From positions 1-35,294 of the forward strand of contig CASEHS010000027.1 of the NCBI GenBank assembly GCA_949287815.1: DNA of 35,294 nt, in the 5' to 3' direction. Source of the stretch: an uncultured Bacillota bacterium (GTDB lineage: Bacteria; Bacillota; Clostridia; Christensenellales; Borkfalkiaceae). Positions 1 to 35,294 of this stretch are shown here, piece after piece. Made by a program: the position numbers and the translations under genes. The notes below the pieces were generated by a model, which was not told the origin of the DNA, made no database searches, and saw only the letters and a list, made by a program, of their open reading frames with translations. Every line of letters begins with the position of its first letter. The first letter of the stretch is position 1.

Positions 1-1206
1 GCAGCGACCATTCTCAAACTTGCCGCCGATTCCATTACTTTGGACACCTTACGCTCGCTCACGGGTTCGGATAAGCCCTTATTCCCCGTATCAGGCAAAA
101 AAGAAGTATCGGAAGAAGAAAAGACCGGCACATTAACTTTTACTAAAAAGGAGTTAGAATCTATGCCGAAATCTTTTCAAAAAGCATTCATCTATGACAA
201 CAGAATCGTAAAGTTCCGCTATTATCAGGGACTCTTCCAAGCACGCTACCGCAGGCAGGGATATAACATCGAGGTCGCTTCCAAAGACTTCGACACGATG
301 AAAAAGAAATTCATCGAGAAGTTAATCGGGCAAGCCGAGATACAGGATATCCCCGTCGCAGATCCCAAGCGCAGGACTGCCAAAACCGTTCTCTTTGCGG
401 AATATGCCCAAGACTGGCTCAAACTCAAAGAACAGACGACGAAGCCTTCCACCTTCAAGGAATATTCCCGTATGTTCGAGGTCAACCTGCGGCCGACGTT
501 CGGGCCCCTGCACCTTTCGGAGATCACCCGCCCGCTCGTGCAGCAGTACCTGTTTACGTTCGTGGAGGCGGAAAAGTACAGGACGGCGGAGAAGCTCAAA
601 CTCATGCTGAACTGTATCTTCGATATGGCAGCGGAGGACTTCAATCTTCCTTCCCCAATGAAGAAGATCGTCCTGCCTTACCATGAGAGCAAGAAAGGCT
701 CTGCACTCACAAAAGAGGAAGAGAAAAAACTCGTTGAGTACTGCCGGAACCGCAAAGACGACGTGGCGAGCGCGTTGCTCGTACTGCTCTATTTCGGGCT
801 CAGACAGAGCGAACTGCCGACCTTAAAGGTCATTGACGGCAATACCCTCGAATGCGAAACGAGCAAGGAACGCATGGGCAGGAATGTCACCCTGCGGTAC
901 ATACCCTTTACCCCGATGTTCAGAAAGGTGCAAGACCTCGTGGACTTCGAGAAGGCAAAGAACGTCAACGTCTATACGCTGCGCTCCGCGTTCAAGAGGC
1001 TGTTCCCCGAACATCACCCGCACGAACTTCGTTATACCTTCATTACACGGTGCAAGGAATGCGGCGTTTCCGGCGAGGTAGTCATGCTCTGGGACGGACA
1101 TTCGGGGGATAAGGACGTTAAGACTTCCGCCGTAGACAGAGGATATACCGACTACTCGAAGGAATATATCCTCGCCGAAGCGGAGAAAGTGAACTACGAT
1201 CTGTAA
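1..1206 (+). CDS. Tyrosine recombinase / integrase (5' end off the window)
   Basis: Phage or conjugative-element integrase that recombines element and chromosomal att sites. The frame is open to base 1, so the true start lies outside; the first usable codon inside is TTG at 40. An internal ATG at 163 has a good AAGGAG site, but the upstream stretch (LTFTKKELESMPK) resembles the usual N-terminus of clostridial integrases, so a longer protein is preferred. Counting from TTG: arm-binding N-terminal region about 40-100, SAM-like core-binding domain about 115-210, catalytic domain about 220-380. Visible catalytic residues are R255 (FGLRQSEL), H328 and R331 (HELR), H354 (WDGHS) and a nucleophilic Tyr in GYTDYSKEY (369-376). 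It lies next to a tRNA-Gln gene whose 3' end faces it, which identifies the right end of an integrated element. Family call is firm; the element type is not visible. Confidence 0.9.
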   Translation, partial: AATILKLAADSITLDTLRSLTGSDKPLFPVSGKKEVSEEEKTGTLTFTKKELESMPKSFQKAFIYDNRIVKFRYYQGLFQARYRRQGYNIEVASKDFDTMKKKFIEKLIGQAEIQDIPVADPKRRTAKTVLFAEYAQDWLKLKEQTTKPSTFKEYSRMFEVNLRPTFGPLHLSEITRPLVQQYLFTFVEAEKYRTAEKLKLMLNCIFDMAAEDFNLPSPMKKIVLPYHESKKGSALTKEEEKKLVEYCRNRKDDVASALLVLLYFGLRQSELPTLKVIDGNTLECETSKERMGRNVTLRYIPFTPMFRKVQDLVDFEKAKNVNVYTLRSAFKRLFPEHHPHELRYTFITRCKECGVSGEVVMLWDGHSGDKDVKTSAVDRGYTDYSKEYILAEAEKVNYDL

Positions 1207-1213
1207 AAGAAAA

Positions 1214-1236
1214 AAGGCCGTTTCAAAAACGGTCTT
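1214..1236. terminator. Hairpin just after the integrase gene
   Basis: A 10-bp stem (AAGGCCGTTT / AAACGGTCTT) with a 3-nt loop starts 8 nt past the integrase stop. On the plus strand the stem is complete with one G-U pair, but an A-tract rather than a U-tract follows. On the minus strand a T-tract follows but one pair mismatches. It could terminate the integrase transcript or act in either direction. Confidence 0.4.
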
Positions 1237-1251
1237 AAAAAACAAAAATTT

Positions 1252-1289
1252 ACTTCCCAAAAACTTCCCAATTTACTTCCCACTTCCCA
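1252..1289. repeat. Four direct copies of ACTTCCCA, putative integrase arm-type sites
   Basis: ACTTCCCA occurs at 1252, 1263, 1275 and 1282, that is at spacings of 11, 12 and 7 nt, between the integrase stop and the tRNA-Gln 3' end. Clustered short direct repeats beside an att site are the usual form of arm-type binding sites for the N-terminal domain of integrases (as in Tn916 and lambda). The repeats are seen; the binding role is inferred. Confidence 0.55.
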
Positions 1290-1337
1290 ATGACGGACAG
1301 TTCAAAATCACCATAAATACCCCTGAAAAGCAAAAAA

Positions 1338-1376
1338 ACGGGCTAAATTAAGCATTTTTTGCCTAATTTTGCCCGT
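1338..1376 (-). terminator. Rho-independent terminator downstream of tRNA-Gln
   Basis: Read on the minus strand, a 17-nt arm beginning ACGGGC pairs with a complementary arm (15 of 17 matches) across a 5-nt loop and is followed directly by seven Ts. It starts 4 nt after the encoded CCA of the tRNA. If the element integrated at the tRNA 3' end, this terminator is supplied by the element. Confidence 0.75.
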
Positions 1377-1379
1377 AGG

Positions 1380-1454
1380 TGGCTGGGGTAGCTGGATTCG
1401 AACCAACGAATGACGGAGTCAGAGTCCGTTGCCTTACCGCTTGGCGACACCCCA
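1380..1454 (-). tRNA. tRNA-Gln (anticodon CUG)
   Basis: On the minus strand the sequence begins TGGGGTGTCGCCAAGCGGTA and ends in an encoded CCA (1380-1382). The acceptor stem pairs TGGGGTG with TACCCCA. The anticodon stem ACGGA/TCCGT encloses the loop CTCTGAC, giving anticodon CTG for the Gln codon CAG. The T-arm contains GGTTCGAATCC. The U1-type start and AGCGGTAAGGC D-arm match glutamine tRNAs. The 3' half is the likely attB core for the adjacent integrase. Confidence 0.93.
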
Positions 1455-1530
1455 ATCTTTTTTATTTGCTTTCGCAAATTATAATTTCTTTTTTATCTTT
1501 TATTCTCGAAGAGATATTTTTGTATTCTTC

Positions 1531-1559
1531 TTGAAAAAATCCTTTTCTTCTGTTATACT
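1531..1559 (+). promoter_or_regulatory. Sigma-A promoter for the MFS transporter
   Basis: TTGAAA, a 17-nt spacer and TATACT lie about 47 nt upstream of the transporter start codon and downstream of the divergent tRNA. Confidence 0.65.
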
Positions 1560-1605
1560 GAAAACACCTTTATATTATAAAAACAAACAATTTTCGGAGA
1601 AAAAG

Positions 1606-3051
1606 ATGAAACTCAATTACAAGAATACGATCGTTGTGGGCTTTGCTTTTTTTGCTATTACTTTGTTCTGGCAGATTTATGACAGCATTGTTCCCAAAGT
1701 TTTAAATGACATTTTTATGTTCAATAACACGAACCGCGGCATTATCATGGCTTTGGACAATATTGTCGCTCTTGCCATGCTGCCCCTGTTCGGACATCTT
1801 TCAGACAGGACTAAATCTCGCTGGGGAAGAAGAACGCCTTATATTGTTTGCGGTACTGTTCTTTCCGCCGCCGCGTTTGTCGCCGTCGGTGCGTGTGCAA
1901 ATGCGGCAGCACTTATACCCTTTATCGTATGCCTTGCTCTGAATCTTATTTTTATGAGCACATATCGCTCCCCCGCCGTTTCGCTTATGCCCGATATTAC
2001 CATAAAACCTCTGCGAAGCAAAGCAAACGCCGTTATCAACCTTATGGGCGCGGTAGGCGGTGTGATCGCTCTTGCCATGATCATGGTTCTCGTAACGGAA
2101 AACACATCTTCCTATTTTTATGCGTTTATCGGCGCTTCGGTAGTCATGCTTTTATCACTTGTCGCGTTTATCGTATTTGTGAACGAAAAGAAGCTTGTTC
2201 AAAAGCGCGAAGCGGAAGAAAAGCGTTTGGGGATCGATACGGACAACACGGACGAAGAAGAGCAAAAGGCCATGTCCTTTGAACAGGATAAAGCATCAGA
2301 AGAGTTGACTGATACAGAACCTGACAATAAAACGGCGACAACAAACAATGCTTCTAAACTCGGAAAGCCTGAGCGCAGGAGCATGATCTTTCTTCTTTTA
2401 TCGGTCGTATTCTGGTTTATGGCATATAATGCGGTAACATCATCCTTTTCTGTATATGCAAGCGAAGTATGGAACATTAAAGGCGGAAGTTTTTCTCTGC
2501 CGCTAATGGTCGCAAGCGGCGCGGCGATCCTTTCCTATGTACCTGTCGGTATCATAGCGAATAAGATCGGAAGAAAAAAGACGATATTTATCGGTCTAGG
2601 ATTTATGTTTGCCGCTTTCCTCGGTGCAACGATTTTTGGCACGACATGGTTCGGTATAAAAATCGATTTTTCGGACGGAAACTATTTTTCAAACGGATAT
2701 TTTTACCTTATGTGTTTCTTCTTCGCGCTCTGCGGGATCGGCTGGGCAACGATCAGCGTGAACTCCTACCCTATGGCTGTTGAAATGAGCAAGGCAGGAA
2801 GCGTAGGAAAATATACCGGGTATTACTATACCGCGTCGATGGCGGCGCAATCTCTCACGCCCTTTATTTCGGGAGTGCTTATGGACTTGGGCAAAAAGGC
2901 ATTTTCAAGCAGTACGGAAGGAATGATGCTCCTGTTTCCCTATGCACTGTTCTTTATTATCCTTGCCGCAATTACGATGATTTTTGTGCGGCACGGCGAC
3001 GTAAAACCTGAATTTTTATCCAAATTACAGGCTTTTGACGTAGAAGACTAA
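1606..3051 (+). CDS. MFS transporter of the GPH / SLC45-like sugar:cation symporter type
   Basis: A 481-residue inner-membrane protein with about 12 predicted transmembrane helices and a charged cytoplasmic loop near residues 205-260 rich in Glu and Lys. The motif GHLSDRTKSRWGRRTPYI after helix 2 is the MFS loop 2-3 signature in the form found in glycoside-pentoside-hexuronide symporters and SLC45-type sucrose carriers; RSPAVSLMPDI follows at helix 4-5. The family moves sugars or glycosides with a cation; the substrate is not readable here. The ATG at 1606 is chosen because CGGAGA sits 9 nt upstream; the longer open frame to 1429 runs back through the tRNA gene and is rejected. No sugar-metabolism gene is adjacent, so it is probably monocistronic. 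Confidence 0.85.
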   Translation: MKLNYKNTIVVGFAFFAITLFWQIYDSIVPKVLNDIFMFNNTNRGIIMALDNIVALAMLPLFGHLSDRTKSRWGRRTPYIVCGTVLSAAAFVAVGACANAAALIPFIVCLALNLIFMSTYRSPAVSLMPDITIKPLRSKANAVINLMGAVGGVIALAMIMVLVTENTSSYFYAFIGASVVMLLSLVAFIVFVNEKKLVQKREAEEKRLGIDTDNTDEEEQKAMSFEQDKASEELTDTEPDNKTATTNNASKLGKPERRSMIFLLLSVVFWFMAYNAVTSSFSVYASEVWNIKGGSFSLPLMVASGAAILSYVPVGIIANKIGRKKTIFIGLGFMFAAFLGATIFGTTWFGIKIDFSDGNYFSNGYFYLMCFFFALCGIGWATISVNSYPMAVEMSKAGSVGKYTGYYYTASMAAQSLTPFISGVLMDLGKKAFSSSTEGMMLLFPYALFFIILAAITMIFVRHGDVKPEFLSKLQAFDVED

Positions 3052-3054
3052 AAA

Positions 3055-3447
3055 TTAAATTTTATATTTTGAATAATCCAATTCTTTTATAAAAAAAGGT
3101 TTAAACGAAATTTTACTTCTACTGTCGGTAAATTCAGGATCGTTATAATATATTTGAAGATCAATTCTATTTGGACGATCTTTCCGCGTTTCCTCTTGAC
3201 TTAAAGCTAATGAATTGGCTGATATCCTAAATAAATATAATTTTTTATTTATATAGTCATTTAATATTAAATCCCAATCGGCTTGTAAAAAACAAAGTTC
3301 AGGATTTGCCCAATACTTGTCGGGCCCTGATTTAGATGAAAACGTAATAGATTCACAAAATTGATACCCCTGTTGTCTAAACAGTTTTATTGCTTTATTT
3401 TTATTCAGCTTCTCCTTCTTGAAGTAACGACAAAGACGGCTTATCAA
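3055..3447 (-). CDS. Unknown protein, probably the 3' part of a frameshifted gene
   Basis: An open frame of 130 residues, rich in Lys, Phe, Tyr and Asn, with no membrane segment and no motif I recognise. Its only start is a TTG without a ribosome site. A better start, ATG at 3475 behind AGAGGT, opens a 24-codon frame that stops at 3401 and overlaps this one in another phase. Removing one base near the stop would give one continuous protein of about 136 residues with a plausible join (GEAE to KNKAIKLF). The best model is therefore one gene with a 1-nt frameshift, third in an operon behind the radical SAM enzyme. It ends 3 nt from the convergent transporter gene. Function unknown. Confidence 0.5.
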   Translation of the reverse strand: MISRLCRYFKKEKLNKNKAIKLFRQQGYQFCESITFSSKSGPDKYWANPELCFLQADWDLILNDYINKKLYLFRISANSLALSQEETRKDRPNRIDLQIYYNDPEFTDSRSKISFKPFFIKELDYSKYKI

Positions 3448-3475
3448 TAGTATTTAGTTTTTCTAAAAGTGTCAT
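3401..3475 (-). CDS. 24-codon ORF with its own ribosome site; frameshifted start of the next gene or a small peptide
   Basis: ATG at 3475 is preceded by AGAGGT at 7 nt and lies 15 nt after the radical SAM stop codon. It encodes MTLLEKLNTIDKPSLSLLQE followed by GEAE. Either it is the true N-terminus of the 130-residue frame, separated by a frameshift, or it is a short peptide made beside a SPASM maturase. It has no Cys, Trp or Tyr and one Thr and three Ser, so as a RiPP precursor it would be unusual. The frameshift explanation is favoured. Confidence 0.35.
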   Translation of the reverse strand: MTLLEKLNTIDKPSLSLLQEGEAE

Positions 3476-3490
3476 TATTTACCTCTAAAT

Positions 3491-4489
3491 TTATTTTTCA
3501 AAGCACGGATCTTTATCCGAAATGTCTCCGAAATACACGTGCGCGGCTTCGCGGCAACCACCGTCGCATTTAGTGTATAAATATTCGCACTTTTGGCACA
3601 TAGTCGGAATATATTCACGTGCAATAAAACGGTTCCAGTATTCGTTTTTTCCCAAACTGTCTATTTCTGTCCATTTACAAAGCCGCTTCGGACTGTGATT
3701 GCAAACTTTAATATATCCGCTCGGATCGATTACAAAAAAACGCTTGGCTGCCGCGCAAAGTGAAGAAATGTTCAAATACTTGTATTTGTTCGGATCTTTT
3801 ATAATACAAAACGGCAATTCCGTACCGATATGTCCATATACGCCGGCACGCGATAAGACTTCTTCCGCAACATCAAACATTTGATTGATTTCATCGACAG
3901 ATAATAAATATTTTGTATTTTCCAATCCTCTGCCTCCGGGTAAAAAACGATTCAAAAGAACATATTTTGCACCGTGTAATAAAGGCAATGCAATATTTTC
4001 GTACAATTCTCTTAAATTAATTTTAGTAACTGCAATATTGGCGACAGTTCGTATGCCTCGTTCATTACACTGATCAAATATTTGAAGAATATGCCCTACG
4101 TTATCACTTCCTGTCGTCTGTTCAAACGTTTCTATTCCCGGCACGCTTACGCTCAATAAAAGGTCATACTTTTGAATATGCCGCAAAAAATCCTCATCGA
4201 TATTTTTTCCGTTGGAAATCAATCCTAGCGAAAAATCAAGCCGATCGGCTTCTTCCAAAATTTCAAACAGATCTTCACGCAAAATTGCTTCGCCGCCGGA
4301 AAAAGTAATCTGCTGTACACCGTATTCTTTTACTTTTGCAAATATTTTTTTCCATTCTTTAGCAGAAAGTTCGTTTTCCTTCAATTTCGGCTGATTTTCC
4401 CTCGGACAACTGCAAAACAGACATCTGTGATTACAGCGATAAGTAAGTTCCGCTGTCATAACTTTCGGTAATTTCATTTTGTTATCCAT
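3491..4489 (-). CDS. Radical SAM / SPASM-domain enzyme
   Basis: A 332-residue cytoplasmic iron-sulfur enzyme. C19, C23 and C26 form the CxxxCxxC motif that binds the SAM-cleaving 4Fe-4S cluster; ITFSGGEA (near 62-69) supplies the GGE motif for SAM. The C-terminal quarter has a SPASM-type cysteine pattern: SLCAAA, VCNHS, then MCQKCEYLYTKCDGGC and DPCF, expected to hold one or two auxiliary clusters. Homologues include peptide maturases (AlbA, PqqE, MftC types) and anaerobic sulfatase-maturing enzymes, so the substrate is likely a peptide or protein. The ATG overlaps the upstream gene's stop by 8 nt, indicating translational coupling to the Cys-rich protein. No obvious RiPP precursor, protease or exporter is adjacent. 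Family firm, substrate unknown. Confidence 0.85.
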   Translation of the reverse strand: MDNKMKLPKVMTAELTYRCNHRCLFCSCPRENQPKLKENELSAKEWKKIFAKVKEYGVQQITFSGGEAILREDLFEILEEADRLDFSLGLISNGKNIDEDFLRHIQKYDLLLSVSVPGIETFEQTTGSDNVGHILQIFDQCNERGIRTVANIAVTKINLRELYENIALPLLHGAKYVLLNRFLPGGRGLENTKYLLSVDEINQMFDVAEEVLSRAGVYGHIGTELPFCIIKDPNKYKYLNISSLCAAAKRFFVIDPSGYIKVCNHSPKRLCKWTEIDSLGKNEYWNRFIAREYIPTMCQKCEYLYTKCDGGCREAAHVYFGDISDKDPCFEK

Positions 4490-5459
4490 TATTGATTATT
4501 TTATATAATCCTTTCATAAATTCCGAATATTCCCAAACCGTAAATTCCTGTTTATCCGATTGCTCCAAAATTTCATATGCTTGGCTTATAAATGTTTCCA
4601 TTTTTCTGGCTGTAAATATAAAATTTATGTTTTTTCGCATTTCTTCTATGTCATAGACAACCGTAAGTCCTAAAACCTTGCTGAGTGCCATATCCGTTTG
4701 CGTTTTTATAAACCCCGCATCTTTATAAGAATGAACAAATTTTTCACCGTTAATGCCTTTATACGTCAACTCTTGAAATATTTCTGAGAACAGGCTCATA
4801 AAGCGATAAAAAATATAATTGCAATTTTTTTCCAGATTTCCAAAACTTGTGTGTTTTTTAATTAACTCAATCGCACGAGCAACCGTCAGATTTTGTTCCT
4901 TATAAAAATTAATGGGCGGTTTTTCTGAATAAAACTTTAATTCCCTTTCCCGAAATTTAACATTATAAAGTTCATCGAAAAATTTTGCAAAATCATCAAT
5001 TTCCTTTGAAATGGTCAGGAATTTAAAAACCAATTCATATTCAAAATCGCTTGTGTATCTGTCTTCGTCGCCGTTACATTGTCTGTCTAAACACGGCAAA
5101 CTGATATGCCAATTATCTTCATCCGCCGCTTTTATTCTCACTTCGTACCAATTACAGTTCTTTTGTGAAACACATTCTTCACAGTTACAACGCAACTCAG
5201 TATCCAGTCCGATACTGCGATACTTCTCTACAATTTTTTCAAATGTTTGAATTGTACACTTATCGAATGAACAGCTGAAAATCTCAAATTTTTTTCCGCA
5301 TTCAGAGCAAGAATAAATTGCCGGATCTCTTTCAATATAATCTATACTATAACACATCGCCATTGCAGGTTTTGTAATCGTATAACTTTCCTCATTAAAT
5401 CTTGACTCTCGTAACTTTTCTAACCGTTTATTAATTTCCTCTCTCGTTATTTTTTCCAT
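4482..5459 (-). CDS. Unknown Cys-rich protein coupled to the radical SAM enzyme
   Basis: A 325-residue soluble protein I do not recognise. The N-terminal third holds several paired cysteines: CSECGKKFEIFSCSFDKC near residues 50-68, CNCEECVSQKNC near 90-105 and CLDRQC near 122-128, suggesting a zinc ribbon or metal site. The rest looks alpha-helical, without signal peptide or membrane helices. ATG at 5459 is preferred over 5483 because CAGGAG lies 6 nt upstream. Its end overlaps the radical SAM start, so the two proteins are probably made together and work in one process, for example as substrate-recognition partner or as the enzyme's substrate. That role is inference from position only. Confidence 0.6.
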   Translation of the reverse strand: MEKITREEINKRLEKLRESRFNEESYTITKPAMAMCYSIDYIERDPAIYSCSECGKKFEIFSCSFDKCTIQTFEKIVEKYRSIGLDTELRCNCEECVSQKNCNWYEVRIKAADEDNWHISLPCLDRQCNGDEDRYTSDFEYELVFKFLTISKEIDDFAKFFDELYNVKFRERELKFYSEKPPINFYKEQNLTVARAIELIKKHTSFGNLEKNCNYIFYRFMSLFSEIFQELTYKGINGEKFVHSYKDAGFIKTQTDMALSKVLGLTVVYDIEEMRKNINFIFTARKMETFISQAYEILEQSDKQEFTVWEYSEFMKGLYKIINNG

Positions 5460-5500
5460 ATACTTCTCCTGTTTTATAATCATTTTTGAAACACATCGGT

Positions 5501-5838
5501 TTATCTGTAAATTTTTATCAACACTTCCGACAAGCGATTCAAAATACTTTCTTTATCTGCCTCTGTTTTTCCCGAAGCCGAACGAACGGCATTCAAAATA
5601 AAATTTTTTCATCAACAGTAAATTTTTTGCCTTCCAAAAAGTAACCGTGCGAAATTTTTCGGATCGGATACCCGATTTTTTGCAAAAACTTAATATTTCG
5701 GCCAACCGTCTTTCTGTCACACGGAAAAACCTCCGAAATTGTCCTCGCTATTTCGCATTGCGTCAGAGGACGGTTAGGATCGCTTTCATTTTCCAAAACT
5801 TTCAGAATCAATAAAATTAAATACTTTTTTTCTTGCAT
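5501..5838 (-). pseudogene. DeoR/WYL-type helix-turn-helix regulator, frameshifted
   Basis: The intact first part (ATG 5838, 81 codons to 5593) is a winged HTH: residues about 20-70 include LTQCEIARTISEV and DRKTVGRNIKFLQKIGYPI, as in the N-terminus of WYL-domain regulators. It stops after KFTVDEKILF. In another phase the translation continues ILNAVRSASGKTEADKESIL to a stop at 5501, which is what the linker after such an HTH looks like. One added A in the A6 run near 5605 would restore a protein of about 112 residues. No WYL sensor domain follows, so the gene was already short. It lies about 40 nt upstream of the Cys-rich gene and probably once controlled the island. A sequencing error in the homopolymer is possible. 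Confidence 0.6.
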
Positions 5839-5857
5839 ATTTAATACCTACATATCC

Positions 5858-5863
5858 ATTATA
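5858..5863 (-). promoter_or_regulatory. -10 element (TATAAT) for the HTH-led island operon
   Basis: A perfect TATAAT lies 20 nt upstream of the HTH start codon. The -35 region is AT-rich and does not match consensus well. Confidence 0.45.
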
Positions 5864-5917
5864 CTATTTTAATTGTACCAAAAATCGCCCATATTTCAAG
5901 TATTATTAAAAAATAAC

Positions 5918-5954
5918 AAAAAAGAGTTTGGATAATTTATCCAAACTCTTTTTT
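5918..5954. terminator. Bidirectional intrinsic terminator
   Basis: A perfect palindrome of about 18 bp with arms reading AAAAAAGAGTTTGGATAA and its complement, centred on 5936. Both strands end in a T-run. It follows degV on the minus strand by about 90 nt and lies upstream of the island promoter, so it closes the acc-degV transcript. Confidence 0.85.
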
Positions 5955-6041
5955 GTAAAAATTTATTTGTTTATAAATAGTATTTTCGTTAACTTTTTAT
6001 TTTGTTTTTTTACCGTTAACACTGCTGATCACAAATCAATT

Positions 6042-6860
6042 TCAGCCTCTTACATCCGCATTTACGATATAAGCAACGCCGAATGCACCTGCGCCGACAT
6101 GGATACTCAAAACGGGCCCTACCACACGCTGGTGGATATAAACCGAAGGAAACCTCTCTTTGATCATTCGGGTAAACTCAGACACATCCGTTTCCTCACC
6201 GCATCTGCTCACAATTATCCGCCTGCTGTTTTCGGGGATCAATGCGATCATCTCTTCCAGCCTTTCACGCACCCCGCGGGTATTATCCTTAAAAACGATC
6301 TTGTTTTTCATTTCAAATACGGGACGGAAATTCAGATTGGTTTTTGCTTTTTTTGTGATCAGTCTTCCGCCGCTTTGCAGATTTTCAAGCGTTTCGACCG
6401 TAAATACAATTCCGATATTGTTTTTCAGTTTTTCGAGCATCTTGACCGCTTTATTGAATTCAACGCCCGCCTTGACAAGGTTGACCGCTTCATCCACAAG
6501 CAAATGCATACCGTCGCCGATCGTGTGAGAATCAAGCACATAAATATTGCCGCCGACCTGCGTAGCCGCAAATTTTGCGGAAGAATAGGTACCCGAAAGG
6601 CTGGAACTGAGCACAATGCAGATAACGTCGCAGCCTTTTGAAACGAGAGAAGAAAAAGTGCGAATAAAGTTATTTAAAGCCGGCTGAGCCGTACCGAACG
6701 GCGCTTCCAAAGGTATAAATTTTCCGTTTTTATCTGACGTTTTTTCTTCGAAATTCTTGCCGCGCAGCCTGTAATTCAAAGGCACTTCGGTTACAATGCC
6801 TCTGTCTGAAATCTCCGCCGCAGAGTAGCCGACAGAAGAGTCGGTTACGATCGCAATCAT
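6042..6860 (-). CDS. degV: DegV family fatty-acid-binding protein
   Basis: A 272-residue cytoplasmic protein. It begins MIAIVTDSSVGYSAAEI, the DegV opening strand and first loop, and carries SSSLSGTYSSAK (near residue 90), DSHTIGDGMHLLVDEA and LENLQSGGRL, all typical of the family. DegV proteins bind one long-chain fatty acid between two alpha/beta domains; FakB members deliver it to FakA kinase for phosphorylation. No fakA is visible here. ATG at 6860 is chosen because AGGAGG lies 7 nt upstream; the open frame to 6920 adds an atypical extension. It follows accA at the end of the fatty-acid cluster, which fits a fatty-acid role. Confidence 0.88.
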   Translation of the reverse strand: MIAIVTDSSVGYSAAEISDRGIVTEVPLNYRLRGKNFEEKTSDKNGKFIPLEAPFGTAQPALNNFIRTFSSLVSKGCDVICIVLSSSLSGTYSSAKFAATQVGGNIYVLDSHTIGDGMHLLVDEAVNLVKAGVEFNKAVKMLEKLKNNIGIVFTVETLENLQSGGRLITKKAKTNLNFRPVFEMKNKIVFKDNTRGVRERLEEMIALIPENSRRIIVSRCGEETDVSEFTRMIKERFPSVYIHQRVVGPVLSIHVGAGAFGVAYIVNADVRG

Positions 6861-6973
6861 ATATGTCCTCCTGAAAAATCTCGTGTTTTCCCCGCAAATA
6901 CGGTTTTTCGTTTCGTACAATCGATAAAATCTTTCAGATCTTACCGAAAAGAAATAATCTAAAAATTTAAAAC

Positions 6974-7738
6974 TTAAAATTTTCTGAATCTTTCGTATCT
7001 TTTTTCAATGAGAGCATCCTCATCTTCGTTTTTCTGTTTTTTGAAAAATTCAAAGATCTGCTCTTTTAAAGACGCAAAAAACTCTTCCGAAAATTCTTCC
7101 TCCGGCAAAACGCGCTCTACTGCACCGAGTTCAAGAAGATCGTTTGCCGTAAGTTTAAGGCATTCGGAAGCCTCAGCGACTTTGCCCGAATCTTTCCACA
7201 ATATAGACGCACAGCCTTCGGGAGAGATGACCGAGTAAGTAGAAGTTTCCGTGATCCAGACTTCATCCGCCGCGGAAAGACCCAACGCGCCGCCGCTTCC
7301 GCCTTCGCCGATAATGACGGAAAGGGTAGGCGTTTTCAGCCTGATCATATCGAGAATACTCATTGCGATCGCCTCGCTCTGACCGCGTTCCTCCGCACCG
7401 ATACCGCAATAAGCGCCCGACGTATCCACAAAACAAAGTACGGGACGGTGGAATTTTTCCGCCTGTTTCATGAGCCGTACCGCTTTTCTGTACCCTTCGG
7501 GATGTGCGCAACCGAAATTATGTTCGATTTTTTCGTGTGTGTCGCTGCCCTTTTCCACACCGATCACGGTTACGGGCATGCCGAAGATTCTGCCGACGCC
7601 GCCGACAATGGCGCGATCGTCGGAAAAACGTCTGTCACCGTGCAGTTCGATAAAATCCTCAACAATTTCAGAGATGTATCTGAGAGCCGTAGGTCTGCCC
7701 TTTTCGCGGCTTTTCAAAACGATTTCGTAAGCGTTCAT
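6974..7738 (-). CDS. accA: Acetyl-CoA carboxylase carboxyltransferase subunit alpha
   Basis: With AccD it transfers the carboxyl group from carboxybiotin on AccB to acetyl-CoA, giving malonyl-CoA. The 254-residue protein lacks the longer N-terminal helical extension of the E. coli enzyme (319 residues), as in several Firmicutes. Crotonase-fold signatures are visible: FVDTSGAYCGIGAEERGQSEAIA (about 103-125) and GEGGSGGALGL (about 143-153), which build the oxyanion hole for the biotin carbonyl. The ATG overlaps the accD stop (ATGA), with GGAGGTG inside the end of accD, so alpha and beta are made in a coupled way. Confidence 0.95.
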   Translation of the reverse strand: MNAYEIVLKSREKGRPTALRYISEIVEDFIELHGDRRFSDDRAIVGGVGRIFGMPVTVIGVEKGSDTHEKIEHNFGCAHPEGYRKAVRLMKQAEKFHRPVLCFVDTSGAYCGIGAEERGQSEAIAMSILDMIRLKTPTLSVIIGEGGSGGALGLSAADEVWITETSTYSVISPEGCASILWKDSGKVAEASECLKLTANDLLELGAVERVLPEEEFSEEFFASLKEQIFEFFKKQKNEDEDALIEKRYERFRKF

Positions 7739-8613
7739 GCGTTCACCTCCGCACTGTGCAGCCTCAACAAATCGGAAAGGGTGTCCTTCATGTCTTTACG
7801 TTCCACTATAATATCGGCAAAGCCCTTTTCGAGAATAAATTCCGCACGCTGAAAGCCCTGCGGCAAGGTCTGGCGGATAGTCTGTTCGATCACGCGCGGC
7901 CCCGCAAAGCCGATCAGCGCGCCCTTTTCCGCCATAATAATATCCGCCTCGAACGCAAAAGACGCCGAAACGCCGCCCGTAGTGGGATCGGTGAGTACGG
8001 AAATATATAAAAGCCCCGCTTCACTGTGTTTTGCGACCGCCGCAGAAGTTTTTGCCATCTGCATGAGCGACAAAATCCCTTCCTGCATACGCGCCCCGCC
8101 GCTGAGCACAAAGCCTACGACAGGCAATTTTTCTTCCGTAGCATATTCAAAAATTTTCGTGATCTTTTCGCCGACCGTATGCCCCATGCTTCCCATCATA
8201 AAACGATAATCCATGGAAAACACGGCGCACTTTACGCCACCGATCGTTGCCGTTCCGCAAATAACGCCGTCTTTTTCGCCCGTCTTTTCGCGCAAAGATT
8301 GCAGTTTTTCCGTATATCCCGGAAAATCGAGCGGATTTTTACTCTCTTCGTCCGCGAAAAGTTCTTCAAACGTTTCGGCACACATCGCAATCCTGTCCCT
8401 TGCCGAAATTTTTCTGTAATGCCCGCACTTGGGACAGACGCCGAACTCCGCTTTAAACTCGTCCGCAAGGACGATCTTACCGCACTTTTCGCACTTTTCC
8501 GCAAGTTTTTCGGGAATAGCGGCGTCCTTATGTTCCTGCTTCTTCTCTTCGCCTTCCGAGCCTTCCAGCTCGTTTTTCGGCTTTTTGAAAAAGAATTTTT
8601 TTATGTCAAACAT
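7735..8613 (-). CDS. accD: Acetyl-CoA carboxylase carboxyltransferase subunit beta
   Basis: Partner of AccA in the carboxyltransferase heterotetramer. The 292-residue protein begins MFDIKKFFFKK, the common AccD start, then an acidic low-complexity stretch to about residue 35. A C4 zinc finger follows (CEKCGK at about 40-45 and CPKCGH at about 59-64), then the crotonase-like domain with FSMDYRFMMGSMGHTVGEK and SGGARMQEG. ATG 8613 is chosen over the longer frame to 8646 because it matches the family and has GAGG upstream. Confidence 0.95.
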   Translation of the reverse strand: MFDIKKFFFKKPKNELEGSEGEEKKQEHKDAAIPEKLAEKCEKCGKIVLADEFKAEFGVCPKCGHYRKISARDRIAMCAETFEELFADEESKNPLDFPGYTEKLQSLREKTGEKDGVICGTATIGGVKCAVFSMDYRFMMGSMGHTVGEKITKIFEYATEEKLPVVGFVLSGGARMQEGILSLMQMAKTSAAVAKHSEAGLLYISVLTDPTTGGVSASFAFEADIIMAEKGALIGFAGPRVIEQTIRQTLPQGFQRAEFILEKGFADIIVERKDMKDTLSDLLRLHSAEVNA

Positions 8614-8699
8614 CAATATTGTACCTCGTTTACCGCGACTGTACACTTATGGCGTTCCCCACGCTTTGCGAACTGCCATAAATGCCTTTCGCAAAACTT

Positions 8700-10046
8700 T
8701 TATTTATAATCTTTGAGGAATTTATCGAGGAAATTCGTACAATACGTGCCGTCCTTGAACTCCTGCTGCGCCAAAATGTCGCTGGAAAGGTCTGTATTCG
8801 TCTGCACGCCCTCGATCACCAGTTCACAGAGCGCCGCCTGCATCTTGCGGATCGCCTCCGTTCTGTCCCGCGCGTACACGATCAGTTTTCCGATCATGCT
8901 GTCATAATAAGGCGGAATGCTGTAATCCTGGTAAATCGCCGTATCGAAGCGCACCCAAGGCCCGCCCGGAATATGCAAAAGCGTAATTTTTCCGCAACTC
9001 GGGCGAAAATTGCTGCGCGCGTCTTCCGAATTGATACGGCACTCGATCGCACAACCGCGAAGCCTGATGTCTTCCTGTTTATACATGAACTCCATGCCCG
9101 CGGCAATACGGATCTGCCACTTGACGATGTCGATACCCGTTACGTATTCGGTCACGGGATGCTCCACCTGCAAGCGGGTATTCATTTCCATAAAATAAAA
9201 TTTATTCTGTTTATCGAGCAAAAATTCTATTGTGCCGAGACTCGTATATTTTACAGTCTTTGCGGCAAGCACAGCCGCTTTCATCATTTCCTCGCGCACT
9301 TTGGGCGTGAGAACGACGCACGGGCTTTCCTCGATGAGTTTCTGGTTTCTGCGCTGCATGGAACAGTCGCGCTCGCCGAGGCAAACGACGTTGCCCGCTT
9401 CGTCCGCGACGATCTGCATTTCAACGTGCTTTACGTCGGTAAGGTATTTTTCAAGATAGCATTTTCCGTTCCCGAACGCATTTTTCGCTTCCGCGGATGC
9501 CGTTTCGAGCGCAGACTCGAAATCTTCTTCCCTCTGCACGATGCGGATACCTTTTCCGCCGCCGCCCGCACTCGCTTTGATAATGACGGGATATCCGATC
9601 TCGGCGGCAAACTTTTTCGCTTCCGCCACGTCCGTGATCTCGTCGAGGCCCGGAACAACGGGTACGCCCGCCTCTTTCATCGTTTTGCGCGCTTCGTCCT
9701 TATCGCCCATTTTGGAGATGACCGAATAATGCGGCCCGATAAATTTAATGTTGCACTTTTCGCAAAGTTCCGCAAAACGGGCATTTTCACTTAAAAGACC
9801 GTACCCGGGATGGATCGCCTGACAACCCGTCGCAATGGCAACGTCGATAATGGCGGTCATATTTAAATAACTGTCTTTGAGCAAAGCAGGGCCGATACAA
9901 TAACTTTCGTCCGCAAGATTGACGTGCAGAGCCTCCGCGTCCGCCTCCGAATACACGGCTACCGTTTCGATACCCATTTCGTTGCAGGCACGGATGATAC
10001 GCACGGCGATTTCGCCCCTGTTTGCGATCAGAATTTTACTGAACAT
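8700..10046 (-). CDS. accC: Biotin carboxylase subunit of acetyl-CoA carboxylase
   Basis: ATP-dependent carboxylation of the biotin on AccB using bicarbonate. Full length at 448 residues. The N-terminal domain starts FSKILIANRGEIAVRIIRA; the ATP-grasp domain has the glycine-rich loop KASAGGGGKGIRI (about 158-170), the lid and catalytic MEMNTRLQVEHPVTE (about 287-301); the C-terminal domain begins near 330. The gene sits between accB and accD with 50-75 nt gaps. Nothing unusual in the sequence, in contrast to its partner accB. Confidence 0.96.
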   Translation of the reverse strand: MFSKILIANRGEIAVRIIRACNEMGIETVAVYSEADAEALHVNLADESYCIGPALLKDSYLNMTAIIDVAIATGCQAIHPGYGLLSENARFAELCEKCNIKFIGPHYSVISKMGDKDEARKTMKEAGVPVVPGLDEITDVAEAKKFAAEIGYPVIIKASAGGGGKGIRIVQREEDFESALETASAEAKNAFGNGKCYLEKYLTDVKHVEMQIVADEAGNVVCLGERDCSMQRRNQKLIEESPCVVLTPKVREEMMKAAVLAAKTVKYTSLGTIEFLLDKQNKFYFMEMNTRLQVEHPVTEYVTGIDIVKWQIRIAAGMEFMYKQEDIRLRGCAIECRINSEDARSNFRPSCGKITLLHIPGGPWVRFDTAIYQDYSIPPYYDSMIGKLIVYARDRTEAIRKMQAALCELVIEGVQTNTDLSSDILAQQEFKDGTYCTNFLDKFLKDYK

Positions 10047-10120
10047 TTTCCGTTTTCACCTTTTTCTTCGCCGCGGCAGTCTTTCTTCCGAAAAAACGCC
10101 GCGCAGACGGCATCAGCCGC

Positions 10121-10468
10121 TTAAAAGATCTTGAAAAGCACCTGACCGAATTCGACCAGCGTGCCGTTTTCTGCACAGATCTCCACTATTTCGCCGCTCT
10201 CTTCCGCAACGACGTCGTTCATCAGTTTCATCGCCTCGATGATACAGAGGGTATCTTTGTTGAAATCCTTTACGTCTTCGGGTGCGGGAGCCTGTACGGC
10301 AGGCACTTCCGCTTCGCGTACGGGGATCTGCTGTATTGTCTGAACGACCTGCCCGTTTTCAAGTTTTAAAGAAAAACTTTTTTCGCCGTTCGTTTCGTTT
10401 ACTTCCATGGAAGAAAGTCCGCTTGACTTGAACAGCTCAATCAGTTCCGCTATTTTTCTCTTTTCCAT
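10121..10468 (-). CDS. accB: Biotin carboxyl carrier protein with part of the biotinyl domain missing
   Basis: Carrier subunit of acetyl-CoA carboxylase; biotin would be attached to Lys in [10 protein letters not shown] (about residue 76). The N-terminal helix region and Pro/Ala-rich linker are normal, and so is everything after the EAMKLMN turn. Between DVKDFN (about 69) and [11 protein letters not shown], however, the conserved first half of the biotinyl fold (the PMVGTFY, P-S-P and VGDxVKKG strands, roughly 30 residues) is absent, so the protein is 115 residues rather than about 145-160. The frame is kept. The gene has a good GGAGGAG site and correct neighbours. Either a real in-frame deletion of about 90 bp that should disable the fold, or an assembly collapse. 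An intact accB elsewhere would be needed if real. Confidence 0.85.
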
Positions 10469-10504
10469 TTTTTCTGCTCCTCCGGCTTTCGCCGTGCGTA
10501 TGAA

Positions 10505-10577
10505 AAAATGCGTTCAAGGCCTTGTTTGCAGGAAATCAAACCGTTTACCCGCCAAAAGACCCTGAAAAACGCATTTT
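10505..10577 (-). other. Long-range inverted repeat in the fabF-accB gap
   Basis: AAAATGCGTT at 10505 pairs with AACGCATTTT at 10568, enclosing about 53 nt that contain the palindrome CAAGGCCTTG. It could fold as a processing or stabilising element in the fabF-accB intergenic RNA. No U-tail, so not an obvious terminator. Confidence 0.35.
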
Positions 10578-10581
10578 AAAT

Positions 10582-11814
10582 TCAGATTTTTTTGAATGCG
10601 AGGCATCCGTTATGTCCGCCGAAACCGAGCGAAGTGGAAAGCGCATATTTCAAATCCGCTTCCTGAGCCGTGTTCGGAGTGATATTCAGATCGCAAGCCT
10701 CGTCTTTGACCTTATAATTGATCGTCGGCGGTACAACGCCTTCTTTGAGGGCAAGCACCGATGCGATCGCTTCGATCCCGCCAGCCGCACCGAGCATATG
10801 CCCCGTCATCGACTTGGTGGAAGAAACGTGCAATTTATACGCATCCTGACCGAATGCGCGCTTTAATGCGAGTGTTTCCGTCTTATCGTTGAGCGGCGTA
10901 CCCGTGCCGTGCGCGTTGACATACACGTGTTCGTCCGCAGTGATACCGCCCTCTTTTGCCGCAAGTTCGATCGCCTTGGATGACGCGATCGCTTCGGGAT
11001 TGGGTGCGGTCATATGATAAGCGTCGTTGGTGCAGCCGTAGCCGACAACTTCCGCATAAATCTTCGCGCCGCGGGCTTTTGCGTGCTCATATTCTTCGAG
11101 CATCATCACTGCTCCGCCTTCGCCCATAACGAATCCCGCGCGCTCCGCGTCGAACGGAACGGACGCACGCTCTTTATCTTCGCTCTGGGAAAGCGCCTGA
11201 CAACTGATAAATCCTGCAAAACAAAGGGGCGTGATCGCCGCTTCGCTTCCGCCTGCCAGCATGACATCGGCATATCCGTGCCTGATCGCGCGGTACGCCT
11301 CACCGATGCTGTTCGTGGATGTCGCACAAGCGGTAACGATACCGATATTAGGTCCTTGTGCGTTATATTTTATCGCAACCGTACCCGACGCGATATTTGA
11401 GATCATCATCGGCACGAAAAAGGGCGAAACTCTGCCGTAGCCCTTTTCGATCGCTTTGGAATGCTCGGCAATGAGGGTATGGATCCCTCCGATACCCGAA
11501 CCGATATACACGCCGAACCGCTCGGGAGAAACATCTTCCGAGGTAAGACCGCTGTCCTCATACGCCTGCGACGCCGCCGCAACTGCGTACTGTGTATAAA
11601 GGTCCGTTTTGCGGACTTCGCCCTTGGCTATATAAAGGGTGGGGTCGAAATTTTTCACTTCGCCCGCAAATTTACATTTAAATTCGGAAGTATCGAATTT
11701 AGTCACCGCATCGATGCCCAAAACGCCTTCCTTCATATTTTTCCAGGTCGTAACGACATCGTTTCCGAGCGGAGTGACCGCGCCGATACCCGTAACAACG
11801 ACTCTTTTTTTCAT
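10582..11814 (-). CDS. fabF: Beta-ketoacyl-ACP synthase II
   Basis: Condenses malonyl-ACP with acyl-ACP in chain elongation. Full length at 410 residues with the thiolase fold. Catalytic triad visible: C163 in TACATSTNS, H302 in NAHGTGTPLND and H339 in KSMTGHMLGAAG. The start MKKRVVVTGIGAVTPLGN is typical, with AGGAG 7 nt upstream. Only FabF, no FabB, is present, as in most Firmicutes. Confidence 0.96.
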   Translation of the reverse strand: MKKRVVVTGIGAVTPLGNDVVTTWKNMKEGVLGIDAVTKFDTSEFKCKFAGEVKNFDPTLYIAKGEVRKTDLYTQYAVAAASQAYEDSGLTSEDVSPERFGVYIGSGIGGIHTLIAEHSKAIEKGYGRVSPFFVPMMISNIASGTVAIKYNAQGPNIGIVTACATSTNSIGEAYRAIRHGYADVMLAGGSEAAITPLCFAGFISCQALSQSEDKERASVPFDAERAGFVMGEGGAVMMLEEYEHAKARGAKIYAEVVGYGCTNDAYHMTAPNPEAIASSKAIELAAKEGGITADEHVYVNAHGTGTPLNDKTETLALKRAFGQDAYKLHVSSTKSMTGHMLGAAGGIEAIASVLALKEGVVPPTINYKVKDEACDLNITPNTAQEADLKYALSTSLGFGGHNGCLAFKKI

Positions 11815-11894
11815 ATTTAACTCCTGATTTTGGATTATAAGGATCAGTTGAAAAAATTTTTCTTCCGATCCTTTGATTGCGCCGAATATGCGCG

Positions 11895-12635
11895 TCAGAT
11901 ATACATTCCGCCGTCTACTTTCAAAACGACGCCTGTAATGTAGCGCGCCGCGTCGGAAGTAAGGAACTTCACCGCGTTTGCGATATCGTCCGTCTCGCCG
12001 AGACAGCCGAGCGGAATGAGTTTATACATTTCTTTTTTCTGCTCTTCGGTGAGCGCGTCGGTCATCGCCGTCTTGATGAACCCGGGCGCTACGGCATTTG
12101 CCGTGATATTGCGCGCGCCGAATTCCTTCGCCACCGTTTTGGTCAGTCCTACGATACCCGCTTTGGATGCGGCATAGTTCGCCTGACCTGCATTGCCCAT
12201 CAGTCCGACGACCGAACTGATAGAAACGATCCTGCCGTAACGCTTTCTCATCATATAGGGCGTTACGTGCTTGATCATATTGAAACAGCCTTTCAGGTTG
12301 ATGTTGAGAACTCTGTCCCAATCCGCTTCTTCCATACGAAGAATGAGATTATCCGCCGTGATGCCCGCATTGTTTACAAGAATATCGATTTTTCCGAACT
12401 CCTTTACGACGGCATCGACAACTGCCTTTGTCGCTGTGAAATCGGAAACGTCGCAGCGGTAATATTTCGCTTTTACGCCCGCCGCGGCAAGTGCGGACAT
12501 CGTCTCAGCCGCCGCACTTTCTTCGCCGTAATCGACCACGGCGATATCTATATTTTCGGATGCAAGGGTGAGCGCGATCTTCGCACCGATACCCCTGCCT
12601 GCGCCCGTAATAAGCGCAACTCTGTTTTCCGCCAT
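11895..12635 (-). CDS. fabG: 3-oxoacyl-ACP reductase
   Basis: NADPH-dependent reduction of 3-ketoacyl-ACP. A 246-residue short-chain dehydrogenase: cofactor loop TGAGRGIG (about 10-17), NNAG (about 88-91), catalytic Ser in SISSVVG and YxxxK in YAASKAG. ATG at 12635 is preferred over the longer frame (to 12725) because GGAG lies 8 nt upstream and MAENRVALITG is the normal beginning. It is separated from fabD by an unusually long 252-nt gap. Confidence 0.95.
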   Translation of the reverse strand: MAENRVALITGAGRGIGAKIALTLASENIDIAVVDYGEESAAAETMSALAAAGVKAKYYRCDVSDFTATKAVVDAVVKEFGKIDILVNNAGITADNLILRMEEADWDRVLNINLKGCFNMIKHVTPYMMRKRYGRIVSISSVVGLMGNAGQANYAASKAGIVGLTKTVAKEFGARNITANAVAPGFIKTAMTDALTEEQKKEMYKLIPLGCLGETDDIANAVKFLTSDAARYITGVVLKVDGGMYI

Positions 12636-12887
12636 ATTCAAACTCCGTTTGCCGCGAAAGTCCCGCGGCGTTTTTCTGAAAATACGCTTATGAATGGAAT
12701 GCAATGCTTTGATTTCGGCAAGCACTTTAAAACATCCCGTTAAAATGCTTTCCTTTCGTCAAAAAAACCATTCATAAACAAAAACTTTTCCGCAACAAAC
12801 CCTTTTTATTGCGGAAATTTTGAGGCGGGCGGAACGCCCGCCGAATTTTTCCTTTTTTCTTCACGCTTGCGCGTGTCTTTGCCCGCG
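12636..12887 (-). other. 252-nt fabD-fabG gap with two stable hairpins
   Basis: No gene seen. Read on the minus strand after fabD there is a perfect 7-bp stem GGCGGGC/GCCCGCC with a 5-nt loop (about 12823-12841), then TTTCCGCAA pairing with TTGCGGAAA across a 13-nt loop (about 12789-12819) followed by a moderately T-rich stretch. These could be a partial terminator, attenuator or RNase stop that lowers fabG-fabF-acc expression relative to acpP-fabD. TTGACG near 12757-12762 has no good -10 at the right distance. Confidence 0.4.
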
Positions 12888-13724
12888 TTATCCGCGTGCC
12901 ACAAGACCGGTCAATACCTTTCCCGGCCCTACTTCTATAAATTCATCCACTCCGCGCGCCTTCATTGCCGCAACCGTAGCCGTAAAACGGACGGGCGAAC
13001 ACATCTGACGGGAAAGCGTCCTTGCAAAATCTCCTTCATACGGCTGAGCCGTGAGGTTGGCATATACATCCATTCTCGGCGCATTGAAATGCAATGTGCG
13101 CAAAAACGCCTCGAATTCGTCCGCTTCGGCCGTAAGTTCGGGGCAATGGAACATACCGCTCACGCGCAGTTTCATCGCTCTGCCGCCCGCCGCCTTTACT
13201 TTTGCCGTAAAATTCTCTTCTTCCGACGCGGCACAGGCAACGACCGTCTGTTTCGCACCGTTATAGTTGGCGGGATGGGTATTTTTTCCGTCGCAAAGGC
13301 TCTCCACGACATCCGCAGTAAGCCCGATGACGGCGATCATACAGCCTTTCACACGCTCGGTATATTTTTCCATCAGTTCCGCACGCTTTACGATCGTTCT
13401 GAACGCGTCTTCTTCGGAAAGTACGCCCGCAAAACAGAGTGCGGGAACTTCGCCTACCGAAAAACCGCAGATACAGTCAGGCATACCCTGCTCCTCTTCG
13501 CGCACATAAGCATATGCGAGGTCGGCAAGAAACATTGTAGGCTGAGTGTTGAGCGTTCTGCCCAGTTCTTCCTGCGTTCCCGAAAGCATCGTTTCCACGA
13601 TCCCCGGACGGATACCCTCGGCAAGATCGAAAAGAGCTTTCACTTTCGGCACGTCTTTTATATCGCCTGCCATGCCCGGCACCTGCGCGCCCTGACCGGC
13701 AAACAGAAAAGCTACACGTCCCAC
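12888..13724 (-). CDS. fabD: Malonyl-CoA:ACP transacylase
   Basis: Moves malonyl from CoA to AcpP. At 278 residues it is about 30 shorter than typical FabD. GQGAQ (10-14) is present. The nucleophile is S89 in GFSVGE, where almost all homologues read GHSLGE, so the His next to the Ser is Phe here. The second catalytic residue is H193 in SGMFHCPEL. The start is GTG, overlapping the 3' end of fabK by 13 nt, with GGAGGGAG upstream within fabK. C-terminal GPGKVLTGL is conserved. Assignment supported by context on both sides. Confidence 0.93.
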   Translation of the reverse strand: MGRVAFLFAGQGAQVPGMAGDIKDVPKVKALFDLAEGIRPGIVETMLSGTQEELGRTLNTQPTMFLADLAYAYVREEEQGMPDCICGFSVGEVPALCFAGVLSEEDAFRTIVKRAELMEKYTERVKGCMIAVIGLTADVVESLCDGKNTHPANYNGAKQTVVACAASEEENFTAKVKAAGGRAMKLRVSGMFHCPELTAEADEFEAFLRTLHFNAPRMDVYANLTAQPYEGDFARTLSRQMCSPVRFTATVAAMKARGVDEFIEVGPGKVLTGLVARG

Positions 13725-14653
13725 TTGACTCCCTCCATCAGCTTCTCCGCCTCAGCCATCACTTCGTCCACAATTTCTTTTGCAGGCTGCTCGCGGCTCA
13801 CCATGCCCGCAATCTGACCTGCGAGAAAACAACCTTCTTCCGTGTTGCCGTCTTTGGCGGCTTTACGAAGTGAACCTACGCCGAATTCTTCGAGTTTTTC
13901 GTCGGGATAGTTGCTGTCCGCTTCCAGTTTCGCGTATGCGTTCGTATACGTCGTCTTGATCGCACGGACGGGATGACCAAGTCTTCTGCCCGTGACCATT
14001 GTGGAAATATCCTTTGCCGACAGTACTTTCTTTTTATAAGCGTCGGATACGGTACATTCATTCGCCACGAGAAAACGGGTGCCCATCTGCACGCCGCAAG
14101 CACCCAGCGCAAACGCCGCGACCATGCCGCGACCGTCTCCGATACCGCCAGCCGCAACTACCGGTATCTTCACCGCGTCCACGACCTGAGGAACGAGCGC
14201 CATCGTCGTGAGGTCGCCAACGTGTCCGCCGCTCTCGCCGCCTTCGGCGATAACTGCGTCTACCCCTGCGCGCTCGACCATTTTTGCAAGCGCGGTGGAA
14301 GCCACTACGGGCAGAATTTTGATGCCCGCTTCCTTCCACATCTTGACGAATCGGGAAGGATTGCCTGCCCCCGTCGTAACAACGGGAACTTTCTCCTCCG
14401 CGACCATTTTTGCGACTTCTTCCACGTGCGGACTCATCAGCATAATGTTCACGCCGAAAGGTTTATCCGTGAGCGTGCGGCATTTTCTGATCTCTTCGCG
14501 CACCCAGTCCGCATTCGCGTTCATTGCGGAAATAATACCGAGTCCGCCCGCATTGGAAACGGCACTCGCAAGCGAAGCATCGGCGATCCACGCCATGCCC
14601 CCCTGAATGATCGGATGCTCTATGCCGAGCAACCTTGTGAGTTTTGTCTGCAT
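13712..14653 (-). CDS. fabK: FMN-dependent enoyl-ACP reductase II
   Basis: Last step of each elongation cycle, reduction of trans-2-enoyl-ACP with NAD(P)H and FMN. The 313-residue TIM-barrel flavoprotein shows PIIQGGMAWIA (about 14-24), TTGAGNPS, AEGGESGGHVG (about 137-147), AAGGIGDGRG and QMGTRF (about 192-197), all typical of the 2-nitropropane-dioxygenase/FabK family. Its place between acpP and fabD supports FabK rather than a nitronate monooxygenase. FabK enzymes are triclosan-tolerant, and no fabI is present here. Confidence 0.94.
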   Translation of the reverse strand: MQTKLTRLLGIEHPIIQGGMAWIADASLASAVSNAGGLGIISAMNANADWVREEIRKCRTLTDKPFGVNIMLMSPHVEEVAKMVAEEKVPVVTTGAGNPSRFVKMWKEAGIKILPVVASTALAKMVERAGVDAVIAEGGESGGHVGDLTTMALVPQVVDAVKIPVVAAGGIGDGRGMVAAFALGACGVQMGTRFLVANECTVSDAYKKKVLSAKDISTMVTGRRLGHPVRAIKTTYTNAYAKLEADSNYPDEKLEEFGVGSLRKAAKDGNTEEGCFLAGQIAGMVSREQPAKEIVDEVMAEAEKLMEGVKWDV

Positions 14654-14671
14654 TTTAATTTAAAAACTTCC

Positions 14672-14899
14672 TTATTTATTGGCAACTGCTTCGTCGATCT
14701 TTGCAACCAGTTCGCCGACCGTGGAAAGCTGCATATTGTCGCCGAGAGAAATATCGTATGCTTCTTCGATCTGCATAACGATATCTACTTTGTCAAGAGA
14801 ATCGAAATCAAGTTCATCAAAAGTTGTTTCGGGAGTGATATCCAGATCTTCGCCCTTGCATTCACTCAAAATTTCCTTCAATTTTTCCAACGTTTCCAT
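14672..14899 (-). CDS. acpP: Acyl carrier protein
   Basis: Carries the growing acyl chain on phosphopantetheine. The 75-residue acidic four-helix protein has the attachment Ser at S34 in DFDSLDKVDIVMQIEE. AAAGGAG lies 8-9 nt upstream of the ATG. Position between fabH and fabK is standard. Confidence 0.97.
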   Translation of the reverse strand: METLEKLKEILSECKGEDLDITPETTFDELDFDSLDKVDIVMQIEEAYDISLGDNMQLSTVGELVAKIDEAVANK

Positions 14900-14914
14900 A
14901 GTGTTTCTTCTCCT

Positions 14915-15880
14915 TTAATCTTTATTCCACTCTATAATGACAGCGCCGCTCGTAAGCCCTCCGCCGAAGGCAACGAACAACAACTTGTCTCCCTTTTTAA
15001 ATGTACCTTTTCTCGCGTATTCGTCGAGAAGTACGACGACGGAAGTTGCACTCATATTTCCGTATTCGGAAATATTGAGAAGAACTTTCTTCCTGTCGAT
15101 ATTGAATTTTTTTCGGCTCGCTTCTATAATTCTCGCGTTCGCCTGATGGGGCAAAAACCAATCGATATCCGAAGGGGTAAGCCCTGCCAAACGGCAAGCT
15201 TCTTCGATATTGTGTCCCATTGCGTTGACCGCGAACTTATAAACTTCGCCGCCGTCCATCTGCATGGCAAGTTTTTCCTGCTCGTGCTGATTATAAGGGC
15301 TGTTTATCCCTTCGATATTGGGCATACGGATGACATGAGTATCGGGGTTGGTAGATAAAACGCCCGAAAGCCTGCCGTGCCCCTTTTTCACGACAAATGC
15401 CCCCGAACCGTCGCCGAACAGCACGCAGCTGCTTCGATCCTGCCAGTCGAGCAATTTGCTCATTGCCTCCGCACTCACGATCAGAACCGTTTCCGCTCTG
15501 CCCGTTTCGATGAACGAATCGGCGATCTCCATACAGTAAAGCGCACCCACGCACGCCGCGTTGACATCAAAAGCGGGGGCGTGCGAACCGATCGCCTCTC
15601 CCACCGAACACGCAAGAGACGGCGTGATCGTATCCCCGCGCATGGTTGCACAGAGTATAAGGTCGACTTCTTCACCCTCTACGTTTGCGTCTTCCAGCGC
15701 GCGTTTTGCAGATAAAATCGCTAAATCGTTAAGCTTCTCATGCGTTAAAACGTGCCTTTTGTGTATGCCCGTACGGGTATAGATCCACTCGTCCGAAGTT
15801 TCCAAAAATTCGGCAAGATCGTCGTTAGTGACCACTTTTTCGGGAAGAGCGCTGCCTGTTCCCGCAATATAAAACGCCAT
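14915..15880 (-). CDS. fabH: Beta-ketoacyl-ACP synthase III
   Basis: Starts fatty-acid synthesis by condensing acyl-CoA with malonyl-ACP. 321 residues; catalytic Cys in DVNAACVGALY (about 112), His in PHQANARII (about 245) and Asn in SEYGNMSATS (about 275). First gene behind the promoter at 15964-15992, leading fabH-acpP-fabK-fabD-fabG-fabF-accBCDA. Confidence 0.96.
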   Translation of the reverse strand: MAFYIAGTGSALPEKVVTNDDLAEFLETSDEWIYTRTGIHKRHVLTHEKLNDLAILSAKRALEDANVEGEEVDLILCATMRGDTITPSLACSVGEAIGSHAPAFDVNAACVGALYCMEIADSFIETGRAETVLIVSAEAMSKLLDWQDRSSCVLFGDGSGAFVVKKGHGRLSGVLSTNPDTHVIRMPNIEGINSPYNQHEQEKLAMQMDGGEVYKFAVNAMGHNIEEACRLAGLTPSDIDWFLPHQANARIIEASRKKFNIDRKKVLLNISEYGNMSATSVVVLLDEYARKGTFKKGDKLLFVAFGGGLTSGAVIIEWNKD

Positions 15881-15963
15881 TACTAAACACCTCGTCAGAA
15901 ACGGTTTTTACCGCTTCGCAAAATCCCGTTCGCGGCGCTTGCCGCTCGGATTCTCTCTTCTCT

Positions 15964-15992
15964 ATTATAAAAAATTAATCGGTTTTCGTCAA
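15964..15992 (-). promoter_or_regulatory. Sigma-A promoter of the fabH operon
   Basis: TTGACG, a 17-nt spacer and a perfect TATAAT, about 84 nt before the fabH start. The long leader (about 75 nt) is purine-rich with GC-rich hairpin potential near 15900-15945. Confidence 0.8.
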
Positions 15993-16097
15993 GCCATTTT
16001 TCTTTTCGGAAAAAGCGTGCACAATAGACCTTACAAACTTCGACAAGATTTTTTCTTTCTTGCATTCAAAGCCGAAGTTTACGGCCTCTTTTCCCGA

Positions 16098-16130
16098 AAA
16101 TACGCCCGCAGCCCCGCTGCGGACGTATTT
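16098..16130 (-). terminator. Hairpin terminator after fabZ
   Basis: A 15-bp stem (AAATACGTCCGCAGC and partner) with a GGG loop starts 7 nt after the fabZ stop. The 3' arm ends in TATTTT but no long U-run follows, so it may be leaky. Confidence 0.65.
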
Positions 16131-16136
16131 AAAACA

Positions 16137-16568
16137 TTACTGTTCTTCGCTTGTTTTCTGCGGAACCATTGCGAATGAAAATTCCGCACTTGTACAAAGT
16201 TTTCCGCCTGCTTTGAGCGTACCCTTTGCAAAACAGAAAATCCCGCGGCGCGCAGTGAGGCTCACGGTCATTTCCGCTGTATCGCCAGGAAGAAGCGGAT
16301 TTTTGAATTTCACGTTATTCAATCCCGTATAAAGCGGCGTTTTTCCCTTGGAATCGGACAACAAAGCAACCGCCGTCTGCGCGATCATCTCACACTGAAT
16401 AACGCCGGGGACAATAGGATTTCCGGGGAAATGCCCCTGCAAAAAAAACTCGTCTCCTCGAATGGTATATTTCCCCTCCGCTTCACCCTGCTCGTTTACG
16501 CAAACTTCATCCAACAGGAGCATGGGTTCGCGATGCGGTAAAAGTTCTTTGATTTCTTCTCTGTTCAT
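16137..16568 (-). CDS. fabZ: 3-hydroxyacyl-ACP dehydratase
   Basis: Dehydrates 3-hydroxyacyl-ACP. 143-residue hot-dog protein. LLPHREPMLLLDEV opens the fold, the catalytic His is in GHFPGNPIVPGV (about 48-59) and the catalytic Glu in QCEMIAQ (about 63). ATG 16568 is preferred over 16592 since GAGGT lies just upstream and the longer start would lie within an inverted repeat. It has its own promoter and terminator, apart from the other fab genes. Confidence 0.95.
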   Translation of the reverse strand: MNREEIKELLPHREPMLLLDEVCVNEQGEAEGKYTIRGDEFFLQGHFPGNPIVPGVIQCEMIAQTAVALLSDSKGKTPLYTGLNNVKFKNPLLPGDTAEMTVSLTARRGIFCFAKGTLKAGGKLCTSAEFSFAMVPQKTSEEQ

Positions 16569-16582
16569 ACTTACCTCGCCGC

Positions 16583-16608
16583 ATAAAATCAAGAGTCTCT
16601 GATTTTAT
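16583..16608 (-). promoter_or_regulatory. Inverted repeat in the fabZ 5' leader, possible operator or hairpin
   Basis: ATAAAATCA, 8 nt, TGATTTTAT: a perfect 9-bp inverted repeat between the promoter and the ribosome site. It overlaps the likely transcription start region, so it may be a repressor site or a leader hairpin. It does not match the FapR consensus I know. Confidence 0.5.
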
Positions 16609-16624
16609 CCTTCTTTTTGAGAAA

Positions 16625-16653
16625 ATTGTACCAGTCTGCCCGAAAATTGTCAA
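16625..16653 (-). promoter_or_regulatory. Sigma-A promoter of fabZ
   Basis: TTGACA, a 17-nt spacer and TACAAT, with the start point expected near 16618. Confidence 0.82.
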
Positions 16654-16704
16654 TCCGTTTACAATCCTGAAAATTACTTTTCACCAACACTTCACAAGAA
16701 ATTA

Positions 16705-17133
16705 TTAACTGTAGAAAGTTTCGTCCGTTTCTTTATCTTCCGGAAAGATAACGCCGTTTACGACAGGCAAAACGAGCGGCGCGGCAAAAGCCGCAGTCGT
16801 GAGATTGGTGACCGCCGACCTAAGATAAGGATAGAGAACGTTTGTTGCCTCGACCGTGAATGCTTTCTTCTCTTCTTCGCTGACGGCAGCTGCCTCGAAC
16901 ACGCCCGTGATCTTTGCGAAAAGATTGAAGGGTTTGGGCATTTCGTCCGTGCTTTCTATCTTGACCGCTAAGGATACAAAAAAGATTTTCTCGTTCTGAG
17001 TCGCCGTGCGTACCTGACGGGAAAACGCGGGTTTTAATTCTATTTTCATGTCCTTGTTAATACGCACATTATTGAGATTAAAGCGCATTTCGTCTGCGCG
17101 GATTCCTTTCAAAGAAAAGTTGATTTTCTGCAT
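16705..17133 (-). CDS. SecB-like protein-export chaperone
   Basis: A 142-residue soluble protein with an N-terminal beta-sheet half and helices at the end. The segment PFNLFAKITGVFEA (about 76-89), NVLYPYLRSAVTNLTTAAFA (about 110-129) and APLVLPVVN match the SecB family core, including the conserved YLR motif before the long helix. SecB holds preproteins unfolded for SecA in proteobacteria; SecB-like proteins in Firmicutes are known but sparse and some are linked to toxin-antitoxin modules. No toxin is adjacent. It has its own consensus promoter, and GGGGG before the ATG. Function in export or general folding is inference. Confidence 0.75.
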   Translation of the reverse strand: MQKINFSLKGIRADEMRFNLNNVRINKDMKIELKPAFSRQVRTATQNEKIFFVSLAVKIESTDEMPKPFNLFAKITGVFEAAAVSEEEKKAFTVEATNVLYPYLRSAVTNLTTAAFAAPLVLPVVNGVIFPEDKETDETFYS

Positions 17134-17191
17134 TTGTTTCGCCCCCTGTTCCGCGGCAATAACCGAGGAAATTAAGTGAATATCTTTTAAT

Positions 17192-17220
17192 ATTATAACT
17201 CACGCCAGATTGTTTGTCAA
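17192..17220 (-). promoter_or_regulatory. Consensus sigma-A promoter of the SecB-like gene
   Basis: Exact TTGACA and TATAAT separated by 17 nt, about 60 nt before the start codon. Among the strongest-looking promoters in the window. Confidence 0.88.
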
Positions 17221-17340
17221 CTTTTCTGACAAAAAGCAAGGGGTTATAAGCGGTATAAAATGACAAAAAAGCGGAATGTGTCGATTAACATCGCGTTTTC
17301 GTTCGATTTTTCCTAAAAATCAACCCAAGCGGAAACATAC

Positions 17341-17377
17341 AAAACTCCGCCGAAGCGTTCCCATCGGCGGAGTTTTT
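17341..17377 (-). terminator. Terminator downstream of alaS
   Basis: Perfect 13-bp stem (AAAACTCCGCCGA and complement) with a 10-nt loop, T-run at the 3' end on either strand, 15 nt past the alaS stop. Confidence 0.87.
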
Positions 17378-17391
17378 AATCATATGATTTT

Positions 17392-19218
17392 TTATTCGAG
17401 CACTGCTTTTATTCTGCGTATTCCGCTTGCGGAAGACTGTTCTTTTACAATACGGAATTTACCCAGTTCGCCCGTATTCTGCGCGTGCGGTCCGCCGCAC
17501 ATTTCACGGGAAAAATTGCCGATGCTGTACGTTTTTACGACGTCGCCGTATTTATTGTCGAACACGCCGACGATACCCTCTTCCCTCGCGCGGTCGTATG
17601 CCATTTCTTCAAAGACAACGGGGATATTTTCTTTGATCTTTTCGTTGACGAGATCCTCTACCGCTTTGATCTCTTCCGCCGTCATAGGTCTCGGGAAGTT
17701 AAAATCGAAACGCAGTCTTTCGGGGGTAATGTTGCTGCCCTTCTGGTTTACGTCGGGAGAAAGAACTGTTTTAAGTGCCGCATTGAGAAGATGGGTCGCC
17801 GTATGCAGACGCGTCGTCGCAACGCCCGTATCCGAAAGTCCGCCCTTGAACTGACCTTCCGCCACCGCGTGGCTCTTTTCCTGATGTTCGCGGAACGCCG
17901 CTTCAAAACCTTCCGAATCCACTGTATAGCCGCGCTCTGCCGCAAGTTCTTCGGTAAGTTCGAGCGGGAAACCGTAAGTATCGTACAGTTTGAACGCCTG
18001 CTTTCCGCCGATCGCCGTTTCCGCGACATATGCGGGATTCTGCTTTGACATGAACTCGTTCTTGCGTTCGATGCCCGCGATCGTCTTTTCAAATTCTTTT
18101 ATGCCCTTTTCGAGGGTCGCTTCGAATCTTTCCGTTTCGCGCGCGATCTCAGAAAGAATATACTCTTCCTTTTCGGGCAGAAGCGGATACGCTTCGTCGT
18201 ACACTTTTTCTATAAAGATTTTTGCAACATTCTGCATTTCAGAACTGTTGATTCCGAGCGACTTGCAATAACGGATCGCACGGCGCATCAGTCTTCTTAA
18301 AATATATCCTGTGCCCGTGTTGGAAGGCAAAATGCCGTTCACGTCGCCGATCAGCATAACCGAAGTACGAGTATGATCGGCGATAATGCGCATCGCTTTC
18401 TGTGCAGCCCCGCCGTCATCGTACTTTTTACCCGAAACGCTTTCAAGGTATGCGATCACTTCGCTGAACAAGTCTGTCTTATAGCCGTCCGTAAGTCCGT
18501 TGAGGAAAGCGAGCATTCTGTCCAGACCAAAGCCCGTGTCCACATTCTTGTTCGTGAGCGGAACGTAGCCGTTTTCCGTCTTTTTATACTGCATATAGAC
18601 GTCGTTTCCGATCTCGACGTATCTGCCGCAAGGACAGTTGATATCGCAAGGCTCCCTTCCGCAGGTCTTGTCCGTAAGCGGGTAAAACCATTCGTTGTCG
18701 GGACCGCAGGGCGTTCCCGTCGTTCCTTCCAGTTCCCACCAGTTATTGGATTTGTCGAGATAGAAAATATTCTCGCGGCGGATGCCGAGCGATACGAGAA
18801 GTTCAGCCGTTTCGTCGTCGCGCGGCGCACTCTCATTGCCTGCAAAGACCGTGGAGCAGATCTTATCCTTGTCCAATCCGAACACTTTGGTCAGAAGTTC
18901 GAACGACCAAGCCGTCTTTTCTTTTTTAAAGTAATCGCCGAGAGACCAGTTACCCATCATTTCAAAAAAAGTGAAGTGAGAAGCGTCGCCGACAGATTCG
19001 ATATCCACCGTTCTCACACAGCCCTGCACGTTGCAAAGACGTTTGCCCGCAGGGTGCGGCTGACCGAGAAGGTAGGGCATGAGCGGCTGCATTCCCGCGA
19101 CGTTGAACATTACGCCCGTAGATCCGTCGCCGATCAGCGATACCGCGCCGATATTGACGTGCCCCTTGCTTTCATAAAAGGAAATCCATTTGTTTCTGAG
19201 TTCTTTTGACGTTATCAT
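17392..19218 (-). CDS. alaS: Alanyl-tRNA synthetase, short form without C-Ala domain
   Basis: Charges tRNA-Ala. At 608 residues it ends right after the editing domain; typical bacterial AlaRS has about 870 with a C-terminal oligomerisation/C-Ala domain. Class II core: GMQPLMPYLLGQPHP and the motif-2 region around FFEMMGNWSLGDYFKKE (about 83-99), motif-3 NTGTGYILRRLMRRA (about 297-311). The editing domain keeps its zinc ligands: HTATH (about 472-476) and CGGPH (about 577-581). ATG at 19218 has GAGG about 11 nt upstream. The short architecture is known from Patescibacteria and some anaerobes. Hairpins separate it from cysE. The gene may be the only alaS or an additional copy. Confidence 0.88.
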   Translation of the reverse strand: MITSKELRNKWISFYESKGHVNIGAVSLIGDGSTGVMFNVAGMQPLMPYLLGQPHPAGKRLCNVQGCVRTVDIESVGDASHFTFFEMMGNWSLGDYFKKEKTAWSFELLTKVFGLDKDKICSTVFAGNESAPRDDETAELLVSLGIRRENIFYLDKSNNWWELEGTTGTPCGPDNEWFYPLTDKTCGREPCDINCPCGRYVEIGNDVYMQYKKTENGYVPLTNKNVDTGFGLDRMLAFLNGLTDGYKTDLFSEVIAYLESVSGKKYDDGGAAQKAMRIIADHTRTSVMLIGDVNGILPSNTGTGYILRRLMRRAIRYCKSLGINSSEMQNVAKIFIEKVYDEAYPLLPEKEEYILSEIARETERFEATLEKGIKEFEKTIAGIERKNEFMSKQNPAYVAETAIGGKQAFKLYDTYGFPLELTEELAAERGYTVDSEGFEAAFREHQEKSHAVAEGQFKGGLSDTGVATTRLHTATHLLNAALKTVLSPDVNQKGSNITPERLRFDFNFPRPMTAEEIKAVEDLVNEKIKENIPVVFEEMAYDRAREEGIVGVFDNKYGDVVKTYSIGNFSREMCGGPHAQNTGELGKFRIVKEQSSASGIRRIKAVLE

Positions 19219-19329
19219 TTTGCTTTCGCCTCGAAAGATTTTTAACCTTGTATTTTGCGTGATGTAAGTTTTCTTACATACTTTTTAGGAAGGCTTGTCC
19301 TTCCCGCCCCGCCAAAAGCGGGTTTAATT
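19219..19329 (-). other. alaS leader / cysE trailer with three small hairpins
   Basis: Downstream of cysE on the minus strand: CCCGC-TTTT-GGCGGG, then GGAAGG-ACAAG-CCTTCC followed by TAAAAAG, then GTAAG-AAAA-CTTAC. They may stop or slow cysE transcription. No T-box sequence (GGGTGGnACCGCG) is visible in these 111 nt. No clear alaS promoter seen. Confidence 0.4.
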
Positions 19330-20073
19330 TCACTTTTCTTCTTTTTCCGAAAAATTCAAAAGCGCGTCTTCCGAAAGTTCCTCTTCCCCTTTCGACTTTT
19401 CGGGTTCGGGAACGGGGAACAGTTCTTCGTGCGAGCATTCGTATTTTTCACCCGTCAGCTTTTCGAGAGCCGCTTCCAGTTTATGTATACGGCATTTGAG
19501 AACGCGGATTTCTTCCGCATTCGGGTCGGTTTTTTCCTGCATAAGATCGGGCTTTTCGCCCCTGATGCGAACCACTCTGCCCGGTACACCCACGACAGTT
19601 GCGTGCGGCGGAACTTCTTTTAAAACGACTGCACCCGCGCCGATCTTCGCGCCTTCCCCGACAGTAAATCCGCCAAGAACCTTTGCTCCTGCCGATATGA
19701 TCACATCCTTTTCTATCGTAGGATGACGTTTGCCCTTTTCTTTGCCCGTACCGCCCAAAGTCACGCCCTGGTAGATCACCACGCCGCTTTTGACTTCTGC
19801 CGTTTCGCCGATCACAACGCCCATGCCGTGATCGATAAACACCCCGCCTTCGATCTTAGCCGCAGGGTGAATTTCTATACCCGTGAGAAATTTCGCAAAC
19901 TGCGACACCATTCTCGCAAGCAGTTTCAAGTGCATTTTATAGAGTCTGTTTGCAAACCTGTGCCACGAGAGCGCGTGCACTCCCGAATAGGTCAGCCAGA
20001 TCTCGAATTTATTGCGCGCGGCGGGATCGTTGCGCTTTGCCGCATTGATGTCCGCCCTGAGTCTTTTGAACAT
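19330..20073 (-). CDS. cysE: Serine O-acetyltransferase
   Basis: Acetylates serine with acetyl-CoA to O-acetylserine, the substrate of CysK. 247 residues: a short N-terminal helical region, then a left-handed beta-helix of hexapeptide repeats from about residue 60 (GIEIHPAAKIEGGVFIDHGM, with catalytic His in FIDHGMGVVIGE) to about 170 (VGVPGRVV). The form lacks the long N-terminal domain of E. coli CysE and matches the EpsC/CysE type of Gram-positives. The last 70 residues are a charged coiled-coil-like tail (EEIRVLKCRIHKLEAALEKL), then a Glu-rich end. GAGGG precedes the ATG. cysK lies 2.5 kb away on the same strand. Confidence 0.92.
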   Translation of the reverse strand: MFKRLRADINAAKRNDPAARNKFEIWLTYSGVHALSWHRFANRLYKMHLKLLARMVSQFAKFLTGIEIHPAAKIEGGVFIDHGMGVVIGETAEVKSGVVIYQGVTLGGTGKEKGKRHPTIEKDVIISAGAKVLGGFTVGEGAKIGAGAVVLKEVPPHATVVGVPGRVVRIRGEKPDLMQEKTDPNAEEIRVLKCRIHKLEAALEKLTGEKYECSHEELFPVPEPEKSKGEEELSEDALLNFSEKEEK

Positions 20074-20168
20074 TTTTCCCTCGCTCCGCGGCTTTTGCCG
20101 CTTTTATTTTTCGACACTTCATTGTATGCGCCCGTAACCGCGCTTTGTGCCGAAAAACCAAAGGCGGA

Positions 20169-20798
20169 TCAGTCGACGATTTTTCTGATGTGGAACTCCT
20201 CAAATGCGGCGCGCACCATATCCCTGTTAAAAAGACGATAATCGAGAATATACCGCATCACGACATCGCGCGCATCGGCAAAATCATAAACGTAACCGCA
20301 AGCTTTCATCAGATCGAAATTATCTTTCTGGGAAAGCCCCAAAAGGATAGTCATCTTATAAATGAGAACTTTTTCGGGAATGTAAAAGCCTTTGAGCACC
20401 TTTTTCCACACGTCTTCCGTAAGCCCTAACTTTTCCCCGTATTTTGCAGGATCTTCGCCATAACGGGAAATCGTGCCGGCAACTGCTTTGCCGGTAATGC
20501 CCGTGATCCCGAACATCGTTTTCATGCGCGTTTTTGTGGGAGCGACTCTCACGGAAAAAGTAAAGTTGTTATCGACATACCTTTCCTTAACTTCTGCAAG
20601 CACCTTTTCCGCCTGCGGCTGATAAGCAATTTTACGCGTTTCGTTGGATACGATCTCCCCTTCTTCGATCCTGTTCCTGTTCTTTAACAGCATGGACACG
20701 GTGACCGATTCATAAGAAGGCACCGAACAGATCAAATCGTAATTCGCATATTTTTTACTGAAATATTCATTCAGATCCTGAATAAAATTTTCACTCAT
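20169..20798 (-). CDS. Unknown 209-residue protein with a helical C-terminal domain
   Basis: No signal peptide or membrane helix. The first 75 residues look alpha/beta. From about residue 85 (TRMKTMFGITGITGKA) to the end the pattern resembles a helical module found at the C-terminus of some clostridial macro-domain and phage-related proteins: an HTH-like stretch (LGLTEDVWKKVLKGFYIP), then LLGLSQKDNFDLMKACGYVY and a DxxxxYIL ending. I cannot name a function. It has its own promoter and lies upstream of cysE with a 95-nt gap, so it may lead that operon. Confidence 0.6.
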   Translation of the reverse strand: MSENFIQDLNEYFSKKYANYDLICSVPSYESVTVSMLLKNRNRIEEGEIVSNETRKIAYQPQAEKVLAEVKERYVDNNFTFSVRVAPTKTRMKTMFGITGITGKAVAGTISRYGEDPAKYGEKLGLTEDVWKKVLKGFYIPEKVLIYKMTILLGLSQKDNFDLMKACGYVYDFADARDVVMRYILDYRLFNRDMVRAAFEEFHIRKIVD

Positions 20799-20827
20799 AA
20801 CCTTAATCCTTACAGTTGTTTATCTCT

Positions 20828-20855
20828 ATTATACAATATTTCCGCGAAATTTCAA
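20828..20855 (-). promoter_or_regulatory. Promoter of the unknown gene-cysE operon
   Basis: TTGAAA, 16-nt spacer, TATAAT, about 30 nt before the ATG at 20798, with AAGG as ribosome site. Confidence 0.72.
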
Positions 20856-20924
20856 CGTATTCTTAGTATCTAAAAAAAATTTTTTTAAATTTATGAAAAT
20901 TTTAAACATTTTTTGTTTATTTTA

Positions 20925-20953
20925 TTGCATAATAATGTTATTTATGTTATACT
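20925..20953 (+). promoter_or_regulatory. Promoter of the DeoR-type gene
   Basis: TTGCAT, 17-nt spacer, TATACT. The predicted RNA begins about 30 nt before the ATT start at 20991. Divergent from the promoter at 20828-20855; an A/T-rich tract with little else lies between them. Confidence 0.68.
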
Positions 20954-20990
20954 GTGACCATAAATCCAAAATTTTTAAAGGCAGGACACA

Positions 20991-21752
20991 ATTACGAAAC
21001 GCACAAGAATTGAGGAGATCGCATTACTGATCGAAAAAAACGGAAAAATGAGCCTGGAAGAACTGGCCGAATGTTTTCCTGACGTATCCGATATGACCTT
21101 GCGCCGCGACCTTGTGGAACTTGAAAACGAAAATAAAGTCATCCGTGTACGCGGCGGAGCAATGTCCGTACTCGAAGTACAAAAAAGATCGGGTGAAGCC
21201 TATGCGCAGAAATCCACGATCAATACGGACGCGAAAAAAATAATAGCAAAAAAAGCGGTATCGCTGATCGATGAAGGGGTAAGCCTGTTCCTCGACGGCG
21301 GCACTACGGCAATGTATATGGCAAAGGAACTGCCCGATCAGCCCTGCCATATCTTCACTAACGGCATTGCCGTGGCAGAAGAACTTGCTCATAAAAAACA
21401 GCCCGAAGTCGTTTTGGTGGGCGGCTCGCTCATCAAAGAGAATTTATCGACCGCATCGCCCTATACGCGCGTATTTTTGGAAAATACCAATTTTGAACTT
21501 GCGATCATATCGGCATCCGCCTTTTCCTTTGAACAGGGCTTTTCCTGTATTTCTCAGGTGGAAGCGGATCTTTTAAAATTTATTCTCGCAAGGGCAAAAA
21601 TGGTTTACATGATGCTCGACTCTTCCAAGATCGGAAAAATCATGCCCTACACTTTTGCTACGCCCGAGGATATCGACGTTCTGATCACGGACGATAATCT
21701 TCCCGCGCAAGTTAAAAGTTCCTTTGAATCGAAAAACATCGTCGTTATCTGA
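20991..21752 (+). CDS. DeoR-family transcriptional repressor with apparent ATT start
   Basis: DNA-binding repressor of the DeoR/GlpR type, usually sensing a sugar phosphate. Starting at 20991 the protein has 253 residues: HTH about 4-60 (RIEEIALLIEKNGKMSLEEL, then DMTLRRDLVELENENKVIRVRGGA) and a ribose-5-phosphate-isomerase-like sensor with LFLDGGTTAMYMA (about 100-112) and VLVGGSL. The first ATG (21048) would delete the first helix of the HTH. Between the in-frame stop at 20976 and that ATG there is no ATG, GTG or TTG; an ATT at 20991 sits just after AAAGGCAGGA and gives the family-typical ITKRTRIEEI start. ATT initiation is therefore inferred. No sugar operon is adjacent, so the target is unknown. 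Confidence 0.82.
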   Translation: MTKRTRIEEIALLIEKNGKMSLEELAECFPDVSDMTLRRDLVELENENKVIRVRGGAMSVLEVQKRSGEAYAQKSTINTDAKKIIAKKAVSLIDEGVSLFLDGGTTAMYMAKELPDQPCHIFTNGIAVAEELAHKKQPEVVLVGGSLIKENLSTASPYTRVFLENTNFELAIISASAFSFEQGFSCISQVEADLLKFILARAKMVYMMLDSSKIGKIMPYTFATPEDIDVLITDDNLPAQVKSSFESKNIVVI

Positions 21753-21800
21753 CAAACGTTTTTTCGGCGGGAATTTTTCCGCCGCCTATTCCAAACACTT

Positions 21801-21827
21801 TTCCCGCTTTTCGGCGGGAATTTTTTT
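21801..21827 (+). terminator. Terminator after the DeoR-type gene
   Basis: TTCCCGC-TTTTCG-GCGGGAA followed by seven Ts. A second GC hairpin (CGGCGG/CCGCCG) precedes it at about 21767-21786. Confidence 0.88.
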
Positions 21828-21873
21828 ATCTTTCCGCACTTCCGTATGATTTTTATTTTTCCGAAAAGGATTT

Positions 21874-21923
21874 TAATATAAGTTCTGCGCCGTTTCCCGT
21901 GAAACGGCGCAGAACTTATATTA
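21874..21923. repeat. Perfect 23-bp palindromic hairpin with 4-nt loop
   Basis: Arms of 23 nt (starting TAATATAAGTTCTGCGCC) match perfectly around CCGT. It lies between the convergent deoR-type and DUF3267 genes. No U-run follows on the minus strand and deoR already has a terminator, so it may be a bidirectional terminator, a REP-like palindromic unit or a small mobile remnant. Confidence 0.6.
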
Positions 21924-21951
21924 TATAGCGCATAAAAAATTTTTTGTTTTT

Positions 21952-22575
21952 TCAGTCCTTTTTCTCTTTATAAAAAACGAAATAACCGCATCTTTCGGGA
22001 TGATCAAGAAATACCCCGCGGCACGAGATCGCCTTTAATGAGATAAGAAAATCTGCCGCGGCGGCAAAAATACCGAACATTCCGAATATAAAAACGGTAA
22101 CAAGACCCGTAAAGAGCGAAACCGTAAGCGGCAAAATTCCGAGAAGCAAAAAAGGAGCAAGACATCCGACAAGATATTTTCCCCGCTTTAAAGGCTGCCG
22201 ACAGTTACAATAGGGAAAGCCCTTTTCTATGCCGAAAGAAATCTTGCGAACACCGCACACCTTCCAGCCGAGTGCGTGAAATAGTTCATGCACGGGAACG
22301 GAAAGGATACAGACAGGCAAAAGCAACAGCCATTGCCAAAGCCCTGCCCCCTGCCGCGGCGAAAACAGAAAAAAGATGATCCCGAATAAAACCGCTACGG
22401 GCAATACAGACAAAAAGGAAATACCCGTAACTTTTTCGAGCGGAATAGTTTTATCTTTTACCGAAAAGCCGCAGATACGGAAAATTTTTTCATAGCGGGC
22501 AAATTCAGCTGCCTTTATAGCCTTTTCCCTTTCTCGCCTCGCGCGTTTTTCTGCCCTCTTGCTTCGTCCGTTCAT
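21952..22575 (-). CDS. DUF3267 putative membrane metalloprotease
   Basis: A 207-residue membrane protein. The N-terminal 25 residues are strongly basic (RAEKRARREREK). Hydrophobic helices are at about 55-72, 80-98 (containing the HExxH zinc motif VHELFHALGW at about 95-104), 135-155 and 158-178. It ends LDHPERCGYFVFYKE, where an Asp-His-Pro segment is typical of DUF3267, a family of predicted zincin peptidases related to site-2 proteases. Substrate unknown. Its ATG overlaps the cysK stop (ATGA), so they are cotranscribed, though a functional link is not evident. Confidence 0.78.
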   Translation of the reverse strand: MNGRSKRAEKRARREREKAIKAAEFARYEKIFRICGFSVKDKTIPLEKVTGISFLSVLPVAVLFGIIFFLFSPRQGAGLWQWLLLLPVCILSVPVHELFHALGWKVCGVRKISFGIEKGFPYCNCRQPLKRGKYLVGCLAPFLLLGILPLTVSLFTGLVTVFIFGMFGIFAAAADFLISLKAISCRGVFLDHPERCGYFVFYKEKKD

Positions 22576-23498
22576 GCCTGAAAAAGGTCGGTGGAAAGAT
22601 ATCTCATTCCCGTATCGGGAATAATGACAACAATGTTTTTCCCTGCGTTTTCTTCCCTTTCGGCAAGAATTTTTGCCGCATATAACGCCGCTCCTGCCGA
22701 AATACCGGCAAACACGCCGTCCGTCTTTGCCATATCCCTGCTCGTCTCGAACGCCTGCGCATCGGTAATTCTGATCGTTTCGTCGATCAGGGAAACGTCG
22801 AGGATTTCAGGAATAAAGCCTGCTCCTATCCCCTGCAAGCCGTGCTTTCCCGCCTTTTCTCCCGAAATCACTGCTGACGTATCCGGTTCTACCGCCACGG
22901 CACGGATATTGGCTTTTTTCTCTTTCAGATATTTAGCCGTTCCGCTGAGCGTTCCGCCCGTACCGACACCTGCAACGAGGATATCTGCTTTTCCTTCCGT
23001 GTCTTCCCAAATTTCGGGGCCTGTTGTGCAATAATGCGCTTTGGGATTGGCAGGATTGACAAACTGCCCCGCAATTATACTGCCCGGCGTTTGTTTATGG
23101 ATTTCTTCCGCCTTTTCTATCGCTCCGCTCATACCCTTTGCCCCGTCCGTCAGAACGATCTCCGCTCCGAAAGCCGCAAGAAGTTTCCTTCTTTCCACGC
23201 TCATCGTTTCGGGCATGGTGAGAATGAGCCTGAGTCCGTTTACCGCACACATTGCCGCAAGACCGATACCCGTATTTCCGCTCGTCGGCTCTATAACGAC
23301 GGTATCTTTTTTTAAAAGCCCGCTCTTTTTTGCTTCTGCGAGCATATACTGAGCGGCTCTGTCCTTCACGCTGCCCGTGGGATTGAAATATTCGAGTTTG
23401 ACAAGCAAGTTTGCTTTCAAACCGTATTTTTTCATATAACCGTTGAGTTTCATAAGCGGCGTTTTGCCGATCAGCTCTTCTATACTTTCATAAATCAT
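22572..23498 (-). CDS. cysK: Cysteine synthase (O-acetylserine sulfhydrylase)
   Basis: PLP enzyme making cysteine from O-acetylserine and sulfide. 308 residues, full length. PLP lysine K45 in PTGSVKDRAA; substrate loop PTSGNTGIGLA (about 71-81); PLP-phosphate loop GVGTGGTLSG (about 176-185); C-terminal ISAGAALYAA and PDTGMRYLST. It has its own promoter and AGAAGG ribosome site. The partner CysE is encoded nearby, and the two may form the cysteine synthase complex. Confidence 0.94.
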   Translation of the reverse strand: MIYESIEELIGKTPLMKLNGYMKKYGLKANLLVKLEYFNPTGSVKDRAAQYMLAEAKKSGLLKKDTVVIEPTSGNTGIGLAAMCAVNGLRLILTMPETMSVERRKLLAAFGAEIVLTDGAKGMSGAIEKAEEIHKQTPGSIIAGQFVNPANPKAHYCTTGPEIWEDTEGKADILVAGVGTGGTLSGTAKYLKEKKANIRAVAVEPDTSAVISGEKAGKHGLQGIGAGFIPEILDVSLIDETIRITDAQAFETSRDMAKTDGVFAGISAGAALYAAKILAEREENAGKNIVVIIPDTGMRYLSTDLFQA

Positions 23499-23521
23499 TG
23501 CAATTACCTTCTTTTTGACTG

Positions 23522-23550
23522 ATTATACTCTCTTTAAAAAGTTTTGTAAA
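23522..23550 (-). promoter_or_regulatory. Promoter of cysK
   Basis: TTTACA, 17-nt spacer, TATAAT, about 24 nt before the cysK start codon. No T-box or CymR-like site recognised. Confidence 0.72.
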
Positions 23551-23598
23551 CCGTCTCGCACAAAATAAACCGCGCGGATTTTCATTCCCTTTTTTTAA

Positions 23599-24519
23599 TT
23601 ATTTCCCGTTCAGCAGCAAAGCCTTTTTGCGGGGACGGATAAAAGTAATGACTAAGTTACAGGCTATAAAAACCAATGCGGTAACGGCAAGCACGATCGC
23701 CATTGCCGAGGCGTGCACTTCGTAGCCGAAAAAATCAAAGGTCATGGAAAATTGCTTTTCCAGCCCCTCAACAAACTGTGCGGTAGTTTTTTCTGCCAAT
23801 AAATCCGCAGTTCCCCGCATCATCAGATTTCTGAAAAGACCTGCGGAATAGGTTCCGGGGAAAAACAAAGTTACATACTGTACGCCTTTCGGGAAAGAAC
23901 CAATGGGCATATATGCGCCGATCAGAAACCCTACGACCGTTCCGAATACGATATTCACGCCCGTAAACGCGCCTTCCGTCTTTAAAAAGCCCGTTAAAAG
24001 AACTAAAAGCCCCGAAGAGGAAAGCACGGACAATATCATTGTTCCGATACAGCCGAACACTTCTCCAACGGTCAGAGCCCAGCCGCTGAAAGCAAGCCAG
24101 ATAAAACAAATGCACAAAACTATGCCCGAAAGCACGATCCCCGCCGCCGCGACGGCGCAAAAATATGCCGCCCTCGGCAGCCAATACGGCACGGGTGATG
24201 CGAGAAGATCCGCCGTAATGCCGCGCATTTTGTCCTGTATCATCACGCCGCAGGCGCATAAGGGAACGGTAATGCACGCACAGGCCATGACGCCCGTCAG
24301 CATCCAACTGTCACAAAACGAGCGCACCTCTTTTTCCGCACCCGATATCCCCATTTCCGAAAGGGCTTGTAAAAGTCCGTCCGTCTGCATTCTGCCGATA
24401 AAAATAACATATAAGCCGAGGACAATGAGCGGAGAAAGCAGTGCAAAAAAGATATTTGCCTTATCTTTTAGAAATATTTTCAGATTTCTTCTGATCATCT
24501 GAAAGAGCATCTGTCCCAT
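23599..24519 (-). CDS. ABC-2 type transporter permease
   Basis: 306-residue membrane subunit of an exporter. About six hydrophobic segments: one near residues 24-44 (IFFALLSPLIVLGLYVIF), an extracytoplasmic loop to about 95, then five from 95 onward. CGVMIQDKMRGITADLLASPVP is the cytoplasmic coupling region typical of the ABC-2/DrrB group, followed by the late GAYMPIGSFPKGVQYV and FPGTYSAGLFRN segments. ATG 24519 is chosen as GGAGGG lies 10 nt upstream. It follows the ATPase gene by 4 nt. Such pairs export drugs, lipids or antimicrobial peptides; cargo cannot be told. Confidence 0.88.
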   Translation of the reverse strand: MGQMLFQMIRRNLKIFLKDKANIFFALLSPLIVLGLYVIFIGRMQTDGLLQALSEMGISGAEKEVRSFCDSWMLTGVMACACITVPLCACGVMIQDKMRGITADLLASPVPYWLPRAAYFCAVAAAGIVLSGIVLCICFIWLAFSGWALTVGEVFGCIGTMILSVLSSSGLLVLLTGFLKTEGAFTGVNIVFGTVVGFLIGAYMPIGSFPKGVQYVTLFFPGTYSAGLFRNLMMRGTADLLAEKTTAQFVEGLEKQFSMTFDFFGYEVHASAMAIVLAVTALVFIACNLVITFIRPRKKALLLNGK

Positions 24520-24523
24520 ATTT

Positions 24524-25438
24524 TTATATCCCTCCTTCCGCTTTCTTGCCCGTGACCGAGAGAAAAACATCGTCCATATTCCCTTTCATATATTCAAAAT
24601 CCGTACATAGTTCGGAATGTTCTTTTAAAAACTTTTTTGTCTCTTCCGCCGTCTGCATAACGATCCTCGCACCGCCTTTTGCGTTTTCAAAAGGCAACCT
24701 GATATCCTTTAACCTCTCGCAGATATTCTCACCGTAAAGGTATAAATAATTTTTAGAATATTTGTTTTTCAGATTTACAGGCGTATCTTCCGCCGCAATT
24801 TTTCCGCCGTCTATGATAACCACGCGGTCCGAAGAATCTGCCTCTTCCATATAATGCGTGGTAAGAAAGACTGTCATTTCCGTCTTTTGCTGTAAATCTT
24901 TGACCGTGTTCCATACCGAAAGGCGGGTTTGGGGATCCAGTCCCGTAGTCGGCTCGTCTAAAATCAGAAGGCGCGGACTGTTGATAAGTCCCCTTGCAAT
25001 GTCTGCACGCCGACGCTGTCCGCCCGAAAGCCTGCCGAAAGGCCGATTTAAAATTTCTTTTAAATCTAAAAGTTCACTCAGTTCTCCCAGCCGTTTTTGC
25101 CACGCTTTACCGTTTATGCCGTAAAAACTTGCACGTATCGTAAGATTATCCTTGACCGTAAGCAGGTTATCGAGCACGCTGTTTTGAAAAACAACCCCGA
25201 TGAGCGGCTTTATTTTTTCCGACTGCGTATCCAGATCCAAACCGTCAACATAAATTTTACCGCTGTCTTTACCGAGTATTGAACAAATTATATTTATTGT
25301 AGTGCTTTTCCCTGCACCGTTCACGCCGAGAAAAGAAAAAAGGCTGCCTTTTTCCACGCTGAAAGATACGCCCTGCACCGCGGCAACTTTTCCGTATGAC
25401 TTATAAAGATTTTCAACCGTTAAAATACTTTCTTTCAT
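24524..25438 (-). CDS. ABC transporter ATP-binding protein (DrrA/CcmA type)
   Basis: ATPase of the exporter with the next gene. 304 residues: Walker A GVNGAGKST (about 38-46), Q-loop GVVFQNS, signature LSGGQRRRADIA (about 139-150), Walker B LLILDEP (about 160-166), H-loop TTHYMEEA. The last 80 residues form a C-terminal extension as in DrrA-like importomers of multidrug exporters. GGGAG precedes the ATG. The two-TM protein gene lies 63 nt upstream in the same direction. Confidence 0.93.
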   Translation of the reverse strand: MKESILTVENLYKSYGKVAAVQGVSFSVEKGSLFSFLGVNGAGKSTTINIICSILGKDSGKIYVDGLDLDTQSEKIKPLIGVVFQNSVLDNLLTVKDNLTIRASFYGINGKAWQKRLGELSELLDLKEILNRPFGRLSGGQRRRADIARGLINSPRLLILDEPTTGLDPQTRLSVWNTVKDLQQKTEMTVFLTTHYMEEADSSDRVVIIDGGKIAAEDTPVNLKNKYSKNYLYLYGENICERLKDIRLPFENAKGGARIVMQTAEETKKFLKEHSELCTDFEYMKGNMDDVFLSVTGKKAEGGI

Positions 25439-25501
25439 AAACTCCCTGCTTGCTTATTTCCTGCTGTGCTTTTAATTTATTCTGCGCCATAACAAGATTT
25501 A

Positions 25502-26086
25502 TTAACTCTCTTTTTGCTCCAAGCCGACAAACTCAAAATGCAAATGGATCAGTGAAATATATCGGTTTCGCTTGATACGAAGCGCGCTTCTTTCCAGAAA
25601 AAACTGATCGACCGCTTCCCATAAAAACACCCAGGCAAAAATGTCCAATACTTCCGAAAGAACAGGATTTCGCCAAAAATGGGCGAGCAAAAACATAATT
25701 ACAAGACCTAAAACGCCGACGAGCGTCAAAATCCCCGAAAGAATAAGATTTCTTCGCATTGTAAGGCGGTTTTCTCTGTAACATTGCAAAAAATATTCAC
25801 GCATTGCTAAGCTGTAAATCTCTTTTTCCTTTTCGTCGATACAATCGCTGCAAATTTGAAGGCAAAGCCGTTCTTTGGGCGGAAACTGCCTTGCGCCACG
25901 TTCAATGAACTCGGCGACTTCGGAACTGATGACTGCTCGTTCATTACTTGAAAAATCGGATAAAAAAGACGAATCGTCCCGCACGTTCATTTTCAGAACG
26001 GCAAAACCTTCATCGTTTCTGCAAATTTTTTCCTTGCGCAGCCTTGTTTCAAGCTCTTTTCTTAAAAAACCGACAGATCTGAGCAT
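25502..26086 (-). CDS. Unknown protein with two transmembrane helices, upstream of the ABC exporter
   Basis: 194 residues. The soluble N-terminal part (1-105) has charged helices. Two membrane helices are at about 113-134 (LILSGILTLVGVLGLVIMFLL) and 140-157. After them VFLWEAVDQFFLERSALRIKR is a conserved-looking segment I have seen in uncharacterised Clostridia proteins. No catalytic motif. Promoter directly upstream and only 63 nt to the ATPase gene: probably first gene of a three-gene operon and perhaps an accessory or sensor for the exporter (inference). Confidence 0.6.
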   Translation of the reverse strand: MLRSVGFLRKELETRLRKEKICRNDEGFAVLKMNVRDDSSFLSDFSSNERAVISSEVAEFIERGARQFPPKERLCLQICSDCIDEKEKEIYSLAMREYFLQCYRENRLTMRRNLILSGILTLVGVLGLVIMFLLAHFWRNPVLSEVLDIFAWVFLWEAVDQFFLERSALRIKRNRYISLIHLHFEFVGLEQKES

Positions 26087-26108
26087 TTCTTTCCCCTTAT
26101 TTTTCCTT

Positions 26109-26149
26109 ATTATACCACAGCCGCGGCGTTTTTACAACGCCGCGGCTGT
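26109..26149. promoter_or_regulatory. Minus-strand promoter interlocked with a 14-bp palindrome/terminator
   Basis: TTGTAA (26132-26137), a 17-nt spacer and TATAAT (26109-26114) drive the minus-strand gene at 26086. The spacer and -35 lie within a perfect 14-bp inverted repeat (ACAGCCGCGGCGTT, loop 5, complement; 26117-26149). On the plus strand the hairpin is followed by ATTTTCTTTTT. It may be a terminator placed over the promoter, or an operator. Confidence 0.55.
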
Positions 26150-26179
26150 ATTTTCTTTTTCCGACTGTTAAGTTAAATA

Positions 26180-26811
26180 AAAACATCAAGGCGGTGCGCA
26201 CTTTCTGCGCACCGCCCACCCTTTTGTGGCATTCATCATTTTCATACCGTATATTCCGAAAAGTTTTTCCTTCAAAACCGGTACTTACACTTTTTAACCC
26301 TTTGTGACATCCAGTCGGTTAAATTTCGGTTTCCGAAAAATTTTGCTTTTCCTTTAACGGTCGTTTTAACTCCCCTTAATCAACTCGACAATCCGAAAAT
26401 CCCCCGTACTTTATCGAATCAGAGATTTTATTTTCTTCCGCACGAAAAATTTTCTCCGGACTGAAACCGCTTTCACGGTTTCGGAGCATACAATAAATCC
26501 ACTTAACGAAAAGAGCTCTTCTTCGGTTCAACTCCGCTCCTCCCGCCATTCACCCTTTCGGTTTTTGGCGTCTGCAGACGGAATCACGGAATTTACTTTT
26601 CCGGTTTACCCGTGCCTATCTTCGAAGTCGCTTTTCTTCTTTTCCCGAACTTTCCTTCCCCCGCTTGACACCCTTTATCTTTACGGGATAAAGTCCTGCA
26701 GAATTTGCCTTACAGGTTTTCTACGGTTCGTTCTTTTCCGAAAAACTTCTCTTCCGATCAGCCCGTGCGCCCTTTCAAAGTCAACGCCCGAGTCCTTCTC
26801 TTCTGTTCGTA
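26180..26811 (-). ncRNA. Candidate large structured non-coding RNA (about 630 nt)
   Basis: No minus-strand open frame fills this stretch, yet it is bounded by a near-consensus promoter (26817-26844) and a strong intrinsic terminator (26190-26216). Read on the minus strand it forms many hairpins: CTCCG...CGGAG enclosing AAACCGU-GAAA-GCGGUUU (26454-26486); GCCA...UGGC enclosing a CC-GAAA-GG tetraloop (26545-26569); CTTTATC/GATAAAG (26673-26693); TTTCGG-AAA-CCGAAA (26324-26338); TTTAACC/GGTTAAA (26293-26323); TACCG/CGGTA (26245-26283); and a 5' long-range pairing GGCTACG with CGTAG. GNRA tetraloops and A-rich joints are typical of large ornate RNAs. Length and host fit ROOL or OLE classes, but I cannot match a conserved sequence. 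It is not tmRNA, RNase P or a group II intron by their signatures. Confidence 0.65.
26190..26216 (-). terminator. Terminator of the large ncRNA
   Basis: Perfect 11-bp stem (GGCGGTGCGCA and complement) with a 5-nt loop; on the minus strand TTGATGTTTTTATTT follows. Confidence 0.8.
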
Positions 26812-26816
26812 GCCCT

Positions 26817-26844
26817 ATTATAGCAGATATTTTTTGTTTGTCAA
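26817..26844 (-). promoter_or_regulatory. Strong promoter of the large ncRNA
   Basis: Exact TTGACA and TATAAT with a 16-nt spacer, followed by AGGG as likely start near 26811. It lies about 50 nt beyond the stop of the upstream HEPN-CBS gene. Confidence 0.85.
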
Positions 26845-26893
26845 TACCTTTTTTGAAAAAAATTAAAATTTTTTGTAAGTTTTTTTCACTTCG

Positions 26894-27628
26894 TCAAAAT
26901 GCTTTTACGCCGTACGATTCCAGATACCTGTTGATTCGCGGAAAATCGGTCGGCGTGATCATATTGATAGCTTTCTCTCCCATTACCCCGTTTTCGGTAA
27001 CGATTACCGCCAACAACCCTCTCTTTTCTTCAAAGGCGGAGAACACGTCGTAGACGGTCGTATCCGCGCTCATGACCCGATATTTTTCAAATTCCGAAGG
27101 ATTTAAGATCGCGCCGCATTTCGTTTGGGTGAGAAACTTATTTACGTCTTCCCCCTTTTTGACCCGCTCCGCAATCTCCGAAAACAGACCGTAGGAATTG
27201 ATGACGCCGACCATCTTACCGTGGTCGTAAACGATTAGCGTTTTTTGCCAAGTTTCCGAAAAAGTCGTTACCGCATCGAGCAAGGGTTTGTCCGCAAATA
27301 CGGAAGCCACCTTTTTCATTCGGATCGCTTCATTGATCTTCGGCGGATTGCATAACTGTTTTTCGATATATTCTATGTTTTCCACCACATTATCGCAGGG
27401 ATTGGCGATAAACAACTCCTCTCCCGACGAAGTATGCACGATCGCATTTCTGAGTTTGCCGTAATCGATAAGTTCGTTTTCATACCTTCGCACCGTGATG
27501 TTCAGATCGGTACAGCGTTTCACAAGGTCCGTAAAATTTTGCGTCGGCCGTGCGTTGTACAAGATGCGCAACTGGTTTTCGATACGGTTATAACTTTTCA
27601 GAAATCTCGCAGCATTCTCATATTCCAT
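26894..27628 (-). CDS. HEPN-like / CBS-domain protein
   Basis: 244 residues, soluble. The N-terminal 80 residues are helical and contain YGKLRNAIVH (about 57-66), an Rx4H motif as in HEPN domains, many of which are RNases or nucleotide-binding. From about 105 two CBS repeats follow (VASVFADKPLLDAVTTF...MVGVINSYGLF, then YRVMSADTTVYDVFSAFEE...MITPTDF), which usually bind adenine nucleotides. Such proteins are known in Firmicutes without clear role; a regulated HEPN activity is inference. ATG 27628 is chosen because AAGGAGGGGG lies just upstream, within the longer frame beginning at 27655. Confidence 0.75.
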   Translation of the reverse strand: MEYENAARFLKSYNRIENQLRILYNARPTQNFTDLVKRCTDLNITVRRYENELIDYGKLRNAIVHTSSGEELFIANPCDNVVENIEYIEKQLCNPPKINEAIRMKKVASVFADKPLLDAVTTFSETWQKTLIVYDHGKMVGVINSYGLFSEIAERVKKGEDVNKFLTQTKCGAILNPSEFEKYRVMSADTTVYDVFSAFEEKRGLLAVIVTENGVMGEKAINMITPTDFPRINRYLESYGVKAF

Positions 27629-27653
27629 TCTCTCTTTCCCCCTCCTTGACGCC

Positions 27654-27682
27654 ATTATAACACATTATATGCCCGCTTTCAA
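27654..27682 (-). promoter_or_regulatory. Promoter of the HEPN-CBS gene
   Basis: TTGAAA, 17-nt spacer, TATAAT, giving a leader of only about 20 nt. A second TATAAT occurs inside the spacer. Confidence 0.7.
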
Positions 27683-27726
27683 GAGGTAACCCACAATATT
27701 TTCCGTTTTTATCTGTTTATTGTTTG

Positions 27727-27755
27727 TTGCGTTTTTTATCTGCCTGTGATAAAAT
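27727..27755 (+). promoter_or_regulatory. Probable promoter of the HNH gene, close to its start codon
   Basis: TTGCGT, 17-nt spacer, TAAAAT; the -10 box ends 7 nt before the ATG at 27763, so the transcript would be leaderless or nearly so. Confidence 0.45.
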
Positions 27756-27762
27756 ATTTCTT

Positions 27763-28194
27763 ATGAAAAATTTGAAACTTACTTTTCAGCTCGTGCCTGA
27801 CGGATGCTGGTACACGAATCTTCGAAGCGCTCTGCCGAAAGAGGTGTGGGACAGTCTTCGAAAAGCCGCCTACGCACGCTCGGGACACAGATGCAGCATC
27901 TGCGGCGCGCAAGGAAGACTCGAAGCACACGAAGTGTGGAGTTACGACGACGAAAAGAAAATTCAGAAACTGGAAAATATTATTGCCGTCTGCCCTTCCT
28001 GTCACGAAGTTATCCATATCGGCAGGACCTGTCTTATCGGAAACGGGGCACGCGCACAGGCGCATTTTATGAAAGTAAACGGCGCAACCGAAAGCGAATA
28101 TCACGACGAACTCGGCAAAGCAAACAAAATTCACGCCGAAAGAAGCCGTTTCGAATGGCTGACCGATATTTCAAAACTCAAAGAACTTTTCTGA
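27763..28194 (+). CDS. HNH-type zinc nuclease-like protein
   Basis: 143 residues. The middle has a zinc-bound HNH fold: CSICGA (about 46-51), LEAHEVWSYDD (the first His, about 56-66), KLENIIAVCPSCHEVIHIGR (Asn, second Cys pair and last His, about 73-92). HNH proteins of this size range from phage-like nucleases to unassigned chromosomal proteins; target unknown. No ribosome site is seen before ATG 27763, and a -10 box lies immediately upstream, which suggests leaderless translation. The longer frame from TTG 27724 also lacks a site and would overlap the promoter. It lies 55 nt before the CDF transporter. Confidence 0.78.
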   Translation: MKNLKLTFQLVPDGCWYTNLRSALPKEVWDSLRKAAYARSGHRCSICGAQGRLEAHEVWSYDDEKKIQKLENIIAVCPSCHEVIHIGRTCLIGNGARAQAHFMKVNGATESEYHDELGKANKIHAERSRFEWLTDISKLKELF

Positions 28195-28249
28195 TCTGTA
28201 ACCTGAACCGCTCGTTTAGTTTTTGCAGACAGAACAAAGGAGATTTTTT

Positions 28250-29416
28250 ATGAGCCTTATCGCAAAGGCAATTCTGAAAAGCAATAAAAAATATTCCGAA
28301 GAAAAAGCGCGGGAACGCTGCGGCAATATTTCGGGAGTGATCGGCATTGCGCTCAATACCCTGCTTGCCGCGGGAAAAATGATCGTAGGAGGTTTGTTCG
28401 GCGTGATCTCCGTATTTGCGGACGGTCTGAATAATCTCACAGACTGCGGAGGTAACGTTGTTTCCCTCATCGGCTTTAAAATGAGCGGAAAGCCCGCGGA
28501 CAAAGAACATCCGTTCGGGCACCAGCGCGCAGAATCCATTGCGGCTTTAATGATCGCGTTTATCGTACTTATGGTCGCTGCCGAACTTGCAATACAATCT
28601 GTGGAAAAAATCATTTCTCCCGAAAAAAGTGATTTTTCCATACTTCTGATCATCGTTCTTTCCGTTTCCATTGCGGTAAAAGTCTGGATGTTTTTATTTA
28701 ACAGATATTTAAGCAAAGCCGTTTCTTCCGAAGCTCTGCGCGCTACCGCAACAGACAGCATTTCCGACTCCGTAGCAACGCTCGCGGTTCTTGTTTCCGT
28801 CATTATTTCCCGCTTTACGGGCATAGAACTGGACGGATATATGGGCGTTGCTGTGGCTTTATTTATTGCTTTTGCCGGACTTTCCATTTTAAAAGATACC
28901 GTTTCGGGTCTGATCGGAAAAGCCCCAGACAAAGAAGTGATCGAAGAAGTAAAAACAAGGATCCTTTCCTTTCCCGACGTACACGGCCTGCACGATCTGA
29001 CTGTGCATAATTACGGTCAGAACAAACTGTATGCCACCGCACACGTCGAAGTGGACGCAAATATGCCGATCATGGCGGCGCACGATCTTGCGGACAACAT
29101 TGAAAGAAATTTTGCCGAGCATACAGATATTATCCTTACGGTACATATCGATCCGCTCGTTTTAGACGATCCGAAAATCAACAAATACCGCGAAACGGTG
29201 GAAAAAATCATTTCTGAAATCAGTACAGACATGAAAATGCACGATTTCCGCGTTGTCGGCGGTATTTCCCACAGCAATCTCGTTTTTGACGTAGCCGTTC
29301 CGTTTGACGAAAAACTCAGCAATTCTCAAATACTTGAAAAAATAAAAGACCGCGTTTCTCTGCTCGGAGAAAATCTCGGCGTGGTTGCAACCATTGAACG
29401 CCAAAACATAGATTGA
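28250..29416 (+). CDS. Cation diffusion facilitator family metal exporter
   Basis: 388-residue inner-membrane metal:proton antiporter. Six transmembrane helices span about 28-205; cytoplasmic ferredoxin-like domain about 210-290 (DVHGLHDLTVHNYGQNKLYATAHVEV), plus an additional C-terminal domain of about 90 residues. Site A ligands: D58 and N62 in FADGLNNLTD (helix 2) and D169 and D173 in TDSISDS (helix 5). The lack of His in the helix-5 pair argues against a zinc-type member and fits manganese- or iron-type proteins. AAAGGAG lies 7 nt before ATG 28250. Confidence 0.92.
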   Translation: MSLIAKAILKSNKKYSEEKARERCGNISGVIGIALNTLLAAGKMIVGGLFGVISVFADGLNNLTDCGGNVVSLIGFKMSGKPADKEHPFGHQRAESIAALMIAFIVLMVAAELAIQSVEKIISPEKSDFSILLIIVLSVSIAVKVWMFLFNRYLSKAVSSEALRATATDSISDSVATLAVLVSVIISRFTGIELDGYMGVAVALFIAFAGLSILKDTVSGLIGKAPDKEVIEEVKTRILSFPDVHGLHDLTVHNYGQNKLYATAHVEVDANMPIMAAHDLADNIERNFAEHTDIILTVHIDPLVLDDPKINKYRETVEKIISEISTDMKMHDFRVVGGISHSNLVFDVAVPFDEKLSNSQILEKIKDRVSLLGENLGVVATIERQNID

Positions 29417-29495
29417 TTTTAAATGTTTGATAATTTACGGTATCCGTTGGATAATGTTGATAAAAATGCGCTTTTAGTTCGGATTTTTGAAATTA

Positions 29496-29535
29496 AAAGG
29501 GCCGGGAAAAGGCAAATGCCTTTTCCCGGCCCTTT
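29496..29535. terminator. Bidirectional terminator between converging genes
   Basis: 19-bp perfect stem (AAAGGGCCGGGAAAAGGCA and complement). The minus strand carries TTTTAATTT after the stem; the plus strand only CTTTC. Serves the CDF gene (plus) and the membrane-protein operon (minus). Confidence 0.82.
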
Positions 29536-29609
29536 CATCTACTGAAAAACCCCAATATTTTTTCTCTGAAAAATTCACTTAGATTTTATTAGATCACGTT
29601 CTTCGATTC

Positions 29610-30344
29610 TTACCCTTCTTTTATTGTTTCCTTTGCTGTTTCATATTCTTCTTTGAGGATATCCATTTTAATTTTTTTCTTTTTCATGCTTGCCAACAAT
29701 GCAACAACAAATGTTGCGATCATGATAATAATTGTAAAAATACCCGCCGCAGAAACACCCGACATTGCCGTAAAATAGCTTGTCAAGACCTTTTCTTCCA
29801 TCAAACTATTCAAATATTTGGAAAAAACAATTGCCAAAATTTCATAGACAAATCCGATGATAATCCAATAAGAAGGTGAAGTGAAATATGCCATTCTGTT
29901 GCTTTTTTTGTCTACCTTTCGTTTCCACTCATCATAAGTCAGCAAAACATAATCATCGGGAGAAAGAATATGAGAAATTCCGCGAATCAAAGCGACCAGA
30001 CACATGATCAGCCCCACACCTAGAAAAATTACGCCCAAAAGTTGAAACAAACCGCTCGAAATTGCGGCATAAGCAGCCGTTTCTTTATCTCCTGCGGGCT
30101 TAAACGTTGCCATGACCTCGTCGAACACGGAAAAATTGAGTTTTCCGCTCTCTAAAACTTCTGCGCTCATATCATAAAATTTTGGAAGCGTCGTACTCGT
30201 AAAAGATATTTTTGTGAGATCAATTGAAAAATTGGGCACAAAAATAAGCAAAATTGCCGCAACCAACGCGATTCCGCATGATAAGACCTGTAACACACAC
30301 CATTTTTTGATAGGTTCTTTGTACTTTTCGTATTGTTTTTGCAT
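29610..30344 (-). CDS. Unknown membrane protein with four predicted helices
   Basis: 244 residues. Hydrophobic segments at about 18-38, 98-121, 160-178 and 192-216; a roughly 55-residue extracytoplasmic loop follows helix 1 (TKISFTSTTLPKFYDMSAEV...) and a Lys-rich tail (MKKKKIKMDILKEEYE) ends the protein. No family recognised. AAGGAG 8 nt before the ATG. It lies 93 nt after the lipoprotein gene and is probably cotranscribed with it; a shared envelope role is inference. Confidence 0.6.
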   Translation of the reverse strand: MQKQYEKYKEPIKKWCVLQVLSCGIALVAAILLIFVPNFSIDLTKISFTSTTLPKFYDMSAEVLESGKLNFSVFDEVMATFKPAGDKETAAYAAISSGLFQLLGVIFLGVGLIMCLVALIRGISHILSPDDYVLLTYDEWKRKVDKKSNRMAYFTSPSYWIIIGFVYEILAIVFSKYLNSLMEEKVLTSYFTAMSGVSAAGIFTIIIMIATFVVALLASMKKKKIKMDILKEEYETAKETIKEG

Positions 30345-30437
30345 TTTTCTTTCTCCTTTGTTTTATCTAATAATAAATTATGTTTCCTAAAACATTCTAT
30401 AAATCACTACGGCAAAAACCGATCCTGCCGACGCTGT

Positions 30438-31169
30438 TTAAGACTGCGCGTCATAAGTAGAATCTATGACAAACGAAGAAAGCTCGACAGTCGTTTTATC
30501 TACGTCTTTAAGCGCGGTAATTCCGTACCTGATGGAAGAAGTCTGCGAATAAAGACTTACGCCGCCGTTTTCCGAAAATTCCAAAGCAACCGATAGCGTG
30601 CCGGATTCATACATTTCATATCTCCCCGTTTCTTTGTTGTATTCGAACACTGAACGGAACAAGGGATCGGAATACATTGAAAAAAGAGCCGTTATGTTAG
30701 TTATGCTTTCGATTTCTTCGATAAAGCTCGCTTTTGTAATCAATGTCGCATAATATCTTGCGTCTTCCTCGCTGTAGATCGATGAATAATAAGCGCTGTT
30801 ATAATAAAAAACATATTTGTCGTATTCAGTCGTTCTGAAATAAGCCTCCGTGCCCTCTTCGGGATCGGCAGGAATATACATTTCCGCATTGCTCGTAACA
30901 TGAATTCTCTGCGATTCTCTGTCTATGTACCAAGTATGTGTAAACTTTTCCCATTCTCCGTATTCTGCCGCTTCTTCCTTGGAATATAAAGGACCGGTTT
31001 CCGAAATCAAAGTAAAGTTTTCCTCCGTTTCAAAATCAAAGGAAAGCCATCTTTCCCAATCCGCATCACTGATTTGCCCGTCCGCATTCTTATCGTCGCA
31101 CGCCGCGAACGCAAAGAATATACAGCACAAAAATACCGCAGTTAAAATTGACGCCAAGGTTCTTTTCAT
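30438..31169 (-). CDS. Secreted lipoprotein with EF-hand-like calcium loop
   Basis: 243 residues. A signal peptide ends in lipobox FAAC with C24 as the lipidated residue. Immediately after, residues 26-37 (DKNADGQISDAD) match the 12-residue EF-hand/dockerin calcium loop: D26, N28, D30, G31, I33 and D37. The rest is acidic and beta-rich, with many Tyr and Ser, and no enzyme motif; it looks like a surface-anchored binding protein of a Gram-positive. The divergent XRE gene and paired palindromes in the promoter region suggest control by that regulator. Confidence 0.7.
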   Translation of the reverse strand: MKRTLASILTAVFLCCIFFAFAACDDKNADGQISDADWERWLSFDFETEENFTLISETGPLYSKEEAAEYGEWEKFTHTWYIDRESQRIHVTSNAEMYIPADPEEGTEAYFRTTEYDKYVFYYNSAYYSSIYSEEDARYYATLITKASFIEEIESITNITALFSMYSDPLFRSVFEYNKETGRYEMYESGTLSVALEFSENGGVSLYSQTSSIRYGITALKDVDKTTVELSSFVIDSTYDAQS

Positions 31170-31242
31170 CCTTTTTTCCTTATTTTATAATTTTTTTAAT
31201 ACCTCAAAACGCACGATTTTTAACATAATTTTCATTCGTTTT

Positions 31243-31276
31243 GTATATATTATACTTATAATTTAACGAAAGTCAA
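31243..31276 (-). promoter_or_regulatory. Lipoprotein promoter with overlapping palindrome
   Basis: TTGACT (31271-31276), 16-nt spacer, TATAAT (31249-31254). GTATA-TAT-TATAC at 31243-31255 overlaps the -10 and resembles the palindrome at the XRE promoter. Confidence 0.65.
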
Positions 31277-31305
31277 TCGTTTTGTTTGATTTTAGCTTGT
31301 TTTTT

Positions 31306-31322
31306 TATACATTTTGTATAAT
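31306..31322 (+). promoter_or_regulatory. XRE gene -10 box overlapped by a palindrome (putative operator)
   Basis: TATACA-TTT-TGTATA at 31306-31320 overlaps TATAAT (31317-31322). The -35 is weak. The shared GTATA/TATAC core with the divergent promoter suggests autoregulation and control of the lipoprotein operon by the XRE protein. Confidence 0.5.
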
Positions 31323-31340
31323 AAACAAGAGGTAATTAAA

Positions 31341-31682
31341 ATGTTTCGGTTAAAAGAATTAAGAGAAGAAAACGGAATCAAACGCAGTGTGCTTGCAAGG
31401 GAATTAAAAATCAATGCCGGCACGATCGCCAATTATGAAAACGAAATACGCCAAGCCCCTTACGAATATCTGATTTTGTTTGCTGATTATTTTGACGTCA
31501 GTGTGGACTATCTTTTAGGAAGAGAAGCGCGCGACACTTTAAAAATAAAACTGACGGGCGCTCTTACGGAAACAGAACGCAAATTGATAGACGACTATCG
31601 GCGCTGCTCACCCCTTGCAAAAGATCGCATTTCTGAATATGTACGCTTATGGAAAAACCAAGAAAACAATAGCGATCAATAA
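31341..31682 (+). CDS. XRE-family helix-turn-helix regulator
   Basis: 113 residues. The Cro/CI-type HTH spans about 4-62 (LKELREENGIKRSVLARELK, TIANYENEIRQAP, then FADYFDVSVDYLLGRE). A short helical C-terminal tail (TETERKLIDDYRRCSPLAKD) probably mediates dimerisation, as in many stand-alone clostridial XRE proteins. AGAGG lies 10 nt before ATG 31341; the longer frame to 31314 lies over the promoter. Divergent from the lipoprotein operon, its likely target. Confidence 0.88.
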   Translation: MFRLKELREENGIKRSVLARELKINAGTIANYENEIRQAPYEYLILFADYFDVSVDYLLGREARDTLKIKLTGALTETERKLIDDYRRCSPLAKDRISEYVRLWKNQENNSDQ

Positions 31683-31716
31683 AAATTTAAATCCCCTTTC
31701 ACTTTTAAACAATAAG

Positions 31717-31750
31717 AAAAAGCTTATCTCCAAAACAGATAAGCTTTTTT
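31717..31750 (+). terminator. Terminator after the XRE gene
   Basis: 13-bp stem AAAAAGCTTATCT / complement, 7-nt loop, ending in six Ts. Confidence 0.85.
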
Positions 31751-31827
31751 CAATGTTATTAAAATGTAAACGACTTAAAATAAAGCCGCCTGACTTATCA
31801 ATGCAAAAGCGGCCTTATAATCGTTCT

Positions 31828-32763
31828 TTATTTAAGATGTTCATCCAAAAACATTTTTATTTTTTCAAACGGTATTATTTCTCTATTATCATATAAATCT
31901 GTGTGAACAGCACCTGGAATTATCAACAATTCTTTGTTGTCCCCTTTCAGTTTTGCAAAAGCGTCCTTACTGAAATAACAAGAATGGGCTTTTTCTCCGT
32001 GGATCATAAGGACTGCATTGCGAATTTCACCCGCATAAGACAAAATCGGCATATTTAAAAATGACAGCGAAGACGTTACATTCCACCCGTTATTGGAGTT
32101 GAGCGAACGAGGATGATACCCGCGAGAAGTCTTATAATATGCAAAATAGTCTTTCAAGAAAAAGGGTGCATCTTCCGGAACGCTGTTCGGAAGTCCGCCT
32201 GCAAGGGTATATTCTCCGTTTTTATAATCGACTGCACGCTGCGCATTCAAACTTTCTTTAAGCCGATACCGCGCTTCCTCGTCCATACTGTCAAAATATC
32301 CGTTTGCGGTTACTCTGCTCATGTCGTACATCGTTACCGTAACCGTTGCTTTGATTCGCGTATCTGCCGCAGCGGCATTCAAAGCCATTCCTCCCCAACC
32401 GCAAATACCGATTATTCCTATACGGTTAGGATCAACATTTTCCTGAACAGACAAATAATCTCCCGCAGCACAAAAATCTTCGGTATTGATATCAGGCGAC
32501 GCTACATACCGAGGCGTACCGCCGCTTTCACCTGTAAACGAAGGATCGAACGCAATGGTCAAAAAACCTCTTTCCGCCATTGTTTGTGCGTATAGACCCG
32601 ACGACTGCTCCTTTACTGCGCCGAACGGCCCTGCAACGGCAAGGGCCGCCAGTTTTCGCGAGAGTTATACCGTAGCGGTTATGAAAGGTTATTTTTTTAT
32701 GCTTGACAAGTTTGCTTTCCGGAAACGTTTTATCCCATGTTTTTGTCAGATTTAATTCACCAT
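31828..32763 (-). pseudogene. Alpha/beta hydrolase (YcjY-like), 5' part damaged
   Basis: The intact frame (31828-32580, and open in the same phase to about 32655) encodes MAERGFLTIAFDPSFTGESG, the nucleophile elbow GICGWGG (Cys as in the YcjY/DLH-like group), NAVLMIHGEKAHS and IPGAVHTDLYD with the catalytic His. Just upstream the same frame reads LAALAVAGPFGAVKEQSSGL. The family N-terminus (LTKTWDKTFPESKLVKHKKI, then NRYGITLA) lies in another phase, and the usual dozen residues between NRYGITLA and LAALAV (around DLYLP) are missing: a deletion of about 35-37 nt causing a frameshift. The ATG at 32763 is also out of phase with this N-terminus. The gene is therefore probably inactive; otherwise translation would start at 32580 without the first strands. 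Confidence 0.75.
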
Positions 32764-32797
32764 AAAAAGGCTTCTCTTATTAAAGAAAAGCCTTTTT
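32764..32797. terminator. Bidirectional terminator downstream of the ABC permease
   Basis: AAAAAGGCTT...AAGCCTTTTT hairpin with T-runs on both strands, 43 nt past the permease stop and directly abutting the hydrolase ATG. Confidence 0.8.
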
Positions 32798-32839
32798 GTA
32801 ACATAATTAAAATATTTGAAAATTCAACGATTTAAAGGT

Positions 32840-33445
32840 TTAAAAATCTTTATTTTTATAGATATTCAAGGAGATCAGCGCCGATACGAATACTCCTATT
32901 ATCCCGAGCGCGATAACCGACCACGCGATCACCGTTACAGGGTCACCGCCGACCATTTCAATAAGAGTTGCCGCACCGATACTCAACATCATCACGATCA
33001 ATATGAGAAAAATATAGCAAAGACGCGCTTTTTCCGTACCTATCTTATACACGATAGGCAACACGAGATCCATAACGATCAGTCCCATTCCGCCATACGT
33101 GATAAGTACGTACAGATTTTCGAACGTTTTCATCGCAGGGATTGCCAGCAATACAAACGTAAGACCCCAAGACACGAAGAAAAACGCAAAGCCCAGAATA
33201 TATCGGGAAAAAGCAAGTTCTCTGCGCGTGATACCCGACGCCAAGGCAAATTTATCCCACTTATCCCTTTCATCATAAGACATTGCACTGACAGGGACAA
33301 GCACCGCAAAGAAAATGGAAAGGCCTGCACTGTAATAAAGATTTCCCGAAAGTGCGCTGACGATAAAAAATACCGTAAATATAAAAATATAATAGATGAT
33401 CTGACCTTTCAGGTTTTTTAAATCTTTTAAAATTGTTCCTATCAT
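32840..33445 (-). CDS. ABC-2 transporter permease (ABC2_membrane_5-like)
   Basis: 201-residue membrane protein with about six hydrophobic helices (approximately 15-35, 38-55, 80-105, 112-130, 142-162, 170-192). The segment MSYDERDKWDKFALASGITRRELAFSRYI (about 55-83) is characteristic of short permeases paired with YtrA-family-regulated ATPases in Firmicutes. Its ATG overlaps the ATPase stop by 4 nt. Likely exports or responds to a cell-wall-active peptide, but substrate is unknown. Confidence 0.87.
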   Translation of the reverse strand: MIGTILKDLKNLKGQIIYYIFIFTVFFIVSALSGNLYYSAGLSIFFAVLVPVSAMSYDERDKWDKFALASGITRRELAFSRYILGFAFFFVSWGLTFVLLAIPAMKTFENLYVLITYGGMGLIVMDLVLPIVYKIGTEKARLCYIFLILIVMMLSIGAATLIEMVGGDPVTVIAWSVIALGIIGVFVSALISLNIYKNKDF

Positions 33446-34284
33446 TTTTCACCTTTGCAAAAAAACAACATGATATCTTCTATCCCCGCCCGATCGAGCG
33501 TAAACTCTTTCGGGACAAGGTTTTTCTCAACGAGTGCGCTTACACCGAATTCACCATTCAGTCTTGCTACGACCGCTTTCGGGTCCAGTTGTGACAACTG
33601 TTCGGCAGAGCCGCGGAAAATGGAGTACTTTTCTTTTAATCTGTCTTTCTCTTCCGCAAAAACAATCTTTCCTTCGTGGATATACACAATATAATCGCAT
33701 AGTTTTTCGAGATCAGAGACAATATGCGACGAAATCAAAACAGAATGTGTTTCGTCCTGCATGAAATCATACAGCCGATCGAGAATTTCATCGCGAGCGA
33801 CGGGATCTAACCCCGATGTCGGTTCATCGAGAACAAGCGCTTTTGCCTGATGAGATAACGCGACGGCTATGGCTGCTTTTTGGCGCATACCCGTCGAAAA
33901 ATCCTTTACTTTTTTGTTTCGGGGCAATGAAAAAGCATCTGTCAGACGATAAAATTTTTCTTCCTCCCATTCTCCGAATACATTTTTCATGACGTCGGAA
34001 ATATCTTTTAAGTTGAAATTCTCGGGAAGACAGTTTTCACCTAAAACCACGCCTATCTTGTTTCGGTCTTCTTTTGTAAGCTTGGAAACGTCTTTTCCGA
34101 AAACCTGAATCGTTCCGCTGTCCGCCTGCACTAATCCGAGAATACTTTTGATCGTCGTACTCTTTCCTGCACCATTTTCTCCGATAAATCCCACAATACT
34201 GCCCGTCGGCACGGAAAAAGTTACATTCTGCAATGTAAATCCTTTAAATTTTTTTGTCAGATTACTGACGAAAATATTATCCAT
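33442..34284 (-). CDS. ABC transporter ATP-binding protein (YtrB-like)
   Basis: 280 residues. Walker A GENGAGKST (about 35-43), Q-loop GVVLGEN, signature FSTGMRQKAAIA (about 129-140, a variant without the usual SGGQ), Walker B ALVLDEP (about 149-155), H-loop SSHIVSD. Pairs with the overlapping permease gene. AAAGGTGAG precedes the ATG. In Bacillus-type operons a YtrA GntR repressor controls such transporters; here gntR is upstream but broken. Confidence 0.92.
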   Translation of the reverse strand: MDNIFVSNLTKKFKGFTLQNVTFSVPTGSIVGFIGENGAGKSTTIKSILGLVQADSGTIQVFGKDVSKLTKEDRNKIGVVLGENCLPENFNLKDISDVMKNVFGEWEEEKFYRLTDAFSLPRNKKVKDFSTGMRQKAAIAVALSHQAKALVLDEPTSGLDPVARDEILDRLYDFMQDETHSVLISSHIVSDLEKLCDYIVYIHEGKIVFAEEKDRLKEKYSIFRGSAEQLSQLDPKAVVARLNGEFGVSALVEKNLVPKEFTLDRAGIEDIMLFFCKGEK

Positions 34285-34339
34285 TTACTCACCTTTCAAA
34301 TTCAATCGCTTTCGCTGCACATTTGATAAAAAACAAACC

Positions 34340-34689
34340 TTACTCTCCTTTTAACAGTAAAAGAATCATCTCTTCAATTTCCCGATCGGAAAGCCCCGTC
34401 ATGCGCGCTTCCTCTATCCCCGCGCAAATTTTCTCTTCCGCTCTCTTCAAATGCTCTTCCCGTATGATTTCATCGCTCTTTTCTGCAACAAAACTTCCCT
34501 TGCCCTGCACAGAACAAATAACGCCCGCTTTGTCGTGATCACGCTGATGCGCAGCTCCTTCGCAAGCGCTCTGATCGAAGGAAGCATTTCTCCACCCTTT
34601 ACTTCTCCGCGCAATATCGCACCTTTGATCTGATCATATATCTGTTCATAAATAGGCTTTTCGGATGAATTGCTTATAATTACATTCAT
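34340..34689 (-). pseudogene. GntR/YtrA-family regulator, frameshifted by a small deletion
   Basis: The first frame (34447-34689) gives a clean winged HTH: MNVIISNSSEKPIYEQIYDQ, then ILRGEVKGGEMLPSIRALAK and ELRISVITTKR. After ITTKR the frame becomes nonsense and stops. In another phase VICSVQGKGSFVAEKSDEII continues, with the family-typical helical end to a stop at 34340. The wing residues normally between (AYEELEREG or similar) are missing, so a deletion of about 25 nt has occurred. An intact protein would be about 125 residues. Its operator-like palindrome upstream is intact. If the lesion is real, the downstream ABC operon should be deregulated. Confidence 0.8.
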
Positions 34690-34708
34690 TTTGCTCTCCG
34701 TTTTTCAA

Positions 34709-34749
34709 CTGTATATATAATATTATATACAGTATATACAATTTGTCAA
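34709..34749 (-). promoter_or_regulatory. Promoter and palindromic operator of the gntR-ABC operon
   Basis: TTGACA (34744-34749), 16-nt spacer, TATAAT (34722-34727). The palindrome CTGTATA...TATACAG (34709-34732) covers the -10 and start region, and a second GTATATAC lies in the spacer: the arrangement expected for YtrA-type repressor sites. Confidence 0.75.
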
Positions 34750-34777
34750 CTAAATAATAAAAGATTTTTAAATAAAA

Positions 34778-34804
34778 AGATACCTGAATTTATGTCAGGT
34801 ATCT
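34778..34804 (-). terminator. Terminator-like hairpin at the edge of the repeat array
   Basis: AGATACCTGA, 7-nt loop, TCAGGTATCT; the minus strand continues TTTTTATTT. It could be a second stop for read-through from the rrn operon. One arm belongs to the first repeat unit. Confidence 0.5.
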
Positions 34805-35157
34805 AAATAAAATGTATGATAAGTATTGATTAGAATTTACGGTAGGTATGTAAACAAAGTTGATGAAAAGTATCCAAACAAAACTTACCGCAGATATTTG
34901 AACAAAGTTGATAACAAATTTCAAAACATGATTGTTGATAACTGCCTGAACAAAATATACAGCAAGTATGTGTGAGCAAAGTTGATGACAAGTATCCAAA
35001 CATAATTGGTGACAACCGTCTAAACAAAATTTACAGCAAGTATCTGATCAAAGTTGATGACAAGTATCCAAACATGATTGGCAAAAACTGTCTGAATAAA
35101 ATTTACGGTAAGTATCTCAATAAAATTCACGAGAAGTTTCTGAACAAATCCGATTAA
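34782..35157 (+). repeat. Degenerate tandem array of about 15 units of 24 bp, encoding an octapeptide repeat
   Basis: Units of 24 nt alternate among three types, for example AACAAAATTTACAGCAAG (NKIYSKYL), AACAAAGTTGATGACAAG (NKVDDKYP) and AACATGATTGGTGACAAC (NMIGDNRL). From 34972 the frame runs SKVDDKYP NIIGDNRL NKIYSKYL IKVDDKYP NMIG... to a stop after NKSD at 35157. Upstream units (NKVDEKYP, NKTYRRYL, NKVDNKFQ, NMIVDNCL, NKIYSKYV) are in another phase, ending in TGA at 34973; a 2-nt insertion separates them, and another indel lies near 34829. No start codon with ribosome site or promoter is seen. I read it as a decayed repeat-protein gene fragment; a purely DNA-level repeat is the alternative. 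Confidence 0.7.
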
Positions 35158-35162
35158 AAACA

Positions 35163-35190
35163 AAAAGCACCCGATTTTTCGGATGCTTTT
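35163..35190 (-). terminator. Terminator of the rRNA operon
   Basis: On the minus strand AAAGCATCCGA pairs with TCGGGTGCTTT (one G-U pair), followed by TTTTTGTTTTT, about 10 nt after the 5S 3' end. The wobble pair forms only in the minus-strand RNA, which fixes the direction. Confidence 0.85.
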
Positions 35191-35200
35191 CTTTTTGGAT

Positions 35201-35294
35201 GCGGCAACTACCTATCCTCCCGCGGGGGTAACCCCGAAGTACTTTCGGCGTAAGAGAGCTTAACTTCTGTGTTCGGTATGAGAACAGGTGGATC
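35201..35294 (-). rRNA. 5S ribosomal RNA, 5' end beyond the window
   Basis: The minus strand reads GATCCACCTGTTCTCATACC, then GAACACAGAAGTTAAGCTCT, and ends GGTAGTTGCCGC, which are the loop B/C and 3' helix I sequences of bacterial 5S rRNA. About 94 of roughly 117 nt are present. As the last gene of an rrn operon, it implies 23S and 16S genes to the right on this strand. Confidence 0.95.

Follow-up and report, generated by a model that had tools for sequence, protein, structure and literature searches.

What is encoded by a stretch of some 630 nt on the minus strand of a contig from a gut bacterium of the genus Candidatus Borkfalkia (hereafter Borkfalkia), which holds no credible gene and carries a promoter and a hairpin of its own? 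The stretch lies within a window of 35,294 nucleotides, the whole of the DNA analysed here, and the original prediction placed at 26180-26811 a large structured RNA that would be either a member of the ROOL, OLE or GOLLD families or a new class. Comparison with relatives points to a new class of large, ornate and independently transcribed RNA in Borkfalkia and its relatives, which probably self-assembles. The new class is the part of that prediction that stands, with covariation, promoters at 72 of 73 confirmed loci and no Rfam match above chance; membership in the three known families does not, their covariance models each reaching threshold in 0 of 40 genomes.

Positions 26810-26181 of the minus strand are a non-coding RNA gene with a predicted transcript of 630 nt, whose start is deduced from the -10 element and whose end is deduced from a terminal hairpin; the coordinates of the original prediction were right to ~1-2 bases. 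The claimed promoter TTGACA-N16-TATAAT (26844-26817, minus strand) matches the consensus at 12 of 12 letters and has an extended -10 element (TG). The same promoter precedes the RNA at all 30 loci first aligned and at 42 of the 43 further confirmed loci (10 from Borkfalkia and 33 others), and the sole exception among the 73 is L035, where the contig ends before the promoter site. At 42 of those 43 loci, the distance from this near-perfect promoter to the conserved 3' core described below is 400-630 nt. The AT-rich upstream sequence and promoter block (query 1-45) also match alone on other contigs of genomes from the same genus, and seem to represent a strong promoter type shared in Borkfalkia.

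The GC-rich terminal hairpin (26217-26189, minus strand; 12 pairs, nine of them G-C) is terminator-like and was predicted correctly, while the U-tail claimed with it is interrupted, reading TGATGTTTTT. The hairpin is kept in 29 of the 30 Borkfalkia loci first aligned (the exception is L020), and 34 of the 43 further loci have one within 36 nt of the core, followed by a T-rich tail. Lengths deduced for the 30 first-aligned RNAs range from 620 to 843 nt and are approximate, as the end was set 70 nt past the core in RNAs lacking a T-tailed hairpin within 60 nt of it, and for L020 at the end of its stretch. Just downstream of the RNA, a 14-pair GC-rich hairpin (26117-26149) whose plus-side tail is rich in T may end transcription arriving from the other direction.

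In agreement with the claimed lack of a gene, the longest open reading frame of the RNA from the window, read on its own strand, has 57 aa. Across 73 relatives the longest frame has a median of 77 aa, where mononucleotide shuffles give 49, and this counts against a non-coding RNA. On the other side, substitutions track base pairs, and no same-strand reading frame inside the RNA recurs in at least three of 30 clustered loci. The RNA strand folds at -190.3 kcal/mol (z = -4.5, from 20 shuffles only).

The predicted fold comprises a 5' domain, a 3' domain and the terminal hairpin. The 5' domain (26804-26509, minus strand), delimited by alifold and pair counts, has a long arm of short helices, contains two loops, A and B, and is closed by a long-range helix. 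This helix, foreseen as a 5' long-range pairing, joins RNA positions ~7-14 with ~295-302; 93.6% of its cells are paired and one of eight pairs has two-sided changes. The 3' domain (26502-26226, minus strand) is closed by GUGGAUUUAUUG and AUGAAUGCCAC, the best conserved long-range helix, in which 98.3% of cells are paired over 12 pairs and only one pair shows two-sided changes. As for the GAAA tetraloops that had been described, one GAAA-looped stem is found in the window RNA at positions 329-348, and its loop letters are not conserved among ten close relatives.

Within the 3' domain lies a conserved core (26389-26243, minus strand), marked out by covariation, which reads CGGUAAAGGAAAAG ... UUUAACCGAC/GUC/GGUUAAA ... 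AAGUGUAAGU ... AACUUUUCGGAAUA..CGG and was used to build a covariance model (R1) and a second core model (R2). In an unfitted alignment of 30 sequences, two-sided changes occur in 17 of 30 core pairs, and the covariation score is 0.320 against 0.167±0.009 after shuffling (reached in 0 of 500 shuffles). With 73 sequences aligned by fitting to the model, 27 of the 30 pairs show two-sided changes and the score is 0.459 against 0.193±0.007, again with 0 of 500. Over the full length of ten close Borkfalkia RNAs, the fold has 32 helices with 155 pairs, and 93.2% of cells are paired; 54 of these pairs have two-sided changes, compared with 28.6±3.2 in shuffles, and the score is 0.304 against 0.180±0.007 (0 of 500). 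The shuffles ignore relatedness and column slides do not; sliding the partners by 1-3 columns lowers pairing to 41-47%. Comparison thus establishes the RNA and its predicted secondary structure, and covariation is the decisive evidence. Homologues change in a compensatory rather than a codon-like way, the outcome on which the original prediction had staked itself.

A nucleotide search matched 37 of 37 Borkfalkia genomes, the host's own included, with the match restricted to the promoter end in some (such as G018, G020, G021 and G033); among 24 other families of the order a single one was matched, in the promoter only. The core model R1 matches 70 of 398 genomes of the family, namely 40 of 40 from Borkfalkia, 27 from the sister genus g28, one from g26, and one weak match each in g30 and g27. 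Among 396 genomes of the order, R1 adds four genomes from another family (f32/g87), and a single weak match that is absent with R2. Not every sister-genus genome carries the RNA, as nine of them at 97-99% completeness have no match. In 371 genomes of the class, R2 finds, besides the host's own genome, two weak matches (E 0.0045 and 0.0086) that are at chance level. Two weak loci, L038 (genome G349, E 7e-5) and L039 (G127, unmatched by R2), were left out of the RNA counts and kept among the 35 other loci of the neighbour-gene count below; L035 was left out of the loop counts. Next to its weak core match, L038 has a promoter and a recurring element resembling CCCTCCAACGAACGG..GACGGAGG, and the homologue of the neighbour protein in that genome (49% identity) is on another contig. 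One sister-genus genome carries a second, weaker copy of the RNA (L109, G529:C9). This copy has both promoter and terminal hairpin; loops A and B are not recognisable in it, and the flank in reach holds no HEPN-CBS gene. A core-pattern match in Alkalibacterium was dropped, as we estimate ~1 by chance in the 257 Gb searched and R1 has no real match there. A search of plasmids for the RNA found none.

Scanned against Rfam, the window, the locus (with E up to 10) and 20 of the first 30 loci yielded no family for the RNA, all matches at the locus and in relatives lying under the gathering scores. At the edge of the window a 5S rRNA (35199-35294, minus strand) is cut by the contig end. The host's RNase P RNA (G000:C6, 269 bits) and 6S RNA (G000:C9, 57 bits) are encoded elsewhere and were rejected as identities for this RNA. 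None of the 40 Borkfalkia genomes exceeds the gathering score for ROOL (RF03087; highest score 15.9 bits, on another contig, for a threshold of 99.1), OLE (RF01071; best 12.8 bits, elsewhere, against 50) or GOLLD (RF02032; E up to 1 in 6 of 40, best 15 bits elsewhere against 150), in searches where 14 control genomes likewise gave no match and so provided no positive control. Literature searches on Borkfalkia and non-coding RNA found nothing, and it is on these searches and Rfam 15 that we call the class undescribed.

How might such an RNA assemble? Loop A, with the palindrome CUGCAG (RNA 110-115; 26701-26696, minus strand), lies in a lateral bulge where the long arm has its tip. This site is self-complementary in 40 of 40 Borkfalkia RNAs with six different sequences: CUGCGCAG in 18, CUGUACAG in 9, CUGCAG in 6, CUCGAG in 3, CCGGCCGG in 3 and CCUAGG in 1. 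The palindromes, 8-mers beside 6-mers, fall in two adjacent registers of the alignment, with 30 RNAs in one and 10 in the other, against a baseline for palindromic 6-mers of 1.5% on average over 601 alignment columns. On a maximum-likelihood RNA tree built without the columns of the loop A and B sites, the six types need at least seven changes; CCUAGG (L005) sits on a short branch within the CUGCAG group, and CUCGAG requires two changes. Each of the 34 RNAs whose loop A is not CUGCAG holds its palindrome a single time, which leaves no further copy in cis. Adjacent bases within a chain are unable to pair among themselves, so a palindrome that is kept would mean pairing between two chains, an argument that passages of PMC12286853 apply to OLE and GOLLD. 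The calculated A x A duplex has -11.2 to -22.7 kcal/mol in all 40 RNAs and is stronger than A x B in 39. Alifold places a 3-pair mini-hairpin, devoid of two-sided changes, inside loop A; with the 2-pair hairpin that the consensus fold has in loop B, it counts against loop contacts. We consider it rather likely that the RNA is a homo-oligomer through A x A, and the palindromes make the remark on multimers in the original prediction an apt one.

Outside the genus the strict palindrome is not kept in most relatives, and loop A finds its complement in loop B. In the window, loop B (CGUCUGCAGACG; 26580-26569, minus strand, with CUGCAG at 26577-26572) lies for the most part in a lateral bulge of 9 nt on the stem that follows. 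Of the RNAs outside Borkfalkia, 32 were compared (without L035, L038 and L039), and in 28 of them loops A and B are complementary over 7-8 bases, wobbles included; in the other four (L036, L037, L104 and L109) the two loops were not both found. The loops change together, as UCUGCGGG/CCCGCAGA (11 relatives), UCUGUGGA/UCCACAGA (6), UCUGUAGG/CCUACAGA (4) and others. For the 27 relatives used in the energy and pair statistics (without L111), Watson-Crick pairs fill 98.1% of A x B cells against 81.9±2.1 in shuffles (0 of 2000), and sliding by 1-3 columns leaves 18-41%. The search patterns for these loops permit only some letters, which inflates shuffled pairing (standard pairs reach 91%), so that the Watson-Crick comparison is the fair one; the number of A x B pair types is no higher than in shuffles. 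A x B is stronger than A x A in 23 of the 27, with the reverse in L084, L085, L089 and L090. At the level of predicted pairing, the alignments show a self-complementary loop A in Borkfalkia and, for most relatives beyond the genus, a loop A that complements loop B.

Within Borkfalkia, loop B is CUGCAG in 28 of 40 RNAs and something else in 12, being CUGCGAACG or CUGAGAACG in seven of the nine with CUGUACAG as loop A. There A x B has -2.3 to -4.5 kcal/mol in 14 of 40 RNAs and -6.5 to -15.8 in 26. The contact would cross 31 predicted pairs (one within loop A), 18 of which have compensatory changes, and it would therefore be either a pseudoknot or an inter-chain contact. In a tree of 35 neighbour proteins, those whose RNAs carry CUGCAG in loop A and loop B alike fall basally in the sister clade and within one clade of Borkfalkia, which is what a bridging state would predict; the deep forks are moderately supported (82-86), and the outgroup does not form a single clade.

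The upstream neighbour of the RNA (26894-27655, minus strand) codes for a protein of 253 aa, a candidate partner that has a CBS domain (PF00571) and a probable N-terminal HEPN domain. Within the fetched flanks the gene is found at 31 of 40 Borkfalkia loci and 31 of 35 others, three of the latter from the other family, and in all 62 of these 75 it is upstream on the RNA strand. From the end of the gene match to the core there are 460-849 nt, which puts the end of the gene near the promoter of the RNA, and identity to the window protein is 53-75% over the loci, partial copies included. Eight of the nine Borkfalkia genomes without the gene nearby have an orthologue (60-66%), the ninth (G014) a paralogue only. 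In four genomes (G003, G009, G022 and G036) the orthologue shares contig and strand with the RNA at a distance of ~4.5-6 kb upstream, so that ABC-transporter-like reading frames seem to stand between gene and RNA; such frames are seen directly upstream of the RNA, on the same strand, at L010, L015-L017, L021, L023 and L026. In a sample of 80 genomes of our choosing, comprising these nine and 71 others without a clear RNA (including G349 with its weak match), a homologue of at least 50% identity occurs in 0 of the 71 and one of 35-49% in seven. The conserved neighbourhood may reflect shared ancestry.

The N-terminal 103 residues have HEPN_RiboL-PSP as their sole Pfam match, below the cut-off (E 0.028); a neighbour protein from the other family gives E 8.6e-4, also below it. 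HEPN domains are helical, ~100 residues long and marked by an Rx4-6H motif. The N-terminal part is a probable HEPN RNase domain, and its LRNAIVH (Rx4H) is invariant in 12 of 12 neighbour proteins and kept at 30% identity in a protein from a contig labelled Listeria phage. Passages of PMC3710099 describe the Rx4H-type motif for HEPN domains, and report HEPN-CBS fusions for which nucleotide control of RNA stability is suggested. A HEPN-CBS-like gene of 40-43% identity is found elsewhere in each of the nine Borkfalkia genomes that lack the gene near the RNA (L157, L163-L170), with no promoter of 12/13 letters in the 225-1509 nt examined downstream. At L156 (G434:C7, reverse strand 943-1) a 13/13 promoter follows a 42% identical HEPN-CBS homologue, and more than 850 nt of purine-rich sequence extend past it, in which R2 finds nothing significant; a stretch recurring by eye near the contig end is not listed by Tandem Repeats Finder. 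A further large RNA associated with this protein family may lie here.

An RNA that stays monomeric would have the A/B pairing of the sister genus as a pseudoknot in cis, and the Borkfalkia palindrome for another reason, for example as the site of a symmetric protein dimer on RNA or DNA. A x B does fit within one chain; CUGCAG in both loops permits it in six of 40 Borkfalkia RNAs (mean -12.6 kcal/mol), and partial pairing at -6.5 to -12.5 is available in the CUGCGCAG group except L119. Six distinct palindromes speak against a sequence-specific protein, however, and the 14 RNAs in which A x B is weakest (CUCGAG 3, CCUAGG 1, CUGUACAG 8, L112 and L119) contrast with an A x A of -11.2 or stronger in every one of the 40, so we regard the monomer as unlikely. 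A diverged ROOL, OLE or GOLLD RNA would share the size, the Bacillota host, the ornate fold and the loop-loop contacts, and Rfam models could miss very distant kin; yet no model exceeds its cut-off in the 40 genomes (with the proviso on controls given above), the locus is unmatched by those models at E up to 10 and the neighbour is a CBS protein, and we hold such descent to be very improbable.

The remaining explanations turn on the neighbouring genes. The presence of a probable HEPN protein beside the RNA would suit a type III-like toxin-antitoxin pair, with the HEPN-CBS protein as RNase toxin and the RNA as antitoxin. Type III antitoxin RNAs consist of short tandem repeats, and a Tandem Repeats search at score 30 finds none in this RNA; moreover, the gene lies upstream, the RNA has its own promoter, the protein has no PADLOC entry and, unlike a mobile toxin, it is conserved at 53-75% identity and accompanies the RNA throughout the genus. 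Such a pair seems to us quite improbable. The position of the RNA between two genes on the same strand could also suggest a cis-acting leader or 3' UTR, but its own promoter at all but one of the confirmed loci and a terminal hairpin at most of them argue for a separate unit; the 194-aa gene downstream in the window recurs at one of 40 genus loci, and the ABC ATPase is present somewhere in the fetched stretch at 21 of 40, so a role in cis has next to no likelihood.

We therefore return to a self-assembling RNA and put the probability of the explanation as a whole, a new homo-oligomeric RNA class that scaffolds the HEPN-CBS protein, at about 0.65. Copies of the RNA would bind through loop A with loop A, as a symmetric loop-loop duplex that yields a homo-oligomer. 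This one self-contact would give a symmetric dimer; where loop B is palindromic as well (CUGCAG, 28 of 40), there would be two self-contacts per chain, and larger assemblies could form. In the sister genus A would pair with B, within one chain or between chains, and CUGCAG in both loops would permit both contacts and so bridge the two states. By a weaker inference, the oligomer would serve the neighbouring CBS protein as a scaffold, the two forming a ribonucleoprotein to which we give about even odds. In that particle the HEPN domain would bind or cut RNA, the CBS domain would sense an adenine nucleotide, and the RNA would anchor or restrain an RNase that responds to the nucleotide; nucleotide control of the unit is a tentative suggestion, and we think it doubtful. 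Equally speculative is the idea that the family switched its quaternary symmetry during evolution, from a heterologous A-B contact (ring-like or in-chain) to an isologous A-A contact by way of CUGCAG, with the particle both scaffolding and controlling a nucleotide-sensing HEPN-CBS ribonuclease. If true, a symmetry-switching RNA particle with its HEPN-CBS protein would add a new type to the RNA-protein units that act in signalling. The evolutionary series, in which a loop pairs with another loop or with itself, makes the contact testable by a few base swaps, and a conserved neighbour that combines a probable RNA-cutting fold with a domain of nucleotide-sensing type offers a handle on function.

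The protein resembles the HEPN-CBS fusions of PMC3710099 in joining HEPN to CBS domains; passages of that paper present the fusions without a partner RNA, whereas the protein here adjoins a large one. Two traits of homo-oligomeric large RNAs recur at this locus, an ornate fold supported by covariation and, in Borkfalkia, a palindrome kept through sequence changes. The RNA is like ROOL in being large and ornate with loop-loop contacts, and passages of PMC12286853 recount that a ROOL contact was first a covarying tertiary pair and was later shown to be inter-chain. It differs in having no covariance-model match over the cut-off in 40 genomes and no confirmed match in IMG/VR, either for one core pattern of the RNA (0 matches) or in a protein search with its neighbour. 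OLE is known to be linked to oapA. At about 600 nt, OLE dimerises via a symmetric palindromic loop and works with proteins, and passages of PMC12286853 describe how its palindrome switches from GGCC to GAUC or AGCU. The palindrome here is 6-8 nt long with six forms, loop A pairs with another loop outside Borkfalkia, the neighbour is a CBS protein and the OLE model has no match. The self-interacting kissing loops that passages of the same paper report for GOLLD have a counterpart here in loops predicted to self-interact, and the RNA differs from GOLLD in that its model finds no match and no phage setting was seen. As presented in passages of PMC12286853, OLE, ROOL and GOLLD are three self-assembling large bacterial RNAs with poorly understood functions; if confirmed, the RNA of Borkfalkia and its relatives would be a further self-assembling class, unrelated to these three.
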